The notes: a model not told the origin generated them from the letters alone. Shown: positions 1 through 52,402, numbered from the stretch's first letter. The stretch is DNA of 52,402 nt from a virus (IMGVR_UViG_3300034106_003179:1-52402), one strand, 5' to 3'. Numbers and translations: made by a program.

Positions 1-110
1 ATTTCGCTCAGACGGGGCGTTTTGGGCGACCCCCCCTAGGGGGTCATGGTCTTCTATTACGTAAGGGCATTCTCTCCGCAGCATGATCCAGAAGTTCGAC
101 GTGCCCCGGT
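1..110. other. Gene-free left edge with a short palindrome
   Basis: No gene is visible downstream of the HNH gene. Positions 28-45 form a 7-bp inverted repeat (GACCCCC, loop CCTA, GGGGGTC), and positions 57-64 are the palindrome TTACGTAA. There is no T-run, so the hairpin is not a convincing terminator. Confidence 0.4.
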
Positions 111-416
111 TCACCCGACGCTCACCGTCTTGCGGCTGTGGCACGAATGACAAAGGCACTGCCCGTTGTCTACCAGATACCGCAAGTCTGGCCGCTGCGC
201 GACGGGGATGATGTGGTCAGCATGGGCCTCACGCTTCCTCGCACACACGCGACCGCAGGAGCGGCATTGCCAGTTGTCCCGCAGCAACACCTCCCGCCGC
301 CACGCCGCGTGCTTGGAGTCGCAGTAGCCGCGGGCCGCGGCATTGGGTCGATACGCAGCCTTCTTGATTTTGAAGTTGGCCCGCGGCTGCCGGAACATTT
401 CGATTCGCTGTGGCAT
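111..416 (-). CDS. HNH endonuclease
   Basis: A 101-residue protein. Its C-terminal half has the zinc-supported HNH layout: CRSCGRVC, then AHADHIIPV with the catalytic His, an Asn in DNGQCLC, and CHSCHSRKT. Small HNH proteins of this size often nick DNA during packaging by HK97-like terminases and usually lie next to terS. Here the gene ends the minus-strand transcript at the left edge of the window. It would approach the packaging genes only if the genome is circular or permuted, which cannot be seen. Confidence 0.85.
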   Translation of the reverse strand: MPQRIEMFRQPRANFKIKKAAYRPNAAARGYCDSKHAAWRREVLLRDNWQCRSCGRVCARKREAHADHIIPVAQRPDLRYLVDNGQCLCHSCHSRKTVSVG

Positions 417-469
417 GAATTCATGCTACCACGCGACGCAACTGCCCGCTCTCGCCGCAATAGCGCACT

Positions 470-646
470 TCAGGCGGGCGGTTCAGGAATTGGCATCCAG
501 TGGGTCGGCATCTTCTCCCAAACGTCCCAAGCGTCATACGCACCGGGCGCGTAGCGTGTCGCAATCGTGACGTTCTTGCCGTCACTCAGCAGCACGCGGT
601 CGCAATCTGGCTTCCGCTCGCTCACCGGAATCCATTGGCCTTCCAT
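470..646 (-). CDS. DUF551-like small protein (copy 1)
   Basis: A 58-residue protein starting MEGQWIPVSERKPDC and ending THWMPIPEPP. The WIPVSER and THWMP(I/L)P blocks match the DUF551 family, common in phages and of unknown role. I chose the ATG at 646 because the family begins just before this tryptophan; an upstream alternative start would add nine residues. A second member lies at 3324-3611. Confidence 0.7.
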   Translation of the reverse strand: MEGQWIPVSERKPDCDRVLLSDGKNVTIATRYAPGAYDAWDVWEKMPTHWMPIPEPPA

Positions 647-709
647 GTCTCTCCCTTCGCTCTGTAGCGTCATTCAGCGTCGCGTTCCGCAGAAACAATG
701 GTTCTGTGG

Positions 710-1003
710 CTACACCACTCGCCCAAGATGCTTCACTCGGGGCCAGTAGACCCCCTTCTTGTTTCCGACCTGGACTAGATACGACCGATGATCGCGAGGC
801 ATCCCATAGCCTGCGGCTGAGTTGCACCCCAATCCTTCTGGCGGCACCGGCTTCTCGCCAGCCTCAACGACGGCAACGACCACGCCAACCTTCCGCTTGT
901 AACTGCCGCCGGACGCGCTGCCCCAATACACGCCGTCTCCGACCTTGAGCCCCTCCATCGCAGAACCACGCGATGGAATGGACTGCTCATTCTCGTCTGT
1001 CAT
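710..1003 (-). CDS. Hypothetical cassette protein with attC-encoded N-terminus
   Basis: A 97-residue protein with no recognised domain. The core (KVGDGVYWGSASGG, then VYWPRVKHLGRVV) looks like a small beta-rich fold. The ATG at 1003 and its ribosome-binding site (CACAGGAG, 8-nt spacing) lie in the loop of attC-like hairpin A. Residues 1-14 are therefore written by the hairpin arm and carry the SRGS tag seen in other array ORFs. A second ATG (MEGLKVGD) sits just past the hairpin and could be used instead. Confidence 0.55.
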   Translation of the reverse strand: MTDENEQSIPSRGSAMEGLKVGDGVYWGSASGGSYKRKVGVVVAVVEAGEKPVPPEGLGCNSAAGYGMPRDHRSYLVQVGNKKGVYWPRVKHLGRVV

Positions 1004-1046
1004 GTGTCATGCTCCTGTGTTCGCAGCCATTCATCGCAAGCGTTCT
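962..1046 (-). repeat. attC-like hairpin A
   Basis: The arms begin and end AGAAC / GTTCT. Next comes an unpaired CAC opposite AAGC, a GCGAT/ATCGC box, an unpaired G, a GAATGG/CCATTC stem, an unpaired A, and CTGC/GCAG. Stem sequence differs from units B, D and E while complementarity is kept, and the two bulges sit in the same places. The upstream ORF's stop codon (1046-1048) touches the element, as at the 3' end of an integron cassette. The loop carries an RBS and ATG. Confidence 0.65.
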
Positions 1047-1324
1047 CACTGCGCTCGTTCCAGCAAGCCGCGTAGCACCTCTGCTCGCCGTGCCTCTGAT
1101 TGCAAATCGCCGTAATCGGAAAACCAGCGGATCGCCGCCCGCTCCTCGTCGGTGAGCGTGGGGTGGCCAAGCCGCACCACAGTCCCACCGACCATCGCGG
1201 CCTCGCTCGTCGCGTCCTTTTCCAGAAACCACAGCGAGTGCTGCACGCCCTCGTCGTCAATCACGGCGTAGGCCATCACCGCAGAACCACGCGATGCAGC
1301 GGACATCTTATCTACCTCGTTCAT
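1046..1324 (-). CDS. Small LTxEER-family cassette protein
   Basis: A 92-residue protein. ATG 1324 lies in the loop of hairpin B with an AGGAG site 8 nt upstream. Residues 8-15 (MSAASRGS) come from the hairpin arm, and MAYAVIDDEG may be the original start. The C-terminal half contains HPTLTDEERAAI and VLRGLLERAQ, a motif shared with ORFs at 1367, 1694-1939 and 2675. It is probably helical. Function is unknown. The stop codon abuts hairpin A. Confidence 0.6.
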   Translation of the reverse strand: MNEVDKMSAASRGSAVMAYAVIDDEGVQHSLWFLEKDATSEAAMVGGTVVRLGHPTLTDEERAAIRWFSDYGDLQSEARRAEVLRGLLERAQ

Positions 1325-1367
1325 GTGTCAATCTCCTGTGTTCGATGCCGCTGATCGCTGACGTTCT
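1283..1367 (-). repeat. attC-like hairpin B
   Basis: AGAAC/GTTCT ends enclose an internal loop, the GCGAT box, an unpaired G, CAGCGG/CCGCTG, an unpaired A and CATC/GATG. The loop holds AGGAG and the ATG of the next ORF. The preceding ORF's TGA (1367-1369) overlaps the outer box. Layout and bulge positions match A, D and E. Confidence 0.65.
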
Positions 1368-1939
1368 CAGCCTAGCCGCTCCAGCAGCCGCCGAAGGACT
1401 GCTGCCGCTTCTTCATCATTCGGGCCGCCATAGGTGATGTCTTCGCAGTTTGCGATTCCAGCCTTGATCGCCTCCCGCTCCTCATCGGTGAGCCGCAGTC
1501 TGTTGATCTCCTTGCTGGCCGCCTCCGCAGAATCGCAAGCCGCCTTCCAGTCAGCCGCCTTGTCTGCCACGCATTTCTGAAGCGCCGTTCGGTACTCGTC
1601 AATCGTCGAATTGTCGCTCACAATAAGCCTCGCGTGAGGGTGGCAGCCGTGAGAACCACGCATTGGAGCAGACCCGGCATCGTCATGTGTCATTTCAACG
1701 TCCTTTCTCGGGCTGCTCAATGCAGCCGTACGTCCACTTTTGAAAAGTTTTTGCGCGACCTCGCCCGCCCGTAACTGTTCCTGCCGAGCCGTAAGCGTTT
1801 TTGTCAGTCGTTCAGACCTGTCCAGAAACGCACGGATGGCCGAAATCTGCTCCGAACTTGGCAGCGGGGCGCAAGTGGACTCGCAAAAATCCACAGCGGC
1901 CTTTATGGCAGTCCGCTCTTGCGGAGTTCTCTCACTCAC
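1367..1939 (-). CDS. Read-through of two LTxEER-type cassette ORFs
   Basis: A continuous frame of 190 residues from GTG 1939. Residues 1-82 (SERTPQERTAIKAA, then AIRAFLDRSERL) resemble the motif of the neighbours. The frame then crosses attC-like hairpin C and continues as a second unit. That unit has its own ATG at 1693 (MTHDD, with AAAGGA 7 nt upstream in the hairpin loop), giving a 108-residue product that ends RLRLTDEEREAI...LRRLLERLG. Both the fusion and the internal product are possible. GTG 1939 overlaps the end of the 57-residue ORF upstream, suggesting coupling. Confidence 0.45.
   Translation of the reverse strand: MSERTPQERTAIKAAVDFCESTCAPLPSSEQISAIRAFLDRSERLTKTLTARQEQLRAGEVAQKLFKSGRTAALSSPRKDVEMTHDDAGSAPMRGSHGCHPHARLIVSDNSTIDEYRTALQKCVADKAADWKAACDSAEAASKEINRLRLTDEEREAIKAGIANCEDITYGGPNDEEAAAVLRRLLERLG
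1652..1735 (-). repeat. attC-like hairpin C (degenerate)
   Basis: GCATTG(G)AGCAG(A)CCCG pairs with CGGGCTGCTCAATGC (1709-1723) with the same two bulges as the other units. The outer AGAAC has no clear partner: the opposite side reads through GTACGTCC. No stop codon separates the flanking ORFs at this unit, so it may be an inactivated cassette boundary. Confidence 0.5.
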
Positions 1940-2105
1940 AAATCGACGCCGGGTAGACCCACAAGGCCGCCCGATCATTGGTTGTTTCAGTTCCGCCCCA
2001 GTATTTTTCGCCAGTGTCGGCGCAGAACACGTCGATGAGCGCCGGGTCGCTGAGAAACTTTGCCAACAAGTCTGGCCCACATTGCGGCTTCGGCTTGAAG
2101 CCCAC
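1932..2105 (-). CDS. 57-residue hypothetical cassette ORF
   Basis: Starts GTG at 2105 (MGFKPKPQC), immediately after the TGA of a 39-residue leader ORF (TGAgttGTG), so termination-reinitiation is likely. Contains PDLLAKFLSDPALIDVFC and TGEKYWGG, then ends PASICE. No Shine-Dalgarno is visible. Sequence complexity looks protein-like, but there is no recognised family. Confidence 0.4.
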   Translation of the reverse strand: MGFKPKPQCGPDLLAKFLSDPALIDVFCADTGEKYWGGTETTNDRAALWVYPASICE

Positions 2106-2108
2106 AAC

Positions 2109-2228
2109 TCAAAACGGGTCAACAAAGAGTCCCGGCCGCAACTCCAGAAGACGCACCGCGCCCGCGCACCGCTCAACGCGGAGAGAACCACGCGATGCAG
2201 CGGACATCTCATCACCCTCGTTCGTCAT
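2109..2228 (-). CDS. 39-residue leader ORF from hairpin D
   Basis: ATG 2228 sits in the loop of hairpin D, 5 nt after CAGGAG. It reads MTNEGDEMSAASRGS, partly from the hairpin arm, and stops just before the GTG of the next ORF. It may act mainly as a ribosome loader for the 57-residue ORF. This is weakly supported as an independent gene. Confidence 0.3.
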   Translation of the reverse strand: MTNEGDEMSAASRGSLRVERCAGAVRLLELRPGLFVDPF

Positions 2229-2268
2229 GGTTGCTCCTGTGTTCGATGCTGCTGATCGCAAGCGTTAT
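2184..2268 (-). repeat. attC-like hairpin D
   Basis: AGAAC and GTTAT ends, internal loop, GCGAT box, unpaired G, CAGCGG opposite CTGCTG (one mismatch), unpaired A, CATC/GATG. The upstream ORF's TAA (2265-2267) lies inside the outer box. The loop contains CAGGAG and an ATG. Confidence 0.6.
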
Positions 2269-2537
2269 GCCACAGTTGGCCCGGCTATCGTCGTTCCAGT
2301 TACGGCCGAGTCGATTACTGCCCGCATCGCCTTTGCCAGCATCCAGCAGTGCCACCCGGCCTCTTCCTTCGTCTCGCAATCCGCCACCTTGAAATGCTGC
2401 GGCCCGATGGTCAGCCACGCGGAATGAGCTTCGGGCCAATCTTCGTCGATGGCCTTCGTTACCCGTGTGTACCTCTCAGCCAAAGCCCAGTCCCGAGCAG
2501 GCGCTGCTGTCGGAAGTTCAGGCATCATCCAGTTCAT
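2265..2537 (-). CDS. Hypothetical cassette protein
   Basis: A 90-residue protein whose ATG 2537 follows the 3' outer box of hairpin E within 3 nt, as classical integron cassettes do, and whose stop is inside hairpin D. Contains YTRVTKAIDEDWPEAHSAW and GPQHFKVADCETKEEAGWHC, resembling short phage proteins that adjust for context, but I do not recognise the family. No Shine-Dalgarno is obvious. Confidence 0.55.
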   Translation of the reverse strand: MNWMMPELPTAAPARDWALAERYTRVTKAIDEDWPEAHSAWLTIGPQHFKVADCETKEEAGWHCWMLAKAMRAVIDSAVTGTTIAGPTVA

Positions 2538-2658
2538 GGCATAACCACGCGATGCAGCGGACTCGCGATTCCGCTTTGTGGTGTAGTTTCGTCAGCGGTC
2601 GCGAGCCGCTGATCGCAAGCGTTATCACCGCCCACGCCACCGGCTCTTTGCTGTCCAT
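2518..2658 (-). CDS. 46-residue ORF running through hairpin E
   Basis: ATG 2658 has GAGGG 4 nt upstream and begins MDSKEPVAWAVI; 'EPVAW' openings are common in small phage proteins. After residue 12 the frame is encoded by hairpin E and ends at 2518, past the next ORF's start. It may be a gene truncated by the hairpin. Low confidence. Confidence 0.35.
   Translation of the reverse strand: MDSKEPVAWAVITLAISGSRPLTKLHHKAESRVRCIAWLCHELDDA
2541..2625 (-). repeat. attC-like hairpin E (best formed)
   Basis: ATAAC/GTTAT outer box, then CAC opposite AAGC, GCGAT/ATCGC, unpaired G, CAGCGG/CCGCTG, unpaired A, CTCGCGA/TCGCGAG, unpaired TT, CCGCT/AGCGG, and an 18-nt terminal loop. The stem is the longest in the array. 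Unlike A-D the loop has no RBS. Confidence 0.65.
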
Positions 2659-2674
2659 ACGTCCCTCTCTGATT

Positions 2675-2914
2675 TCAAGAGCGTCGTTCCGTCCGTTCCA
2701 GCAGCCCGCGAAGTGTGTTTGCTATGCTTGCACACTCCTCATCATCGTCGTTGTCGTTGTACGCTCCGACAGCTTCAGCAATCGCCCTCCGCTCCGCTTT
2801 TGTGAGTCGCAGGCGAGCGATCTCATCGGCAGCCTCGTCCAGCAACGCCAACGGCTCGCCTTCCTGCTCTGCCCGTAATGATCGCTCTCGGAGTTCGTTG
2901 ATTATGTCGCTCAT
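2675..2914 (-). CDS. Small LTxEER-family protein
   Basis: A 79-residue, highly charged, probably all-helical protein. RLRLTKAERRAI and ANTLRGLLERTERR match the C-terminal motif of the ORFs at 1046 and 1367. Residues 1-35 (MSDIINELRERSLRAEQEG) look like a coiled coil. It precedes the hairpin array but has no hairpin on its own 5' side. Function unknown. Confidence 0.6.
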   Translation of the reverse strand: MSDIINELRERSLRAEQEGEPLALLDEAADEIARLRLTKAERRAIAEAVGAYNDNDDDEECASIANTLRGLLERTERRS

Positions 2915-2966
2915 GTCCCTCTCTGCGGCGTGTTGTGCAACTATCCGGCAATTCCGGTTGGTTCAC

Positions 2967-3185
2967 TCAGACGAGCAGACTCGTCAATTCGTACGGCACC
3001 AGCGCCCGTATCTCTTCCACGATCTTGGCCGTCTCAGGCGACGGCTCGCCGTGCTTGAGAATCGACCGGCACCGCGATTCGATCAACTCCAGCGCGATGA
3101 GCGCATCACGCCCGGCGAGTGCGTACCGATGCTCCCGCTCGTCGTCGGGGTCAGCGAGGTCGAATCGTAGCGTGGCGTGTGCCAT
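2967..3185 (-). CDS. Hypothetical small protein
   Basis: 72 residues, acidic, starting MAHATLRFDLADPDDEREH, with a helical LAGRDALIALELIESRCRSIL segment. The DPDDxxEH and helical layout occurs in small phage proteins, but no function is known to me. ATG at 3185. Confidence 0.5.
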   Translation of the reverse strand: MAHATLRFDLADPDDEREHRYALAGRDALIALELIESRCRSILKHGEPSPETAKIVEEIRALVPYELTSLLV

Positions 3186-3272
3186 GTTCCATATTCCCGA
3201 ATCTAGAACGCCCAGATTGTATCAGCATTCATACGGGAAACGTGTCGCTTCGGATACGTTTCGGCAACAAAT

Positions 3273-3300
3273 GCTAGGTACTTGTTCGCAACTACCTAGC
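3273..3300. promoter_or_regulatory. Inverted repeat with TTCG loop
   Basis: GCTAGGTA(C)TTG, loop TTCG, CAA(C)TACCTAGC: an 11-bp stem with one C-C mismatch, in the 138-nt gap between two small ORFs. A weaker AAACGT/ACGTTT pair lies just to its left (3237-3262 region). There is no T-run, so an operator or RNA hairpin is as likely as a terminator. Confidence 0.4.
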
Positions 3301-3323
3301 CGTCTTCTGGTGCAAGATCGCAA

Positions 3324-3611
3324 TCACTCAGTCCAACCACTCGGCGGCGTTGAGTGCGGTAGCGGAAAAGTCACAGGCTCGCCGCGCTTGGGCGACCTGT
3401 ATTTTTCACCTTGCGGCGGCATCGCGGGCAGCGGCATCCAATGCGTGACCGTCTGCGGCGAGTGCGGCAGGTCGGCGTCTCCCCACCATTCGCCGCTTCT
3501 CAACATGGCGACGGTCATGTATCCGCCGCAAGCAATGAGAACGTCTTGATTGCCTTCCGGCAGACGTTCTTTGACTGGAATCCACTCGGGGAAGGCGTTA
3601 GTCTTCGCCAT
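3324..3611 (-). CDS. DUF551-like small protein (copy 2)
   Basis: A 95-residue protein with EWIPVKERLPEGNQDVLIACGG near the start and THWMPLPAMPP near the centre, the paired blocks of DUF551. ATG 3611 is preceded by GGAG. It has a longer C-terminal tail than the copy at 470-646. Function is unknown; members are scattered in phage early and accessory regions. Confidence 0.7.
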   Translation of the reverse strand: MAKTNAFPEWIPVKERLPEGNQDVLIACGGYMTVAMLRSGEWWGDADLPHSPQTVTHWMPLPAMPPQGEKYRSPKRGEPVTFPLPHSTPPSGWTE

Positions 3612-3645
3612 AGCCTTGTCTCCTATCTCAACTAGGGGCGGGTTA

Positions 3646-3680
3646 GAACCGGCGGCGGGCTGCAATCCCGTCGCCGGTTC
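3646..3680. other. Strong intergenic hairpin
   Basis: A 14-bp stem with one G-T pair, GAACCGGCGGCGGG / CCCGTCGCCGGTTC, loop CTGCAAT, in the gap upstream of the DUF551 gene. It lacks a U-tract. It could reduce read-through or protect a transcript end. It does not fold as a tRNA. Confidence 0.4.
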
Positions 3681-3757
3681 GCATTTATACATCGCCCAGA
3701 CGGGGAAGGCAAGTCCAGCCAAAATCCCGACTCTCTCTAAGGTGCCTAGCGCAACGG

Positions 3758-3988
3758 CTATTCTCGGCCCTCAATCCTCAAATCAGACGCCAGGGCAACG
3801 GGAATAACGTCAACGAATTTCCGGCCATCCGCGTCTTTCCTAGTCCATGTCAGGTAGCCGCCCCCGCGCCAGCCTTTGGATTCAACGTAAATGCCGCTAA
3901 CGGTTGCTCCGTTATGCCACCACTCGGCGCGAGCGCAAAAACAGCAAACCACAACAGACATCAAACACAATAGGTGGGAGTGAACCAT
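3758..3988 (-). CDS. Small exported or membrane protein
   Basis: 76 residues. Residues 1-21 (MVHSHLLCLMSVVVCCFCARA) look like a signal peptide with a possible AxA cleavage site. The mature part is short and tryptophan-rich (AEWWHNG, GWRGGGYLTWTRKDADG). It lies directly downstream of the adhesin genes. Function unknown. Confidence 0.5.
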   Translation of the reverse strand: MVHSHLLCLMSVVVCCFCARAEWWHNGATVSGIYVESKGWRGGGYLTWTRKDADGRKFVDVIPVALASDLRIEGRE

Positions 3989-4033
3989 TTCGTTGTCCTG
4001 CGAATAGTGCGCTAGGTTGTGGGCCTAGCGCAC

Positions 4034-4435
4034 CTAGAGGCTTGCCGCCTCGCGGAACGCGGCATCGACCGCCGCTTCGTCCAGCCCCAACGCCGCAGCC
4101 AGCGGAATTAGCATCGCGTGCGACCGTTCGATATACGGAGCGTACTCCCATTCCACCCGCACCACCTCGCGTTGCGTGGCGTCTGGGATCGCGTCAATGG
4201 CTGACTCCACCGCCGCCATGCTCACGCCATGCGAAACGAGCCATAGGCGAATCTGGCGGGCCGTGATTTGCTCCGGCACCGGCGAGGTGTCGGGGGCCAT
4301 CTGCCAGCCCTCCGGCAGCTGATCGTCGGGGATGGCCGTGCAGCCATCCGGCGGCGACCAGCCTTCGGGAACGTCAACGCGAACGAACGTCACGACACGA
4401 CCGGCAGCGTTGAGGATTGCGAGAGAGTTTGCCAT
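4034..4435 (-). CDS. Putative tail-fibre-associated protein
   Basis: 133 residues. The N-terminal half (NAAGRVVTFVRVDVPEGWSPPDGC) resembles small fibre-associated or fibre-assembly proteins. The C-terminal half (QITARQIRLWLVSHGVSM...DATQREVVRVEWEYA) matches the DUF4376/XkdW-like helical segment often found there. ATG overlaps the stop of the glycine-rich fibre gene (TAATG), which supports a joint role. Function is inferred from position. Confidence 0.55.
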   Translation of the reverse strand: MANSLAILNAAGRVVTFVRVDVPEGWSPPDGCTAIPDDQLPEGWQMAPDTSPVPEQITARQIRLWLVSHGVSMAAVESAIDAIPDATQREVVRVEWEYAPYIERSHAMLIPLAAALGLDEAAVDAAFREAASL

Positions 4436-5781
4436 TAGATCACCACAATGCGAATGAAGCCCGGCGAGCCGTTGCCGCCAGCGCCGGAGCTGAACCCGTT
4501 GGCACTTGCACCACCACCACCGCCAGCCGCGCCATATCCAACGCCGTTACCGCCAGCGCCAGCCTCACCAGAAGCGTTGCCATTTCCACCGGCACCAGAA
4601 ATGCCAACCAGTTGACCGACAGAGCCCATCGCACCGCTGTTACTCCAACCGCTCGCGCCAGCCGCACCGGCCGTGGATGCTGCAAGGGGCTGCGCCGTGT
4701 TGCCGTATTCGGTGCGATTTGACCAGCCGCCACTGCCGCCAACACCAAACGCATCAGATGCGTTGACACCACCGCCGCCGCCGCCGCCACTTGCCACCCA
4801 GCCAGAATTGCCACCACCAACGCCCGCAGGGGGCGAAGCAGTTGCGCCACCGTTTCCGCCTTGGCCGCCCCACCCGTAATCCGACTGCGGTTGCGTGCCA
4901 ATGGGGCTGATCGCTCCACCGCCTGCGCTGGCCGTTCCAGCGCCACCTGCGCCGCCGCCTGCTGCGTTCCAGTAGAAAAATTGCGACGAAGTGTGAGCGA
5001 AACTACTGCCGCCAGCCGTACCGGCTGCACCGTCTTGGTTGTCGGTCGTTCTTGCAGCGCCGCCACCTCCGCCAGCACCCGCGCTAATTGTCAGCGTGCT
5101 TGATTCCAGTTGGGAAACCGCAACCCAGCCAGTTCGGATGCGCCCGGCAGCAGCACCACCTCCGCCACCACCGCGAGCCGTGCCAGCCGCGCCGCGACGG
5201 CCACTGCCACCGCCACCACCACCGCCGATAATCTCCAGCAGCACAAACCGTGCGCCGGTCGGTATCGCCCATGTGTACGATCCGTTGCTGCCTGTCGCTG
5301 TAGCAGGGGCAGATGTGCGGGTGAACTCAAAAAAGGCTGGCAGAGTAACCGCGCCGGTAGACCCGTTCACGCTCGCCGCGACGGGGGCAAATGTGGAGTC
5401 GCCACGCAGGAAGGTTGTGCTGTTCGCCGTGCCGCTGCCAAGCCTCGCCGCAGCGACGGTGCCGCTGCTGATGTTTCCGGCGTTGGTCGTGTCGGTCGTG
5501 GCCGACGCTGCGAGGCCGCTCACGTGCGAGCTGCTGATCGTCGCGGCCGTCGTGAGGACGCCGCCAGTCGTGGTCACGACGATCTGCCCGCTTGTCGCGC
5601 CGATGGCCCCGGCGTTGGTGAGGTTGCCGTGAGTGTGCGATGCCGCAGCCGCGCCAATGCCTGCGGGCGTGATCGACCCGTCCGCCACCAACTCCCACGC
5701 GGAACCCGTCCACGAATAGACGCGCCCGTTCTGCGTGCTTTGGTCGCCTACGGTCGGCGAGGATGGGAATGAAAATGGCAT
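4435..5781 (-). CDS. Tail fibre/adhesin with glycine-rich C-terminal domain
   Basis: 448 residues. It starts with a short phage-type module (SPTVGDQSTQNGRVYSWTG), then serine/threonine-rich repeats like the larger fibre at 7220-8821 (SHTHGNL, SGTVAAARLGSG). From about residue 185 it is dominated by Gly/Ala/Ser runs (GGGGGGGSG, GGSGGWSN) and ends GFIRIVVI. Polyglycine-rich tips of this kind form the receptor-binding sandwich of several phage adhesins, so host recognition is likely. Confidence 0.75.
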   Translation of the reverse strand: MPFSFPSSPTVGDQSTQNGRVYSWTGSAWELVADGSITPAGIGAAAASHTHGNLTNAGAIGATSGQIVVTTTGGVLTTAATISSSHVSGLAASATTDTTNAGNISSGTVAAARLGSGTANSTTFLRGDSTFAPVAASVNGSTGAVTLPAFFEFTRTSAPATATGSNGSYTWAIPTGARFVLLEIIGGGGGGGSGRRGAAGTARGGGGGGAAAGRIRTGWVAVSQLESSTLTISAGAGGGGGAARTTDNQDGAAGTAGGSSFAHTSSQFFYWNAAGGGAGGAGTASAGGGAISPIGTQPQSDYGWGGQGGNGGATASPPAGVGGGNSGWVASGGGGGGGVNASDAFGVGGSGGWSNRTEYGNTAQPLAASTAGAAGASGWSNSGAMGSVGQLVGISGAGGNGNASGEAGAGGNGVGYGAAGGGGGASANGFSSGAGGNGSPGFIRIVVI

Positions 5782-5789
5782 GTGTGTTT

Positions 5790-6011
5790 CTATCCTAGCG
5801 TCTCAACCGCCGGAACCTCATCTGTTGGCTGGAGCGTTTCTAGCCATTCAGCGTAGCCCTGCCAGTAGCCGCCTTGGCCGCAATCCGCAAGCAGGTCAGC
5901 ACCGACGAGCCAGCCGCCGCGATCACCGCGCACCGGCTGAATCTGCCGGTCAGCGTACCGGGCGTTGAGGGTCGCCAATGCGCCTAGGTTGTCAGCGTTT
6001 AGCCACGACAT
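5790..6011 (-). CDS. Small tail-associated protein
   Basis: 73 residues beginning MSWLNADNLGALATLNARYADRQIQP and containing YWQGYAEWLETLQP. The start overlaps the previous stop (TAATG) between two adhesin genes, so it is probably part of the fibre operon. No family recognised. Confidence 0.5.
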   Translation of the reverse strand: MSWLNADNLGALATLNARYADRQIQPVRGDRGGWLVGADLLADCGQGGYWQGYAEWLETLQPTDEVPAVETLG

Positions 6012-6829
6012 TAGATCGCCGCTCCGAGGCTGTTGATTAGGGCGGTGACGCGGGCGCCGAGCAGGGCGAGGTTTAGGGACTCGCCGATGCTGTAGTAGGC
6101 GATGCGATGATTTGAAAAATCTGCTCCCGGTCGCCGAAAGACATTGAGATTCTCATTTGATGGCGTTTCACTCGGCCCTGAAGAGGATGTGGTGGAGACT
6201 GAATTTGTCCGGACAGTAACGCTGCTGCTGTCTGCTCGCGCAGCACCAACGAATGATGGGGCAACTGGCGCTGACGCAGTAAAAAATGAATTTCTGTTGA
6301 TTGTCATTTGTCCACTCGTCAAAACCATCGACCGCCCAGTTGCATTACCTACTGCTAGGAGCGAGTTTCCAAAGCCAGCTCCGATAGTCGATACAAACGC
6401 ACTCAAATGCTTACTATTTTGCGGATCAGCATTATTGTTTCGATTGGTGCTTAAATACTTCGTAGTCCCATTTCCTGCTAGCCCCGTCCTCCGGTTGTAG
6501 TCGCCCGAGACAAAGTTGAAATTCGTCGGTGCAGGCCCAACAAGTGGCACCAGCGCGCCCTCCAACGTACGAGCGCCCGCCAAGACGCACGACGCTTTAA
6601 TGGCATTCCAGATGCCGTCGTTTTTGCACCCGATGACAAACAGGTTGATCGCCGCCGCGACTCCAGCCTCTAGTGATTGACCGTCAGCGATTTCGACAGC
6701 CGCAAGGTACGCTGCGGCAGACGGGTCTAGCGCCGTGCCACGCGGCAGCGTGACCGGCGCTGGCCTGCCGAGCAGCGGCCTCGGCAGCGGCGGCGGAGTG
6801 TAGCCGCTGTTCAGTATGCCGTCGTTCAC
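6011..6829 (-). CDS. Putative tail/adhesin protein
   Basis: 272 residues starting at GTG 6829, which overlaps the preceding stop (GTGA). It opens with a proline-rich linker, then a helical AAAYLAAVEIADG segment, then a conserved-looking core SGDYNRRTGLAGNGTTKYL followed by NRNNNADPQNSKH. The core resembles beta-sandwich modules of phage tail proteins. Its cluster position supports a virion role; no catalytic motif is visible. Confidence 0.55.
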   Translation of the reverse strand: MNDGILNSGYTPPPLPRPLLGRPAPVTLPRGTALDPSAAAYLAAVEIADGQSLEAGVAAAINLFVIGCKNDGIWNAIKASCVLAGARTLEGALVPLVGPAPTNFNFVSGDYNRRTGLAGNGTTKYLSTNRNNNADPQNSKHLSAFVSTIGAGFGNSLLAVGNATGRSMVLTSGQMTINRNSFFTASAPVAPSFVGAARADSSSVTVRTNSVSTTSSSGPSETPSNENLNVFRRPGADFSNHRIAYYSIGESLNLALLGARVTALINSLGAAI

Positions 6830-7209
6830 AGGTCGGCTCCGAATGCGATAACGTCCATGCTCTCGGCGTTGTGCGTCGATACAACGATCGACCACGAAGC
6901 AGACGGCAGGATGAGATTGTTGTAGGCCGTGCTGACGCGAGTTGCCTTCACGCTCGCGGAAACGGTTGCGGCGGCAATGCTGATTTCATCGACGAACCGA
7001 TAGGTCGTTCCGTCGAACAAAAACACGCGCACCATGCCTAGGGTCGTTGTCACGCGGGCCTGCACGACGATCTCTGCGATCCGCGTTCCGGTCGCGGCTC
7101 CAGTGATGAGCGTGGCAACGGTTCCGGTGCCGTCGCGGTTAGTGTTCGCGGTGGCGACGTTGACGGCCCCGATTCGTGGCGTGACGGCAAACTGTGGTTC
7201 AAGGGCCAT
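6826..7209 (-). CDS. Putative virion beta-domain protein
   Basis: 127 residues from ATG 7209, chosen because TAGGAG lies 7 nt upstream. Alternating hydrophobic strands (RIAEIVVQARVTTTLGMVRVFLFDG, SWSIVVSTHNAESMDVIAFG) suggest a compact beta sandwich. It lies between two adhesin genes, so a baseplate or fibre role is inferred. Confidence 0.55.
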   Translation of the reverse strand: MALEPQFAVTPRIGAVNVATANTNRDGTGTVATLITGAATGTRIAEIVVQARVTTTLGMVRVFLFDGTTYRFVDEISIAAATVSASVKATRVSTAYNNLILPSASWSIVVSTHNAESMDVIAFGADL

Positions 7210-7219
7210 GGGCAAACTC

Positions 7220-8821
7220 CTAGCGGAAAGTGGACGACAGATACAAATTCATTGAGGCTCTCGCTCGCGTGGTCAGGCGGGCGTTGGCAATGGTGCCGCT
7301 GGTGATTTTCGCCGCCGCGATGCTCGTCACCTTGGCGTCGGTCACGGCACCATCAGCGAGGTCTGCGGTCACGACCGCACCCGCGTTGATCGTCCACGTT
7401 GCACCGCCGCCGGAGACAGTGATGTCGCCCTTGCTGCCGTCCGTCACGCCAGCACCGCCACCGCTCACGCTGATGGAGGTCGGGCCGATCTCGGCGTACT
7501 GTGAACCAACCCAGCGGTAGGCCCGCCCCGCGTCAGTCGCGATATAGAGCAACGAGGCATTGCCCGTGGCGGGGAAGTTCGCGGTCGTGACGTATTCGAC
7601 CACCTCTTCTGGCGAGGCGGCGGCGACGGCCGCAGCGAAGTCTGTCACCTGACTTGCGCTATGCGTATGAGAGACGCCTGCGGCATCCGTGATCCCATAC
7701 CCCGCTAGGGTGGTCGGCGTCGATGTGATCGTTGACCACGACTGCGTGTGGCTGGCCGCCGCAACGTCCGTGCCGATCACAAGGCCGAGATTCGTGCGGG
7801 CTGCCGAGGCCGTCGTCGCGCCGGTGCCGCCGTAGGCAACGCCGATGGCGCTGGCGAGCCATGTGCCGGTGGTAATTGTGCCATTAGGAGCGAGGACAAA
7901 ATTTGTTTGAGTAAGACCGCCAACAATTGATTGGTGCAAGATGCCTGAAGAATTCAGGACTAGCCCGTGATGGACGCCGAACCCTCCAGCCGAGTTTATA
8001 GCAAGCAGATTGCCGCTGACCGTGCCGGTGAACGTCGGGCTGGCGAGCGGGGCTTTCGCGGCGAGGCTGTTCGTCACGGTGGTCGAGAACGAGGCATCAT
8101 TGCCCAGTGCCGCCGCGAGCTCGTTCAGCGTGTCCAACGCAGCCGGGGCCGCGTTCACGACGTTCGCCACGGCGGTCGTGATGTCGCTGGTGCGGGCGAT
8201 GCTTGAGGAGAGCCGGGCATCGGGGAGCGTGCCGCTGGTGAGCAGGCTGGCGTTCGTTGTGGGCGGTGCAGCGGCGACGACGGCCGAGGTGAAGTCGGAG
8301 ATTTGTGCCGCTGTGTGCTGATGCGTGAGCGGTTGGCGAGCGTCACTGAGCCTCGCGTCGGTCGTGAGGACAACCGAGCCGGGCAGGCGTGCCGCGTCCA
8401 ACGTGCCAGAGGTCAAGAGGCTGGCATTGGTCGTCGCCGTGGCATTGCTGCCTGCTGGGCCTGTGGCACCCGTGGCCCCCGCCGGTCCCGCCGGTCCCGC
8501 CGGTCCCGCCGGTCCCGCCGGGCCTTGGATTCCCTGAATTCCTTGAATTCCCTGCGCTCCCGTGGCCCCGGCTTGACCTTGCGCGCCAGCGGCCCCGGCT
8601 GGGATTGTGAAGTTCAGCACCGCCGCACTCGAAGTGCCAGCGTTCACGACGCTCGCCGACGATCCCGGCGCACCCGTGGTCACGGTGCCAACCGTCACCG
8701 ATGCCGCCGCGCCTGCCGTACCCGTGGGGCCGACGCCGCCGGACACCGAAACGTCAATCTGCGTTTCGCCGACCGAGGCCGTGATCTGCTGCCCGCCGGA
8801 TACGTTCGCGTTGATCGGCAC
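7220..8821 (-). CDS. Large tail fibre with collagen-like segment
   Basis: 533 residues from GTG 8821, overlapping the preceding stop by one base (TAGTG). Residues about 75-130 are Gly-X-Y triplets (GIQGIQGIQ, then GPAGPAGPAGPAG), expected to trimerise. The rest is repetitive fibre shaft (LLTSGTLDAARLP, SHTHSASQVTDF, GGTGATTASAARTNLGL), including the GGTGATT(A)xxAR module of T4- and Mu-type fibres. It probably forms the main tail-fibre shaft. Confidence 0.8.
   Translation of the reverse strand: MPINANVSGGQQITASVGETQIDVSVSGGVGPTGTAGAAASVTVGTVTTGAPGSSASVVNAGTSSAAVLNFTIPAGAAGAQGQAGATGAQGIQGIQGIQGPAGPAGPAGPAGPAGATGATGPAGSNATATTNASLLTSGTLDAARLPGSVVLTTDARLSDARQPLTHQHTAAQISDFTSAVVAAAPPTTNASLLTSGTLPDARLSSSIARTSDITTAVANVVNAAPAALDTLNELAAALGNDASFSTTVTNSLAAKAPLASPTFTGTVSGNLLAINSAGGFGVHHGLVLNSSGILHQSIVGGLTQTNFVLAPNGTITTGTWLASAIGVAYGGTGATTASAARTNLGLVIGTDVAAASHTQSWSTITSTPTTLAGYGITDAAGVSHTHSASQVTDFAAAVAAASPEEVVEYVTTANFPATGNASLLYIATDAGRAYRWVGSQYAEIGPTSISVSGGGAGVTDGSKGDITVSGGGATWTINAGAVVTADLADGAVTDAKVTSIAAAKITSGTIANARLTTRARASMNLYLSSTFR
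8481..8560. repeat. 9-bp tandem repeats encoding Gly-X-Y
   Basis: GCCGGTCCC is repeated four times from 8481 (encoding GPA), followed by repeats of an AATTCCCTG-like unit (encoding GIQ). Such arrays can change length by slippage, altering the fibre shaft. Confidence 0.75.
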
Positions 8822-9138
8822 TAGATGACCTCCACGAATCCAGTGAGCGCGGTACGGGTCGCGTTGTTCTCCACCCACTTCATTTGCCACCCGTAGGTGC
8901 CACGGGCCAGGGCGGCCGTCTGCGTGTCGGTCAGCGAGACGTTGAACTGCCCCGCCGCAGCGTTGGCAGCCGCGACCGTGAACGCCTGCACTTCGGCACC
9001 GCTGACGAGGCTCGTCATCGCCGCCGTGACGGTGTACCCCGTCATCGTGAGCGGGTTGAAGTCAATGAGCACGCTGAAGTCGTCGGCTCTCTTGAGCGAC
9101 AGACTGAGCGTCCCCGGTGTCTGGTCGTATGAGGCCAT
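8821..9138 (-). CDS. Putative baseplate/fibre-attachment protein
   Basis: 105 residues: MASYDQTPGTLSLSLKRADD, then VLIDFNPLTMTGYTVTAAM, and RGTYGWQMKWVENNATRT near the end. This pattern (a small beta-sandwich with 'TGxTVxA' and 'GxYxWxM') resembles N-terminal BppU-like domains of baseplate proteins. It is directly upstream of the collagen-like fibre and probably helps anchor it. Confidence 0.55.
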   Translation of the reverse strand: MASYDQTPGTLSLSLKRADDFSVLIDFNPLTMTGYTVTAAMTSLVSGAEVQAFTVAAANAAAGQFNVSLTDTQTAALARGTYGWQMKWVENNATRTALTGFVEVI

Positions 9139-9145
9139 TCAGCAC

Positions 9146-9469
9146 CTAGTTTTGCGGGGGTGTCTCGACGGCCCGCGCCGTCACCGTCTTTACACGATCC
9201 GTCAACTCTCGCTGACCGTGGGCCAGTTCTTCCAGCGTCGCGGCCTGTTGGGTCTGCACCGTCGAAATCTCCTTGAGCGTCTCGCTCGTCTTCTCTAGGA
9301 ACTCGACGTGACTCTCGACCACCGGCTTTACGAGCGTCCCGTGCAGCGTGATCGCCGCCTCACGGCCCAGCCAGATGAGGACGGCTAGTAACACGACCGG
9401 CACGCCGAACCGCTCGGCAATCCGCAAGAGGGAATCCAGCACGCCTTGCTTCAGTTCTTCTCCGGTCAC
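9146..9469 (-). CDS. Membrane protein with coiled coil
   Basis: 107 residues from GTG 9469 (GTGA overlap). One transmembrane segment (FGVPVVLLAVLIWLG, residues about 22-37) is followed by a long coiled coil (EFLEKTSETLKEISTVQTQQ, then LEELAHGQRELTDRV). The topology suits a phage inner-membrane accessory protein, possibly part of the lysis set. No family assigned. Confidence 0.5.
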   Translation of the reverse strand: MTGEELKQGVLDSLLRIAERFGVPVVLLAVLIWLGREAAITLHGTLVKPVVESHVEFLEKTSETLKEISTVQTQQAATLEELAHGQRELTDRVKTVTARAVETPPQN

Positions 9470-9825
9470 GTCGTCAACTCCTTCTGCATTGCCACAAGCC
9501 AAACACGGTTGCTCGCTCGCTCGTTCCACCAATCCAGCATGATTTTGATGATGACCGACACCATCAGTTGCAGAATGAACGCCCAAAACATTCCGTATTC
9601 CTGCGGTTCCTTGCCGCTGAGAACTTGGTGCATCCGCTTCACTGATCGTTCAATGCTGCCGCACACAGCCCGCGTCGCGTCGTCGCTGACGGCGTAGTTC
9701 AGGTTCATCGGCTCCCACGACTCGATCGTGAGTTGCACAAGGTCGGCGAACACGCGGCGGCCGATGATGTGCTTGCCCAGCGGGGCGCGCCGCCACGCGT
9801 AGTCTTGGAGGTCAGCGAGCTTCAC
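9466..9825 (-). CDS. Hypothetical protein with C-terminal membrane segment
   Basis: 119 residues from GTG 9825, with GGGAGG 4 nt upstream. The N-terminal part (KLADLQDYAWRRAPLGKHIIG) is soluble, and residues about 78-97 (GMFWAFILQLMVSVIIKIML) form a transmembrane helix. It overlaps the lipoprotein-like gene upstream by 14 nt. A host-envelope or lysis role is a guess from context. Confidence 0.5.
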   Translation of the reverse strand: MKLADLQDYAWRRAPLGKHIIGRRVFADLVQLTIESWEPMNLNYAVSDDATRAVCGSIERSVKRMHQVLSGKEPQEYGMFWAFILQLMVSVIIKIMLDWWNERASNRVWLVAMQKELTT

Positions 9826-10111
9826 GGCACCTCCCGTCGGCACATGCCTTGCCGCTGCCTTTGCAGACGGGGCATTGCATCCGAATCGAATTGCCATCAC
9901 CGATGACTCCGGTTCCGGCGCAGTTGGTGCATTTGCCAGCCGGGGCAGGGGGCTTCGGCGGCGTCGGGGCAATCTCGCCTTGCAGTCGTACCGCCATCCT
10001 CGCCGTCTCACAGGCGAGGTCGGCCGTGATCGCCGCGTCATCGACGGTCGGCGCGCCGCAGCCCTTGGCGAACAACAGGAACGTCCCGGTGACAAGAGCA
10101 GCGGTTTTCAC
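9812..10111 (-). CDS. Small lipoprotein with CxxCxGxG motifs
   Basis: 99 residues from GTG 10111. A hydrophobic leader ends ...LLFAKGC, a plausible lipobox with the lipidated Cys at about residue 18. A proline-rich spacer (PTPPKPPAPAG) leads to two DnaJ-type zinc motifs (CTNCAGTG and CPVCKGSG). An exported, lipid-anchored zinc protein is unusual. The cytoplasmic alternative, in which the leader is not cleaved, cannot be excluded. Confidence 0.55.
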   Translation of the reverse strand: MKTAALVTGTFLLFAKGCGAPTVDDAAITADLACETARMAVRLQGEIAPTPPKPPAPAGKCTNCAGTGVIGDGNSIRMQCPVCKGSGKACADGRCREAR

Positions 10112-11028
10112 AACACGCCTCCGGTCCAGTTCTCAATGGTCGTCCGCTTGAAACCTGAGTAGCCCGCGTAGGTGTACGTGTCCTCGCCGCGGCACATACG
10201 GTCAATCACGTCCGCGTCGCACCAGAAAGAGCAGACGCGAACAGGCTCGGGGATGTTCGCCGGGTAGTGCTTGCCGACCGTGTTGCTCGCGCCCCAAGAG
10301 TTGTAGATGAGGATGCCGGGCCGCTTGCCCCACCGCACGCCACCGGCAAAAAGCGCGTGCGGCCACGTCCCGCCTGGGCGGCAGAACCCGTCCTCGTCGC
10401 GGCTCATGCTGAAGCCCTGCGTCGAGCAGATAACGCATCCGTAGCCATTGGAAACGGCGCGGGCCACGTCCATGAACGACGTGCAGAGTGTCGTCTCGCT
10501 CGCCCGCCGTTCCTGGGCGAACGGCTCCAGCGTGTCGGGCAGGCCGTTGCGGCCCCAATCGCGTTCACGCTGCGACGAGTGGGCATCGAACGTCACGCCG
10601 CCGTAATCGACGCCGTAGTGCAGGCAGCCGAAGTCCCGCACCGCCTTTGCGGCATGGAAGCCGGTGCTGCCGTCGCCGCCGGGGTTCGATGAACGCCCGC
10701 GAGCTTCGACTCGGCTCAGCCCGTAGAGGCTCGCTTCGATGGTGCGACCCGCCCACACCTCCGGCTCCTTGCGGTACACGATGTCGCAGGCCGCGAGCAC
10801 GTCCACGCACAGGCTCGCCGCCCAGCCGACGCACGAACCAACCGAGCCCTGCGAACCGCGTTGCCATGACGGCTGGCACTTGAGCAACGCCTCGTACAGA
10901 AACACGTCCGTCTGCTCGTCGGTGGCGAGGTCAGGCCCAGCCTGTGCCAGCGTCGGGCGTGCGAGCGTCGCGACGAACGCAGCGGCACCGGCGGGGTCGG
11001 GTTGGTATCCGAAAGCGTGAGCGGCCAA
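10108..11028 (-). CDS. Papain-like cysteine protease
   Basis: 306 residues. The triad pattern is clear: Q60-GSVGSC66-VGWA (oxyanion Gln and nucleophile Cys), H224 in WPHALFAGG, and N243 in LIYNSWG. This is the order of C1-type peptidases. The start is probably TTG 11028, with a G-rich ribosome site 6 nt upstream and 3 nt after the previous stop. There is no signal peptide. It could process virion proteins, attack host protein, or act in lysis; flanking membrane proteins make an envelope role reasonable. Confidence 0.7.
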   Translation of the reverse strand: MAAHAFGYQPDPAGAAAFVATLARPTLAQAGPDLATDEQTDVFLYEALLKCQPSWQRGSQGSVGSCVGWAASLCVDVLAACDIVYRKEPEVWAGRTIEASLYGLSRVEARGRSSNPGGDGSTGFHAAKAVRDFGCLHYGVDYGGVTFDAHSSQRERDWGRNGLPDTLEPFAQERRASETTLCTSFMDVARAVSNGYGCVICSTQGFSMSRDEDGFCRPGGTWPHALFAGGVRWGKRPGILIYNSWGASNTVGKHYPANIPEPVRVCSFWCDADVIDRMCRGEDTYTYAGYSGFKRTTIENWTGGVL

Positions 11029-11031
11029 GTG

Positions 11032-11511
11032 TCACCCCCCGTGGATGCCAGCCCAGGCGATTGCCTTGGCGGCATCGCTGTAGGCGCGGCGCATGTCGGG
11101 AGTCACCGGCAAAACTTCCTTGCCCACCACTTCGAGCAGCACGGCCTCGGTCGCCTCACGCAGCCCGGCGTACTTGCCCGGTTGGTTGCCCGCGAGCCGC
11201 CGCCACGCGATGTCGAGAGCGAGGACGGTGAACTGCCGCAACGAACGCGTGTCGCTGAACACAATCTCGGTCGTGACGGCATCCCCCGCGACGACGATGG
11301 CCGACTTCTCCCACGTCGAGGCCCACACGGCACGATCAACGGGCGACGCGGAACGCAGGGCGGCGGCGATCCCGGCAACCTTGGCTTTCATCTCGGGACT
11401 CGGATCGGTAACGGAAACGGCAACGCGCGGCAGGCTCGGCAACGACGGCAAGCCGAACGCGGCCACGTAGCCGAGTACGATCGCGACAACGATCCGAGTA
11501 CGAACGCTCAT
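11032..11511 (-). CDS. Membrane-anchored hypothetical protein
   Basis: 159 residues. One N-terminal membrane segment or signal anchor (IVVAIVLGYVAAFGLPSLPSL) is followed by a mostly helical soluble domain containing VWASTWEKSAIVVAGD and REATEAVLLEVVGKEVLP. ATG overlaps the previous stop (ATGA). No known family. Confidence 0.5.
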   Translation of the reverse strand: MSVRTRIVVAIVLGYVAAFGLPSLPSLPRVAVSVTDPSPEMKAKVAGIAAALRSASPVDRAVWASTWEKSAIVVAGDAVTTEIVFSDTRSLRQFTVLALDIAWRRLAGNQPGKYAGLREATEAVLLEVVGKEVLPVTPDMRRAYSDAAKAIAWAGIHGG

Positions 11512-11789
11512 TTCTTGGCCTTTGCCGTGTTGCCCAGCAGCACGTCGAGAAGTTGCTGGCAGAGGGAGACGCCCTCCATGCACTGGGCCGCCTTCAAGCG
11601 GGTGGCGAGGTCGAGGACGATGTGCAAGTCTTTGGCCGTCACGGTTGCGGCCTTTTCACCTGCGGCTTCCAGCGGGGTTTCTTTCCAACCGGCTTGGACT
11701 TTTGCAGCCACGGCGGCAATCGCGGGGCCAGCGAGGACACCCACTGCCGCCACCGCGGCGACGAGACGAATAATTCCATCGGTGTTCAC
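11508..11789 (-). CDS. Small membrane-anchored protein
   Basis: 93 residues from GTG 11789, with GGAGG 7 nt upstream and GTGA overlap. Residues about 6-30 (IIRLVAAVAAVGVLAGPAIAAVAA) form a membrane helix. The soluble tail holds LHIVLDLATRLKAAQCMEGVSLC. It is one of three consecutive small genes in this operon with no assigned role. Confidence 0.5.
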   Translation of the reverse strand: MNTDGIIRLVAAVAAVGVLAGPAIAAVAAKVQAGWKETPLEAAGEKAATVTAKDLHIVLDLATRLKAAQCMEGVSLCQQLLDVLLGNTAKAKK

Positions 11790-12094
11790 TTCGCTTCCTC
11801 CGCTTTGAGCAGGCACCAGCGAACCAACGCCTCGCCCTGCGGCGTCTTGAGAATGTCGGCGAGCAGCCGCACCAGTTGGTCGTCCACCTGTGCGTTCGTC
11901 TTGCTGGCGATCCACTCGGCGGCGTCGGCCACGACGAGTGACTTCTTGTAGGGATCGCTTGCGTTGGCGAACGCCTGCCCGTAGGCGAGCAGCGGTGCCC
12001 ACTGGGAGAGCAAGCGAATCTGCTCCCACACGTTCAGGGTGTTGCCGTACTTGGCGTATTCCTCGGCGGTCGCGGTGTAGTTCGGGTTTTGCAT
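11786..12094 (-). CDS. Hypothetical helical protein
   Basis: 102 residues, MQNPNYTATAEEYAKYGNTLNVWEQ opening, no signal or membrane segment. The helix-rich body contains YKKSLVVADAAEWIASKTN. It begins the membrane-protein operon after a 62-nt gap in which GAGAGGAG gives a good ribosome site. Function unknown. Confidence 0.5.
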   Translation of the reverse strand: MQNPNYTATAEEYAKYGNTLNVWEQIRLLSQWAPLLAYGQAFANASDPYKKSLVVADAAEWIASKTNAQVDDQLVRLLADILKTPQGEALVRWCLLKAEEAK

Positions 12095-12156
12095 TGCGTT
12101 TGTCTCCTCTCCCTACACCGTATGGGGAAGCAGGCCGTCACTTGCAGATTCGGGTC

Positions 12157-12525
12157 TTACCACTGGCACTCCCGGTTGAGGCTGTCGAGGAAGTCCCGCG
12201 TCTCGGGCGGCGTCTCTATCGGGCTAAGTTCCATCGCCTGCGGCTTCGAGACGAGCCGCAGGCGGCGGGTGTTCTCGTCCCAACGCGACTGAATTTCGAG
12301 GCACGCCGCCTTGATTTCATCCTCTGTCGGGTCGCGGGTGTCGCCCTGCTCTGGCCGAAAACGCAGCCGACGGTCGTTTCGCAGCGGCAGGTTCCAGAGC
12401 GTGCGGAGCCGCAGCACTTGGTCTTTGGTGATTGTCCACCGCTCGCACAACGCCGAGATGGGCATGTGCGTTTCCCAATCACCACGAAAGGCCGTGATGC
12501 TAATGGTCGCCGTCACGCCCGCCAT
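12157..12525 (-). CDS. HTH-type DNA-binding protein
   Basis: 122 residues. MPISALCERWTITKDQVLRL is a helix-turn-helix-like segment in which an alternative ATG (12465) could start. The 12525 start is preferred because GGAG lies 7 nt upstream. The C-terminus, WDENTRRLRLVSKPQAMEL, is charged. It overlaps the glycosyltransferase by 26 nt. A local regulator is plausible but unproven. Confidence 0.5.
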   Translation of the reverse strand: MAGVTATISITAFRGDWETHMPISALCERWTITKDQVLRLRTLWNLPLRNDRRLRFRPEQGDTRDPTEDEIKAACLEIQSRWDENTRRLRLVSKPQAMELSPIETPPETRDFLDSLNRECQW

Positions 12526-13399
12526 CGGTCGGCTCCATCCAGTGCATGACCGTTCTCATCGACGGGTCGAGATACAACTTTTGCCCCGTCCGCTCCGTGA
12601 TGCTGCGATGGAAGGCGACGTGCTCGCAGTCCGTCTCGCCGTCGTAGCGGCCGCAGAGGTAGGCGGCCGAGGCATACACCGCCATGCCTCCGAACGCCGA
12701 GCAGACGGCAAACGGCTGCGAACCCACGGGCGGGAGGTGCTGGTGCTTCCAGCCGCCGACCCCGGCGGTGTAATCATCCCAGTACGAATTGAGCCGGTAC
12801 GCCCAGGCGTCGTAATGCACCCAGCCCGCGACGAGCTTCGGCTGCTTGTCCTCGCCCATCGCCATCGTCGGATGCTGGATCAGCGACACGCTTGCCATGC
12901 CGTAGGCATCGGGCGTGGCGTTCAGTTCTCCGATCCCGTGCATGACGCCCGCGTGACTCCACCCGCCCCACGCGTCCCAATCAATCACCACAACAAGATC
13001 GTAGTCGGCACAGGTGTCGGTCACCCACCGCTGGCAGGCGGTGCGGTACTCTGCGAGGGCAATCGTGCGGCGACCCGCAAACTCGGTCGTGAACTGCTCC
13101 CGGTCGAGCCGCTGGCTTGTGAACGTCGCCTGCCGGTGGGCGGCGCAGAAGTCGGCCAGCACTTGGTCGGTGTTGTCGGTGTTGTCGTTCGTCTCGATAT
13201 GCAGCCGCCACTCGCCGCACGTCTCGACAAGCTGCTCGAACCGCTCAAGGTTCGCCCTGAGGTGCGGCGCGCAGTTGCGGGCCAGCCCGACGAACGCCAC
13301 GCGCGAGTCGCGGAACCGTGCCTCGCCCTCGCGGACGCCGCGAAGGAAGTCCGCAGCAAACGGCTCAAGCGGGTAGACGAGGTGCTGCGGGACGTTCAC
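12500..13399 (-). CDS. Glycosyltransferase (GT-A type)
   Basis: 299 residues from GTG 13399 (GTGA overlap, AAGGAA 5 nt upstream). VAFVGLARNCAPHLRANLERF is a typical opening for family-2-like transferases. LVVVIDWDAWGG carries the acidic DxD metal-binding motif, and the C-terminal part has FGGMAVYASAAYLCGRYDG followed by DCEHVAFHRSI. It pairs with the adjacent methyltransferase. Together they may modify host surface glycans or phage proteins. Confidence 0.75.
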   Translation of the reverse strand: MNVPQHLVYPLEPFAADFLRGVREGEARFRDSRVAFVGLARNCAPHLRANLERFEQLVETCGEWRLHIETNDNTDNTDQVLADFCAAHRQATFTSQRLDREQFTTEFAGRRTIALAEYRTACQRWVTDTCADYDLVVVIDWDAWGGWSHAGVMHGIGELNATPDAYGMASVSLIQHPTMAMGEDKQPKLVAGWVHYDAWAYRLNSYWDDYTAGVGGWKHQHLPPVGSQPFAVCSAFGGMAVYASAAYLCGRYDGETDCEHVAFHRSITERTGQKLYLDPSMRTVMHWMEPTDGGRDGDH

Positions 13400-13854
13400 G
13401 CAGGTTCCTTTCGCAAGTGGAACTCAATGTTTCCGTGCTGGTCATGGGCCGCACGCTCGACCGCCCACCACCGGGCCGAGACCGCGAAGTAATAGCAGCC
13501 GTACTTCTGATGCAGCTCCCTGCGGCGGTCCCAATAGTCGAACGTGCGGGGCGTGAAGAACCGCCGGTGCGTCGGATCGGTGAAAGCATTCTCATGCCGG
13601 TAGTCGGGCACCCGCAGGCTCAGGCTGCCGCCGGGGGCCAAGATTCGCCACGCTTCGTCGAGCCATTGCGGCACCTCGGCACGCAGATGCTCCACTACGT
13701 CGTTCGCCACGATCACGTCGAACTCGCCATCGACCCACGGCCACGGCAGTCGGTCGAGGTCGTGGGCCACGTCCACGTGCGGGCCGTGCGCCACGATGTC
13801 GTGGTTCACGGCACCGTCGAGACGTGTGAGGCCGCAGCCAAGGTGCAGAATCAT
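13396..13854 (-). CDS. SAM-dependent methyltransferase
   Basis: 152 residues. Motif I is LHLGCGLTRLDG (residues 3-14). DVIVANDVVEHL gives the post-III acidic strand, and WRILAPGGSLSLRVPDY is the classic class I 'LkPGG' block. The size and lack of a DNA-recognition domain fit a Methyltransf_11-type small-molecule or sugar methyltransferase rather than a DNA methylase. It is translated in overlap with the glycosyltransferase downstream and the small membrane protein upstream. Confidence 0.8.
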   Translation of the reverse strand: MILHLGCGLTRLDGAVNHDIVAHGPHVDVAHDLDRLPWPWVDGEFDVIVANDVVEHLRAEVPQWLDEAWRILAPGGSLSLRVPDYRHENAFTDPTHRRFFTPRTFDYWDRRRELHQKYGCYYFAVSARWWAVERAAHDQHGNIEFHLRKEPA

Positions 13855-14000
13855 TTGCCACTCGCTGCGAGGTAGAGGCCGACGTTGGCAAACGCGTACC
13901 CCAAATAGGCCAGGCCTAGCCCTGCTTTTCCGTGCAGGGCTAGGTCGGCCGCGACGATCAAGTAGATGCCGCCCGTGAGGGCGATGAGCCACGGTGCCAT
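13851..14000 (-). CDS. 49-residue two-helix membrane protein
   Basis: MAPWLIALTGGIYLIVAADL and GLGLAYLGYAFANVGLYLA give two membrane helices with a short charged turn (HGK). Small proteins with LGYAFANVGL recur in phages and have been guessed to be holin-like, but nothing here proves it. Stop and next start overlap (ATGA). The ribosome site is weak. Confidence 0.6.
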   Translation of the reverse strand: MAPWLIALTGGIYLIVAADLALHGKAGLGLAYLGYAFANVGLYLAASGK

Positions 14001-14002
14001 GA

Positions 14003-14296
14003 CTACCGGTACCGGATGACGGCGAAATACATACGACGCGATGGCGAGTAGGCGATGCCTTCCTCGACGATCTGCTTGCGCCCGAAGAAGCAGCAGTTCC
14101 TTCTGGCGGCCTCGGGCGTGCTGCCCATGCCAATGCCTTCGGTCTGGCTGCACTGGCTGTGCACCAGCGAGCCGCGACGGGCGATGATGACGGCGTGATC
14201 CTGTGCCGAAATCACGGCGGGGCCACGCACGGCAACGGTCTGGCCGTGAACGAACGAAGCGGTGAGAGCGAGAAAGACGACAAACGCAAAACGCAT
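14003..14296 (-). CDS. Secreted hypothetical protein
   Basis: 97 residues with a clean signal peptide (MRFAFVVFLALTASFVHG, residues 1-18). The mature part has SLVHSQCSQTEGIGMG, then STPEAARRNCCFFGRK and IVEEGIAYSPSRRMYFAV. Three cysteines suggest a disulfide. Its ribosome-binding site is inside a perfect 13-bp hairpin (14303-14335), so translation may be controlled. Function unknown. Confidence 0.6.
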   Translation of the reverse strand: MRFAFVVFLALTASFVHGQTVAVRGPAVISAQDHAVIIARRGSLVHSQCSQTEGIGMGSTPEAARRNCCFFGRKQIVEEGIAYSPSRRMYFAVIRYR

Positions 14297-14302
14297 AGCA
14301 CA

Positions 14303-14335
14303 ACTCCTTGGGTTGAGGAAACCAACCCAAGGAGT
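14303..14335 (-). promoter_or_regulatory. Hairpin sequestering a ribosome-binding site
   Basis: On the minus strand ACTCCTTGGGTTG pairs perfectly with CAACCCAAGGAGT (13 bp, 7-nt loop). The AAGGAG of the 14296 gene lies in the 3' arm, 7 nt before ATG. The hairpin also sits between the clamp gene and the secretory gene, so it could serve as a weak terminator, but it has no U-tract. Confidence 0.65.
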
Positions 14336-14356
14336 GTGCCGTGCGTGTCAAATCTT

Positions 14357-15457
14357 TCAGCCGTCGGCCAGCGGCATGATCGTAATGCGGGCGGTGTCGG
14401 CCCGCAGCAGCATCGCACTGTCGCCGTTCTTGAACTCAATGCTGACCGTTTCCGCACCGTCGATCTTGTTGAGCCATTCAATCGCGTAGTGCGGATTGAT
14501 GACGAAGCCCCCCGGCGTGCCCGCTTCCAGCAGGCCGCACGTCACCTCGCTCTCGCCGTACTCCTGCGACTTGCTCCGCAGCGTGATCCCGGTGTCGGCG
14601 ACCGTCCACCGCACGCCCTTGCTCGTCTCGCTGGTGCAGACCGCCGCCATCGAACACGCCCGCAGCAGGTCGTCCGCGTTGGCAAACGAGTGCGGCCCGT
14701 CGTGGTCAGGCTCGATGAGGTGCCACTTGGGGAACTGCCCGGCCAGCAGCATCGCCCGCACGACCGTCGAATCAACCGTCACAATTACCTCCGAGCCGGT
14801 CGTCTCGAACTGCACCGCCTCGCCGCTCGCCGCGACCCGCCGCACAATTTCCATCGCCCGCTGCGGAACCAACGCCGAAGCGTCGTCGGTCGCTTGGTCG
14901 ATCTCGCACTCGGTCACGGCCATGCGCTTGCCGTCCGTCGCCACGAAGAACAGCGTCCCGTCGCGGAACTCCACTTGGATACCGCTCATCGTGAAGCGGT
15001 CGTCCTGCTTCGCGGGGACGCACAGGATCGGCCGCAGCAGGCCGCACAACTGGTCGGCGGGCAGGTGGGCAATCGGCTTGGCGTAGCCGTCGCTCGCCGC
15101 CGGGAACTCGTCGGCGTTCTCAGTGGGGAGCGTCCACGAACCCTTGCCCGCAGAGATGCGGCAGCGGTCGCCTTCGATCTGGAACGTCATCTCATCGGCG
15201 GTGATGTTTCCGACGATGGATTGCAGCCTGCCGAACGGCAGCAGCGTCACGTCGTCCATGCCGGGGAGCGGAGCCTCGACGCGAATTTCAAGGTCGGTGC
15301 CGATCATCACGCCGTTGCCGACTAGCACGTTCGTGAGGATCGGTTTCGGGGAGCGGGTCGGCACCGCCTTCTCGACGGCGTGGATCGCCCTACGAACGTC
15401 ATCGACGCTCAACGTCGTGCCAGTGGTTGTGCGCTTTCGGGTTGCTGTCGCGGCCAT
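14357..15457 (-). CDS. dnaN: DNA polymerase III beta sliding clamp
   Basis: 366 residues, the usual DnaN length, with three clamp-type repeats. Recognisable segments: VDDVRRAIHAVEKAVPTRSP, ILTNVLVG, TLFFVATDGKRMAVTE (central domain), VVRAMLLAGQFPKWH, and the end FKNGDSAMLLRADTARITIMP. The ring tethers a polymerase to DNA. Phage genomes seldom carry a bacterial-type clamp, so it may replace or compete with the host clamp. AAAGGAA precedes ATG 15457. Confidence 0.9.
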   Translation of the reverse strand: MAATATRKRTTTGTTLSVDDVRRAIHAVEKAVPTRSPKPILTNVLVGNGVMIGTDLEIRVEAPLPGMDDVTLLPFGRLQSIVGNITADEMTFQIEGDRCRISAGKGSWTLPTENADEFPAASDGYAKPIAHLPADQLCGLLRPILCVPAKQDDRFTMSGIQVEFRDGTLFFVATDGKRMAVTECEIDQATDDASALVPQRAMEIVRRVAASGEAVQFETTGSEVIVTVDSTVVRAMLLAGQFPKWHLIEPDHDGPHSFANADDLLRACSMAAVCTSETSKGVRWTVADTGITLRSKSQEYGESEVTCGLLEAGTPGGFVINPHYAIEWLNKIDGAETVSIEFKNGDSAMLLRADTARITIMPLADG

Positions 15458-15566
15458 GATTCACTTCCTTTCGGCTCATGGAAATACCAGCCAGAACACC
15501 CACGGCGAACGTCGCCGCGTGGAGTATTGAACCGATAGAAACGCAGACGATTTGCTCAATAGTCAC
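15399..15566 (-). CDS. Small single-span membrane protein
   Basis: 55 residues from GTG 15566 (another GTG at 15584 is possible). IEQIVCVSIGSILHAATFAV and GVLAGISMS form a membrane helix, then a charged tail (SRKEVNHGRDSNPKAHNHW). The 3' end overlaps dnaN by 59 nt. The overlap makes the coding call tentative. Confidence 0.4.
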   Translation of the reverse strand: MTIEQIVCVSIGSILHAATFAVGVLAGISMSRKEVNHGRDSNPKAHNHWHDVERR

Positions 15567-15810
15567 GAACCATCCCCCCGTCACCTTGAGCGTCCAGCAC
15601 CTCGACCGCGTTTAGTCCTCGCAGCGTGTTCGCCAACTTCTCGGCAAGCAGCATCGGCACGTCGTCCTCGTCGGCCAACGTCGCGGCACACAGGGCCAGC
15701 TCGTCGGCTCGTTCCTCGCACTCCTCACACAGCCCGTCGTCGGCCGCGACCCACAGGCGTATCGTCAACGGGCCAACCGAAACCTTCCGCATGAGTTCGT
15801 AAGCACGCAT
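15556..15810 (-). CDS. Hypothetical protein
   Basis: 84 residues from ATG 15810, chosen for AAGGAGG 6 nt upstream. It begins MRAYELMRKVSVGPLTIRLWV, then the acidic CEECEERADELALC; LAEKLANTLRGL near the end recalls the C-terminal helix of the LTxEER cassette proteins. Overlaps the VRR-NUC gene by 86 nt. Function unknown. Confidence 0.55.
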   Translation of the reverse strand: MRAYELMRKVSVGPLTIRLWVAADDGLCEECEERADELALCAATLADEDDVPMLLAEKLANTLRGLNAVEVLDAQGDGGMVRDY

Positions 15811-16069
15811 ACGCTTCCTCCTTGCTGGTGACGACATGGCACGGGGTTCCTCCCCGCGTTTCCAATTCATTCATGCGACGGCGTTGAATCTCGGTCGGGT
15901 GCTTGCCCGGCTGCTTCACTTCCAACCACACCGCGTGGCCTTTCTGAAGGCACAGCAAGTCGGGCAGGCCCGCGAGTTGGTACGGCCCGCCATGAATCTT
16001 GATGGGCTTCCAGCCCAGTGATTCGGCTACCCGAACAATCGACGCTACGATGCTGGATTCGCGCGGCAT
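15725..16069 (-). CDS. VRR-NUC domain nuclease
   Basis: 114 residues. GLPDLLCLQKGHAVWLEVKQPG contains the PD-(D/E)xK signature (D in LPDLL, ExK in LEVKQ), followed by PTEIQRRRMNELETRGG, as in phage VRR-NUC proteins and the Fan1 nuclease domain. It probably resolves or trims branched DNA during replication. ATG 16069 has AAAGGA just upstream; its N-terminus overlaps the GP88-like gene. Confidence 0.85.
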   Translation of the reverse strand: MPRESSIVASIVRVAESLGWKPIKIHGGPYQLAGLPDLLCLQKGHAVWLEVKQPGKHPTEIQRRRMNELETRGGTPCHVVTSKEEAYACLRTHAEGFGWPVDDTPVGRGRRRAV

Positions 16070-16782
16070 TCCTTTGCCCTTGCTACCGCGTCGCCGTTGA
16101 AGCAGCGGCGGCACGATTCACATACCCGAACAATCGACTCGCTCAGGTTGAGCGGACAATCGTGATCGACCGGCTCCATTCCGTCAAGGTCATATCCGTC
16201 ACGAAATATGACCGGTGCTATCGCTGCTGGCGGCACCTCGCCACGGTCGCACTGGTACGAATGAAACCACCGCAGCCCCGCAGGGGCGATCTGCTTGAAC
16301 CGCTCCAGCCGCTCCCACGAACTCTTATCGACCGACAAGTGCAGGTAGACGTTGGGGCGGGGCGTGAGCGTCGCGGCGATTTCTGGCTTGCGGCTGACCA
16401 CCCACTGCGGAACGCCGCTCAAGATTGTTGCTACGGAATCAATGCACGCGGGTGTCTCGGCAACAAGGTCGCCGCCGCCGCACCACCTGACATACGTCAA
16501 GCGGAGCCGCACGGCCCACGCCGCGATGCTGCCCGCGAGCCGGTGCGGGTCGGCCCGCAGGGAGTTGAGCAGCCGGTGCTGCTTGGCAAGGCTGGCGTTC
16601 CACGTCGCTGGGCCTTTGGCGAAGTAGCACGTCTCGGCACAGACGACGCTTGGCGTACACGTCCCGATGATCGGGAAGTTCAACGAATGCCCCGTGACCT
16701 TGTTCGTTGAGAAAGGATTCTCGTCGGGGGCCAGAAGCTCGTCGTGGCCCTGCGGTTTGCGGGCGAGGGTGGCAACGCTCAT
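16045..16782 (-). CDS. GP88-like protein
   Basis: 245 residues. The N-terminal half has VTGHSLNFPIIGTCTPSVVC then ETCYFAKG, and the middle has LRLTYVRWCGGGDLV. These match the 'TCPxxxxCxxxCYxxKG ... GD' layout of the phage Gene-88 product family. The C-terminus carries CESCRRCF. The cysteines could bind a metal or cluster. Biochemical role unknown. It lies after a terminator hairpin. Confidence 0.65.
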   Translation of the reverse strand: MSVATLARKPQGHDELLAPDENPFSTNKVTGHSLNFPIIGTCTPSVVCAETCYFAKGPATWNASLAKQHRLLNSLRADPHRLAGSIAAWAVRLRLTYVRWCGGGDLVAETPACIDSVATILSGVPQWVVSRKPEIAATLTPRPNVYLHLSVDKSSWERLERFKQIAPAGLRWFHSYQCDRGEVPPAAIAPVIFRDGYDLDGMEPVDHDCPLNLSESIVRVCESCRRCFNGDAVARAKECRANPAS

Positions 16783-16812
16783 GCGGCCACTTGACCAACG
16801 CTGTCAAGCAAA

Positions 16813-16845
16813 CCGCCCCGCCGCGTGGAGGAGGCGGCGGGGCGG
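16813..16845 (-). terminator. Rho-independent-like hairpin
   Basis: CCGCCCCGCCGC / GCGGCGGGGCGG, a perfect 12-bp GC stem with 9-nt loop, followed on the minus strand by TTTGCTT. It lies in the 144-nt gap between the 118-residue zinc protein and the GP88-like gene. The T-run is short. Confidence 0.5.
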
Positions 16846-16926
16846 CAGCATGGAGCCATCCATGGCAGGCCAGTGTTACACGCCACCGCTGGCAGGGCGA
16901 CCCGTGTGGCTGACGATGAGCAGCCA

Positions 16927-17283
16927 CTACGCCGAGGGTGCGGCGGTGTTCAGATACTCCGTGATGCGTTCCCGCAGTTTGTCGTTCGTGTCGCGCAGCA
17001 CTTCGAGATACCGCCGCCCGTTTGGCTCGGCGTCGGCCTCCGCGAACGTCATGCCTTGGAACCGCCCGAACTGGAAGCGGAACTCCAAGCGGCTCGACTG
17101 CGGCTCGACCGCCGCCGGGCGGGTGACGGCAGGCACCAGTTCCATCACGCCGCAGAAGCAGCACTCCACCACGTCGTGCGGCACGCTGCGGCCCCGCTCC
17201 CGCACCATGCGGGTGTCGAAGGCTTCCCAGTGCGTTGCGTGGCAGCGGTAGCAGGGGGCGGCGTGGGGGTGGAAGTCGATCAT
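16927..17283 (-). CDS. Zinc-ribbon protein with ExoX-C/DUF3820-like tail
   Basis: 118 residues. The N-terminus has CYRCH and ECCFCG, a four-cysteine zinc ribbon. The C-terminal FRFQFGRFQGMTFAEADAEP followed by RRYLEVL resembles the 'FGKykG...YLxWl' domain found at the end of exodeoxyribonuclease X and in DUF3820. It overlaps the nuclease-like gene upstream (ATGA). A DNA-binding accessory role is inferred. Confidence 0.6.
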   Translation of the reverse strand: MIDFHPHAAPCYRCHATHWEAFDTRMVRERGRSVPHDVVECCFCGVMELVPAVTRPAAVEPQSSRLEFRFQFGRFQGMTFAEADAEPNGRRYLEVLRDTNDKLRERITEYLNTAAPSA

Positions 17284-17702
17284 TGACCCGCCTCCCACAA
17301 CGTCCGCTGAATTGTTTCTTCGCAGTCGCCGCCCGATGAAAACACGCCCCAGTTGTCCCGGTACTTCCAAAAACGGCGAACCACGATTGTGTTCGGCCAT
17401 CGGCCGCTCGTTCCGCAGAGCGATTGGGCAGGAATAAAAAACCGCTCGCCGCGAAAGTTCAACGCGAGAACGTCGAAGTCAGTTCGCCGGTATCGTCGCG
17501 TACCGTTCTTGCCGTATGACTTACCAATGCGAACAGTGCCGTTCTTGTCGTGCGTAATGTTTTTGCACTGCACCTTTAGCCCGTTCACGACGGCATCGTG
17601 CGGGCGACAGCCGGATACCTTCCTCGCCTTGAGGCCGCTGCCTAGTGCAAGCTCGACGAACTCACGTTCCCAGACTTGCCCGGCAACCGCTGGGTTCAGC
17701 AT
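17280..17702 (-). CDS. Putative PD-(D/E)xK nuclease
   Basis: 140 residues from ATG 17702 (TGATG with the helicase). VWEREFVELALGSGLKARKV, then HDAVVNGLKVQCKNITHDKNG gives E...D...QxK, followed by RRTDFDVLALNFRGERFFIP. This is the arrangement of Holliday-junction-resolvase-like and intron-type PD-(D/E)xK enzymes. It is probably involved in recombination or replication with the adjacent UvrD-like helicase. Function is inferred. Confidence 0.6.
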   Translation of the reverse strand: MLNPAVAGQVWEREFVELALGSGLKARKVSGCRPHDAVVNGLKVQCKNITHDKNGTVRIGKSYGKNGTRRYRRTDFDVLALNFRGERFFIPAQSLCGTSGRWPNTIVVRRFWKYRDNWGVFSSGGDCEETIQRTLWEAGQ

Positions 17703-19348
17703 CACAGCACCTCCATGCGAGGCACCGGCTTGCCGTGCCGTCCCTCATTGACGATGTAAAGATTCCGCCGCGCCCGCGTCACGCCGACGTAGGCGATCCG
17801 GCACTCCTCGTCGTGCTGGTCGCGGTCGTCCTCGCGGCCCTGCTCGACCCGCTTGCCGACCGTCGTGAGCATCGCCACGTTGTCGGCCTCCATACCCTTG
17901 ACCGAGTGGATCGTGCCGACGCGAATCTTCGTGTTGGCGACCAGTTCCGGCCCCCACCGCTCCGCGTGCCGCCGCCACTCCTCGCCTCGGTCAACGAGGC
18001 CGCACCACTTACCGCTGCGAATCTTCTCCATCAGCGGCTCGGTCGCACCAACCTTCGTCAAGTCGTCGGAGAAGATCACGTCCCACTCGTCGGCGTGCTT
18101 CTTCGCCCAGCCGGTCTTCACGCCGCGCGCCAGCATCGGCTCCTTGTCTTTGTTTGTGCATGGCAACAATTCAATCGCCCGCGACCACTCCTTGCCGCTG
18201 ACGTGCTTGCCTTTCTCCAGCGCATAGAGGGCAGCGAGGCCCGTGCCGCGCGAGGTCGCCCCCTCCTGTTGCGTGACCCACTTCGCGGGTTTGCCCGCCG
18301 CGTGCAGGCTGGCGTAGAGCCGATTCGCCTCATAATTCGTGCGAGCGATAAACAGCCACTCCTCGTCTGGCCTCGCGCGGATGAATGGAAGTTCTGTCTC
18401 GCAGTCGAATATCTGCCCCTCATGGTCGGCCGGTGCAACCTTGCGGTCGAAGTACCCGCGGTACATGCGTCGCAGGCACCGCTCGCCCAGTTCGAGAATC
18501 GGCTTCGGGCAGCGGTAGCTTTTTGGCATCGTCCGCTCCTTTTCCGCAGGCCAGCCGAGGAAGCAGTCCGCAGACGATCCCGCGAAGCCAAAGATCGCCT
18601 GGAATGGATCGCCAACGACGTAGCACCACTTCACCGACTCCGCGGAAACGAGCCGCTTGCACGCCGCGTCGAGGAGCGGGCTGGCGTCCTGCTGCTCGTC
18701 GAACAGCCACGCCGACACGTCGGGCAACGTGCCTTCCGGTTCCGTTCGCTCGACGCCATCGACCGCGTGCAACCGGTAGCCTGAGAACCGCAGGAGCAAG
18801 TCGGAGAAGTCGAGCCGATCCTCCAGCCGCTTCGCCATCTCGTACCGTTCGGCTATCCGAACTACCGCGGCGTAGTCTGGCACGTCGTCGTCGAGCCGCC
18901 GCATCTTCCGCACGACTTCGCTGAGCGGTTGGAGCGTGTTCCTCGCTCGCTCCCAGCACGTCAACGCGGCCCCCTCCTGCCCGCCGACAAACTTCTGCCG
19001 CCCGGTGTCGTCGTCGATGGAGGTCGACACCTTCACACCGAGCGCGTTGCTAATCCATTCGGTGTCGGCCACGGCGTTGCCGATCAACTGCCCCGGCTCC
19101 AACGCCAAGCAGCGGCGAGCGGTCGAGTGAACGGTGCGGAACCACCCTTCGCCGTCGAGCAGCGACGGCGGGACGTTCCACGCCGCCGCCGCCCGGCTCA
19201 CGGCCTCGGCCCGTGCAGCCCGCGTGAAACTGGCGAAGCCAAGCCGCAGGGGATTGCCGCCCAGTTTGGGCAACGCCCCCTCCATGATGTTGAGCAGTTC
19301 GGTCGTCTTGCCGCTGCCCGCCGCGCCAATGAGTCTCGCTATCTTCAC
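17702..19348 (-). CDS. UvrD/Rep-like superfamily 1 helicase
   Basis: 548 residues from GTG 19348 (CGAGGG 7 nt upstream). Walker A is GAAGSGKTT (residues 8-16), motif II is LFDEQQDASP (about 215-224), GDPFQAIFGFAG is motif III, and the C-terminal motifs are VGTIHSVKGMEADNV and YVGVTRARRNLYIV. It unwinds DNA 3'-5' in relatives. A TTG at 19399 would add 17 residues but lacks a ribosome site. Confidence 0.9.
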   Translation of the reverse strand: MKIARLIGAAGSGKTTELLNIMEGALPKLGGNPLRLGFASFTRAARAEAVSRAAAAWNVPPSLLDGEGWFRTVHSTARRCLALEPGQLIGNAVADTEWISNALGVKVSTSIDDDTGRQKFVGGQEGAALTCWERARNTLQPLSEVVRKMRRLDDDVPDYAAVVRIAERYEMAKRLEDRLDFSDLLLRFSGYRLHAVDGVERTEPEGTLPDVSAWLFDEQQDASPLLDAACKRLVSAESVKWCYVVGDPFQAIFGFAGSSADCFLGWPAEKERTMPKSYRCPKPILELGERCLRRMYRGYFDRKVAPADHEGQIFDCETELPFIRARPDEEWLFIARTNYEANRLYASLHAAGKPAKWVTQQEGATSRGTGLAALYALEKGKHVSGKEWSRAIELLPCTNKDKEPMLARGVKTGWAKKHADEWDVIFSDDLTKVGATEPLMEKIRSGKWCGLVDRGEEWRRHAERWGPELVANTKIRVGTIHSVKGMEADNVAMLTTVGKRVEQGREDDRDQHDEECRIAYVGVTRARRNLYIVNEGRHGKPVPRMEVL

Positions 19349-19409
19349 TAGATTGCCCTCGCTAAAACCAACAGGGGGGTACGAAAGTGATTTGCCCAAA
19401 AGTTCTCAC

Positions 19410-19541
19410 GGCAAAAACAGTTTTCCCGCCAATTTTCCCGGCACGTTTCGCCCTTGTTTTTAAGGCACCAAACGCACTTTGCCGGGAAAACGAGTCGCCG
19501 CGAAGGTGTTTTGGGCATGTTGAAATTTCCCATATAACTAG
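19410..19541. repeat. Intergenic repeat element, copy 1
   Basis: Related to 28601-28732. GGCAAAAAC at 19410 and TGCCGGGAAAACG at 19480 are 70 bp apart, the same spacing as in copy 2, and both copies end in TTCC + A/T-rich + CTAG at the stop of the upstream minus-strand gene. It fills the gap between prim-pol and the helicase. It may be a replication or regulatory element. A 61-codon ORF across it is probably not a gene. Confidence 0.6.
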
Positions 19542-21265
19542 ACCGATTCCCCGGAGGGCGGCAGCGCGAGCGGGCCAGCGGTCGTCAGCGTTGCCGCCAT
19601 GTCCTCCAGCACCGCGAACTCCCTCCTAGACCACACCACGTACGATTTGCGGGCACCGCCGAGGTGGCGGTGTTCCTCATGCCGGAAATCCTCCGACGCC
19701 CCCATACGGGCAAGCAGGCGCCTCTTGAGGGCCAGCCGCTCCCCGGTCTCGACGCGGTGCTGCCGTTCGATGTCTTCCCAAATCTTTCCCCACGCAAACC
19801 AGAGCGTGCCGTCGGCCCGCCACGCGGCCCGGCCCGTTGGGTCGGGAATGTCGTCGTCGGACGGCTGGGCAGCCTGAGCCAGCCGGTCGTAGAGCCATGA
19901 GGCCAGAAGCACGTACCGCAGGCTGCTTGCTCCCGGCCACTCCTCGCCCGCGTTGTCGAGGAGCTTCGCCTTGACCCCGCGTGCGTTTCGCTTCGTCGCC
20001 CGGTCGCCCGCCGACACGTTGTCCCGCACCTTGTAGCCGCCGTCCCAAATCTGCTTCCACCGCTTCGGGTCGTCGTCGAGCATCACGCGGCCCGTCGCGG
20101 CCAGCACCTGCGCCGCGACCTTCGACGCCGAGCGGTATTGGTCTACCGTGAGCGTGACGTTGCCCGTCTTGTCGGCGGTCAGCTCCCGCCAGTGCGGAAC
20201 GTGGAGCCGGTACTCAATCGGGTCGGAATGCACCACGGTCAGGCTCCATTCGCCCGGCCCCCATTCCGGCTCGCTGTCCGAGTCGGGCGTGAGCGGCGAG
20301 AACGACAAGCCCACCGCCGTAAAGACCCGCTGCCAGCCGGTCGGCGTCAGCCCCGGTTGCCGGGCCGTCGGCACCGGCAGCGGGGCATTGTCGGCGGCGG
20401 CAATCGCCGCTTCGGTCGCCACGCCCGCCGAACGCGTCTTGCGGACGTAGGCCACCGCGGAGCGGTACAGCCCCACGACTTCGGAATCCTCCAGCGGCGG
20501 CTTGCACTGGATCGTGTTGACCGCCCGAATCTTGAGCAGCAAGTCCTGCTGCTCCCGCTCGTTGTCGAGGTTCGGCCCGGAGCGGAACGCTTCCGCGATG
20601 GCGAAGCGGTGCAGTTCGTTGTTGCGACCGCCACTGGCGACCGGGCGGTGCAGCATCTCGCGGGCGGGCGAGCGGGCAATCCGCTGCGTCTGCCCGTCGT
20701 CATTCCAGAGCAGCGAGAGCAGCCGTTCGGGGAGCGGCTGAAGCTCCACGTCGTCGGGCGACAACCCCGGCACCCACTCGTAGCGGACGCCCGTGTGGTG
20801 CGTCGAGGGCGGCACGACCGACTGCGCGGCCTTGCCGCCGTTGCCGATCCGCACTTCGATCCCCAGCACCTTCCGCACCGCGACCGCGGGCAAGTCCTCT
20901 TGCCACCGAAACAGCCGATGCGGGCCACGCCCGGCCCGGTAGGTCGGCGTCCAGATTTCACCAAGGCCCAATTCCTCCCACGCCGCCTTCGCATCCTCGC
21001 CGTCCAGTTCCACGTCGATGACGCCCGACTTCGGGCCGAGGAGCAGGCCGACGTTCACCGGCCTGCCGCTATCAAACCACGACAAGACTTCTTCCTCGTC
21101 GTTCGTCGCGGACAGGTGCCACGCGTCGCCGCCCGATGGATGCTTGCCCGGCGTGCCGCAGTCGCGGCCCTTCCAGCAGGTGCAGACTTCCGGCTCGACC
21201 ACGCCGTAGAGCGGCACCAGATGCCAGCCCAGCCGCGTGTAGGAAGCCGCCAGTACGTTGCTCAT
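19538..21265 (-). CDS. Primase-polymerase (AEP/prim-pol domain)
   Basis: 575 residues from ATG 21265 (GGAGG 8 nt upstream). The N-terminal prim-pol domain has CTCWKGRDCGTPGKHP, GVIDVELDG with the catalytic D84/E86, and SVVPPSTHHTGVRYEWVPG (149-167), the fold's 'S..PPS.H' motif. The C-terminal 300 residues lack a Walker A, so no helicase is fused; unwinding may come from the neighbouring helicases. It probably primes, and perhaps extends, phage DNA. Confidence 0.85.
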   Translation of the reverse strand: MSNVLAASYTRLGWHLVPLYGVVEPEVCTCWKGRDCGTPGKHPSGGDAWHLSATNDEEEVLSWFDSGRPVNVGLLLGPKSGVIDVELDGEDAKAAWEELGLGEIWTPTYRAGRGPHRLFRWQEDLPAVAVRKVLGIEVRIGNGGKAAQSVVPPSTHHTGVRYEWVPGLSPDDVELQPLPERLLSLLWNDDGQTQRIARSPAREMLHRPVASGGRNNELHRFAIAEAFRSGPNLDNEREQQDLLLKIRAVNTIQCKPPLEDSEVVGLYRSAVAYVRKTRSAGVATEAAIAAADNAPLPVPTARQPGLTPTGWQRVFTAVGLSFSPLTPDSDSEPEWGPGEWSLTVVHSDPIEYRLHVPHWRELTADKTGNVTLTVDQYRSASKVAAQVLAATGRVMLDDDPKRWKQIWDGGYKVRDNVSAGDRATKRNARGVKAKLLDNAGEEWPGASSLRYVLLASWLYDRLAQAAQPSDDDIPDPTGRAAWRADGTLWFAWGKIWEDIERQHRVETGERLALKRRLLARMGASEDFRHEEHRHLGGARKSYVVWSRREFAVLEDMAATLTTAGPLALPPSGESV

Positions 21266-21287
21266 CGCCAGAACCTCCGTGAGTGGT

Positions 21288-21329
21288 GAAGAAAAGCCCC
21301 CGCGCCGCGTCTCCACGCGACGCGGGGGC
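21288..21329 (-). terminator. Rho-independent terminator
   Basis: A 15-bp stem between 21296-21310 and 21315-21329 with a GGAG loop. The single mismatch is a G-U pair only in the minus-strand RNA, which is followed by TTTTCTTC. It terminates the transcript after the 254-residue protein gene. Confidence 0.85.
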
Positions 21330-21354
21330 ATACGACCGACGAGCCTTTCCCTGA

Positions 21355-22119
21355 CTACGCCGCATCCTGCGGTACGTCGATCTGAGTCGCGACGCGAGAC
21401 AGCGGCTCGGTGTAGAGCCGCCGCACAATGTCGCCTTCTTCCTTCGTGATCGTCCCGACGAACCGCGGCACGATCTGCGAGTACGGTTGCCCGCCCGCAT
21501 TCTCCACCCGGTCGAGGGTCAGGCTGACCATCGCCCGGTAGTGCGGCACCGACAAACGCTTCACGAACGGCGTCACCGTCTTGAGGCTGCCCGGCCCAGC
21601 CGTGACCAGCAGCGGCCACGCCTCGTCGGCACGGAGGATCGCCAACAGGCGGCTCTCCTTGCACCGCTTGCCGCGACCGGACTTCGACGTGCCGTACTGG
21701 TTGTAGGGCAATCTCGTCCAATCGTAGGTGCGGTCGCCCGTGCGACACGACTCCAGCACCTCAGCGTCGAGGTCGCCGATTTCCTCGTTGACCCGAACCG
21801 CGGTCATGAGGTCATACGACACCAGCACCGGAGACGCCTTGCCCTGCGGCTCCTCGCTGCCCCACAACGTGCCACGCACGCCGTAGTAGACGAGGATGCC
21901 GTCGATGCTCTTGGCACTCTGCTCGTTATTGCCAGAGTCCGTCCAGCTCCACACCTTCCCGCCGCCCGCAGGCGTCGAGACGCGAGGGAGGTCAGACGCG
22001 AGCAACGATTCGCCCGGCCCAAGGTTCGCCATCAGAGCCTCACGCACGTCCGAGTCGGGACGCAACGCAAGGAACTTGCTCTCGGCTGCACCCGTGATGA
22101 GTTCGCCAGTAGGAGCCAT
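21355..22119 (-). CDS. Conserved-looking hypothetical (recombination/ssDNA candidate)
   Basis: 254 residues from ATG 22119 (AAAGGA upstream). LPYNQYGTSKSGRGKRCKES then RLLAILRADEAWPLLV, followed by GSLKTVTPFVKRLSVPHY and PYSQIVPRFVGTITKEEG. The 'GRGKxCK.xR' plus 'GSLKxxxxYxxxL' pattern occurs in phage proteins that I associate loosely with ssDNA binding, but I cannot name the family. Flanked by helicase and prim-pol genes. Confidence 0.5.
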   Translation of the reverse strand: MAPTGELITGAAESKFLALRPDSDVREALMANLGPGESLLASDLPRVSTPAGGGKVWSWTDSGNNEQSAKSIDGILVYYGVRGTLWGSEEPQGKASPVLVSYDLMTAVRVNEEIGDLDAEVLESCRTGDRTYDWTRLPYNQYGTSKSGRGKRCKESRLLAILRADEAWPLLVTAGPGSLKTVTPFVKRLSVPHYRAMVSLTLDRVENAGGQPYSQIVPRFVGTITKEEGDIVRRLYTEPLSRVATQIDVPQDAA

Positions 22120-22174
22120 CAAACCACCAATCCTTTCTTGAAGTGGAAAAGAGAAACGAAACGTACCCAAACAA

Positions 22175-22612
22175 TCAACCCAACGTGCGATGCGACAGCC
22201 GCATCTCACGGAATTCACGAACCAGACCCGCAAACGGAGTGCCGTCGGCCAGCGCGGAATCCGCCGTGCCGTCGCCGCCCCGCTGCTCAATCAGCCAACT
22301 CTTGAGCGTGGTGGTGTTCACCGCGATCAAGTCGTCGAGGCCCGCCGACTCGGCCGCTTCGACCACGGCCTCGCGGTTCTCGGTCGGCACCGACACGCTG
22401 AAAAACTCCCGCACGTACCACGACTTGCCCGCCGCCCGCACACCGTCGAGGCCCGACGCGGCCAACTGCTCGACCGCCAACTGCTCGGCCTCGTCGAGAG
22501 CCTTGTTGATCTTCTTCGCCTCGTTGGCAATCCGATCCTTCTCGGCTTGCAACGACGCGACGCGTTCCAGAATCGCGGCCAACTGGACCGGCTGGGATTC
22601 AACTGAACTCAT
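22175..22612 (-). CDS. Coiled-coil hypothetical protein
   Basis: 145 residues from ATG 22612 (ATGA overlap with the helicase). Residues about 12-55 form a coiled coil (ILERVASLQAEKDRIANEAK, then INKALDEAEQLAVEQL), followed by a small domain with SWYVREFFSVSVPTENREAV and NTTTLKSWLIEQRGG. Possibly a replication accessory; no family recognised. Confidence 0.5.
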   Translation of the reverse strand: MSSVESQPVQLAAILERVASLQAEKDRIANEAKKINKALDEAEQLAVEQLAASGLDGVRAAGKSWYVREFFSVSVPTENREAVVEAAESAGLDDLIAVNTTTLKSWLIEQRGGDGTADSALADGTPFAGLVREFREMRLSHRTLG

Positions 22613-24018
22613 GCTACCGACTCCTTTCTCGGAGACAGGTTCTGCAGCACCGCCTCGACAACGCTTCGACGCTCCTTCAATGCCGCATAGACTTGCTGAT
22701 CGACCGTGCCGGGGGCGACGAGGTGGTAGTAGCGGATGCACCGCGTCTGCCCCGGTCGCCGCAGGCGGGCGAGCGATTGCTCGTAGTCGCCCAGCGAGTA
22801 GCCGAGCGAGTAGTAAATGGCATACGCTGCCCGCGTGAGGTCGATGCCGACACCACCCGATTGAATCTGCACGCCAAGAATCACGGCGTCGCCTGCCTGC
22901 CACCGCTCCAAGTCCTTCCGCTCGCCGCTGACTTCCGCATACTCGCGGCCCAACTCGCGGGCCGCTGCCTGCACGTCGTCGAGGTCGGAGCGGAACCGGC
23001 AGAACACGACGACCGGCTCCGTCACGGGAAGATCGGACAGACGATCCTCAAGCACGGCCCGCTTCGTCGGCATCCCGTCGATCAGCACCGTGCCTGCCTC
23101 GTCGGTGCGGGCGTAGCCGCTCGTCGCCTGTTGCAGCCGCAGCAGTTTGGTCAGTGCGTTCGCCGCCGTCACCGTCCCCGCCGAAATCTCGGCGGTCATT
23201 TCCTTCTCCAACTGGCGGTAGAACTTCATCGTCGCGGGCGACAACGGCACCGGGATCGTTTCATGGATCGCGTCGGGCAAGTCCAGCACCTCGTCGGCGG
23301 TGACCCGCCAGCAGTGGGCGTCGAGCTTCGCCGTCAGTTCGTCTTGGTTCCTCCACTTCCGTACCTTGCTCGGAAAGCGTGGATCGCACTCCGCGTACCT
23401 CGCCCGCATCCGCGTGAACGACGAGCCGAACACCTGCGGGTCGAGGAAGCGGAACTGCCCGTAGAGGTCGAGCGGCGAGTGCGGCATCGGCGTCCCAGTG
23501 AGGCACAGCCGCTTTGCGTGCTGGTGCCGCGTCGCCAGTTTCGCCAGCCAGCGGCTCGCCTTGCCGCCCGGCGATTTGATCCGGTGCGACTCATCCAAAA
23601 CGATAGCCGCCCACCGCACCGCCTCGACCGCCTTGCCCAACTCGCCACGCCACACGGCGTCGTAGTTCACGACGACGACGAGCGTCGTGTCGCCTGCCGT
23701 CGCCATCGCCTGCTGCAACCGTTCGGCCCGCTTCTTGGCTGGGCCTTCGTGAATCAGCACCGCTTTCATCTTCTTGCCCGATAGGCCGAGCGTGAGGATC
23801 GCGGTGAATGTTTTCCCAGTACCCATGTCCAGCCCGAACAGCGACGCGTGCCGCTCCCGTGCCCACTCCGCAGCCTCGGCTTGATGCTTCCACGCCTCGA
23901 ACGCTCCGAGCGAGGCACCGTCGACAACCTTCTCCCATGCGGGAGCAACGGCCTGCGGGCAGACGACAAGGATATGCGGTCGCATTTTCATGCGGTCGAA
24001 CGAATCGTGCCATGCCAT
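22609..24018 (-). CDS. SNF2-type helicase/ATPase (order of motifs unusual)
   Basis: 469 residues. Walker A is GLDMGTGKT (62-70), motif II IVLDESHRIKSPGGKASR, motif III LCLTGTPMPHSPLDLYGQFRFL, and motifs V-VI IQSGGVGIDLTRAAYAIYYS and QSLARLRRPGQT. ILVVCPQAVAPAWEKV (16-31), which resembles motif Ia, lies before Walker A instead of after it. ATG 24018 has AGGAGG upstream, so this order is translated. Probably remodels replication or recombination intermediates. Confidence 0.85.
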   Translation of the reverse strand: MAWHDSFDRMKMRPHILVVCPQAVAPAWEKVVDGASLGAFEAWKHQAEAAEWARERHASLFGLDMGTGKTFTAILTLGLSGKKMKAVLIHEGPAKKRAERLQQAMATAGDTTLVVVVNYDAVWRGELGKAVEAVRWAAIVLDESHRIKSPGGKASRWLAKLATRHQHAKRLCLTGTPMPHSPLDLYGQFRFLDPQVFGSSFTRMRARYAECDPRFPSKVRKWRNQDELTAKLDAHCWRVTADEVLDLPDAIHETIPVPLSPATMKFYRQLEKEMTAEISAGTVTAANALTKLLRLQQATSGYARTDEAGTVLIDGMPTKRAVLEDRLSDLPVTEPVVVFCRFRSDLDDVQAAARELGREYAEVSGERKDLERWQAGDAVILGVQIQSGGVGIDLTRAAYAIYYSLGYSLGDYEQSLARLRRPGQTRCIRYYHLVAPGTVDQQVYAALKERRSVVEAVLQNLSPRKESVA

Positions 24019-24019
24019 T

Positions 24020-24337
24020 TCAGTTGTCCTCCTGCTGCAAGAGGTCGGCTTCGATTGCCTCCCACCTCGCTTCGATCTGGTTGTCGGCCCACGTGTGTAC
24101 CTCGTCCAAGACGCCGAGCGTCACCGGGCGGGGCAGGCCGATGGCCGACGTGACTTCCTTGACCGTGATCTTGCGAACGTCCGCAGTCGGTGGCGTCGAG
24201 GGCCAGCCGTCGCCGTTGGCATCCCGCCAGCAACCGGGGTCGCCGGGGTCGAGGTCGTAGGTGATCTCGACTTCGACTTCGCAGCAGTTCAGCCGCAGGT
24301 CGTCGTTGTCGTCGGTGAGCGTGAGCGTGTGCGTCAT
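24020..24337 (-). CDS. Acidic hypothetical protein
   Basis: 105 residues. LRLNCCEVEVEITYDLDPGD then PGCWRDANGDGWPSTPP, and a helical C-terminus (HTWADNQIEARWEAIEADLL). The N-terminal beta pattern with DxDPGxP occurs in small phage proteins. ATG overlaps the previous stop. Function unknown. Confidence 0.5.
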   Translation of the reverse strand: MTHTLTLTDDNDDLRLNCCEVEVEITYDLDPGDPGCWRDANGDGWPSTPPTADVRKITVKEVTSAIGLPRPVTLGVLDEVHTWADNQIEARWEAIEADLLQQEDN

Positions 24338-24618
24338 GCCGTCACCTCGTTTCGCAGTTGCGTCCGCAGCCCGTCGATCTGCTCATGGATGCCGCGTGCG
24401 ATCTCGGCCAACGCCGTCGCCATCGCACGGTTGGCGTCGGCCCGCGTTTCGTGCCAGCCGTCCGTAACCTTCGACAACTGCTGTCCGCAGCGGACGAGCA
24501 GCTGACCGTCGGCCACGATGTCCGTCACCGTGCCCTCGTAGAGATACGTCACGATCCCACCCAGGTCGCTCACCATCGTGCCCACATAGGGGCGGTACAC
24601 CGTTTCACCTGCGTCCAT
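24334..24618 (-). CDS. Hypothetical protein
   Basis: 94 residues from ATG 24618 (AGGAG 8 nt upstream). YEGTVTDIVADGQLLVRCGQ suggests a small beta barrel, followed by a helical tail (ADANRAMATALAEIARGIHEQ). First gene after a terminator; no promoter could be picked out with confidence. Confidence 0.5.
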   Translation of the reverse strand: MDAGETVYRPYVGTMVSDLGGIVTYLYEGTVTDIVADGQLLVRCGQQLSKVTDGWHETRADANRAMATALAEIARGIHEQIDGLRTQLRNEVTA

Positions 24619-24645
24619 GACTACTGCTCCTGTGATTCCGTTCGT

Positions 24646-24698
24646 GAAAAAGAAAAGCCGGGGCGGGCGGGAGAACGGAGGGCCCGTCCCGCCCCGGC
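24646..24698 (-). terminator. Rho-independent terminator
   Basis: GCCGGGGCGGG pairs with CCCGCCCCGGC around a GC-rich internal part (24657-24698). On the minus strand the stem is followed by TTTTCTTTTT. It lies right after the DUF932 gene. Confidence 0.85.
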
Positions 24699-24715
24699 AC
24701 ACCGATGGCAGGCAA

Positions 24716-25603
24716 CTAGACCGCCATCGTCAGCGCGAGCCTTTCGGCCTGCGCTACTTTGCCGTCGTGCAACGCCCGCACGATCCGCTCCATCTCGGTC
24801 GGGCGACCGCGACGGATGCTGTCGTGCTGCACGTAGCCTTGGATCGCGTTGAACGCCTCCCAAGCCGACACGCGGAAGTCGGAGCCGATGGCCCCGCGGC
24901 CCGTGACCGTCCGCTCCGTGACCAACCGACGGAAGATTGCTTCCGTGCGGTTCTTGTGCATCGTGACCGACCGGCCCTCGTCGCTCTTGGGCTCGCCATA
25001 GATGGCGTTCAAGAACTCGACCATCCGCACTTCGCGGGACTGCATCTGCTGCACGACCGTCGTGAGGTTGCCCCAGCCAGCTTCCAGCGAGGCGAACGTA
25101 GCGATCAACTCATCCATCTGGAGTCGCAGGCTCGACGTGTGGCGAATCGCCACGTTCGTACCTTCGGCCATCCGCAGGATCATCATGTTCCGGCAGGCGT
25201 CGCGGTACATTCCGAGCGAAGCCCGAAACGCCTGCCCGCCGTAGCCCGCATCGATGACGACGCGGGGGAACACGTTGTCCTTCGTGCCGTACACCGCGAG
25301 CCGCCGTTCCTTCGTCGGCTGGATCGTGACGTAGTGGCCGTGGTCGAAGTGGCACTTCACGTCGGCCACCCCGTCGAACGCCACGCCCGCCGCCTCGACC
25401 AACGCCAGCACGTCGTCGGTCGTGTGCGGCGTGTAGCGGTCGCTGACCGAGCCGTAGCCCACGGCCTGCCCGTCGTCGCTCTTGAACAGCCCGTAGAACG
25501 GCGTCCGCATGTTCTCCGGCCCCCGCAGCGGGAACTTGTCGATGGAGAAGTTGAAGGCCGAGCGAACCTTGTCGGCCACGTTGCAAGTGATCATGTCGTT
25601 CAT
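24716..25603 (-). CDS. DUF932 phage/plasmid-like protein
   Basis: 295 residues. Family blocks: GLFKSDDGQAVGYGSVSDRY (the 'VSxRYxxxxxxxxl' motif), VTIQPTKERRLAV, a middle NMMILRMAEGTNVAIRHTSS, and a helical C-terminus. DUF932 proteins are frequent in phages and plasmids, where they are transcribed early; the biochemical role is not established. An isolated unit: 76-nt leader and strong terminator on either side. Confidence 0.8.
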   Translation of the reverse strand: MNDMITCNVADKVRSAFNFSIDKFPLRGPENMRTPFYGLFKSDDGQAVGYGSVSDRYTPHTTDDVLALVEAAGVAFDGVADVKCHFDHGHYVTIQPTKERRLAVYGTKDNVFPRVVIDAGYGGQAFRASLGMYRDACRNMMILRMAEGTNVAIRHTSSLRLQMDELIATFASLEAGWGNLTTVVQQMQSREVRMVEFLNAIYGEPKSDEGRSVTMHKNRTEAIFRRLVTERTVTGRGAIGSDFRVSAWEAFNAIQGYVQHDSIRRGRPTEMERIVRALHDGKVAQAERLALTMAV

Positions 25604-25679
25604 CGTGAAATCCTCCGTAGTTATGAAACCTAAACAATCAGTCCAGCGGCACGGCCAACGCGGCCGGGTCGCAAGTCGG

Positions 25680-25883
25680 TCAGCCGATCACGATCTCCTC
25701 GACCGCCAGCCCCTCTTGCTCGCGGATCACGCGGCAGAGGTTTTCGATCAGCGTGAGCGTGGCATCCACGTTGGCGGGGTTGTCGCCCACCTTCGTCGTG
25801 AGCCGCGTCCGCATGTCGTCGCGGCCGAGGTAGTTGATCGCGTCCTTGATCTTCTTGAAGTCCATTTTGCTGGCAGGGGTCAT
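25680..25883 (-). CDS. Small hypothetical early protein
   Basis: 67 residues, helix-rich: DFKKIKDAINYLGRDDMRT then LIENLCRVIREQEG. ACGGAG precedes ATG 25883. Its 5' untranslated spacer carries the GATTGTTCGG motif. Function unknown. Confidence 0.5.
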   Translation of the reverse strand: MTPASKMDFKKIKDAINYLGRDDMRTRLTTKVGDNPANVDATLTLIENLCRVIREQEGLAVEEIVIG

Positions 25884-25928
25884 CGTCGTGTCTCCGTTGT
25901 GGGGGTGTTGGGGAGTCCGAACAATCAG

Positions 25929-26144
25929 TCAGGTGGCAACCGCAACGCGGCTGACTCCGTTGGCCTTGGCGACCTGGATCGCCCACCGCTTCGCCTCGGC
26001 ATACTTCATGTCGCCTGGGGCAAACACGACCGACTCATCCGCGGTGCCGTCGGCCATGTCCTTCTGAAACCGGAAGGCCCAGTAGCCCTTCCCACGCGGC
26101 TTGCGTCCGTGGGTGAATTCGTAGTTGCTGGTGTTGATGGTCAT
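25929..26144 (-). CDS. Small early protein
   Basis: 71 residues: NYEFTHGRKPRGKGYWAFRF, then KYAEAKRWAIQVAKANG. The 'GxGxWxF' and 'EAKxxA' pattern recurs in small phage proteins and has no known function. It is the first gene downstream of the promoter at 26198-26225. Confidence 0.6.
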   Translation of the reverse strand: MTINTSNYEFTHGRKPRGKGYWAFRFQKDMADGTADESVVFAPGDMKYAEAKRWAIQVAKANGVSRVAVAT

Positions 26145-26171
26145 CGCCGTATCTCCGTTTCGTTGTCCTGT

Positions 26172-26187
26172 CGCGGTGTCCGCCGCG
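26172..26187 (-). promoter_or_regulatory. Shared inverted repeat (operator candidate), copy 1
   Basis: CGCGGTGTCCGCCGCG, identical to 28412-28427, at the same place just downstream of the -10 box of a near-consensus promoter. The arms CGCGG/CCGCG make it an operator or a 5'-leader hairpin. Confidence 0.65.
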
Positions 26188-26197
26188 TCATGCCCTC

Positions 26198-26225
26198 ATT
26201 ATACCTATCGTCCTCTGTGCGTCAA
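26198..26225 (-). promoter_or_regulatory. Sigma70-type promoter P1
   Basis: Minus strand: TTGACG, 16-bp spacer, TATAAT, with an A/T tract upstream (AAAAATATTTTTT) that looks like an UP element. Closely related in sequence to P2 at 28439-28467 (shared CCTATTGAC(G/A)CAC). It should drive the small early gene and DUF932 region. Confidence 0.85.
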
Positions 26226-26269
26226 TAGGGTTAGAAAAAATATTTTTACCCCTGTTTTCCCCGGTGTTT

Positions 26270-26509
26270 TCACCGGATCACCCCCAGCCCCGCGTCCGCG
26301 AGGTCGAGGACGGCCCGCCCGAAGGCCCGCAGCCGCCCCGGCGGCAAGGCCGGGGCAGGCTGCGAGACCGGCAGGGTTGCCATCGGCTGCATTGCCTGCC
26401 GGTGAGCGGTGTCGATGGCGGCGAGTTGAAGCCGCGTTTCAATGATGAGCGAGGATGCAACTGCCATCACGGCGATGAAGCACCCGGTGCGGAGAAGGTC
26501 GCGGATCAT
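26270..26509 (-). CDS. Small membrane-anchored early protein
   Basis: 79 residues. Residues about 9-24 (GCFIAVMAVASSLIIE) are a membrane helix, followed by a proline-rich linker (LPVSQPAPALPPGRL). Start overlaps the preceding stop (ATGA). Last gene before promoter P1. Function unknown. Confidence 0.5.
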   Translation of the reverse strand: MIRDLLRTGCFIAVMAVASSLIIETRLQLAAIDTAHRQAMQPMATLPVSQPAPALPPGRLRAFGRAVLDLADAGLGVIR

Positions 26510-26685
26510 GCTTCGCACCCTTCCCAATGCTTGACCAGCTCCGCGGCCCTCTTGCGTGTGCCGTACACGCCGACGAGCCACTGGTACCCGGTCGCCTCGT
26601 TGCTGCTCCAGATTTCAAACCATCGCTCGCCGGGGCGGCGAGGGTCGAGCGTCTCGACGATGCGGTACGTCACGACGTGCGTCAT
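26506..26685 (-). CDS. 59-residue hypothetical protein
   Basis: Sits exactly between two genes with ATGA overlaps on both sides. Reads MTHVVTYRIVETLDPRRPGE, then RWFEIWSSNEATGYQWLVG and YGTRKRAAELVKHWEG. Aromatic-rich beta start and helical end suggest a small alpha/beta fold. No family known. Confidence 0.65.
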   Translation of the reverse strand: MTHVVTYRIVETLDPRRPGERWFEIWSSNEATGYQWLVGVYGTRKRAAELVKHWEGCEA

Positions 26686-27182
26686 GCCGCGGCCTCCTCA
26701 TGCGTCGGCCAGAAGTACGGGAGGTCGGCCGTCTCCCGCCATCCGAACTGACCGTAGTGCTTGGCATCCTTGCGAAGCAAGTTGCTGCGATGCGATGCGT
26801 GCAGCCGGTCGTAGCCGAGCCAGTTGGGCTGCGTGAACGCTGGCAGCCCGTCAGCGTACTTGACCCACAAGGCCATCTCGTAGCGAGCGAGATCGTCCAT
26901 CGTTTTGCGAAACTGATCCCGCAGCGTGTCCTTGAATCCGCGTTGCCGCCACGCCACGCACATGATCTCGGCGTACTCGGCCAGAGCAAGCTCGTGGCCT
27001 CGCCACATACGGACGGCGGGATGGTTCCGCCACCGCGATGCCGGATTGCCGCGATGCTCGCCAACGTCCACGCCGAGCGTGAGCAGAATCTGCTTGCACT
27101 CGACGCGCTGCTTGCCGAGCCGCCGATTATCAAGGCACCGGGCCGAGGCCCAGATGTTGGGGTAGGGCAGGAAGGTCTGCAT
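26682..27182 (-). CDS. MSMEG_6728/pyrimidine-dimer-glycosylase-like protein
   Basis: 166 residues from the second of two adjacent ATGs (27182), which fits the AAGGAG spacing better. MQTFLPYPNIWASARCLDNR, RLGKQRVECKQIL, NHPAVRMWRGHELALAEYA, and the end SNLLRKDAKHYGQFGWRE then LPYFWP match the family (DUF6994-type naming varies) related to T4 endonuclease V-like dimer glycosylases. DNA repair is the family guess, not shown here. Confidence 0.7.
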   Translation of the reverse strand: MQTFLPYPNIWASARCLDNRRLGKQRVECKQILLTLGVDVGEHRGNPASRWRNHPAVRMWRGHELALAEYAEIMCVAWRQRGFKDTLRDQFRKTMDDLARYEMALWVKYADGLPAFTQPNWLGYDRLHASHRSNLLRKDAKHYGQFGWRETADLPYFWPTHEEAAA

Positions 27183-27424
27183 CATGCGTCTCCTTCGATC
27201 TTCTTGAGGATGGCCCTCGCCGCGGCAACGCTCCGCAGCGGAGCTTCGCCGAGCGGCACCGACTCAAGCCACTCAACGCAGTCGCGCAGAGCAGCCGTCA
27301 GTTCCGGCACCGCGGCCCAGGCTTTTGCGTGGCGTGGCAAGTCAGCCGACCCGATGACATTCACGCCGTCAATCACGTCGTAGCGACCATCTGCTTCGTT
27401 GAACTCGTATCGGTAGCCGCTCAT
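27182..27424 (-). CDS. Small early hypothetical protein
   Basis: 80 residues: MSGYRYEFNEADGRYDVIDG, then a helical ELTAALRDCVEWLESV and RSVAAARAILKKIEG. The C-terminal half resembles that of the HTPGPW-type protein upstream ('LLxAL..C...L......A'). Coupled by ATGA overlap. Confidence 0.6.
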   Translation of the reverse strand: MSGYRYEFNEADGRYDVIDGVNVIGSADLPRHAKAWAAVPELTAALRDCVEWLESVPLGEAPLRSVAAARAILKKIEGDA

Positions 27425-27729
27425 GACTGCACCGCCTTTCGTATTGCCTCGTCAGCCATCTTCACGGCCGCAAAGTCTGCCTCGTCGAGCGACCCCGTAT
27501 CCACCCACGCTGCTAACTGCTCGCGGCACGCGATGAGTGCGGTCAGGAGTTCCGGTGCGGCTGCGATCAGCCGCCCGTTGGCCCGGCCTTCCTCAACCGA
27601 GCCGTACCACTCCGAGTCTGACCAAGGGCCAGTGACGCGGGCGAGCGTCACGAATGAGGTCGGGCCTTCCATCGGCCAGACTTCCGCGCCGTCCTCCGTT
27701 CCCCACGGGCCGGGTGTGTGGCTGCTCAT
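27421..27729 (-). CDS. HTPGPW-family early protein
   Basis: 102 residues starting MSSHTPGPWGTEDGAEVW, then NGRLIAAAPELLTALIACRE, the two conserved blocks of this very common phage family. Function unknown. ATG overlaps the previous stop. Confidence 0.8.
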   Translation of the reverse strand: MSSHTPGPWGTEDGAEVWPMEGPTSFVTLARVTGPWSDSEWYGSVEEGRANGRLIAAAPELLTALIACREQLAAWVDTGSLDEADFAAVKMADEAIRKAVQS

Positions 27730-28049
27730 GACTGCACCGCCTTCCCGGTTCCGTTGCATCCGCCGCACGCGCGGTACCGGTACCCGTTGCGGCGGTACCC
27801 GTCTTCCTCACGCCAGCCCGTTCCGTTGCATTGAAAGCAGAACCCGTTTACCTCGTAGAAGTCCTTGAGTTCGCTCGGCAACCCAGCCTCGTACCGGGCC
27901 TTTCGCCACGCCTTGATCGTCGGGATGTCCCGGCTCGACACCGGGGTGGCCGCGAGCTGCTGAAAGTTCTGGAAGTGCTGATCCAGTGGAACGAATGGCA
28001 GCACCGCCCTCGCCACTCCGTCATCGCCCACGTACCTGTTTCCGTCCAT
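27726..28049 (-). CDS. Small protein with DnaJ-type zinc motif
   Basis: 107 residues from ATG 28049 (GGAGG 8 nt upstream). The C-terminal end has CFQCNGTGWREEDG and CGGCNGTGK, a paired CxxCxGxG zinc motif without a J-domain. N-terminal VPLDQHFQNFQQLAATPVSS and a helical KAWRKARYEAGL. Possibly a nucleic-acid or protein-binding adaptor. Confidence 0.65.
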   Translation of the reverse strand: MDGNRYVGDDGVARAVLPFVPLDQHFQNFQQLAATPVSSRDIPTIKAWRKARYEAGLPSELKDFYEVNGFCFQCNGTGWREEDGYRRNGYRYRACGGCNGTGKAVQS

Positions 28050-28082
28050 CGTCCCGTCCTCCGTTGAAGTCCTACCGTCCCG

Positions 28083-28111
28083 CCCGTGCTGCGGAACGCC
28101 CGCAGCACGGG
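28083..28111. other. Intercistronic hairpin
   Basis: CCCGTGCTGCGG / CCGCAGCACGGG, perfect 12-bp stem with a 5-nt loop, between two early genes and just after the GATTGTTCGG motif. No U-tract; it may be an mRNA stability element or weak attenuator. Confidence 0.5.
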
Positions 28112-28125
28112 TATCCGAACAATCG

Positions 28126-28386
28126 TCAGATGCGAACCGCTTGCGGCTCGCGAGTAGCGGTTGCTGTTGAGTCGCAATCAACCGACTCCAGCACGGCCGC
28201 CAGCGTGTCGAGGATGTCGTTGATTCTCGGCAGAACGTCCGTCTCGGCGTTCACCATGTTCGACCGCGAGCCGTCGGCGTAGGGGGCTGCCATCTTCCGC
28301 AGGATCGCCGACCGCATGTATTTGAGGTCGATGCTGGCGTCGAGGATTCCGTTTCGCAGCGTGTTGCGTTGCTCGTAAAGTTTCAT
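28126..28386 (-). CDS. First early protein after promoter P2
   Basis: 86 residues, helical: MKLYEQRNTLRNGILDASID, then LKYMRSAILRKMAAPY and RINDILDTLAAVLESVD. GGAG lies 8 nt before ATG 28386. No family recognised. Confidence 0.55.
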   Translation of the reverse strand: MKLYEQRNTLRNGILDASIDLKYMRSAILRKMAAPYADGSRSNMVNAETDVLPRINDILDTLAAVLESVDCDSTATATREPQAVRI

Positions 28387-28411
28387 CGTTCGTTCTCCGT
28401 TGTTGGCGTCT

Positions 28412-28427
28412 CGCGGTGTCCGCCGCG
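28412..28427 (-). promoter_or_regulatory. Shared inverted repeat (operator candidate), copy 2
   Basis: CGCGGTGTCCGCCGCG, identical to 26172-26187, about 11 nt downstream of the -10 box of P2, in the 5' untranslated region. Confidence 0.65.
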
Positions 28428-28438
28428 TTGACCCCTGC

Positions 28439-28467
28439 ATTATACCGTATCGGCAAAAGTGTGTCAA
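28439..28467 (-). promoter_or_regulatory. Consensus sigma70 promoter P2
   Basis: Minus strand: TTGACA, 17-bp spacer, TATAAT, a perfect consensus, with an A-rich stretch (AAAAAGAAAAATTCC) upstream. Likely main early promoter. Confidence 0.92.
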
Positions 28468-28600
28468 TAGGTTTACGGAATTTTTCTTTTTGGCTGTTTT
28501 GCCGGGGGAAACAGGGGATGCCCCCTTTATATATGCCCCCTCTGGCCGCTTCGGGGGGGTCAAAAAGCGCACGTTCCCCCGGCGGCTCCAGAAAAAGGTC

Positions 28601-28732
28601 GGCAAAAACGGTTTTCGCGGCAGTTTTGCCGGGTCGTCAAACCGTTACGCCGTAACGTGTTAGCGTCGCTTGCCGGGAAAACGGGCTGCCGCAAAGCGTT
28701 TTTGGCCCTGTGTGAATTCCCTATATACCTAG
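28601..28732. repeat. Intergenic repeat element, copy 2
   Basis: GGCAAAAAC (28601) and TGCCGGGAAAACG (28671), 70 bp apart as in copy 1, ending at the TAG of the HTH gene. It contains the near-perfect palindrome CGTTACGCCGTAACG (28643-28657), absent from copy 1. It lies in the 342-nt gene-free interval (28387-28728), which otherwise holds P2 and two ATGCCCCCT repeats (about 28517-28543). Confidence 0.6.
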
Positions 28733-28965
28733 GCGGGCGTTTTCCGTTTGCCCCGCGTGGCGATCCAATCGGGGTTGCCGCTCGTCTCATGAATGAACGG
28801 CTGCAACGCCTTCAAGTCGGCGGGAGCCAGAGCCGCGAGCCGCCCGTTGACGAAATGGATGCCGACGTTCGCCCGCTTCGCCGCGCGACTGATCGTCTTG
28901 GCCGAGCAGCCGAGCTTTGCCGCGGCCTGCCGTGTGGAATAGTAGCCCATACGCTTCGTCTCCAT
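28729..28965 (-). CDS. HTH DNA-binding protein
   Basis: 78 residues from ATG 28965 (AAGGAG 6 nt upstream). YYSTRQAAAKLGCSAKTISR is a helix-turn-helix of the excisionase/MerR-like kind, followed by GIHFVNGRLAALAPADLKAL. Lies between the excisionase and promoter P2, so it may control the lysogeny switch. Alternative: second excisionase. Confidence 0.7.
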   Translation of the reverse strand: METKRMGYYSTRQAAAKLGCSAKTISRAAKRANVGIHFVNGRLAALAPADLKALQPFIHETSGNPDWIATRGKRKTPA

Positions 28966-29015
28966 GCCGTTCTCCTTCATTGGTAGCAGTGCGGCCCATA
29001 GAAAGCAAGTAGGGG

Positions 29016-29237
29016 TCAGCCGAGTTTCGACCGCTTGCGTCCCGAGAGAGTGGGATCGCGGTGCAAGTAGTCGCGGAGGTTCTTCTCGACGCTCTTTTTG
29101 CTGACGGCCCACGCTCGGCCGCTCAATCGGAACCCTTCAAGCGTTCCAGCCTGCACCATCTTTATGACCCAAACGTCCGTGCAGCCAAGCATTTGCGCTG
29201 CAACCGGCACAGAAATCCATTCGGGGGGTCGTTGCAT
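29016..29237 (-). CDS. Excisionase-like HTH protein
   Basis: 73 residues. EWISVPVAAQMLGCTDVWVI then KMVQAGTLEGFRLSGRAWAV is the HTH_17 / excisionase layout. Divergent from the integrase across 144 bp that hold the candidate attP. The basic C-terminus (GRKRSKLG) fits DNA binding. Directionality factor for excision is the likely role. Confidence 0.75.
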   Translation of the reverse strand: MQRPPEWISVPVAAQMLGCTDVWVIKMVQAGTLEGFRLSGRAWAVSKKSVEKNLRDYLHRDPTLSGRKRSKLG

Positions 29238-29253
29238 TGTTTCGGCTCCTCAA

Positions 29254-29301
29254 GTATTCCGGGATACGACCCCGGCCGTCCTTGCGGACAGCCGGGGGTC
29301 G
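29254..29301. promoter_or_regulatory. Inverted repeats in the int-xis intergenic region
   Basis: GTATTCCGGGATAC (29254-29267, near-palindrome) adjoins a longer hairpin CGACCCCGGC...GCCGGGGGTCG (29267-29301) with an inner GTCC/GGAC stem. Either could be an operator or an arm-type site for integrase or excisionase. Confidence 0.5.
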
Positions 29302-29303
29302 AA

Positions 29304-29320
29304 TGGCGGGGACGGGATTC
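29304..29320 (-). other. Candidate attP core (tRNA 3'-end-like)
   Basis: The minus strand reads GAATCCCGTCCCCGCCA, which looks like the end of a T-arm plus acceptor strand of a tRNA (CCCCGCC + A73). Integrases of this family commonly target tRNA 3' ends, and this block lies 62 bp upstream of the integrase gene. No full tRNA is here. Inference only. Confidence 0.35.
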
Positions 29321-29381
29321 CGCGCTAGAGGGAGTTGCACCGCAGGAGGCATGACCTACATACGAGCGGAGGACTACAACC

Positions 29382-30239
29382 ATGCTCCTACAAAATCTGT
29401 TCGACAACTTCTATCGCCCGCTGCGTCTGCGTGGCCGCTCGGTCAACACCTCTCGACTCTACGGCTGCACAATCCGTGCATTCGGCAAATGGCTCACATA
29501 CCCACCAACCGTCGAAGACCTCACAGACCTCACGCTGTCGCGGTATCTGGAACACCGGGCAGCGACTCGCAGCCCGTACACCAGCGAGAAAGAGCGGAGC
29601 CAGTTATGCAGCCTGTGGCGGTTCGCCGCGGACCGCGGGCTTGTGACGACGCGGCCGGAAGTGCCGCCCGCACCGCTGCCCGACCGCGTGCCGCGAGCGT
29701 GGACACTCGGCGAGCTTGGAGCGATCTACCGTGCCGCCGCCGCGACGCGGGGGTACGTTGGCTCCGTTCCGGCGGGCGTGTGGTACTCGGCCCTCGTCTC
29801 CGTGATCTGGGAGTCAGCGGAGCGCATCGGGGCGGTGCTGGCCTGCCTTCCCGGCGACTTCGCCGCCCCGCACCTGCACGTCCTCGCCGAGTACCGGAAG
29901 GGACATAAGCGGGACCGCATCTACCGCCTGTCGTCGCGGACGTGCGGCCTGCTCACGCTCGCCTGCGGCAAGGACCGCCTGCTGGAGTGGCCCAAGTCCC
30001 GCACGCTCCTGTGGGCAAAGTACGCCGATGTCGTGGCCCGTGCCGGGCTGGGACGCGGGCGGCACCTGTCGTTTCACGCCCTGCGCCGCTCAGCCGCGAG
30101 CCATTACGCTTCGCGTGGCGGCGACCCGGTGCAACTGCTTGATCACTCCAGCCCGCGAATCACGCACCGCTGGTACCTCGACCGCAGACTGACCGACAAC
30201 GGGCCAGCCCCGTGCGACGTGCTGCCGGAAATCAACTAG
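29382..30239 (+). CDS. int: Tyrosine recombinase (integrase)
   Basis: 285 residues, the only clear plus-strand gene. N-terminal SAM-like/core-binding domain (SRLYGCTIRAFGKWL), catalytic domain with R148 (SAERIGAV), hairpin lysine near KGHKR (173-177), H232-x-x-R235 (FHALRRSAASHY), H255 (LLDHSS) and nucleophile Y265 (THRWYLD). GGAGG precedes ATG. It mediates integration. It lacks an obvious IntI-specific insertion, so it is not clearly an integron integrase. Confidence 0.92.
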   Translation: MLLQNLFDNFYRPLRLRGRSVNTSRLYGCTIRAFGKWLTYPPTVEDLTDLTLSRYLEHRAATRSPYTSEKERSQLCSLWRFAADRGLVTTRPEVPPAPLPDRVPRAWTLGELGAIYRAAAATRGYVGSVPAGVWYSALVSVIWESAERIGAVLACLPGDFAAPHLHVLAEYRKGHKRDRIYRLSSRTCGLLTLACGKDRLLEWPKSRTLLWAKYADVVARAGLGRGRHLSFHALRRSAASHYASRGGDPVQLLDHSSPRITHRWYLDRRLTDNGPAPCDVLPEIN

Positions 30240-30250
30240 CGGCTGACGGG

Positions 30251-30286
30251 GAGGCGGCGGGGAAAGGAAGGGAAACCCGCCGCCTC
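30251..30286. terminator. Bidirectional terminator hairpin between convergent genes
   Basis: GAGGCGGCGGG / CCCGCCGCCTC, 11-bp perfect stem with a 14-nt purine loop, between the 3' ends of int (+) and the 61-residue gene (-). No strong T-run on either side; placement supports a two-way barrier. Confidence 0.6.
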
Positions 30287-30304
30287 GACCCGCCGCCCGG
30301 CCCA

Positions 30305-30490
30305 CTACTCCTGCGGTCGTGCAATGTTCGCAAGCATCGCCAGCAGCCGCTCACGCTCTTCGAGCAGTCGCCCGATCATGCGTGCCGCCGTGCCGTTCGT
30401 CGCGGTCCACGAGTTGCTCGGCCCGTGGCGTCCCACCCACAGCCACGCTTCCTGCGCCTCGTCTTCGCTGTACGGCACGCGGGGATTCAC
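30305..30490 (-). CDS. 61-residue hypothetical protein
   Basis: GTG 30490 overlaps the preceding stop (GTGA). Reads NPRVPYSEDEAQEAWLWVGR, then HGPSNSWTATNGTAARMIGR and a helical LLEERERLLAMLANI. Last gene of the late transcript. Function unknown. Confidence 0.55.
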   Translation of the reverse strand: MNPRVPYSEDEAQEAWLWVGRHGPSNSWTATNGTAARMIGRLLEERERLLAMLANIARPQE

Positions 30491-30834
30491 TCGACGCTCT
30501 CCCGGTAGAGCACCAGGGCAATGATTGAATACGCCGCAAGGTCGAGCAGCGTGTCTTCCACGCCGTCGAATTCCACCTCGCCCCGGCGAAAGAACGACCG
30601 CAGCCTGTGCATCTTGTCGCTCATTCGCAGCACGCACCCAGCGTAGGCGGGCACGTTGATAACGTCGGCCGAATTGCGAATGTTGCTCAGGGCATCATCG
30701 TCCTGGCCGTAGTCTTTTGTCTTCCGAAGGTGGAGCGTGCGGATCTCGTCGAGGATGTCGAGGAACTCGCGCGAGCCGGGCCGCAGGCCCTCACGCATCA
30801 CGCCATCACCATTGAGTCGGTCGGCCACAATCAT
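30487..30834 (-). CDS. DUF1599/MazG-like protein
   Basis: 115 residues. FLDILDEIRTLHLRKTKDYG, then NVPAYAGCVLRMSDKMHRLR and VEDTLLDLAAYSIIALVL match the 'KxxDYG ... RxxDKxxRL ... ExxxDTLxDLAxY' pattern of DUF1599 (nucleotide modification associated domain 1) and related MazG-type folds. Relatives are thought to hydrolyse or handle nucleotides. That fits a phage making modified DNA. Confidence 0.7.
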   Translation of the reverse strand: MIVADRLNGDGVMREGLRPGSREFLDILDEIRTLHLRKTKDYGQDDDALSNIRNSADVINVPAYAGCVLRMSDKMHRLRSFFRRGEVEFDGVEDTLLDLAAYSIIALVLYRESVE

Positions 30835-31904
30835 TTTCCTTCCCTCAAGTCACGGTCACAGAACAGCGGATAAGCACGGGTCACTTCGCGGCGGCCACCG
30901 TCGATGATCGCCATTCCCTGGCATGGCCTCTCAGGAGAAGCGACCCGCTCAGCGTATGGTGAATGTCCAATCACGCTGCCGTTGGCAACGTATCTCGCAC
31001 CTCTGAGCCAGCCCCACGAGTGGTAATGTCCAAAGATCGTAAGGTCCGCCTTGCGCCCCGCATCCCAGCGAGCGATGGCCTTGCTGGCTGGCAGCGCGAG
31101 CCCGTAGACTCCACCAGCGAAACGAATTGAGTGGCCATGCGTTGTGCGAACGAGGAACCCGTCGAGGTCAACGTAGCCAAGGTGCCCTTCGGCAATCTGC
31201 CACCGCACGTTTTTGTTTCGCTCTTCGCGGGCCAGCGTGAAATACATCAGCTGTTCCCACGAGTGATCTAGTTCCGTGGCGATGCGGTTTTTCTCGGTGC
31301 TTCGCCCGTGGTTCCCGGCGTTCGTGCAGACGATCACGCTGCCGACGTTGGCTGCGATGCGGTCGATGAGCCCACGCAGCCGCTCCGAGATCCACCGCGT
31401 GGCGTTCATCGGAGAAAGCTGGGCCACCTCGGCACAGTCGGGGTGAATGTGGCCCGTGATGAAATCGCCGCCCAGCCAGACGAGCACGCGGTCTATGTCC
31501 GCTTGGTTGCGTTCGTGTTGCAGGCAGTCCAAGAACCGCTCTTCGAGCTCCGCAAGCCGCAGTTGGCATACGTCAAGAGAGTAGTCGTTTTCGCCGTTCA
31601 CGGTCTCGGGAAGTATGCGCTCTTCGCAGTGAACGTCGCTGAGCATGAGCACCGCAGTGGCGTGGTGCTTGGTGCGTTTCTTGCCCTTGACGCCTTTGGT
31701 CAACGGCGTTGGCTTTACGCCCTGCAAAGACACCAGACTATCCGCCCGCGCCCGCTCGGCGTCGATCTGGGCCAAGGCCGCCTTGTACCGTTTCTGGTAC
31801 GAGGTCACCTCGGCCCGCAGGCGTGCGATCTCGGCGTCGGCCTGGAGCTGCGAGGCATGCTCGACCCCGGCCGCGATCTCGTCGGCTAATCTTTTTGCAG
31901 CCAT
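30831..31904 (-). CDS. Calcineurin-like metallophosphoesterase
   Basis: 357 residues. A coiled coil (about 15-60) leads to the catalytic domain: LMLSDVHCE (D90, H92), WLGGDFITG (GGD), TNAGNHGRS (NH), TTHGHSIRF and LTIFGHYHSWG. All dimetal ligands are present. Substrate unknown (nucleic acid end, nucleotide or protein). Lies between late tail genes and the DUF1599-like gene. Confidence 0.85.
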   Translation of the reverse strand: MAAKRLADEIAAGVEHASQLQADAEIARLRAEVTSYQKRYKAALAQIDAERARADSLVSLQGVKPTPLTKGVKGKKRTKHHATAVLMLSDVHCEERILPETVNGENDYSLDVCQLRLAELEERFLDCLQHERNQADIDRVLVWLGGDFITGHIHPDCAEVAQLSPMNATRWISERLRGLIDRIAANVGSVIVCTNAGNHGRSTEKNRIATELDHSWEQLMYFTLAREERNKNVRWQIAEGHLGYVDLDGFLVRTTHGHSIRFAGGVYGLALPASKAIARWDAGRKADLTIFGHYHSWGWLRGARYVANGSVIGHSPYAERVASPERPCQGMAIIDGGRREVTRAYPLFCDRDLREGK

Positions 31905-32140
31905 TCGGCAAACCTCTTGTGATCGCAGGTCTTCCAGCCACGTTCACGGCAACGCTCAGCCAGAACGCGGGCGACGGTGCCACGGCGAGCCTCGTAGCCG
32001 CCCGCCTTGAACTTGGCACGCACGGCAAGCAGTTCGGCCTGGGCATCGGGCGGGATGCCGTCCCACCAAGTCTTCGGGACGCAAGCCTTCAACGATTCGG
32101 CAACGTCATCTGTCAGGCTTGGCGTCTTTGCCTTTGCCAC
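31886..32140 (-). CDS. Hypothetical helical protein
   Basis: 84 residues from GTG 32140 (AAAGGAGG 5 nt upstream). LKACVPKTWWDGIPPDAQAE, then FKAGGYEARRGTVARVLAER and GWKTCDHKRFAEWLQ. The C-terminal half looks like a small DNA-binding HTH (TVARVLAE...). Overlaps the metallophosphoesterase by 19 nt. Function unknown. Confidence 0.5.
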   Translation of the reverse strand: MAKAKTPSLTDDVAESLKACVPKTWWDGIPPDAQAELLAVRAKFKAGGYEARRGTVARVLAERCRERGWKTCDHKRFAEWLQKD

Positions 32141-32294
32141 GGCGGCCTCCTTTTGTTTTGGGCTTCGCCGCACGACGCAGCACCATGTTGCCGTCGTCGT
32201 CGAGGATGCCGAGGCCGGACGGCTCGTCGTCCTCGAAGTCGAGCTCAGCGAGTTTTGGCTTCGCTGCCTTCGGCGTTGCTGGCTTGCGTGGCAC
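32106..32294 (-). CDS. Small basic/acidic linker-like protein
   Basis: 62 residues from GTG 32294 (GAAGGAGG 6 nt upstream). Lys/Pro/Ala-rich head and basic tail flank an acidic centre (LAELDFEDDEPSGLGILDDDG), probably unfolded. Overlaps both neighbours. Evidence is the ribosome site and frame. Confidence 0.45.
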   Translation of the reverse strand: MPRKPATPKAAKPKLAELDFEDDEPSGLGILDDDGNMVLRRAAKPKTKGGRRGKGKDAKPDR

Positions 32295-32739
32295 GGGCCG
32301 CCTCCTTCCGTGCGTTGGAAATCGCACGGCGAACCAGCAGCCTAGCGGGGAGGTCAAGGAACGGCAGGCCGCGATCTGCCGCCGCTTCGCGGAGATAGCC
32401 CACCACAGTGTCGATGTTTCTCTCGCACCACCCCGGTTCCTGCGCCTCCATCGCGTCCATGTGTTTCACGCGGGCGTTGCATTTGCAGTTGGGCGTGGCA
32501 GTGATGCCGATGCTGGAGAGGAGTTTCCTGAGTTCCGTGCCGGGTCCGTTGGGCGGGGCGGGCGGCGGCAGCACTGGCAACTCAAAACCCGGCTTCGGCA
32601 CGCGCGGGTAGGCCGGGTGGTCAACGTCCACCGTGACTGTGTCGCCTTTTTCGCTGACGATGCACGCCCGCACTTCATCCAGCGTGTAGCCGCGAGACTT
32701 ACACCGTGCGTCCCACTGTGCGACCTTGCCCGTGATCAT
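32245..32739 (-). CDS. Cysteine-bearing hypothetical late protein
   Basis: 164 residues from ATG 32739 (ATGA overlap). VAQWDARCKSRGYTLDEVRA, then GPGTELRKLLSSIGITATPN followed by CKCNARVKHMDAMEAQEPGW and CERNIDTVV. The 'CxC...M(D/N)xxG/Pxx WC' block recurs in phage proteins and may bind metal. It follows the cysteine-rich gene below and may work with it. Confidence 0.5.
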   Translation of the reverse strand: MITGKVAQWDARCKSRGYTLDEVRACIVSEKGDTVTVDVDHPAYPRVPKPGFELPVLPPPAPPNGPGTELRKLLSSIGITATPNCKCNARVKHMDAMEAQEPGWCERNIDTVVGYLREAAADRGLPFLDLPARLLVRRAISNARKEAARATQASNAEGSEAKTR

Positions 32740-33458
32740 GGGAATGGGTTGCACTCCTCATCGATGCACTTCACGCCGGTGCGATAGACGCCGTCAATAT
32801 TTTCGCACTCAAGCTCCGACATTGAGTCGCCGCAGCCGTTCCAATAACAGCACGACCCGGGGTATCCGCCGCAGCCAACCTCAAGCGTCAGCGACGACCA
32901 GTTAATGCTCGGCTCGTAGCCATCCGGGCACGGAGAGTATTGGTCTATTGTTTGCGCGCCACTAAAAGTCTCTGCAGGATCGGCAGATATGAAGGTCAGT
33001 TGATCTCGCTCCGTGTCCGGGTTGATGCCGCACGCTTTCCACTTGGTGGTCCACAAGTGTTCCACGCCGAAGGCGCCAACTGGGAGGCCGCCTCCATAGT
33101 CTATTCTCGGCATCGTGTAAAACTTCAGCGTGAGTTCACACACCCCTTCGACCATGTCAATCGCGGGAAAGGTATAGCCTGGGACTACGTCGCCAAACCC
33201 AAAATCAGAACGCCCTGTAAGCCGCGTGTCATACCCACATGCCCCAAGAGATTCTTCTATAAAGTCGAGAAAGTCTGGCTGAGCAAACGGTGCCCACATC
33301 GGCCTGATAAATTGCCCGTTGATGTAGAGCACGGGCTCTGGGCAGTTGCTGAGTAATCGATTGGGCACGCACTGCCCATCGCAACAGCAGCAGCCTTGGG
33401 GGCACGGGTTCTCATCGTCGCACGGGCCGGAGCATGGATTACAACATGGACAGGCCAT
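32736..33458 (-). CDS. Cysteine-rich tail-region protein
   Basis: 240 residues with about 30 cysteines. N-terminus CPCCNPCSGPCDDENPC, then CCCCDGQC; C-terminus GSCCYWNGCGDSMSELECEN followed by VKCIDEEC. The middle has a beta-domain with WTTKWKACGINPDTERDQL. Such cysteine density suggests extracellular disulfides. Position downstream of tail proteins suggests a virion protein, though this is inferred. Confidence 0.55.
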   Translation of the reverse strand: MACPCCNPCSGPCDDENPCPQGCCCCDGQCVPNRLLSNCPEPVLYINGQFIRPMWAPFAQPDFLDFIEESLGACGYDTRLTGRSDFGFGDVVPGYTFPAIDMVEGVCELTLKFYTMPRIDYGGGLPVGAFGVEHLWTTKWKACGINPDTERDQLTFISADPAETFSGAQTIDQYSPCPDGYEPSINWSSLTLEVGCGGYPGSCCYWNGCGDSMSELECENIDGVYRTGVKCIDEECNPFP

Positions 33459-33462
33459 AGCC

Positions 33463-34170
33463 TCACCCGAATGTTAGGTACGTTGCCGTGAAAGTAGTTC
33501 CGAGAATCGTCATGGTCTGCGTGCCAGACATGGAAACGCTGATGGCCGTTTGTGTTCCGCTCATCGAAATGCTTGTAGCCGTTTGTGTTCCGCCCATCGA
33601 AACACTCGTAGCCGTGGCCGTCTGCGCGGTAACGGTGATAGTGCAGTCGGTCGTGTTAAGCGAAGCAGAAACGCCGGTGACAAACGTAAATTCCGAAGTG
33701 CTGCCGGGGCTGAAAAAATTTATTACTGACGTGCTTGCCGGGCTAAAGAAATTTATCACTGACGTGCTGCCAGCCCCGAAGACAGTGCGCGATGCTGTGC
33801 TCGAAGCAAACACCGCCGACGCCGTAGCCAGCGGCACGTCGATTAGATACCACGCCGTTCCGTCCCTGGCGATCGCGCAGTCGCGTGTGCTGGCTGCCGA
33901 GTTCGTGATTGGAAAAAACAGATTCACCACCGAAGCGGTGTTTGGAGTCGTCGTCTGATTGCGAAACGTGACAGTCTTGGTGCCGCCAACTGGCCACGCG
34001 CCGGTGAACGTGCCCATCTTGACGGCCTTTGGCATCCGGCCTTCGGGGATGCGATCAAACACCAGCGGCCTCGCCGGGCGCGGAGCCGTCTCGGCGGCGC
34101 GCACCACATTGGCGATCCGCTCGGCGGACTCGCGAGTGAACTGTACGGCGTCGCGGTCGCTCGGCGTCAT
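33463..34170 (-). CDS. Repeat-containing tail-region protein
   Basis: 235 residues. After a charged N-terminus with a conserved FDRIPEGRMPKAVKMGTF block, the C-terminal third is repetitive: STSVINFFSPASTSVINFFS, then TQTATSVSMGGTQTATSISM. These are 11-residue repeats encoded by 33-bp units. It looks like a fibrous, beta-helical or stalk segment of a tail protein. Confidence 0.6.
   Translation of the reverse strand: MTPSDRDAVQFTRESAERIANVVRAAETAPRPARPLVFDRIPEGRMPKAVKMGTFTGAWPVGGTKTVTFRNQTTTPNTASVVNLFFPITNSAASTRDCAIARDGTAWYLIDVPLATASAVFASSTASRTVFGAGSTSVINFFSPASTSVINFFSPGSTSEFTFVTGVSASLNTTDCTITVTAQTATATSVSMGGTQTATSISMSGTQTAISVSMSGTQTMTILGTTFTATYLTFG
33510..33612. repeat. 33-bp tandem repeats, block 1
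   Basis: About three units starting GCCGTTTGTGTTCC with a conserved CCATCGAAA, at 33510-33543, 33544-33576 and 33577-33609. They encode the TQTAxSxSMxG repeats of the protein above. Confidence 0.7.
33698..33783. repeat. 33-bp tandem repeats, block 2
   Basis: Two full units (33698-33730, 33731-33763) and a partial one share AAATTTATYACTGAC. They encode the STSVINFFSP repeats. Confidence 0.7.
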
Positions 34171-35069
34171 GTTGGCGGCGTCCCGAAGACCGTTGCGAAA
34201 CTAGCCTCGGGATTCACGCGACGATTCAATACCGTCGCGTTCCCCGTCATGTTCAGGCCACCGCTGCCGTTGAGCCCCACGGGATTCGGCGATGGCACCC
34301 ACTCGCTGTTCTGAAAATCAAACACCATCGCACGACGTTTCTGCCCGCCGTCGATGAAGTTGTAGCCCACGTCTGGCAGCAGCATATTGTGGCCGCTCTG
34401 GCGGTAGGCCAGAGTGGCCGTTGCCTTCCAATACTTCACGACACTGCCGCCGAATTCTTCGTACTCGTAGGTCGTATCGATGCCCGCCACGCGGATCGTG
34501 TGCGTTCCGCAGCCCAGGTAGGTGGCGTTGTTGACGTGGTTGTTTACTTCGTACCAGCCAGACGGGAACGCGGCGAAGTTCTTTGTGACCTTCATCAGCA
34601 CCACGCTCTCGGTCGTCATCAGTCCGGGGTAGAAGTCGTAGGCACTGTTCGTCAGCGGATAGGTCGTGCCGCCGTCGTAGTACCGCAACGCCGGGAACTC
34701 GCCGCTACTGCCCTCAAAACTCCACACGGTGGGGCGCGAGGTCGGCGTCAGGAACTCCTCGTCGCGCACGACGCCGTATTCCAGCACTACCTCGACGTGA
34801 TAGGGCGAACCCTCAAATCCTTCGTTGATCGAAAACTTCCGCAACTTCCACGCCGCAAGACGCGGGTGCGGCTCGCCGAAAATCGCAGAGGTCGCGATCA
34901 CCCCCGTGGTCGTGTTAAAGACGGCGGCCAGGATTTCCAGTTCCGTCGCCGGGTCGTTTTGCAGCGTGCCGTCGGCGAGAACGCAGACGAGCCGACGCTT
35001 GACGATGGCGGGCCTGCCCACCTCACGCTCGAACGTCTGCGCCAGTTCTTTGATCGATACAACGCTCAT
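34167..35069 (-). CDS. Putative minor tail protein
   Basis: 300 residues directly after the tape measure. MSVVSIKELAQTFEREVGRP, then PHPRLAAWKLRKFSINEGFE (beta-rich), and VVLEYGVVRDEEFLTPTSRP. No glycosidase or peptidase motif. Distal-tail or tail-associated structural role is inferred from position. Confidence 0.6.
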   Translation of the reverse strand: MSVVSIKELAQTFEREVGRPAIVKRRLVCVLADGTLQNDPATELEILAAVFNTTTGVIATSAIFGEPHPRLAAWKLRKFSINEGFEGSPYHVEVVLEYGVVRDEEFLTPTSRPTVWSFEGSSGEFPALRYYDGGTTYPLTNSAYDFYPGLMTTESVVLMKVTKNFAAFPSGWYEVNNHVNNATYLGCGTHTIRVAGIDTTYEYEEFGGSVVKYWKATATLAYRQSGHNMLLPDVGYNFIDGGQKRRAMVFDFQNSEWVPSPNPVGLNGSGGLNMTGNATVLNRRVNPEASFATVFGTPPT

Positions 35070-35072
35070 GCG

Positions 35073-38000
35073 TTACCCCATTCTCGCCGCGCCGACGATT
35101 GCCACCGGCTGGTTGAAGTAGTTCGAGGCGGCACCTGTGATGCCCGATGCGATAGCGTTAAGCAGCCGCGTCTGCAACCGGGCCTCAATCAGAGCGGGGT
35201 CTTGGGCCTGGGCGGCCACGTCCTGCACCAACGCCTGCCCCTCGGCGGTGCGAATGTCGGCGACGTTCACAGTCGCGTTCGTCGGCCGCGTCAGCGCCTC
35301 CATCCGGCGGGCCTGCTCCTCCGCGACGCGGGCGCTCTGAGCAAGGGCGGCGTTCGCCCCGGCGTAGGCGTTCTGGAAGCCTTGCAGGAAGGCGTCGTTC
35401 TGGCGGGCGACGAGCGATTGGAACTGCTGGGCGGCGGTGTTGCCCTGCTGCAACTGCTGGGCCTGCTGGCGGTTGGCCTGCTGGCGGCCGTTGGCGATCT
35501 GTTCCTCGCCCCGCTTCGCTTGCTGCAACTGCTTCAGCCGTGTCGCGCCAGCGCGGGCGTCGGCAAGATTGCCAGACTTACGGGCCTCCTCAATCGATTT
35601 CTGCTCGGTCAGTATCTTCGCTTCGAGTGCCTGAACGTTGACCGCCGCCTGCTTCTTCCGTTCTTCGAGTTGCTTGACCGCTTCGAGTTCGGCCTTCTGC
35701 CGATCGTCGATCTTCGACGTGAGAAAGTCCTCAACCCGCTGGGCAGCGGCCAGCCGCTGATTGAATAGGTCTTGCTGCCTGTCCACCTCACGCTGATACG
35801 TCTCGGCGGTCAGGATGCCGTCCTGCGCCTGCTGCTGGGCCTTGGCAATGCCTTGTTCAAGAGCCTCGGCCGCCAACGCCCCGACGTTGCCGAACTGCTC
35901 GGCCTTTCCGATGAGGGCGTCGATGCTTTTGTTCGTGGCCTCAAACGTTTTCGTGAACCCATCGGCGAAGCCTTGATCGACGGCCTGCTGCTGGGTATCA
36001 AGTTTGGCCTGCAACTGGTCGAGTTGGGCGAGCTTGGCCGTGGCGGCGTCGGCAGCGATGATGTTTCCAGCCTCGCGCTGCTTGCGGATTTCTTCTTCTA
36101 GCCGCAACCGCTCGCGGTCCACGACTTCAATATCCCGCTCCAACTGCGTCGCCGTGTCGCCCGCCTTGAGCAGTTCGGCCACGCGGTTCTTCTCGTTTTC
36201 GAGCGTCCGCTTTTGGAGTTCGTCGATCTTCTTGAAGCCTTCAATCTGCTTGTCGTATTCGCTGGTTGCCTTGGCAACTTCCTGCGCGAGCGTCGCAGCG
36301 TTGATCCGGCCGTCCTCGAACTGTGCCCCAAGGTCGCGGAGTTTGTCTTGGAATTGTGCAGCGGCATCAAAGCCAGACTGCCCGAACTGCTGGGCACCTT
36401 CGACAGCCTTGTTGATCTTTTCCTGCAAACCGGCGAGCGTCTTTTCGGTTTCGGCGTTGATCTGAATGTCGAGCTTCGCGTCTTCCTCAATCGCCGCCAG
36501 TTCAGTTTTGAACGCGGCCCCCGCCTTTTCGGCCTCACGCCGGAACGTTTCTTCGTTAAACAAACCGGCGTCGAGTTTTGTCTTGAGGTCGTCCACCGCC
36601 GTTTGGTACTTGAGGGCGGCGTCGAAGCCTGCCCGCCCAAACTTGGCCGACTCGTTGATCGCGTCGCTGACGCTGCCAGTAACGTTTTGCAGCGTCTTTT
36701 CAAACTCCTTCGCGAAGCCACCGGACAGCGGTTCCTCCGCGGACTCACGCAGGCGGTCAACGGAGGCTTTCGCGTTGTCCGTGTTGCCGAGCCACCCGTC
36801 GAACAACTGCGTCACGGAAAAAACGCCGTCGCCAAGTGCCGTGAACGTCTCGCCCACCGCGTCAAGCACTGGCGTCAGCACTGTACCGATTGCCTGCGCT
36901 AGCCTCGTGACCGCGGCGATGAGGTCGGCAAGCAGATTGGCAAAACCTTCTACCGCGCCCGCGAACGGCAATATTGCGGCCTGCCCCAGCCCGGCGAGTG
37001 CGGTCTGCACGTTGTCGAACGCAGTGCCGAGTGACGAAACCCGGTCGCGGTCAATCTCGCTGATGCCCGCCGCGAACCGCTCCAGCGAGATACGGGATTC
37101 CTCCAGAGCGTTGAACACGGGCAGGAGCGTAAGGCCGTTCTTGCCTAACACGTCCACAGCAAGGGCGGCCCGCTTTGCGGGGTCTTCGATCCCCTGCAAC
37201 GCGTCAGAAACTTCTTTCGCCAGCCCGGCGGTATCGGCCGTGCGGAGTCGTTCCTGCGAAATGCCCAACTCGGCAAACGCCGCGGCGGCCTGCCCGCTGC
37301 CCGAACGGGCTTCCGCGAGCGTAACGTTGAACCTTTGAAGTCCGGAGGCAACCGTCTCGACGCTTTGGCCGGTTCGCTGTGCCGCTTCCGCAAGAACTTG
37401 AATCGTCTGAAAATCGGTACCAAGCCGCAAGGCGGTGTTGCCTAACTGCTCAAGTCTTCCTTCAAGGTCGGCCAGCCCGCGGACAACGCCCACCGCTGCT
37501 GCCCCAAACCCCGCAACAGCGGCCAGCCCAAGGTTGACCGGGTTGATGATCGACGTGATTGAACGTCCAACAGATTGCAGTCCCGGCGTCAGCCCGCTAG
37601 AAAACGCACGGGTCAGCCCCTCTCCTGCGCTCGCAAGACCGGACAGCCTACCCGCCACGTTGCCAATCGGGCCGGGCAGCACGGCGAGGACGCCAGAAAG
37701 TTCTCGAAACTTCAGTACGCCCGCGTCGCCTGCGGCTTCGATTCTTTCGGCAGTCCTGCCCGCCTCGACCGTCGCACGGGCGAACAGACCAGCCTGCCGC
37801 TCTAGTTCGCGGTTGAAGTCTTGTTCGGTCAGCACGCCTTGCTGCTTGAGCCTCGCAGCGGCGGCGATTGCCTCGTCAAAACGCTCCTGCGCCGTGAAGT
37901 TGGCCTGCCGGATTTTGTTGGCTTCGGTCTCTAATGCGGCCCGCTCGCGGTTGGCCTGCGCGGCGGCGGCGGCTTCGACTCGGCGAGCCTCTGCGAACGC

Positions 38001-38903
38001 GTCGGCTTGCTGCTTTTCGGCAGCGGATACGGCATCGGCCCTCGCCTTCGCAGACTCGGCGGCCTGCTTGTCGAGGCCGAGCTTGTCGATAGCGGCGGCG
38101 TTCAATGCCTGCGTGTCGATGGCACCGGCTTTTTCTAATTCGACATAGCGGGCAATCTCGTCGGCAACGTACTTTGTCTGGTCTCCGTATTGCCGCTGGA
38201 TGCGTGCGCCTTCTTCAAAGATCGCCTGCCTTCGTTGCTCCGCTTCGGCAGCGGCGGCCGTAATGCCGCTCGTCTTCTCGACGGCCCGTTGATAGATTTC
38301 CTCGGTAATAAACCCGGCGTCGAGAACTTCCTTCAGCCGTTCGAGCGACGCCTGCCGCTTCTCTTGCTCGGTCGTTACTGACTCCGTGATGCGGATGGCC
38401 TCTTGCCGCAGCTCGACCAACTGACGCTCGGTTTCGGCGGCGGCTTCGGCAGCGCGGGCATTGTCGCCGCTGAGTTCGGCCCGCGCTCTTGCGGCGGTTT
38501 CTTCCGTGATCGCCTTCTGCTCAAGCAGCGTGGCAATCTCTTGGAGTTGAGCGGCCTGCCTTTCTTCTGCTTTTGTGTAACGCTCTGTGACTTCGATTCC
38601 CCGCTCAAAAGCCTCGGCGGCCTGCTGGGCTTCTTCTTTCAACTGCCCGAATGCCGCCGCATATTCCTGCGGGGCGACAACGCCAGTTCGCAACTGCTCT
38701 GCAAGCGTCGCAAACTTCGCTGCAAATTGCTCTTGTGCAGCGGCGGCACCCGCCGAGGCTTCGGTCAGCGGCTTGAACACCGCCGTCGCCCGGTCGGCCT
38801 GCTTGGCAAGGTTGTCGAGCGCACGGTCAACGGGCGTGAGCGACTTTGCCAAGCCGCTCGCGTCGCCCGTGACCTTGAGTGCCAGCCCGAGAATGTTTGC
38901 CAT
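35073..38903 (-). CDS. Tail tape measure protein
   Basis: 1276 residues, the longest gene. N-terminus LALKVTGDASGLAKSLTPVD is the standard tape-measure opening. Very long Ala/Glu/Gln/Arg coiled coils follow, with a hydrophobic membrane-like patch near residues 480-510 (NPVNLGLAAVAGFGAAAVGV) and LPVFNALEESRISLERFAAG. By the usual 1.5 Å per residue the tail would be about 190 nm. No peptidase domain is visible. Confidence 0.92.
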   Translation of the reverse strand: MANILGLALKVTGDASGLAKSLTPVDRALDNLAKQADRATAVFKPLTEASAGAAAAQEQFAAKFATLAEQLRTGVVAPQEYAAAFGQLKEEAQQAAEAFERGIEVTERYTKAEERQAAQLQEIATLLEQKAITEETAARARAELSGDNARAAEAAAETERQLVELRQEAIRITESVTTEQEKRQASLERLKEVLDAGFITEEIYQRAVEKTSGITAAAAEAEQRRQAIFEEGARIQRQYGDQTKYVADEIARYVELEKAGAIDTQALNAAAIDKLGLDKQAAESAKARADAVSAAEKQQADAFAEARRVEAAAAAQANRERAALETEANKIRQANFTAQERFDEAIAAAARLKQQGVLTEQDFNRELERQAGLFARATVEAGRTAERIEAAGDAGVLKFRELSGVLAVLPGPIGNVAGRLSGLASAGEGLTRAFSSGLTPGLQSVGRSITSIINPVNLGLAAVAGFGAAAVGVVRGLADLEGRLEQLGNTALRLGTDFQTIQVLAEAAQRTGQSVETVASGLQRFNVTLAEARSGSGQAAAAFAELGISQERLRTADTAGLAKEVSDALQGIEDPAKRAALAVDVLGKNGLTLLPVFNALEESRISLERFAAGISEIDRDRVSSLGTAFDNVQTALAGLGQAAILPFAGAVEGFANLLADLIAAVTRLAQAIGTVLTPVLDAVGETFTALGDGVFSVTQLFDGWLGNTDNAKASVDRLRESAEEPLSGGFAKEFEKTLQNVTGSVSDAINESAKFGRAGFDAALKYQTAVDDLKTKLDAGLFNEETFRREAEKAGAAFKTELAAIEEDAKLDIQINAETEKTLAGLQEKINKAVEGAQQFGQSGFDAAAQFQDKLRDLGAQFEDGRINAATLAQEVAKATSEYDKQIEGFKKIDELQKRTLENEKNRVAELLKAGDTATQLERDIEVVDRERLRLEEEIRKQREAGNIIAADAATAKLAQLDQLQAKLDTQQQAVDQGFADGFTKTFEATNKSIDALIGKAEQFGNVGALAAEALEQGIAKAQQQAQDGILTAETYQREVDRQQDLFNQRLAAAQRVEDFLTSKIDDRQKAELEAVKQLEERKKQAAVNVQALEAKILTEQKSIEEARKSGNLADARAGATRLKQLQQAKRGEEQIANGRQQANRQQAQQLQQGNTAAQQFQSLVARQNDAFLQGFQNAYAGANAALAQSARVAEEQARRMEALTRPTNATVNVADIRTAEGQALVQDVAAQAQDPALIEARLQTRLLNAIASGITGAASNYFNQPVAIVGAARMG

Positions 38904-38905
38904 GT

Positions 38906-39217
38906 TTACCCGCCGAGTGCCTGTTGGAGCATCCGAAGTTGGTCGAGCATCTGGTCGGCGTGCTGCGGCGGCTTCTCAATCGGTATGAAGTCGGACGCAG
39001 ACGGTGCCTTGCCTTTCGCAGAGTGCGGTGCCAGCACCGCACTCACTAGCAAACCCGTCTGCCGCCACGGATCGGGCATCGCTTGGAAGTAGCGGACGTA
39101 TGCCATCCACTCCGCAAGCTCTGCCGAATCCATGCGGCACGACAGTTCACGCACCGTCATGCCGAGATGCCCCGCCAACGCGAACATGAATCGTCGCGTT
39201 GGCGAGACGTTCAGCCT
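38906..39217 (-). CDS. Tail assembly chaperone GT extension (-1 frame)
   Basis: The second half of the frameshifted chaperone. After the slip the frame reads RLNVSPTRRFMFALAG, then HLGMTVRELSCRMDSAELAE, the DUF4035-like T domain. It runs for 103 codons to the stop at 38906. It has its own ATG at 39187 but no clear ribosome site. The fusion with the G part would be about 216 residues and recruits the tape measure to the tail tube. Confidence 0.85.
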   Translation of the reverse strand, partial: RLNVSPTRRFMFALAGHLGMTVRELSCRMDSAELAEWMAYVRYFQAMPDPWRQTGLLVSAVLAPHSAKGKAPSASDFIPIEKPPQHADQMLDQLRMLQQALGG

Positions 39218-39555
39218 TTTCCCAGTGCCTCAACGTCCTCCTCGCTCATGTTGTTGTGCTTGATCGCCTCGTCGAACAATCGCCCCATCACCGAGCCGCT
39301 TTTCTTTGCCAGCCCGGCGACTTGCTCCCGCGAAAAGAGCAGTTCACCCTTCTCGTCACACAGGACGCGGGCGAGGTATTCGGTGCGGAAGTTCTCCACG
39401 CCGGTCTCCTTCTTGCCGATCCACATGCGCTCGTAGGCGTCGCGTTCGCCAACGCTCATGATGCGAATATGAACGTCGCCGCCCCATTCGCGGACGGTCA
39501 CTTTCTTCAAGCCAAGGTCGTCGGCGGCGAGAATCTGGTCTGCGGTCAGTGCCAT
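39211..39555 (-). CDS. Tail assembly chaperone (G part)
   Basis: 114 residues from ATG 39555 (GAGGA 5 nt upstream). LTADQILAADDLGLKKVTVR, then VGERDAYERMWIGKKETGVE and SGSVMGRLFDEAIKHNNMSE. Typical tail-chaperone G layout. GGGAAAA five codons from the end starts the -1 shift into the T frame. Confidence 0.85.
   Translation of the reverse strand: MALTADQILAADDLGLKKVTVREWGGDVHIRIMSVGERDAYERMWIGKKETGVENFRTEYLARVLCDEKGELLFSREQVAGLAKKSGSVMGRLFDEAIKHNNMSEEDVEALGKG
39217..39223 (-). promoter_or_regulatory. -1 ribosomal frameshift site
   Basis: Minus strand G GGA AAA (zero frame CTG GGA AAA GGC TGA), a classic slippery heptamer like the lambda G-GT site GGGAAAG. Slipping one base back joins the G frame to an open T frame ten codons before its own ATG. 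Confidence 0.88.
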
Positions 39556-39563
39556 TGTGTTCC

Positions 39564-39884
39564 TCATTCGGGCGTGATTTTGAACGTCATCGCGTAACGT
39601 GCGATGTCGTTTACTCGGCCCGAGAGTTGCACCCGCTCGCAGATCGCTTTTGTGGAGAAGGTCAGCCCGCCGCCAGAGATGGCGAGCGTGGCCTTCTTGC
39701 CGTACTGGGCCAGCGAGACGTTGGCAGTGCTCAGGCACGAGATATCTATAGTGCCTGCGTCAAGCGTCCACGTGCTAGCACGCGCGAGCGGCAGACCGCC
39801 ACCCGCGTTGACCTTGATCTCCACGACCTCGCCAAAGTTCGTGGAGTTCCACGTCGCCGTGACGCCCGTGCATACGTTTGCCAT
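39564..39884 (-). CDS. Tail protein (tube-like)
   Basis: 106 residues: VCTGVTATWNSTNFGEVVEI, GLPLARASTWTLDAGTIDIS, and GRVNDIARYAMTFKITP at the end. The beta pattern and position beside the 126-residue tube-like gene suggest a second tail-tube or tail-terminator-like protein. No motif is definitive. Confidence 0.55.
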   Translation of the reverse strand: MANVCTGVTATWNSTNFGEVVEIKVNAGGGLPLARASTWTLDAGTIDISCLSTANVSLAQYGKKATLAISGGGLTFSTKAICERVQLSGRVNDIARYAMTFKITPE

Positions 39885-39903
39885 GACGGGCCTCCGTCAA
39901 GGC

Positions 39904-40284
39904 TTAGCGAGCAACCTTGAAAGTGGCCGTGCCCTTGATCGTGTCGTTCGTAGAGAACGTGACGCTCGACGAGGCAACCGTGGCGTTCTTCGACAGGAAT
40001 GAAACCCCGGCGTGCGTAATCACCATCGCGGCACTCGAAGCGTCGGCGATGACGCTCTTGCCAAGATACTCAATCGTCACCTCGCGGCCGGTATCCGAAA
40101 CCGAACCAGTGAGCGGTCGGTCGATGGTCGCCACGCTATTGCCCGTCGTCAGGCCAAGGTGCGACACGTCGATCTTGTCTTCGGTCGCGGGGTCGGCAAG
40201 GTTGTAGACAATGTTCGTCACGGTGAACGCGGTGCCGCCGAACGTGAAGACGGTTCCTGCGCCATCATGGGGAGTCGCGGACAT
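39904..40284 (-). CDS. Major tail tube protein candidate
   Basis: 126 residues. FTFGGTAFTVTNIVYNLADP, then EDKIDVSHLGLTTGNSVATI and REVTIEYLGKSVIADASS resemble short siphovirus tail-tube proteins ('kIDVShLG' is common). Lies between the terminator and chaperone genes as expected. Confidence 0.7.
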   Translation of the reverse strand: MSATPHDGAGTVFTFGGTAFTVTNIVYNLADPATEDKIDVSHLGLTTGNSVATIDRPLTGSVSDTGREVTIEYLGKSVIADASSAAMVITHAGVSFLSKNATVASSSVTFSTNDTIKGTATFKVAR

Positions 40285-40288
40285 AGTT

Positions 40289-40705
40289 TCAAATCTCCTG
40301 CCAGAGTATTCCGAACGTCATCTGTACGGTGTAAACCGGCGGCACGTCGCCGCCCGCCAACTGCACGAACCCGTCGCCTTCGTTTTCCAGCGACACGTTC
40401 GACACAACCGTATTTTGAAAAGTTCCTCCCCACCCATCCAGAGACACGCGGACGGCGTCCGCAAGGTCGCGGACGGCCTCGTAGGTGGTGGCAAAAGCGT
40501 CAACCGTCAGCATGACCATCGGGACGCCAACCGGGCCGGACAGCGAATGCTGCCGCTGAATCGACGTTCGCCGCCATGTCACGAAGGGCAGGGCGGCGTC
40601 GGCGGGGGCGATGACCGGGTAGACCCGGCTGCTGACGAGGGCCGTCACGGCGGCGGTCGTGACGAGCCGGTTGCGGACGGCGGCTTCGGGTGATTTGAAC
40701 GCCAT
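40289..40705 (-). CDS. DUF3168-type tail terminator/completion protein
   Basis: 138 residues. AVRNRLVTTAAVTALVSSRV then YPVIAPADAALPFVTWRRTS is the DUF3168 opening ('vyp..ap....P.v.....'). FATTYEAVRDLADAVRVSL and the C-terminal VYTVQMTFGILW fit too. Caps the tail at the neck. Confidence 0.8.
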   Translation of the reverse strand: MAFKSPEAAVRNRLVTTAAVTALVSSRVYPVIAPADAALPFVTWRRTSIQRQHSLSGPVGVPMVMLTVDAFATTYEAVRDLADAVRVSLDGWGGTFQNTVVSNVSLENEGDGFVQLAGGDVPPVYTVQMTFGILWQEI

Positions 40706-40707
40706 GC

Positions 40708-41478
40708 CTAAAGCCCCGAAATGGTTTTGGTGTCGCTGTACGTCAATGTGTCCAACGCCCGGCGAAGCGTAAGATTCAACTCCTGCGTGAGGATTGACGC
40801 CACCTGCCCCTGCGTATCCTCAAAGGCTGACCGCACGGGCGGGATGCCCATGAGCCCGCCGGGCTTGACCGGCGGGATGATGATGGGGTCTCGGCTCGCC
40901 TTGAAGAACGCATTGGGATAGCCGGGGTCAGTCTTCACGCTGCCGTCGCTCGTCGGCACCATTTTGAACGGGCCGAGCTTTTTGAAGCTCGACGCGATGT
41001 ATTGGTTCTGCCCCTTCTCGACGCGGTGCGCTTTCACCTCGACGGCAGGCCTGCCCGGCACGCGGCGCATGTGGCCCCGGCGTCCGTAAGGCTCCACGGA
41101 CTTTCGATTGATCAGCCGTTCCTGCGTGCCGAACTCCAGCCACCACTGGTGATAGCCGCGGTCTTTGCCCGCCCGTATCTTGCCGCCTTGGGCACTCGAC
41201 GAGTCTTCTCTGCCGCTGCGGCGGTAGCCGATCATGGCGACGGCATTGCCGTCCTTTGGGTACTTCTTCACCAGAAACGACGCGGCCCGCTTGAGGTTGC
41301 CCGTGGGGCCAACCGGCGTGAGTTGTTGCAGCCGCAAGTACGCGGGCTGAATTGCCTTCTTGAGTGCGTCGTGCAGGGCGGTCGCGGTGAACTTCGGCTC
41401 GCCGAGGTTCTGGATGCCACGCCGCACCGAGTCCAATTCGGGGAAATCCGCAGAGATTTTGATGCCCGCAAAAGCCAT
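40708..41478 (-). CDS. HK97 gp10-like tail/neck protein
   Basis: 256 residues from ATG 41478 (AGGAG 8 nt upstream, TGATG overlap). Starts MAFAGIKISADFPELDSVRR, and has ALHDALKKAIQPAYLRLQQL followed by TPVGPTGNLKRAASFLVKK, the gp10-type core. Longer than usual; the middle carries extra basic sequence. Tail completion role. Confidence 0.75.
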   Translation of the reverse strand: MAFAGIKISADFPELDSVRRGIQNLGEPKFTATALHDALKKAIQPAYLRLQQLTPVGPTGNLKRAASFLVKKYPKDGNAVAMIGYRRSGREDSSSAQGGKIRAGKDRGYHQWWLEFGTQERLINRKSVEPYGRRGHMRRVPGRPAVEVKAHRVEKGQNQYIASSFKKLGPFKMVPTSDGSVKTDPGYPNAFFKASRDPIIIPPVKPGGLMGIPPVRSAFEDTQGQVASILTQELNLTLRRALDTLTYSDTKTISGL

Positions 41479-41795
41479 CAGATGTTCTCCTGACAGATGA
41501 CTTCGTGTTCGCTGCGGTTGTTGTGTTCCAGCAGCGAAATGATTTCGAGCGTGCGGCCCCGCCACGCCAGCCGCATGTTCTGCGTCAGCCCCGGCAGGTG
41601 CCGCATCCGCACGCGGTGGCTCACTTCGACGTTCGACTGCCCGAACGTGAGCAGCTCGCGGGCACTCATGCCCTCGACGCTGGCCCAGACCGCCGTGCTA
41701 TCGCTCCACGCCATCACCGTTTCGCCGAGCGTGTTGGTGCTGCCGCTGGCGATTTGCACGGTGACGCGTTCGCGGAGGCTGCCGGGGCGAATCAT
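41478..41795 (-). CDS. Head closure / head-tail joining protein
   Basis: 105 residues from ATG 41795, chosen for GGGGGAG 6 nt upstream and ATGA overlap. RPGSLRERVTVQIASGSTNT, then AWSDSTAVWASVEGMSAREL and RHLPGLTQNMRLAWRGRTLE match the phage head-tail joining family (SPP1 gp16-like). Confidence 0.85.
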   Translation of the reverse strand: MIRPGSLRERVTVQIASGSTNTLGETVMAWSDSTAVWASVEGMSARELLTFGQSNVEVSHRVRMRHLPGLTQNMRLAWRGRTLEIISLLEHNNRSEHEVICQENI

Positions 41796-42391
41796 GTGTA
41801 ACTCCCCCACGACACGCTATCGAGCAGCGACTTCACGCCGAACGGCACCTCGTTCGCGCTGACGTTATCGACGGCGGTGCGTCGCTCGTACCACGTCGAA
41901 ATCAGCATCAGCATCGCGTGCTTGGCTCGCACGGGTGCAGCCGCTCCGTCGGTGCCGAACCCAGCCCACCACGTCACGGTGATGCTGCCGGGGTCGTCGA
42001 GATTCGACGGCCACGTCTGGCCGTAGAGATTGCGAATCGCACCGGGCGTCGAGTCGCGGTCGACGCGATACTCCGAGGTCGCCAGCGTCGCGGTCTGCCC
42101 CGTCGAGTTGAGCGTGTACGTCACGGCCACGGAGGTCGCGGTGCCGTGCATCGCCATCGGAGGGCGGGGCAACTCAATCTCCGGCGGGAACTGGTCGAGC
42201 CGCATCTGGTATTGCGTGTGGACGAGCGTGCGGTCGATGTAGTCCTCGACCCACTCGCGGGCCGCACTGATGAGCGAGGCCACGTAGGCGTCGTCCTCGC
42301 TGCCGTCGATGCGGCAGTGGGCCTTGGCGTCGGCCAGCGACACCGGCTCGACGGTCGGCTGCGTCACGCGGCGAAGGCTGCGAAATCTCAT
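41792..42391 (-). CDS. Head-tail connector (gp6/gp8-like adaptor)
   Basis: 199 residues. PVSLADAKAHCRIDGSEDDA, then SLISAAREWVEDYIDRTLVH is the well-known adaptor opening; TVTWWAGFGTDGAAAP and the C-terminal MLISTWYERRTAV finish it. Forms the ring under the portal. Confidence 0.85.
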   Translation of the reverse strand: MRFRSLRRVTQPTVEPVSLADAKAHCRIDGSEDDAYVASLISAAREWVEDYIDRTLVHTQYQMRLDQFPPEIELPRPPMAMHGTATSVAVTYTLNSTGQTATLATSEYRVDRDSTPGAIRNLYGQTWPSNLDDPGSITVTWWAGFGTDGAAAPVRAKHAMLMLISTWYERRTAVDNVSANEVPFGVKSLLDSVSWGSYT

Positions 42392-42588
42392 TGCTTCTTC
42401 CTCCGTCGCGAGTTGATGTCAGCGGTTTCGCCGCCGGGCTCAATCGCCGCTTCCTCGATGTCGATGGACTGCTGCCGCTCCACGACGGCGTACCCCCACG
42501 CGACCAACCGTGCCGCGAGGTCGTCCGTCACGCTCACCACTTCGCCTGCCTTGTAGGCGGCGTACTGCCGGGACATTTTGATTTTCAT
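42388..42588 (-). CDS. Small head-region protein (DUF7210/7302-like)
   Basis: 66 residues from ATG 42588 (TAATG overlap). KIKMSRQYAAYKAGEVVSVT then DDLAARLVAWGYAVVE is a widespread phage head-module family with SH3-like pattern. C-terminal tail basic. Function unknown, often beside connectors. Confidence 0.65.
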   Translation of the reverse strand: MKIKMSRQYAAYKAGEVVSVTDDLAARLVAWGYAVVERQQSIDIEEAAIEPGGETADINSRRRKKQ

Positions 42589-43322
42589 TACGACGGCACG
42601 CTCCATGCAGAGTCGGGCTTTTTCATGGTGTTGGAAAACTCGGTGCTGTATTGAAACACCGGCTTGTCGAGGGTCTTGCCCGGCCACGTCACCATGTATT
42701 CGCCGTGGCCGAGGATCACGCGGGGCGTGATGTAGGGGCGGTTGCCAGCGGCGCGGAACTGCCGCCAGAACCAGATGTCGTCATCGGTGCGGCCTTCGGC
42801 CCATTCGCCGTCCTCGTTGGGCACGCCCTTGAACCAGGGTTTCGGCGTTCGCTTGAGGGCGGCGGTGCTGATGACGGTGCAGCCGAAGTGCATCGTATCG
42901 ACTTCTTGCACCGGCTCCGCAAACCACTCTTTCGGCAGTGTCGTCTTGCCGCCTTCGGGCGGGTTGTCGAGCATCCCCTTCAAGGTCAGCATCGGCCTGC
43001 CGTCTTCGCGTTTCGTTTGCAGGCCCGTCAACGCGTCGCACTGGAACGTCATCGCCATTGCGAACAACTGCTCAACGTCCTCCTTCGTAAAAAACGTGTC
43101 GTAGTCAATGGTCAACAGGTACTCGCATTTGTCGACGAACTGCTCAAAGACGCGTTGCAGGCATTGGCCCCAAAACGCCCCAGTGACTTTCGTCGGGCGA
43201 ATCCCCAAGGGCATCAACGCCTGCGCCCACGTATAGAAGTTGTCCTGAAACCCCAGCCGCGGAACGCTCATCACGGCCTCGACGCGAATGTCGCACTCAG
43301 TGTTTCCGACGCGGACGATCAT
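42588..43322 (-). CDS. Glycosyltransferase-like protein in the head module
   Basis: 244 residues. CEYLLTIDYDTFFTKEDVEQ holds a DxD-like motif (DYD), followed by MTFQCDALTGLQTKREDGRP and DDDIWFWRQFRAAG. This is the GT-A arrangement. Its place between capsid and connector genes is unusual and suggests modification of virion proteins, though it may simply be a moron. Begins after a terminator. Confidence 0.65.
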   Translation of the reverse strand: MIVRVGNTECDIRVEAVMSVPRLGFQDNFYTWAQALMPLGIRPTKVTGAFWGQCLQRVFEQFVDKCEYLLTIDYDTFFTKEDVEQLFAMAMTFQCDALTGLQTKREDGRPMLTLKGMLDNPPEGGKTTLPKEWFAEPVQEVDTMHFGCTVISTAALKRTPKPWFKGVPNEDGEWAEGRTDDDIWFWRQFRAAGNRPYITPRVILGHGEYMVTWPGKTLDKPVFQYSTEFSNTMKKPDSAWSVPS

Positions 43323-43333
43323 GCAAGCCTCGT

Positions 43334-43372
43334 AAAAAGAAAGCGGGCGGCCCCGGTGTGGAGCCGCCCGCT
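43334..43372 (-). terminator. Strong rho-independent terminator after capsid genes
   Basis: AGCGGGCGGC / GCCGCCCGCT stem (43342-43351 / 43363-43372), followed on the minus strand by TTTCTTTTT. Placed after the capsid and decoration-like genes, so it should favour high capsid expression relative to the connector genes. Confidence 0.88.
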
Positions 43373-43395
43373 CAGGATTGCACGCTCGTCAAGGA

Positions 43396-43839
43396 TTAGC
43401 CGACGACCTTGGAAGCCACGCCCTTCTCGGACGCGGTATCCGGCCCCTGCTCGCCCTTGCTGAGCCGGGCGTTGGTCACGACGGCACAGGCACCCGGCGG
43501 CGTGGCGTACACGGTGAGGTACCGCTTCTTGCCGCGGAGGTCGACGTCGAAGCGATGGGAGTAGCCCACGTTCGCTCCGGTCGTCGAGCCAGCCGCAACG
43601 GTGAAGCCGCTGCCGCTGACCATGCCGCTGACGTTCACCTGCCCGCTGCCCGCTGCGTCGCTGTCGGCCAGACGCAGCACCGAGGCACCGGACGACTGGG
43701 CGGCGGTGTAGGCCGAGAACAGTACGTCAATGGAGGCGTGGTCGAAACCGAGCGTGTCGATCTCCAGCGAGTGCGTAGCACCGGCGGCGACGCTCGCCTC
43801 AACCTTGCTGACACTCTTGGTGGCTTCTGCATGATTCAT
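43396..43839 (-). CDS. Putative head decoration protein
   Basis: 147 residues right after the capsid gene, with the same CACTAGGAGATT ribosome site. VEASVAAGATHSLEIDTLGF, then VRL-like beta strands (ASVLRLADSDAAGSGQVNVS, YLTVYATPPGACAVVTN). Small beta-rich protein adjoining the capsid; decoration or cement role is inferred from position and shared expression. Confidence 0.55.
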   Translation of the reverse strand: MNHAEATKSVSKVEASVAAGATHSLEIDTLGFDHASIDVLFSAYTAAQSSGASVLRLADSDAAGSGQVNVSGMVSGSGFTVAAGSTTGANVGYSHRFDVDLRGKKRYLTVYATPPGACAVVTNARLSKGEQGPDTASEKGVASKVVG

Positions 43840-43876
43840 GGGTCAAAAATCTCCTAGTGAGAGGTTCCTAGAGGTA

Positions 43877-45253
43877 TCAGCCGAACTTGAGGGCGACGAC
43901 CGGGCCAGCCTTGCTCGTCGAGCCAAGGTCGTGGACGACCATCGCGTTACGCGTGGTGGCGAACGTGAGCGTCTGGTCGAACTCGATGTACCGCTCGGAA
44001 GCGGTACGGATCGAAACGGCCCGCCGCTCGCCGAACGTCGCGGCCTGCGAGAGGTCGCCGAACATCGCGGCCACCTTGCCGGTCGTGCCAGTGAGGCCCG
44101 ACTCAAGGCTGTGGACGAGACGCACCGGGTAGCCGAGGAACCGCTCGCCGAAGCCAGCAGCCACGTCGGCCGAGGCGTTGCCGCCGGGGCCAGCCGCACC
44201 GCCGGGGAGCATGGCGAGCCGCAGCATCGCAGCGCCCCAGCCAGCCGGACTCACGTACCATGCCGCGTTGCGACGTGCAAAGAGCGGCAGGCGAGCCAGC
44301 GTGTCGGTGAAGTTCTTGAGCGTCAGCGCGTCGAAGGTCGAGTTGCTGGTCGCGGTCACGACCGACGCCGAATAAGCCGACTGCAGAATCTTCGTCGTGA
44401 TGCCGGTCGTGCCGTGGTACTGGCTCGACCCGTCACCGATGAAGCCAGCGTTGTCGAACGCTTCGGCAAACGCCTGGGCCACCTCGACCGCCATCGCGTC
44501 AGCGAGGTCGATAATGGAGTCTTCGAGGAGCGAGTTGGGGATGCGGTTGGCGATGCCCCAAATCTTCGCGTTCAGTTCGATGTTGTCGAACGTCACGTCG
44601 CTCGCCGACACCTCGACGTTCTCGCCAACCGGACGGGCGGCAAGGCCACCGGTGCGGCGGGCCACGACGAGCGTGTCGCTGCTCATGTTGACACGGCGGG
44701 CGTACTGCGGAAACGCACCGTACTCCTCGACAAGCCGGATGATCTCGTTGCTCATTTCGGGAGCGACGAGCACGCCGCCGAGGCTGTTGATGCCACCGGC
44801 CTGAGCGCGAGTCTCGACGCCGTGATCCTTGCACCACCGGCGGGCTTCCTCGTCGCCGAACACGAAGCCCTTGATGTGCATACCGGCCCGGTAGGCCGAC
44901 TCGGGGTTGCTGAACGCACGAAGGTTGTTGTGGGCCTTCGGCACCGCGTACTCACGCTTCTCCACGGTCGTCTCCTTCACCTCGGGGGTTTCGATGGCCT
45001 TGGCGGGAGCGGAACGCTCCAGCACGGATCGCAGGGTCTTTTCTTTCTCGTTAACCTTCTCAAGAAACTCGATCTTGGCCTTGATCTGGTCGGCACGCTC
45101 CATGAGCGAACGAAGCGAGTTTTCCTCCGCGCCCATCGCGGCGGGGTCGGCAGCCTCGCCCTCGGCGGCGGGAGCGTCTTCGGTTTCCATCGCAGCCTGA
45201 ATCTGCGCGGTGATGTTCGCCAGCTCGTCGAGCAGTGCCTTGATCTTGTCCAC
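43877..45253 (-). CDS. Major capsid protein (HK97 fold)
   Basis: 458 residues from GTG 45253 (AGGAG 8 nt upstream); an upstream TTG would lack a ribosome site. Residues 1-115 form a charged coiled-coil delta domain (DKIKALLDELANITAQIQAA), expected to be removed by the protease. The body has GGVLVAPEMSNEIIRLVEEY, DNAGFIGDGSSQYHGTTGIT, TLARLPLFARRNAAWYVSPA and GYPVRLVHSLESG, the phage_capsid family pattern. Confidence 0.92.
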   Translation of the reverse strand: MDKIKALLDELANITAQIQAAMETEDAPAAEGEAADPAAMGAEENSLRSLMERADQIKAKIEFLEKVNEKEKTLRSVLERSAPAKAIETPEVKETTVEKREYAVPKAHNNLRAFSNPESAYRAGMHIKGFVFGDEEARRWCKDHGVETRAQAGGINSLGGVLVAPEMSNEIIRLVEEYGAFPQYARRVNMSSDTLVVARRTGGLAARPVGENVEVSASDVTFDNIELNAKIWGIANRIPNSLLEDSIIDLADAMAVEVAQAFAEAFDNAGFIGDGSSQYHGTTGITTKILQSAYSASVVTATSNSTFDALTLKNFTDTLARLPLFARRNAAWYVSPAGWGAAMLRLAMLPGGAAGPGGNASADVAAGFGERFLGYPVRLVHSLESGLTGTTGKVAAMFGDLSQAATFGERRAVSIRTASERYIEFDQTLTFATTRNAMVVHDLGSTSKAGPVVALKFG

Positions 45254-45271
45254 GATGGAATCTCCTAGTGC

Positions 45272-45310
45272 GGTTCGTGGCGACGCGGACGCATCGCCTA
45301 CGCACGAACC
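45272..45310 (-). promoter_or_regulatory. Hairpin in the capsid-gene leader
   Basis: GGTTCGTG / CACGAACC with an inner GCGA/TCGC pair, 19 nt before the capsid start, in the 104-nt gap that follows the zinc-ribbon gene. Could set mRNA stability or processing before the highly expressed capsid gene. Inferred. Confidence 0.4.
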
Positions 45311-45357
45311 TACGGCCTGACCCCGCCACCCATCCAGCAACGCGGCGGCGGTGTTTA

Positions 45358-45537
45358 CTAACTAAGAAATGCCGCCCGCCTGCGAATCTGCTCCGCAGGC
45401 ACGACCGACTTCGCGGTGTGGCCGCAGCACGGACAGCGCAGGTAGCGAGTTTGATACTCGCCGCGTGACTGACTCGACACGACGCCGAGGCGGGCCTTGC
45501 GGCACCGCTCGCATACGTCGCCGGATTTAGCGGCCAT
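45358..45537 (-). CDS. 59-residue zinc-ribbon protein
   Basis: Overlaps the protease by 11 nt. Reads MAAKSGDVCERCRKARLGVV, then SSQSRGEYQTRYLRCPCCGH and TAKSVVPAEQIRRRAAFLS. Two cysteine knuckles (CERC, CPCC) form a zinc ribbon. Sits between protease and capsid; small zinc proteins here are of unknown role. Confidence 0.7.
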   Translation of the reverse strand: MAAKSGDVCERCRKARLGVVSSQSRGEYQTRYLRCPCCGHTAKSVVPAEQIRRRAAFLS

Positions 45538-46540
45538 GCTGCCTCAAGAAGTCGCGGTAAAACGCGGCGCGCGTTTCCAAGTGTCGGCGGGCCTCGTCGT
45601 GCAGCCGCCGCTCCTGCCGGAACGCATCATACGAACGCTTGGCAACTGCCACGTCGCTGTCGGGGTAGGCGGGGAACGTGGTCGGGGAAACGTCGATCAA
45701 CGAGTCCACCCGCTTGATCGTCCGCACGCTGCGGCCTTCCTCGACGCTCCACTCATCGCCGCCCGGCGAGACTTGGAACGCGAAGGAGCTTCCCTTGACG
45801 ATTCCTGCTCGAATGTTCGCGGCAATGTCCTTGCCGTAGGTCGTATCCGGTACCGGGAACTCGTACCGCAGGCCCACTTCGTCCACGGTCAGCCGCAACG
45901 TCTCGGGGTAGCGGGCGAGGGGAAAGTTGGCGTCGTGGTTCCAGAGTGCCCGCGTCTGCAGCGGCTTCTTGCGGCCGCGTCGTTCGGAGACAAGGCTGAA
46001 CGCGCCGGGGTCCAGCCGCTCCACGAAATCGCCCAAGTCAAGCGACAGCACGCCAAACTTCGCGGCGTACCCGACGATCCACTCACGGGACTCGTCGCTG
46101 CCTTCTTCGCTCCGCGTCTCGACCGCGAGCAGCGGCGTGTCGGATTCAACCTCGTCAAGGATCAGCGAGCGGCGTTCGATGTTCATTTCCATGCTCCTGT
46201 TGTTGTCTGCTGCGTCAATCTGCTTAGTCAGTTTGTTGGCCCATGCCCGCCCCGGATCGCCGCCCCACAAGGCCCACGCGATTCGCCCCGCACTCGGGAA
46301 CCCATCCTCGCCGGGACTCCATCCCTGCCCCTGCTTGTCGACTTCATGGCGGGCGAAGTAACTCGCCATACGCTTCGCTGTGTCGGGCGAGATATTCGTG
46401 CCGTTCGACAAATCGCGGGCACGGGCCACGCCGACCGCTGTGCCGCCGCGGTTGAACTCGTCGCGCCACGCCAGCCCCTTTGCTGCTTCTTCACGGACGC
46501 CTGCCGGGGGCGTGAAGTCAATGTGGTCATACTTCGCCAT
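45527..46540 (-). CDS. Prohead protease with N-terminal extra domain
   Basis: 337 residues. The C-terminal part (about 120-300) is an HK97-family protease: GYAAKFGVLSLDLGDFVERL, catalytic H202 in LWNHDANFPLARY, catalytic Ser near GSSFAFQVS (about 252). The N-terminal 105 residues (PPAGVREEAAKGLAWRDEFN, then GEDGFPSAGRIAWALWGGD) are a separate domain found in some phage structural proteins. It cleaves the capsid delta domain. An internal ATG (MEMNIERRS) could give the protease alone. Confidence 0.85.
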   Translation of the reverse strand: MAKYDHIDFTPPAGVREEAAKGLAWRDEFNRGGTAVGVARARDLSNGTNISPDTAKRMASYFARHEVDKQGQGWSPGEDGFPSAGRIAWALWGGDPGRAWANKLTKQIDAADNNRSMEMNIERRSLILDEVESDTPLLAVETRSEEGSDESREWIVGYAAKFGVLSLDLGDFVERLDPGAFSLVSERRGRKKPLQTRALWNHDANFPLARYPETLRLTVDEVGLRYEFPVPDTTYGKDIAANIRAGIVKGSSFAFQVSPGGDEWSVEEGRSVRTIKRVDSLIDVSPTTFPAYPDSDVAVAKRSYDAFRQERRLHDEARRHLETRAAFYRDFLRQHGR

Positions 46541-48059
46541 CGGGGTTTTCCTTGCGGCGTCGCTTCTGCGAGCGGATTGGCGGCGACGGCGGGGTGGCGG
46601 GAGTCGGCGCAGGTTGGCTTTCGTTCACGCCCGCGAGGATCGCCGTGATCTGCTGGGCGTTGATGCTCGGGAACGACGCGGCGATCAACGCCGCCGCACC
46701 GTCCTTCGTGATAAGGCCCGCCGGGACTTGCGACAGAATCGCAATCAGCCCCGTGATCTGCGCCCCGTTGAGGCTCACGTCCGCAACCTGCGGGGCGGCT
46801 GGCCCGGCGTTTGGCCGCGGAGCGTCGCCTTCGGCGGCAGGCACGCCGCCCTCGACGCCTTGCCCGTCGATGCCGCTGCCCGGCTGTTGCTGGGCCAGCA
46901 CGTCCTCGACCGACGGCGGCGCGCCAAGCGTTCCCATGTTGAGCGGGCGGTAGCGAACGTCGCCGCCCTCCACGGGGTCCATGTTTTCAAGCTCGCGGAT
47001 GTCGTCGGTCGAAAGCACGCCGATGTCCCACATGGCCCGGTAGTACGACGACCGGCTCGCAGAGTCGCCGCGGAGCAGACCTCGCACGTCGAACTCAATC
47101 AGATAGCGGTCGTCCTCGGCGATAAGGTCACGCATGAACGCGGACTCAAAACGCCGTAGCCACGGCAGGATCGTGTGCGTGACGAATTCGATCTCGGCCT
47201 GCGGTCCCGCGGTGCCGATGCCAAGCAGCCAACCGGGCACGCGGAACAGGCGGGCGATTTCTTCCAACTGGTATCGCCGCAACTCAAGGAACTGAGCGTC
47301 GCTGTTGCTGCTCTGCGGAATCTCAAACGGGCGCAGGCCGTTGGTGAGGACGGCGGTGTTGTGGGAATTTCCCACGCCCGCGTGGCGTCGGTCCCATTGC
47401 GACCGCAAGGCTTCGCGGGCTTCGCCGTTGAGTTGCCCGTCCGTCGAAAGCACGAAGCCGGGGCGAGCCCCCGCCGCGAAGAAACGCGCCCCGTGCAGTT
47501 CGCACGCTCTGGCGAGGGCGATGGCGTCCTTGCACTCCTCCACGATCCTGATGCCGTTCACGCCATCGTCGGACGGGCCGCGGACTTGGAGGATGTGCTC
47601 GTTGGCGTAGGTCGTTTCGTTGCCGCGATCTTCGCGGTACTTGTACCGAAGATTGCCGTTTTCGATCCGCTCGACCTTCATGCGGCTCGGGTGCAGCGGC
47701 ACAATCTGCCCCGCACGCAGTTCGGAGAACGCGTCGCCCCACAGGCCAACGTGAAACACCGCCTGCTCCCGCCACTCGAAGCTCGTCTGCCACCCGTTCG
47801 GCTGGGAGTGCAGCTGGCGGTAGAGCGGCAGTTCGCGGGCAAGCCGCTTGCCGCCGCCGGGCGTCCGCTCCAAGACGTGCAGCGGCAGGCTCGCCACGGT
47901 TTCGGCTACCACCCGCAAACAGGCGAACACGGCGGCAACGGTTTGGGCGTTGCTGGAATCAATCCGCACGCCCGCGTTGGATCGGCTCGACGCGTCGTCG
48001 TCCCACATGCGTTCTTCGCCGGGGAGCCAGAGGATGCGGTTGTCTGTCTTGGAAATCAT
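46527..48059 (-). CDS. Portal protein (HK97 type)
   Basis: 510 residues. SSNAQTVAAVFACLRVVAET then VASLPLHVLERTPGG is the HK97-family portal opening; later RLFRVPGWLLGIGTAGPQAE and LLRGDSASRSSYYRAMWDIG. The C-terminal 100 residues are Pro/Ala-rich. Forms the DNA channel at one vertex. ATGA overlap with the terminase. Confidence 0.92.
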   Translation of the reverse strand: MISKTDNRILWLPGEERMWDDDASSRSNAGVRIDSSNAQTVAAVFACLRVVAETVASLPLHVLERTPGGGKRLARELPLYRQLHSQPNGWQTSFEWREQAVFHVGLWGDAFSELRAGQIVPLHPSRMKVERIENGNLRYKYREDRGNETTYANEHILQVRGPSDDGVNGIRIVEECKDAIALARACELHGARFFAAGARPGFVLSTDGQLNGEAREALRSQWDRRHAGVGNSHNTAVLTNGLRPFEIPQSSNSDAQFLELRRYQLEEIARLFRVPGWLLGIGTAGPQAEIEFVTHTILPWLRRFESAFMRDLIAEDDRYLIEFDVRGLLRGDSASRSSYYRAMWDIGVLSTDDIRELENMDPVEGGDVRYRPLNMGTLGAPPSVEDVLAQQQPGSGIDGQGVEGGVPAAEGDAPRPNAGPAAPQVADVSLNGAQITGLIAILSQVPAGLITKDGAAALIAASFPSINAQQITAILAGVNESQPAPTPATPPSPPIRSQKRRRKENPDGEV

Positions 48060-49663
48060 ATGAAAAAGATTTCAGGGGTCGCGTCGGGTTTTTGCTCGCT
48101 GCCGATCCACGCTCCGATGGCTTGGCACAACGCCACCACACCGTCGATTCGTTCAGTAGATTTGGCCTTGCTCGGGTAAATGTTGCCGTAGCGGTCTTCG
48201 TGGACGGCCACGTTGCCAGCACACCACGTCAGCACCGGGTGCCCGGCGTGGCGAATCTTGGCATTGGTGATCAAGTTTTCGAGACTCTTGGCGGGGGCCG
48301 ACATGGCCCGCCCGCCCTGCGGGAATCCTCGCACTTCCACCCCGTCCCCTTGCAGCATATTGGCGAGCATCTGCCCGTTGAACTTCAAATCGACCGCCAA
48401 CTGCCGCACGTTGTATTGGCTGCAAATCTCCGCGATGTCCCGGTGCAGCACCGTGTAGTCGGTCACGTTGCCGTCCGTCGTGCGGAGGTGGCCGTCGCGT
48501 ATCCAATCCAGATACGGCACCTTGTCCCGCTGGCTCCGCTCGACCGCGTTGGACTCGGGAATCCAGAAGAACGGCAGCACGTCAATGCTCCCATCCTCGG
48601 GATCGGGGCAGACGAGGACGAGGGCCGAAAGGTCGTAGGTCGTCGCAAGGTCGAGGCCCGCGTACACGGGCCGGTCGCCAAAGTCGCGGAGCGGCACCGA
48701 ACCTTGCTGCCACGTTTCCGGTGACAGCCAGCGAACGTCGGAGGACGTCCACGTATTGAGCCGGTAGCGAAGGAACGAATTGAGTTTCGTGGGCGACTGC
48801 TCGGCCTCCTTCGCGTCGAGGGCGAAGTCGCCCGGCTTGATCGTCACGCCCCACGACGGATTGGCCTGAGGCCACACGGTCGGGTCTTTCCAATCGGCCC
48901 CCCCCTCCATCTCGTAGATGCAGGAGAAGAACGTGGGGTCATGTTTCCAATTTGCCGCGACCGCCTTGGCGTATTGGTACTGCTCGTAGCAGATGCCTTT
49001 GCGGTCGTAGCCCGCCGTCGTGATGGAGCAGAGCAGCGGTTGCTCGCGGGCCGCACCGCCGTAGCGGAGAGCGTCCCAAAGACGACGATCTTTTTGAGCG
49101 TGCAGCTCATCGAATAGCAGCCCGTGGATATTCAAGCCTTCCGCACGGAACGCATCGGCAGACAGCACGCGATAGAACGACGCCTCCTTGCGGTACGCAA
49201 TCGTGCGGCGGGAGTCGATGACTTCCAGCACGCGGGAGAGTTGCGGCGACGCCCGCACCATGCTCGCGGCCTCGCGGTAGACCACCGAGGCTTGTTCACG
49301 ATCCGCAGCCGCCCCGTACACTTCGGCTCCGTTCTCGCCGTCCATGACGAGCAGATAGAGGCCGATGCCAGCCAGCAGCGTGGACTTCCCCGACTTCTTG
49401 GCCGTCGAGATATACGCCACGCGGAAGCGGCGGGTGTCGTCGGCGAGCCGCTTCCAGCCGAACAACTCGCCCAGCATCACCGTCTGCCACTCAAGCAGCG
49501 TAAACGGCTGGCCCGCGTGCTTGCCCTTGGAGTGCCGCAGCCACTCCTCGAAGAATCCGATGGCGTGCTTCGCGGCTTCGGGGTCGAAGTAGTAATCAAG
49601 CCCCTGACGGGCGGCGTCGCTTCGCAGCGTAGGCGGCAACCGGGTCTGTATCTGCGTTTCCAT
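48056..49663 (-). CDS. terL: Terminase large subunit
   Basis: 535 residues. ATPase: Walker A-like STAKKSGKST (86-95), Walker B GLLFDELH (181-188). Nuclease: D338 (YAGLDLATTYDLS), D425 (LAVDLKFNG) and D507 (TERIDGVV). Typical Terminase_1 (HK97/YmfN-like). It overlaps the small subunit by 68 nt. Drives DNA into the head and cuts it. Confidence 0.95.
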   Translation of the reverse strand: METQIQTRLPPTLRSDAARQGLDYYFDPEAAKHAIGFFEEWLRHSKGKHAGQPFTLLEWQTVMLGELFGWKRLADDTRRFRVAYISTAKKSGKSTLLAGIGLYLLVMDGENGAEVYGAAADREQASVVYREAASMVRASPQLSRVLEVIDSRRTIAYRKEASFYRVLSADAFRAEGLNIHGLLFDELHAQKDRRLWDALRYGGAAREQPLLCSITTAGYDRKGICYEQYQYAKAVAANWKHDPTFFSCIYEMEGGADWKDPTVWPQANPSWGVTIKPGDFALDAKEAEQSPTKLNSFLRYRLNTWTSSDVRWLSPETWQQGSVPLRDFGDRPVYAGLDLATTYDLSALVLVCPDPEDGSIDVLPFFWIPESNAVERSQRDKVPYLDWIRDGHLRTTDGNVTDYTVLHRDIAEICSQYNVRQLAVDLKFNGQMLANMLQGDGVEVRGFPQGGRAMSAPAKSLENLITNAKIRHAGHPVLTWCAGNVAVHEDRYGNIYPSKAKSTERIDGVVALCQAIGAWIGSEQKPDATPEIFFI

Positions 49664-50123
49664 TCGTCGTCGACACCTGTGACCGGCTGCTCGGCGTCAT
49701 GCCGAACTCTTGCTCAATTCGCAGCATCGCGGCGTGGTGGCGGTGCATCTGCGTGGCCCACGGGGCGACTTGCGTGTATTTGATTCGCAGCCTGCCGTCG
49801 GTGCTGTTCGGGTCTGGCTCCCAGTGCGTGTATTGCTCGCCTGCGACCTTCACCTTCTCATAGCAGTCAAAATACAAGACCGTCTCGATGCAGTACCGCG
49901 TCAGCGTCGGCACGTCGGCCTCGGTCAGTACCCGCATCCGTGCGAGCGTTTGCACCGCTTCTTTCCAGACTTCGATGCTCTTGCCGTCGAGGGTCTTCGG
50001 CGGCGGGAAGTCCTGCGGCATGAGGGCAGGCGTCGGCTCGTCGGACGGCAGCGAATCCTTCGACGGGTTGCCGCGAATGTATTTGAGGATCGACGGTTCG
50101 GGCGGGGGGCCGCGTTTGCCCAT
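49596..50123 (-). CDS. terS: Terminase small subunit (P27-like)
   Basis: 175 residues from ATG 50123 (TGATG overlap with the folE fusion). MGKRGPPPEPSILKYIRGNP is the P27-family opening; then VWKEAVQTLARMRVLTEADV and APWATQMHRHHAAMLRIEQE followed by FGMTPSSRSQV, which are standard. Recognises packaging DNA. Confidence 0.9.
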   Translation of the reverse strand: MGKRGPPPEPSILKYIRGNPSKDSLPSDEPTPALMPQDFPPPKTLDGKSIEVWKEAVQTLARMRVLTEADVPTLTRYCIETVLYFDCYEKVKVAGEQYTHWEPDPNSTDGRLRIKYTQVAPWATQMHRHHAAMLRIEQEFGMTPSSRSQVSTTNGNADTDPVAAYAAKRRRPSGA

Positions 50124-51052
50124 CAGATGAACTCCATAAGTTCTGCGCGGGATGCTGGTTCGTCCTTCATGCAACCTAGCACGCAACTGGTAATCATTTC
50201 AGCATCTGGCTGGCGCACACCACGGCACCCCATGCACGAATGGTGTGCCTTCACCACGACGCCGACGCCTCGCGGACGAAGGTGCTCCATCAACTCTTGA
50301 GCGATCTGGTTTGTCATTCGCTCCTGCACTTGCGGACGCTTTGCAAACACTTCAACAAGCCGCGGAATCTTTGACAGGCCAATCACGCGACCGTCTGGCA
50401 CGTAGCCCACGGCGGCGGTGCCGGTGAACGGCAACAGGTGATGCTCGCACATGCTTGAGAAACGGATGCCGCGAACGACAACCATCTGGTCGCTCGTCTC
50501 GTTGAAGACGGTGCCAAGCACGCTTCGCGGTTCGACGTGCAGGCCGGAGGTCATTTCGCGGAACGCTTTGACGACTCGCTTCGGTGTGTCCAGCAGCCCC
50601 TCGCGGCTCGGGTTCTCGCCGATCCACTCAAGCAGCCGCACGACAGCGTCCTCGGGGCCGCGTTCCTGCTCCCACGGGAACTGCACCCAGCCGCTCACCT
50701 CGTCCGCGTTTGGGGCGATGTTGGCGGGCGTGTGCGGCTTGCGGAGCAGCGTGTCAACGCGGTATCCCTCGGCCACGAACGGAGCGAGCGTTGCCCCGCT
50801 GTCCGCGAGGTCGTCCACGATGAGAAGCGTGTCGCGGTCGTAGTTTGCCAGCACGTCGAGCGTGATCGCACCCTCGGCCGGAGCGATCAGCGGGAGGCCC
50901 GTGTAGGCCGCGACCGGGATGCCGCCACGCGGCACGCCATAGACGGCGACCGCCTGCGGATTCCTCGCCACGATGGCTTCGGCCCCTCGGGCCACGTCGT
51001 GCCAAGTTAGCGAACGAGCCACGCCTTGTGCTGCTGCATCGACAGTCGCCAC
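50123..51052 (-). CDS. Phosphoribosyltransferase-GTP cyclohydrolase I fusion
   Basis: 309 residues from GTG 51052, chosen because AAGGAG lies 8 nt upstream. Residues 1-130: phosphoribosyltransferase fold with AVYGVPRGGIPVAAYTG and PRPP loop IVDDLADSGAT (78-88). Residues about 135-309: FolE, with LEWIGENPSREGLLDTPKRV, zinc/active-site SMCEHHLLPF (Cys and His ligands), VIGLSKIPRLVEVFAKRPQV followed by QERMT, and HHSCMGCRGV. FolE makes dihydroneopterin triphosphate, the first step of preQ0 synthesis. The PRT partner's substrate is unknown. Confidence 0.9.
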   Translation of the reverse strand: MATVDAAAQGVARSLTWHDVARGAEAIVARNPQAVAVYGVPRGGIPVAAYTGLPLIAPAEGAITLDVLANYDRDTLLIVDDLADSGATLAPFVAEGYRVDTLLRKPHTPANIAPNADEVSGWVQFPWEQERGPEDAVVRLLEWIGENPSREGLLDTPKRVVKAFREMTSGLHVEPRSVLGTVFNETSDQMVVVRGIRFSSMCEHHLLPFTGTAAVGYVPDGRVIGLSKIPRLVEVFAKRPQVQERMTNQIAQELMEHLRPRGVGVVVKAHHSCMGCRGVRQPDAEMITSCVLGCMKDEPASRAELMEFI

Positions 51053-51648
51053 TCTGGGTTCTCCTTGATGAGATGCAGGCACCATTCGACCGCCCGCTTG
51101 TCGAGCGTCCAACCATCGAAGGCTGGACTAATGAGTTGATGAGTCGCCTTGCACGTTGGCTTTGGCACCGCCTGCCCGTGCCCCCGCACGTACTTCACTT
51201 CGTCGGCGGTGAGTTGCCGCACCGCGTGTTCGGCGACCTTCGGGCTGACCGTGATCCAGTCAAGGCCGAGGCCGCTCACGTCCTTGCTGCCGTTTGTTTC
51301 GATGGCACAGAGGAACCCCGCGGTGTGCAGGGCATCGACCAGTTCGCGGTCGGCTTGCAACGCAGGCTCGCCGCCGCTGAACACGATCCACGCCTTGTGG
51401 CCCGCGTCGTACCACTCCTGCGTCTTGCCGACCAAGGCTCGGGCTTCGTCTACGATCTCGGCGGCGCAGAGTTTTCTGCCCGACACGAACTCGGTGTCGC
51501 AGTCGAAACCGCCCGGCGAGTCGTCCGCAGCCTCCATGCGGCAGCGGAGGTTGCAGCCGGTGAAGCGGACGAACACGCTCATTTGCCCGGCTCGCATCCC
51601 TTCGCCTTGCGGCGACCAGAAAATCTCGTTGACCGTGTATTGCTTCAT
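51007..51648 (-). CDS. queE: 7-carboxy-7-deazaguanine synthase
   Basis: 213 residues from ATG 51648 (ATGA overlap with queD). NEIFWSPQGEGMRAGQMSVF then VRFTGCNLRC opens a radical-SAM fold. The third cluster cysteine is C50 in GFDCDTEF, so spacing is CX3CX13C, not the usual CX3CX2C. IVFSGGEPAL and AIETNGSKDVSG complete the family. It converts 6-carboxytetrahydropterin to CDG. Confidence 0.92.
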   Translation of the reverse strand: MKQYTVNEIFWSPQGEGMRAGQMSVFVRFTGCNLRCRMEAADDSPGGFDCDTEFVSGRKLCAAEIVDEARALVGKTQEWYDAGHKAWIVFSGGEPALQADRELVDALHTAGFLCAIETNGSKDVSGLGLDWITVSPKVAEHAVRQLTADEVKYVRGHGQAVPKPTCKATHQLISPAFDGWTLDKRAVEWCLHLIKENPEWRLSMQQHKAWLVR

Positions 51649-52040
51649 GGCTTCACCGTGACGATGGAGGTGTCGGTCTCTTGCAGGGCCAGCTCGACGA
51701 CGTTCAGGCCCGTGGCCCGCAGTTCGGAGAGGATATGCTCGGCCATGTTCTCGGCCGACGTGGGGAACGGGACTTCGTACACGCGGCAGCACGCGCCGCT
51801 GGACAGCAGCGCGTCGCGGGCGGGGTCGCTGGCGTGCAGCAGGAGCGAGTGGTCGAGGCGGTCGATGAACGGCTTGACGTGCTTTTCGATGTCCTCAAAA
51901 AGCATTGTGACGCTGCCGTTGCGTGGTTCCGATACTGTCACCGCGACGCCGTAGCGGTGCCCGTGAATCGACGCACACTTGCCGCCGATCTCCTCGTTGC
52001 GGTGGGCCGCGTAGAACTTGAAATGCTTGGTGATTGTCAT
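51645..52040 (-). CDS. queD: 6-carboxytetrahydropterin synthase
   Basis: 131 residues. FKFYAAHRN and GKCASIHGHRYGV give the zinc His and catalytic Cys, DHSLLL, PTSAENMAE and LQETDTS are the remaining family motifs. Makes 6-carboxy-tetrahydropterin from the FolE product. ATGA overlaps on both sides. Confidence 0.94.
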   Translation of the reverse strand: MTITKHFKFYAAHRNEEIGGKCASIHGHRYGVAVTVSEPRNGSVTMLFEDIEKHVKPFIDRLDHSLLLHASDPARDALLSSGACCRVYEVPFPTSAENMAEHILSELRATGLNVVELALQETDTSIVTVKP

Positions 52041-52402
52041 GCAGCCGCCAGCAACGGGTCTGGCACTCCCGCGAACTCAAACGCTTCGGCACGCTCGGTG
52101 CAAGAGCCGCACTTGCCGCACGGCCTGTCGCTGCCGACGTAGCACGTCCACGTTTTTTCGTACGGGACTCCAAGCGCGACGCCACGCTTGCAGATGTCAC
52201 CCTTGGTCATGTCGATGTAGGGAGCGTGAAGTCCGAGGGTGTGCCAATCGCACAACCCGAACGCCTTGCCCATCGCGTCCACGAACTCGGGGCGGCAGTC
52301 GGGGTAAATCGTGTGGTCGCCCGCGTGGGCTCCATAGGCCAGCCGGTCGGCCTTGCGGGCGATGGCAATGGCACCGGCAGCGGCCAGCATGAACATATTG
52401 CG
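52037..52402 (-). CDS. queC: preQ0 synthase, C-terminal part (window edge)
   Basis: Only the last 121 residues are present. The first visible codons RNMFMLAAA continue off the edge, so the N-terminal PP-loop is missing here. AHAGDHTIYPDCRPEFVDAM, YIDMTKGDICKRGVALGVPY and the four zinc cysteines in CYVGSDRPCGKCGSC are diagnostic. Converts CDG to preQ0. Confidence 0.93.
   Translation of the reverse strand, partial: RNMFMLAAAGAIAIARKADRLAYGAHAGDHTIYPDCRPEFVDAMGKAFGLCDWHTLGLHAPYIDMTKGDICKRGVALGVPYEKTWTCYVGSDRPCGKCGSCTERAEAFEFAGVPDPLLAAA

Follow-up and report, generated by a model that had tools for sequence, protein, structure and literature searches.

Introduction

Integrons are bacterial gene-capture devices, and clusters of their attC sites have been reported in phages only sporadically. 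The closest described system is that of Qi et al. 2023 (PMC9892861), in which clusters of attC sites lacking an integrase (CALINs) were described in virulent and temperate phages, where a set of 10,705 phage genomes yielded 17 scattered cases; attC sites of these other phages are active with IntI1 (PMC9892861). On the folded bottom strand, attC sites carry two extrahelical bases on one side with six bases between them, as T-N6-G or T-N6-C, and sites with T-N6-C belong to the class that known integron integrases excise (PMC3053210). On the bacterial side, an attC model is available for Planctomycetes (Ghaly 2021; PMC8352920), and the IntI of Blastopirellula groups with the Treponema clade (PMC3607928).

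Here we analyze a viral sequence of 52,402 nucleotides (IMGVR_UViG_3300034106_003179), referred to as the window, by which we mean the whole stretch at its full length. Very likely, one region of it is a CALIN with inverted cassettes, and the tailed phage that carries it most probably infects a planctomycete; the enzyme that moves the cassettes is inferred, and is assumed to be the IntI of the host. Like the phage CALINs of PMC9892861, this is an integrase-free attC array in a phage with some DNA methyltransferase cargo among its kind. The main text of that study mentions neither planctomycetes nor start codons in attC and, in contrast to its scattered cases, the present arrays form one coherent pool of about 200 viral loci in which exchange is visible.

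Results

The phage genome

The window is the genome of a tailed phage, 52.4 kb in length, from an IMG/VR record. It carries structural genes for terminase, portal, capsid, prohead protease, tape measure and tail fibre, together with replication genes for primase, helicases and a polymerase processivity factor. The phage genes identified lie on the minus strand, opposite to the following gene.

29382 to 30239, plus strand: phage tyrosine recombinase, distant from XerC/D models and without a match to the IntI model

We consider it likely that this enzyme is not the cassette recombinase. A second record (L301) shares 99.95% identity with the window across 8.7 kb, and no DNA relatives were found in the INPHARED phage and PLSDB plasmid collections. 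Relatives of its terminase reach 52% identity in planctomycete genomes, against 46% in the phage collection. A tRNA scan of the window was empty. Compared with window positions 1129-3214, a related phage (L100) has another array between common flanks at 93-94% identity. Between the window's array and the tail genes, at 3646-3680, lies a terminator-like inverted repeat of 14 nt (13/14 paired) with a 7-nt loop.

Five attC sites

The first-pass annotation, made from sequence alone, had proposed five attC-like elements on the plus strand, all of which held at the positions it gave. In the list, as throughout, the bar in G|TT marks the cut.

962 to 1046, plus strand: attC site A; AAC at 964, GTT at 1042-1044, G|TT cut at 1042|1043; stem S6 GAATGG/CCATTC, compensated
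1283 to 1367, plus strand: attC site B; AAC at 1285, GTT at 1363-1365
1652 to 1735, plus strand: attC site C; AAC at 1654, right box mutated to GTA (1728-1730)
2184 to 2268, plus strand: attC site D; AAC at 2186, GTT at 2264-2266
2541 to 2625, plus strand: attC site E; AAC at 2543, GTT at 2621-2623

Sites A, B, D and E share the layout AAC-CAC-S5-[G]-S6-[A]-S4-loop(~36)-S4'-S6'-S5'-spacer-GTT, in which the unpaired G and A both lie on the 5' arm with exactly six pairs between them. The anatomy expected of attC, namely outer R''/R' and inner L''/L' arms, an unpaired spacer and a variable loop, is therefore present, as are the two extrahelical bases that attC sites carry on one side, six apart. 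The inner stem of E is identical to chromosomal attC stems in the planctomycete metagenome-assembled genomes (MAGs) L124 and L135. The inner stems of site C are intact and have their own compensated sequence (GCATT/AATGC and GAGCAG/CTGCTC); this site is possibly inactive. With five attC sites in 1.7 kb and no intI, the array meets the definition of a CALIN (at least two attC sites within a few kb) and not that of a complete integron, for which intI and attI would have to adjoin the array in the window.

The outer boxes behave as cassette ends. A caveat had been entered that they deviate from GTTRRRY, and this was correct: GTT/AAC is kept and the remainder is mostly GTTCT or GTTAT. The strict GTTRRRY/RYYYAAC motif is thus not satisfied, and because host sites adjoining IntI are equally loose, it is not discriminating in this group. 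The claim that the outer boxes of D pair with each other failed, since beyond AAC/GTT they do not match (AGAGAAC against GTTATGC). The right box of D pairs with the left box of E (GTTATGCC with GGCATAAC), which an integron predicts because both ends are those of one cassette. More generally, the right box of element n and the left box of element n+1 form a mean of 3.8 contiguous pairs beyond GTT/AAC, against 1.7 within an element; when the boxes were re-dealt, the largest mean among 1000 reshuffles was 2.1, compared with the 3.8 observed between neighbours. Such pairing between neighbours is expected of integrons, where a single circle contributes both the R' half-site that opens a cassette and the R'' box that closes it.

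Folding each element, a check that had been suggested for the hairpins, showed only E to be more stable than shuffled DNA (z about -4.3), with z between -1.4 and +1.7 for A-D, so that energy alone is weak evidence. An Rfam search of the window gave no match, though the presence of an attC family in Rfam was not established. The layout was matched 190 times in 1.22 Mb of fetched loci against 0 in shuffled copies and, in a larger viral set, at least 475 times in 211 loci, again with 0 in shuffles. These loci were fetched by 5'-arm patterns, so the counts show that the 3' half is present and do not measure overall abundance; they are lower bounds. The top-strand bulges are G and A in 440 of the 475 viral elements, giving T-N6-C on the bottom strand.

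The arms also covary. Of the 15 pairs in an alignment of 33 sequences, 13 vary in both arms, and the covariation score of this alignment, 0.637, compares with 0.178 when shuffled (0/500 shuffles). This set had been pre-selected for pairing, and a fairer, unselected test starts from 5' arms found alone, for which a same-type 3' complement followed in 366 of 457 cases and an other-type complement in 14. Absence of covariation in homologues, which had been named as a refutation of the attC reading, is not borne out.

Cassettes and their inverted genes

Read between successive cuts, the region divides into the following cassettes.

702 to 1042, plus strand: cassette A (inferred); left G|TT at 701-703 (GTTCTGTGG), right end in attC A
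1043 to 1363, plus strand: cassette B; gene body and attC B
1364 to 1728, plus strand: cassette C; gene body and attC C, with matching ends TTCTCA / TGAGAA
1729 to 2264, plus strand: cassette D; ends in attC D
2265 to 2621, plus strand: cassette E (the D-E cassette); ends TTATGCC / GGCATAA

Cassette D is likely decayed. A PVAWAV-type phage gene begins at 2624-2658 (MDSKEPVAWAVI) and leads directly into attC E, which looks as though the array had cut a resident gene.

The genes of these cassettes run against their attC sites, and mostly start within them, a feature that the first-pass annotation had missed. It had recorded stop codons touching A, B and D, which is correct; the stops belong to minus-strand genes ending at 1046, 1367 and 2265.

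710 to 1003, minus strand: ORF of cassette A, 97 aa; Shine-Dalgarno sequence (SD; reverse complement of 1012-1016) and ATG in the attC A loop; leader MTDENEQSIPSRGSA
1046 to 1324, minus strand: ORF of cassette B, 92 aa; SD (reverse complement of 1333-1337) and ATG in the attC B loop; leader MNEVDKMSAASRGSA; stop touches attC A
1367 to 1693, minus strand: ORF of cassette C, 108 aa; ATG in the attC C loop; leader MTHDDAGSAPMRGS; stop touches attC B
2109 to 2228, minus strand: short truncated ORF, 39 aa; SD and ATG in the attC D loop; leader MTNEGDEMSAASRGS
2265 to 2537, minus strand: ORF of cassette E, 90 aa; no start in the E loop, but a same-frame ATG directly beyond the R box

The TAA stop of the cassette E ORF lies inside the box of attC D. 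Across the 338 sites with enough flank, an SD and ATG in the loop open a gene of at least 60 codons on the minus strand in 201 and on the plus strand in 2. In 236 of 253 cases (frames 236:17:0), a multiple of three bases separates the ATG from the bulged base, and the hairpin arm is therefore read in one frame, giving arm-encoded leaders of the SAASRGS type such as MNEVDKMSAASRGS or MTHDVAGPSVASAGS. A loop start is absent from site types CCCG and short-loop CGGC and from most of type CTCG (E included), where the gene starts further on or elsewhere. At the other end, 101 of 148 cassettes have their stop between -3 and +12 nt relative to the GTT box, and 43 do not have it nearby. This start-in-attC architecture is shown; translation of the leader is inferred.

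Since each attC belongs to the cassette of its own gene, each start-in-loop cassette is a complete reversed gene. The opposite reading, in which gene and attC share a direction, was rejected: both the extrahelical bases and the hairpin that travels with the cassette (see below) give the reverse. An ordinary cassette consists of one gene with a 3' attC in the same direction, and these do not conform, the gene being reversed and mostly starting in its own attC. Long ORFs flanking arrays lie mostly on the minus strand at 114 loci and mostly on the plus strand at 13, with 72 mixed. Because most thus share the strand of the cassette genes, we infer that landed cassettes are read with the phage.

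A scan of 72 cassette proteins left most of them unknown. Eight are DUF551 proteins, and the other identified cargo comprised HNH nucleases, DNA methylases of the C5 and N6/N4 types, a protein of the Mom type and a relative of crAss001_48. The presence of DNA modification genes suggests counter-restriction, in line with PMC9892861, and we infer that the cargo, which includes some DNA methyltransferases, Mom, HNH and DUF551, assists the phage in countering the defences of its host. A DUF551 gene, of the kind common as array cargo, also lies immediately left of the window's array (470-673), without recognizable attC around it.

Exchange between phages

Cassettes spread between unrelated phages. 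For cassettes present in two contexts, the right-hand hairpin, on the 3' side of attC, accompanies the cassette in 23 cases and the left-hand one in 1 (12:1 when counted by clusters); the extrahelical bases indicate the same strand. Cassette E of the window recurs in L005, L071, L107, L117 and L251, each time with a different left neighbour, and the homology of its copies begins at GTT. The backbones around these copies are 65-77% alike or unalignable, and one phage carrying cassette E has a different portal family. The window cassette was not found in 392 planctomycete genomes, short chance matches aside.

Gain and loss are exact at G|TT, as is expected of attC recombination. A single 240-bp cassette separates L184 from L191, and the sequence predicted by fusing its flanks at G|TT is matched at 160 of 160 bases; L064 differs from L228/L205 by a five-cassette block, for which the same prediction is matched at 159 of 160. 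Control junctions at other attC sites matched at 17-35 of 80 positions. In the case of L064, GTT is the only sequence common to both sites at the crossover, which places the cut at G|TT. One further present/absent pair, L042/L191, differs in its right flank and does not fit a simple single loss.

Related sites in host genomes

A genome scan located the same elements mainly in MAGs of Planctomycetota. An IntI above the TIGR02249 cut-off is present in seven of nine such genomes, in several on the same contig as the sites (eight sites in L164, fourteen in L165, four in L167), and the arrays start a few hundred bases past the 3' end of intI. Unrelated host cassettes adjoining IntI bear the same hairpins, and most clear cassette genes of host arrays (e.g., in L165) run in the attC direction. 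These IntI-adjoining sites, the identity of the E stem and the terminase relatives together make a planctomycete the likely host of the phage, though this evidence is indirect and does not prove it.

IntI was not found in 58 array-bearing virus records (the window and 57 others). A set of 76 viral contigs with an IntI relative (L308-L383, IMG/VR), up to 62% identical and several adjoining other attC types, contains none that carries the window's array family; these are phage-borne integrons or else host sequence that was assigned to viruses. One phage attC type, which has at least 102 matching viral stretches, is absent from the 392 planctomycete genomes, and the pool therefore looks phage-owned. 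A host contig with ordinary chromosomal genes (L168:1-7604; JAIXPT010000147.1, the same record as L125) carries IntI and two phage-type sites. Its first cassette holds a DUF551 gene that is reversed, as in the phages, and has a phage-type attC; the junction of this cassette near intI reads ...CAAG|TTCTGTGG. Here a host integron appears to have captured a cassette from a phage.

The original proposal of a cassette array inside a phage is thus upheld by anatomy, covariation, IntI-adjoining sites in planctomycete MAGs and gain or loss at G|TT. The accompanying suggestion that a host integron feeds the array holds in part: the recombinase is likely to be host IntI, and a phage-type cassette is present in at least one integron of a host.

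Discussion

The sites and their covariation, the cassette ends, the exact junctions and the occurrence of IntI beside the same sites in hosts are shown; the mechanism that would connect them is proposed. In the plus direction, each cassette opens with the TT that follows one G|TT cut, closes with the G belonging to the next attC, and contains one minus-direction gene and the attC at its right end. SD and start mostly lie in the cassette's own attC loop, the first ~15 codons are the hairpin arm, and the stop usually falls at the left end, such that a cut at G|TT leaves start and stop together and a cassette landing in the array can be read by the phage's own transcription. IntI is predicted to bind the folded bottom strand (here the minus strand, with extrahelical T-N6-C) and to join cassettes by attC x attC recombination. 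Because no IntI was found in these phages, host IntI is assumed, and it is likewise an assumption that it acts during infection on single-stranded phage DNA arising from replication.

Three alternatives merit consideration. The one that survives best, which we nevertheless regard as unlikely, is that these are true cassettes moved by a phage-encoded tyrosine recombinase other than IntI. In its favor, 14 of 27 array-bearing virus records, the window included, have a PF00589 match, and the cassette pool is almost absent from host genomes. Against it, the other 13 records have no such match, though many are fragments; the tyrosine recombinase of the window does not match the IntI model and lies far from the array; and the sites have IntI-type anatomy and adjoin IntI in hosts.

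In the second alternative the hairpins would be RNA leaders of tandemly duplicated genes, their likeness to attC coincidental and the exchange due to homologous recombination in the leader. The SD and ATG in the loop, the common leader encoded by the arm and the relatedness of some gene bodies are consistent with this idea. However, the leader is common to unrelated bodies, the cut falls on G|TT, at the outer boundary of the repeat, with only GTT shared at the L064/L228 crossover, and the same hairpins occur in unrelated host cassettes adjoining IntI, which leaves this explanation with very little support. Finally, ordinary REP/RAYT-like repeats spread by a transposase and unrelated to cassette boundaries, which the first-pass annotation had named as a possible refutation, would account for repeated, imperfectly palindromic and intergenic hairpins, but are all but ruled out by hairpins that bound units with matching outer ends, are gained or lost with those units at exact G|TT junctions, and adjoin IntI in hosts. 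Boundary pairing and junction data are the grounds on which we reject both the REP/RAYT and the plain RNA-leader readings.

We therefore return to integron cassettes. The simplest reading is of a phage-owned pool on which host IntI acts in trans, with an occasional phage cassette placed in a host integron; the action of IntI is inferred and not shown. A bolder version, which we consider likely, is that planctomycete phages keep a cassette economy of their own, apart from the host pool, with inverted, self-contained cassettes whose attC serves as ribosome-binding site, start and leader; the IntI of the infected cell would shuffle them between unrelated phages, and phage transcription would read them. 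Many phages would then appear to swap accessory genes with unrelated phages by means of a host integron enzyme whose role we infer, and, if true, this would give phage mosaicism a site-specific mechanism. Inverted cassettes that start in attC show that attC can be recoded as a translation module with its fold kept.

Comparison with known systems

The nearest bacterial counterparts are the sedentary chromosomal integrons of Planctomycetota (L164, L165, L167, L135), which have the same stems, extrahelical bases and GTTCN/GTTAN boxes. Those host arrays are flanked by intI on one side, and their clear genes mostly follow the attC direction, whereas the phage arrays have no intI and most genes reversed. 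In the reversed integrons of Treponema, intI is transcribed toward the array (PMC3607928), as in the planctomycete loci here; the Treponema cassette genes run in the direction of intI (PMC3607928), while the phage cassette genes oppose the direction of attC. Recombination sites that carry translation starts also have precedent in ORF-11 and ORF-17 of attI1 and in short ORFs in attC (PMC8876359). These act in the normal direction and, through coupling or reinitiation, aid a separate gene downstream (PMC8876359); unlike ORF-11 and ORF-17, the phage attC supplies its gene with both start and N-terminus, and does so in reverse orientation. No description of cassettes that are reversed and start in attC was found in the open-access literature searched, subscription papers and preprints being outside its scope. 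CALINs in phages were already known, and what is new here is phage cassettes that are mostly inverted and have their start inside attC.
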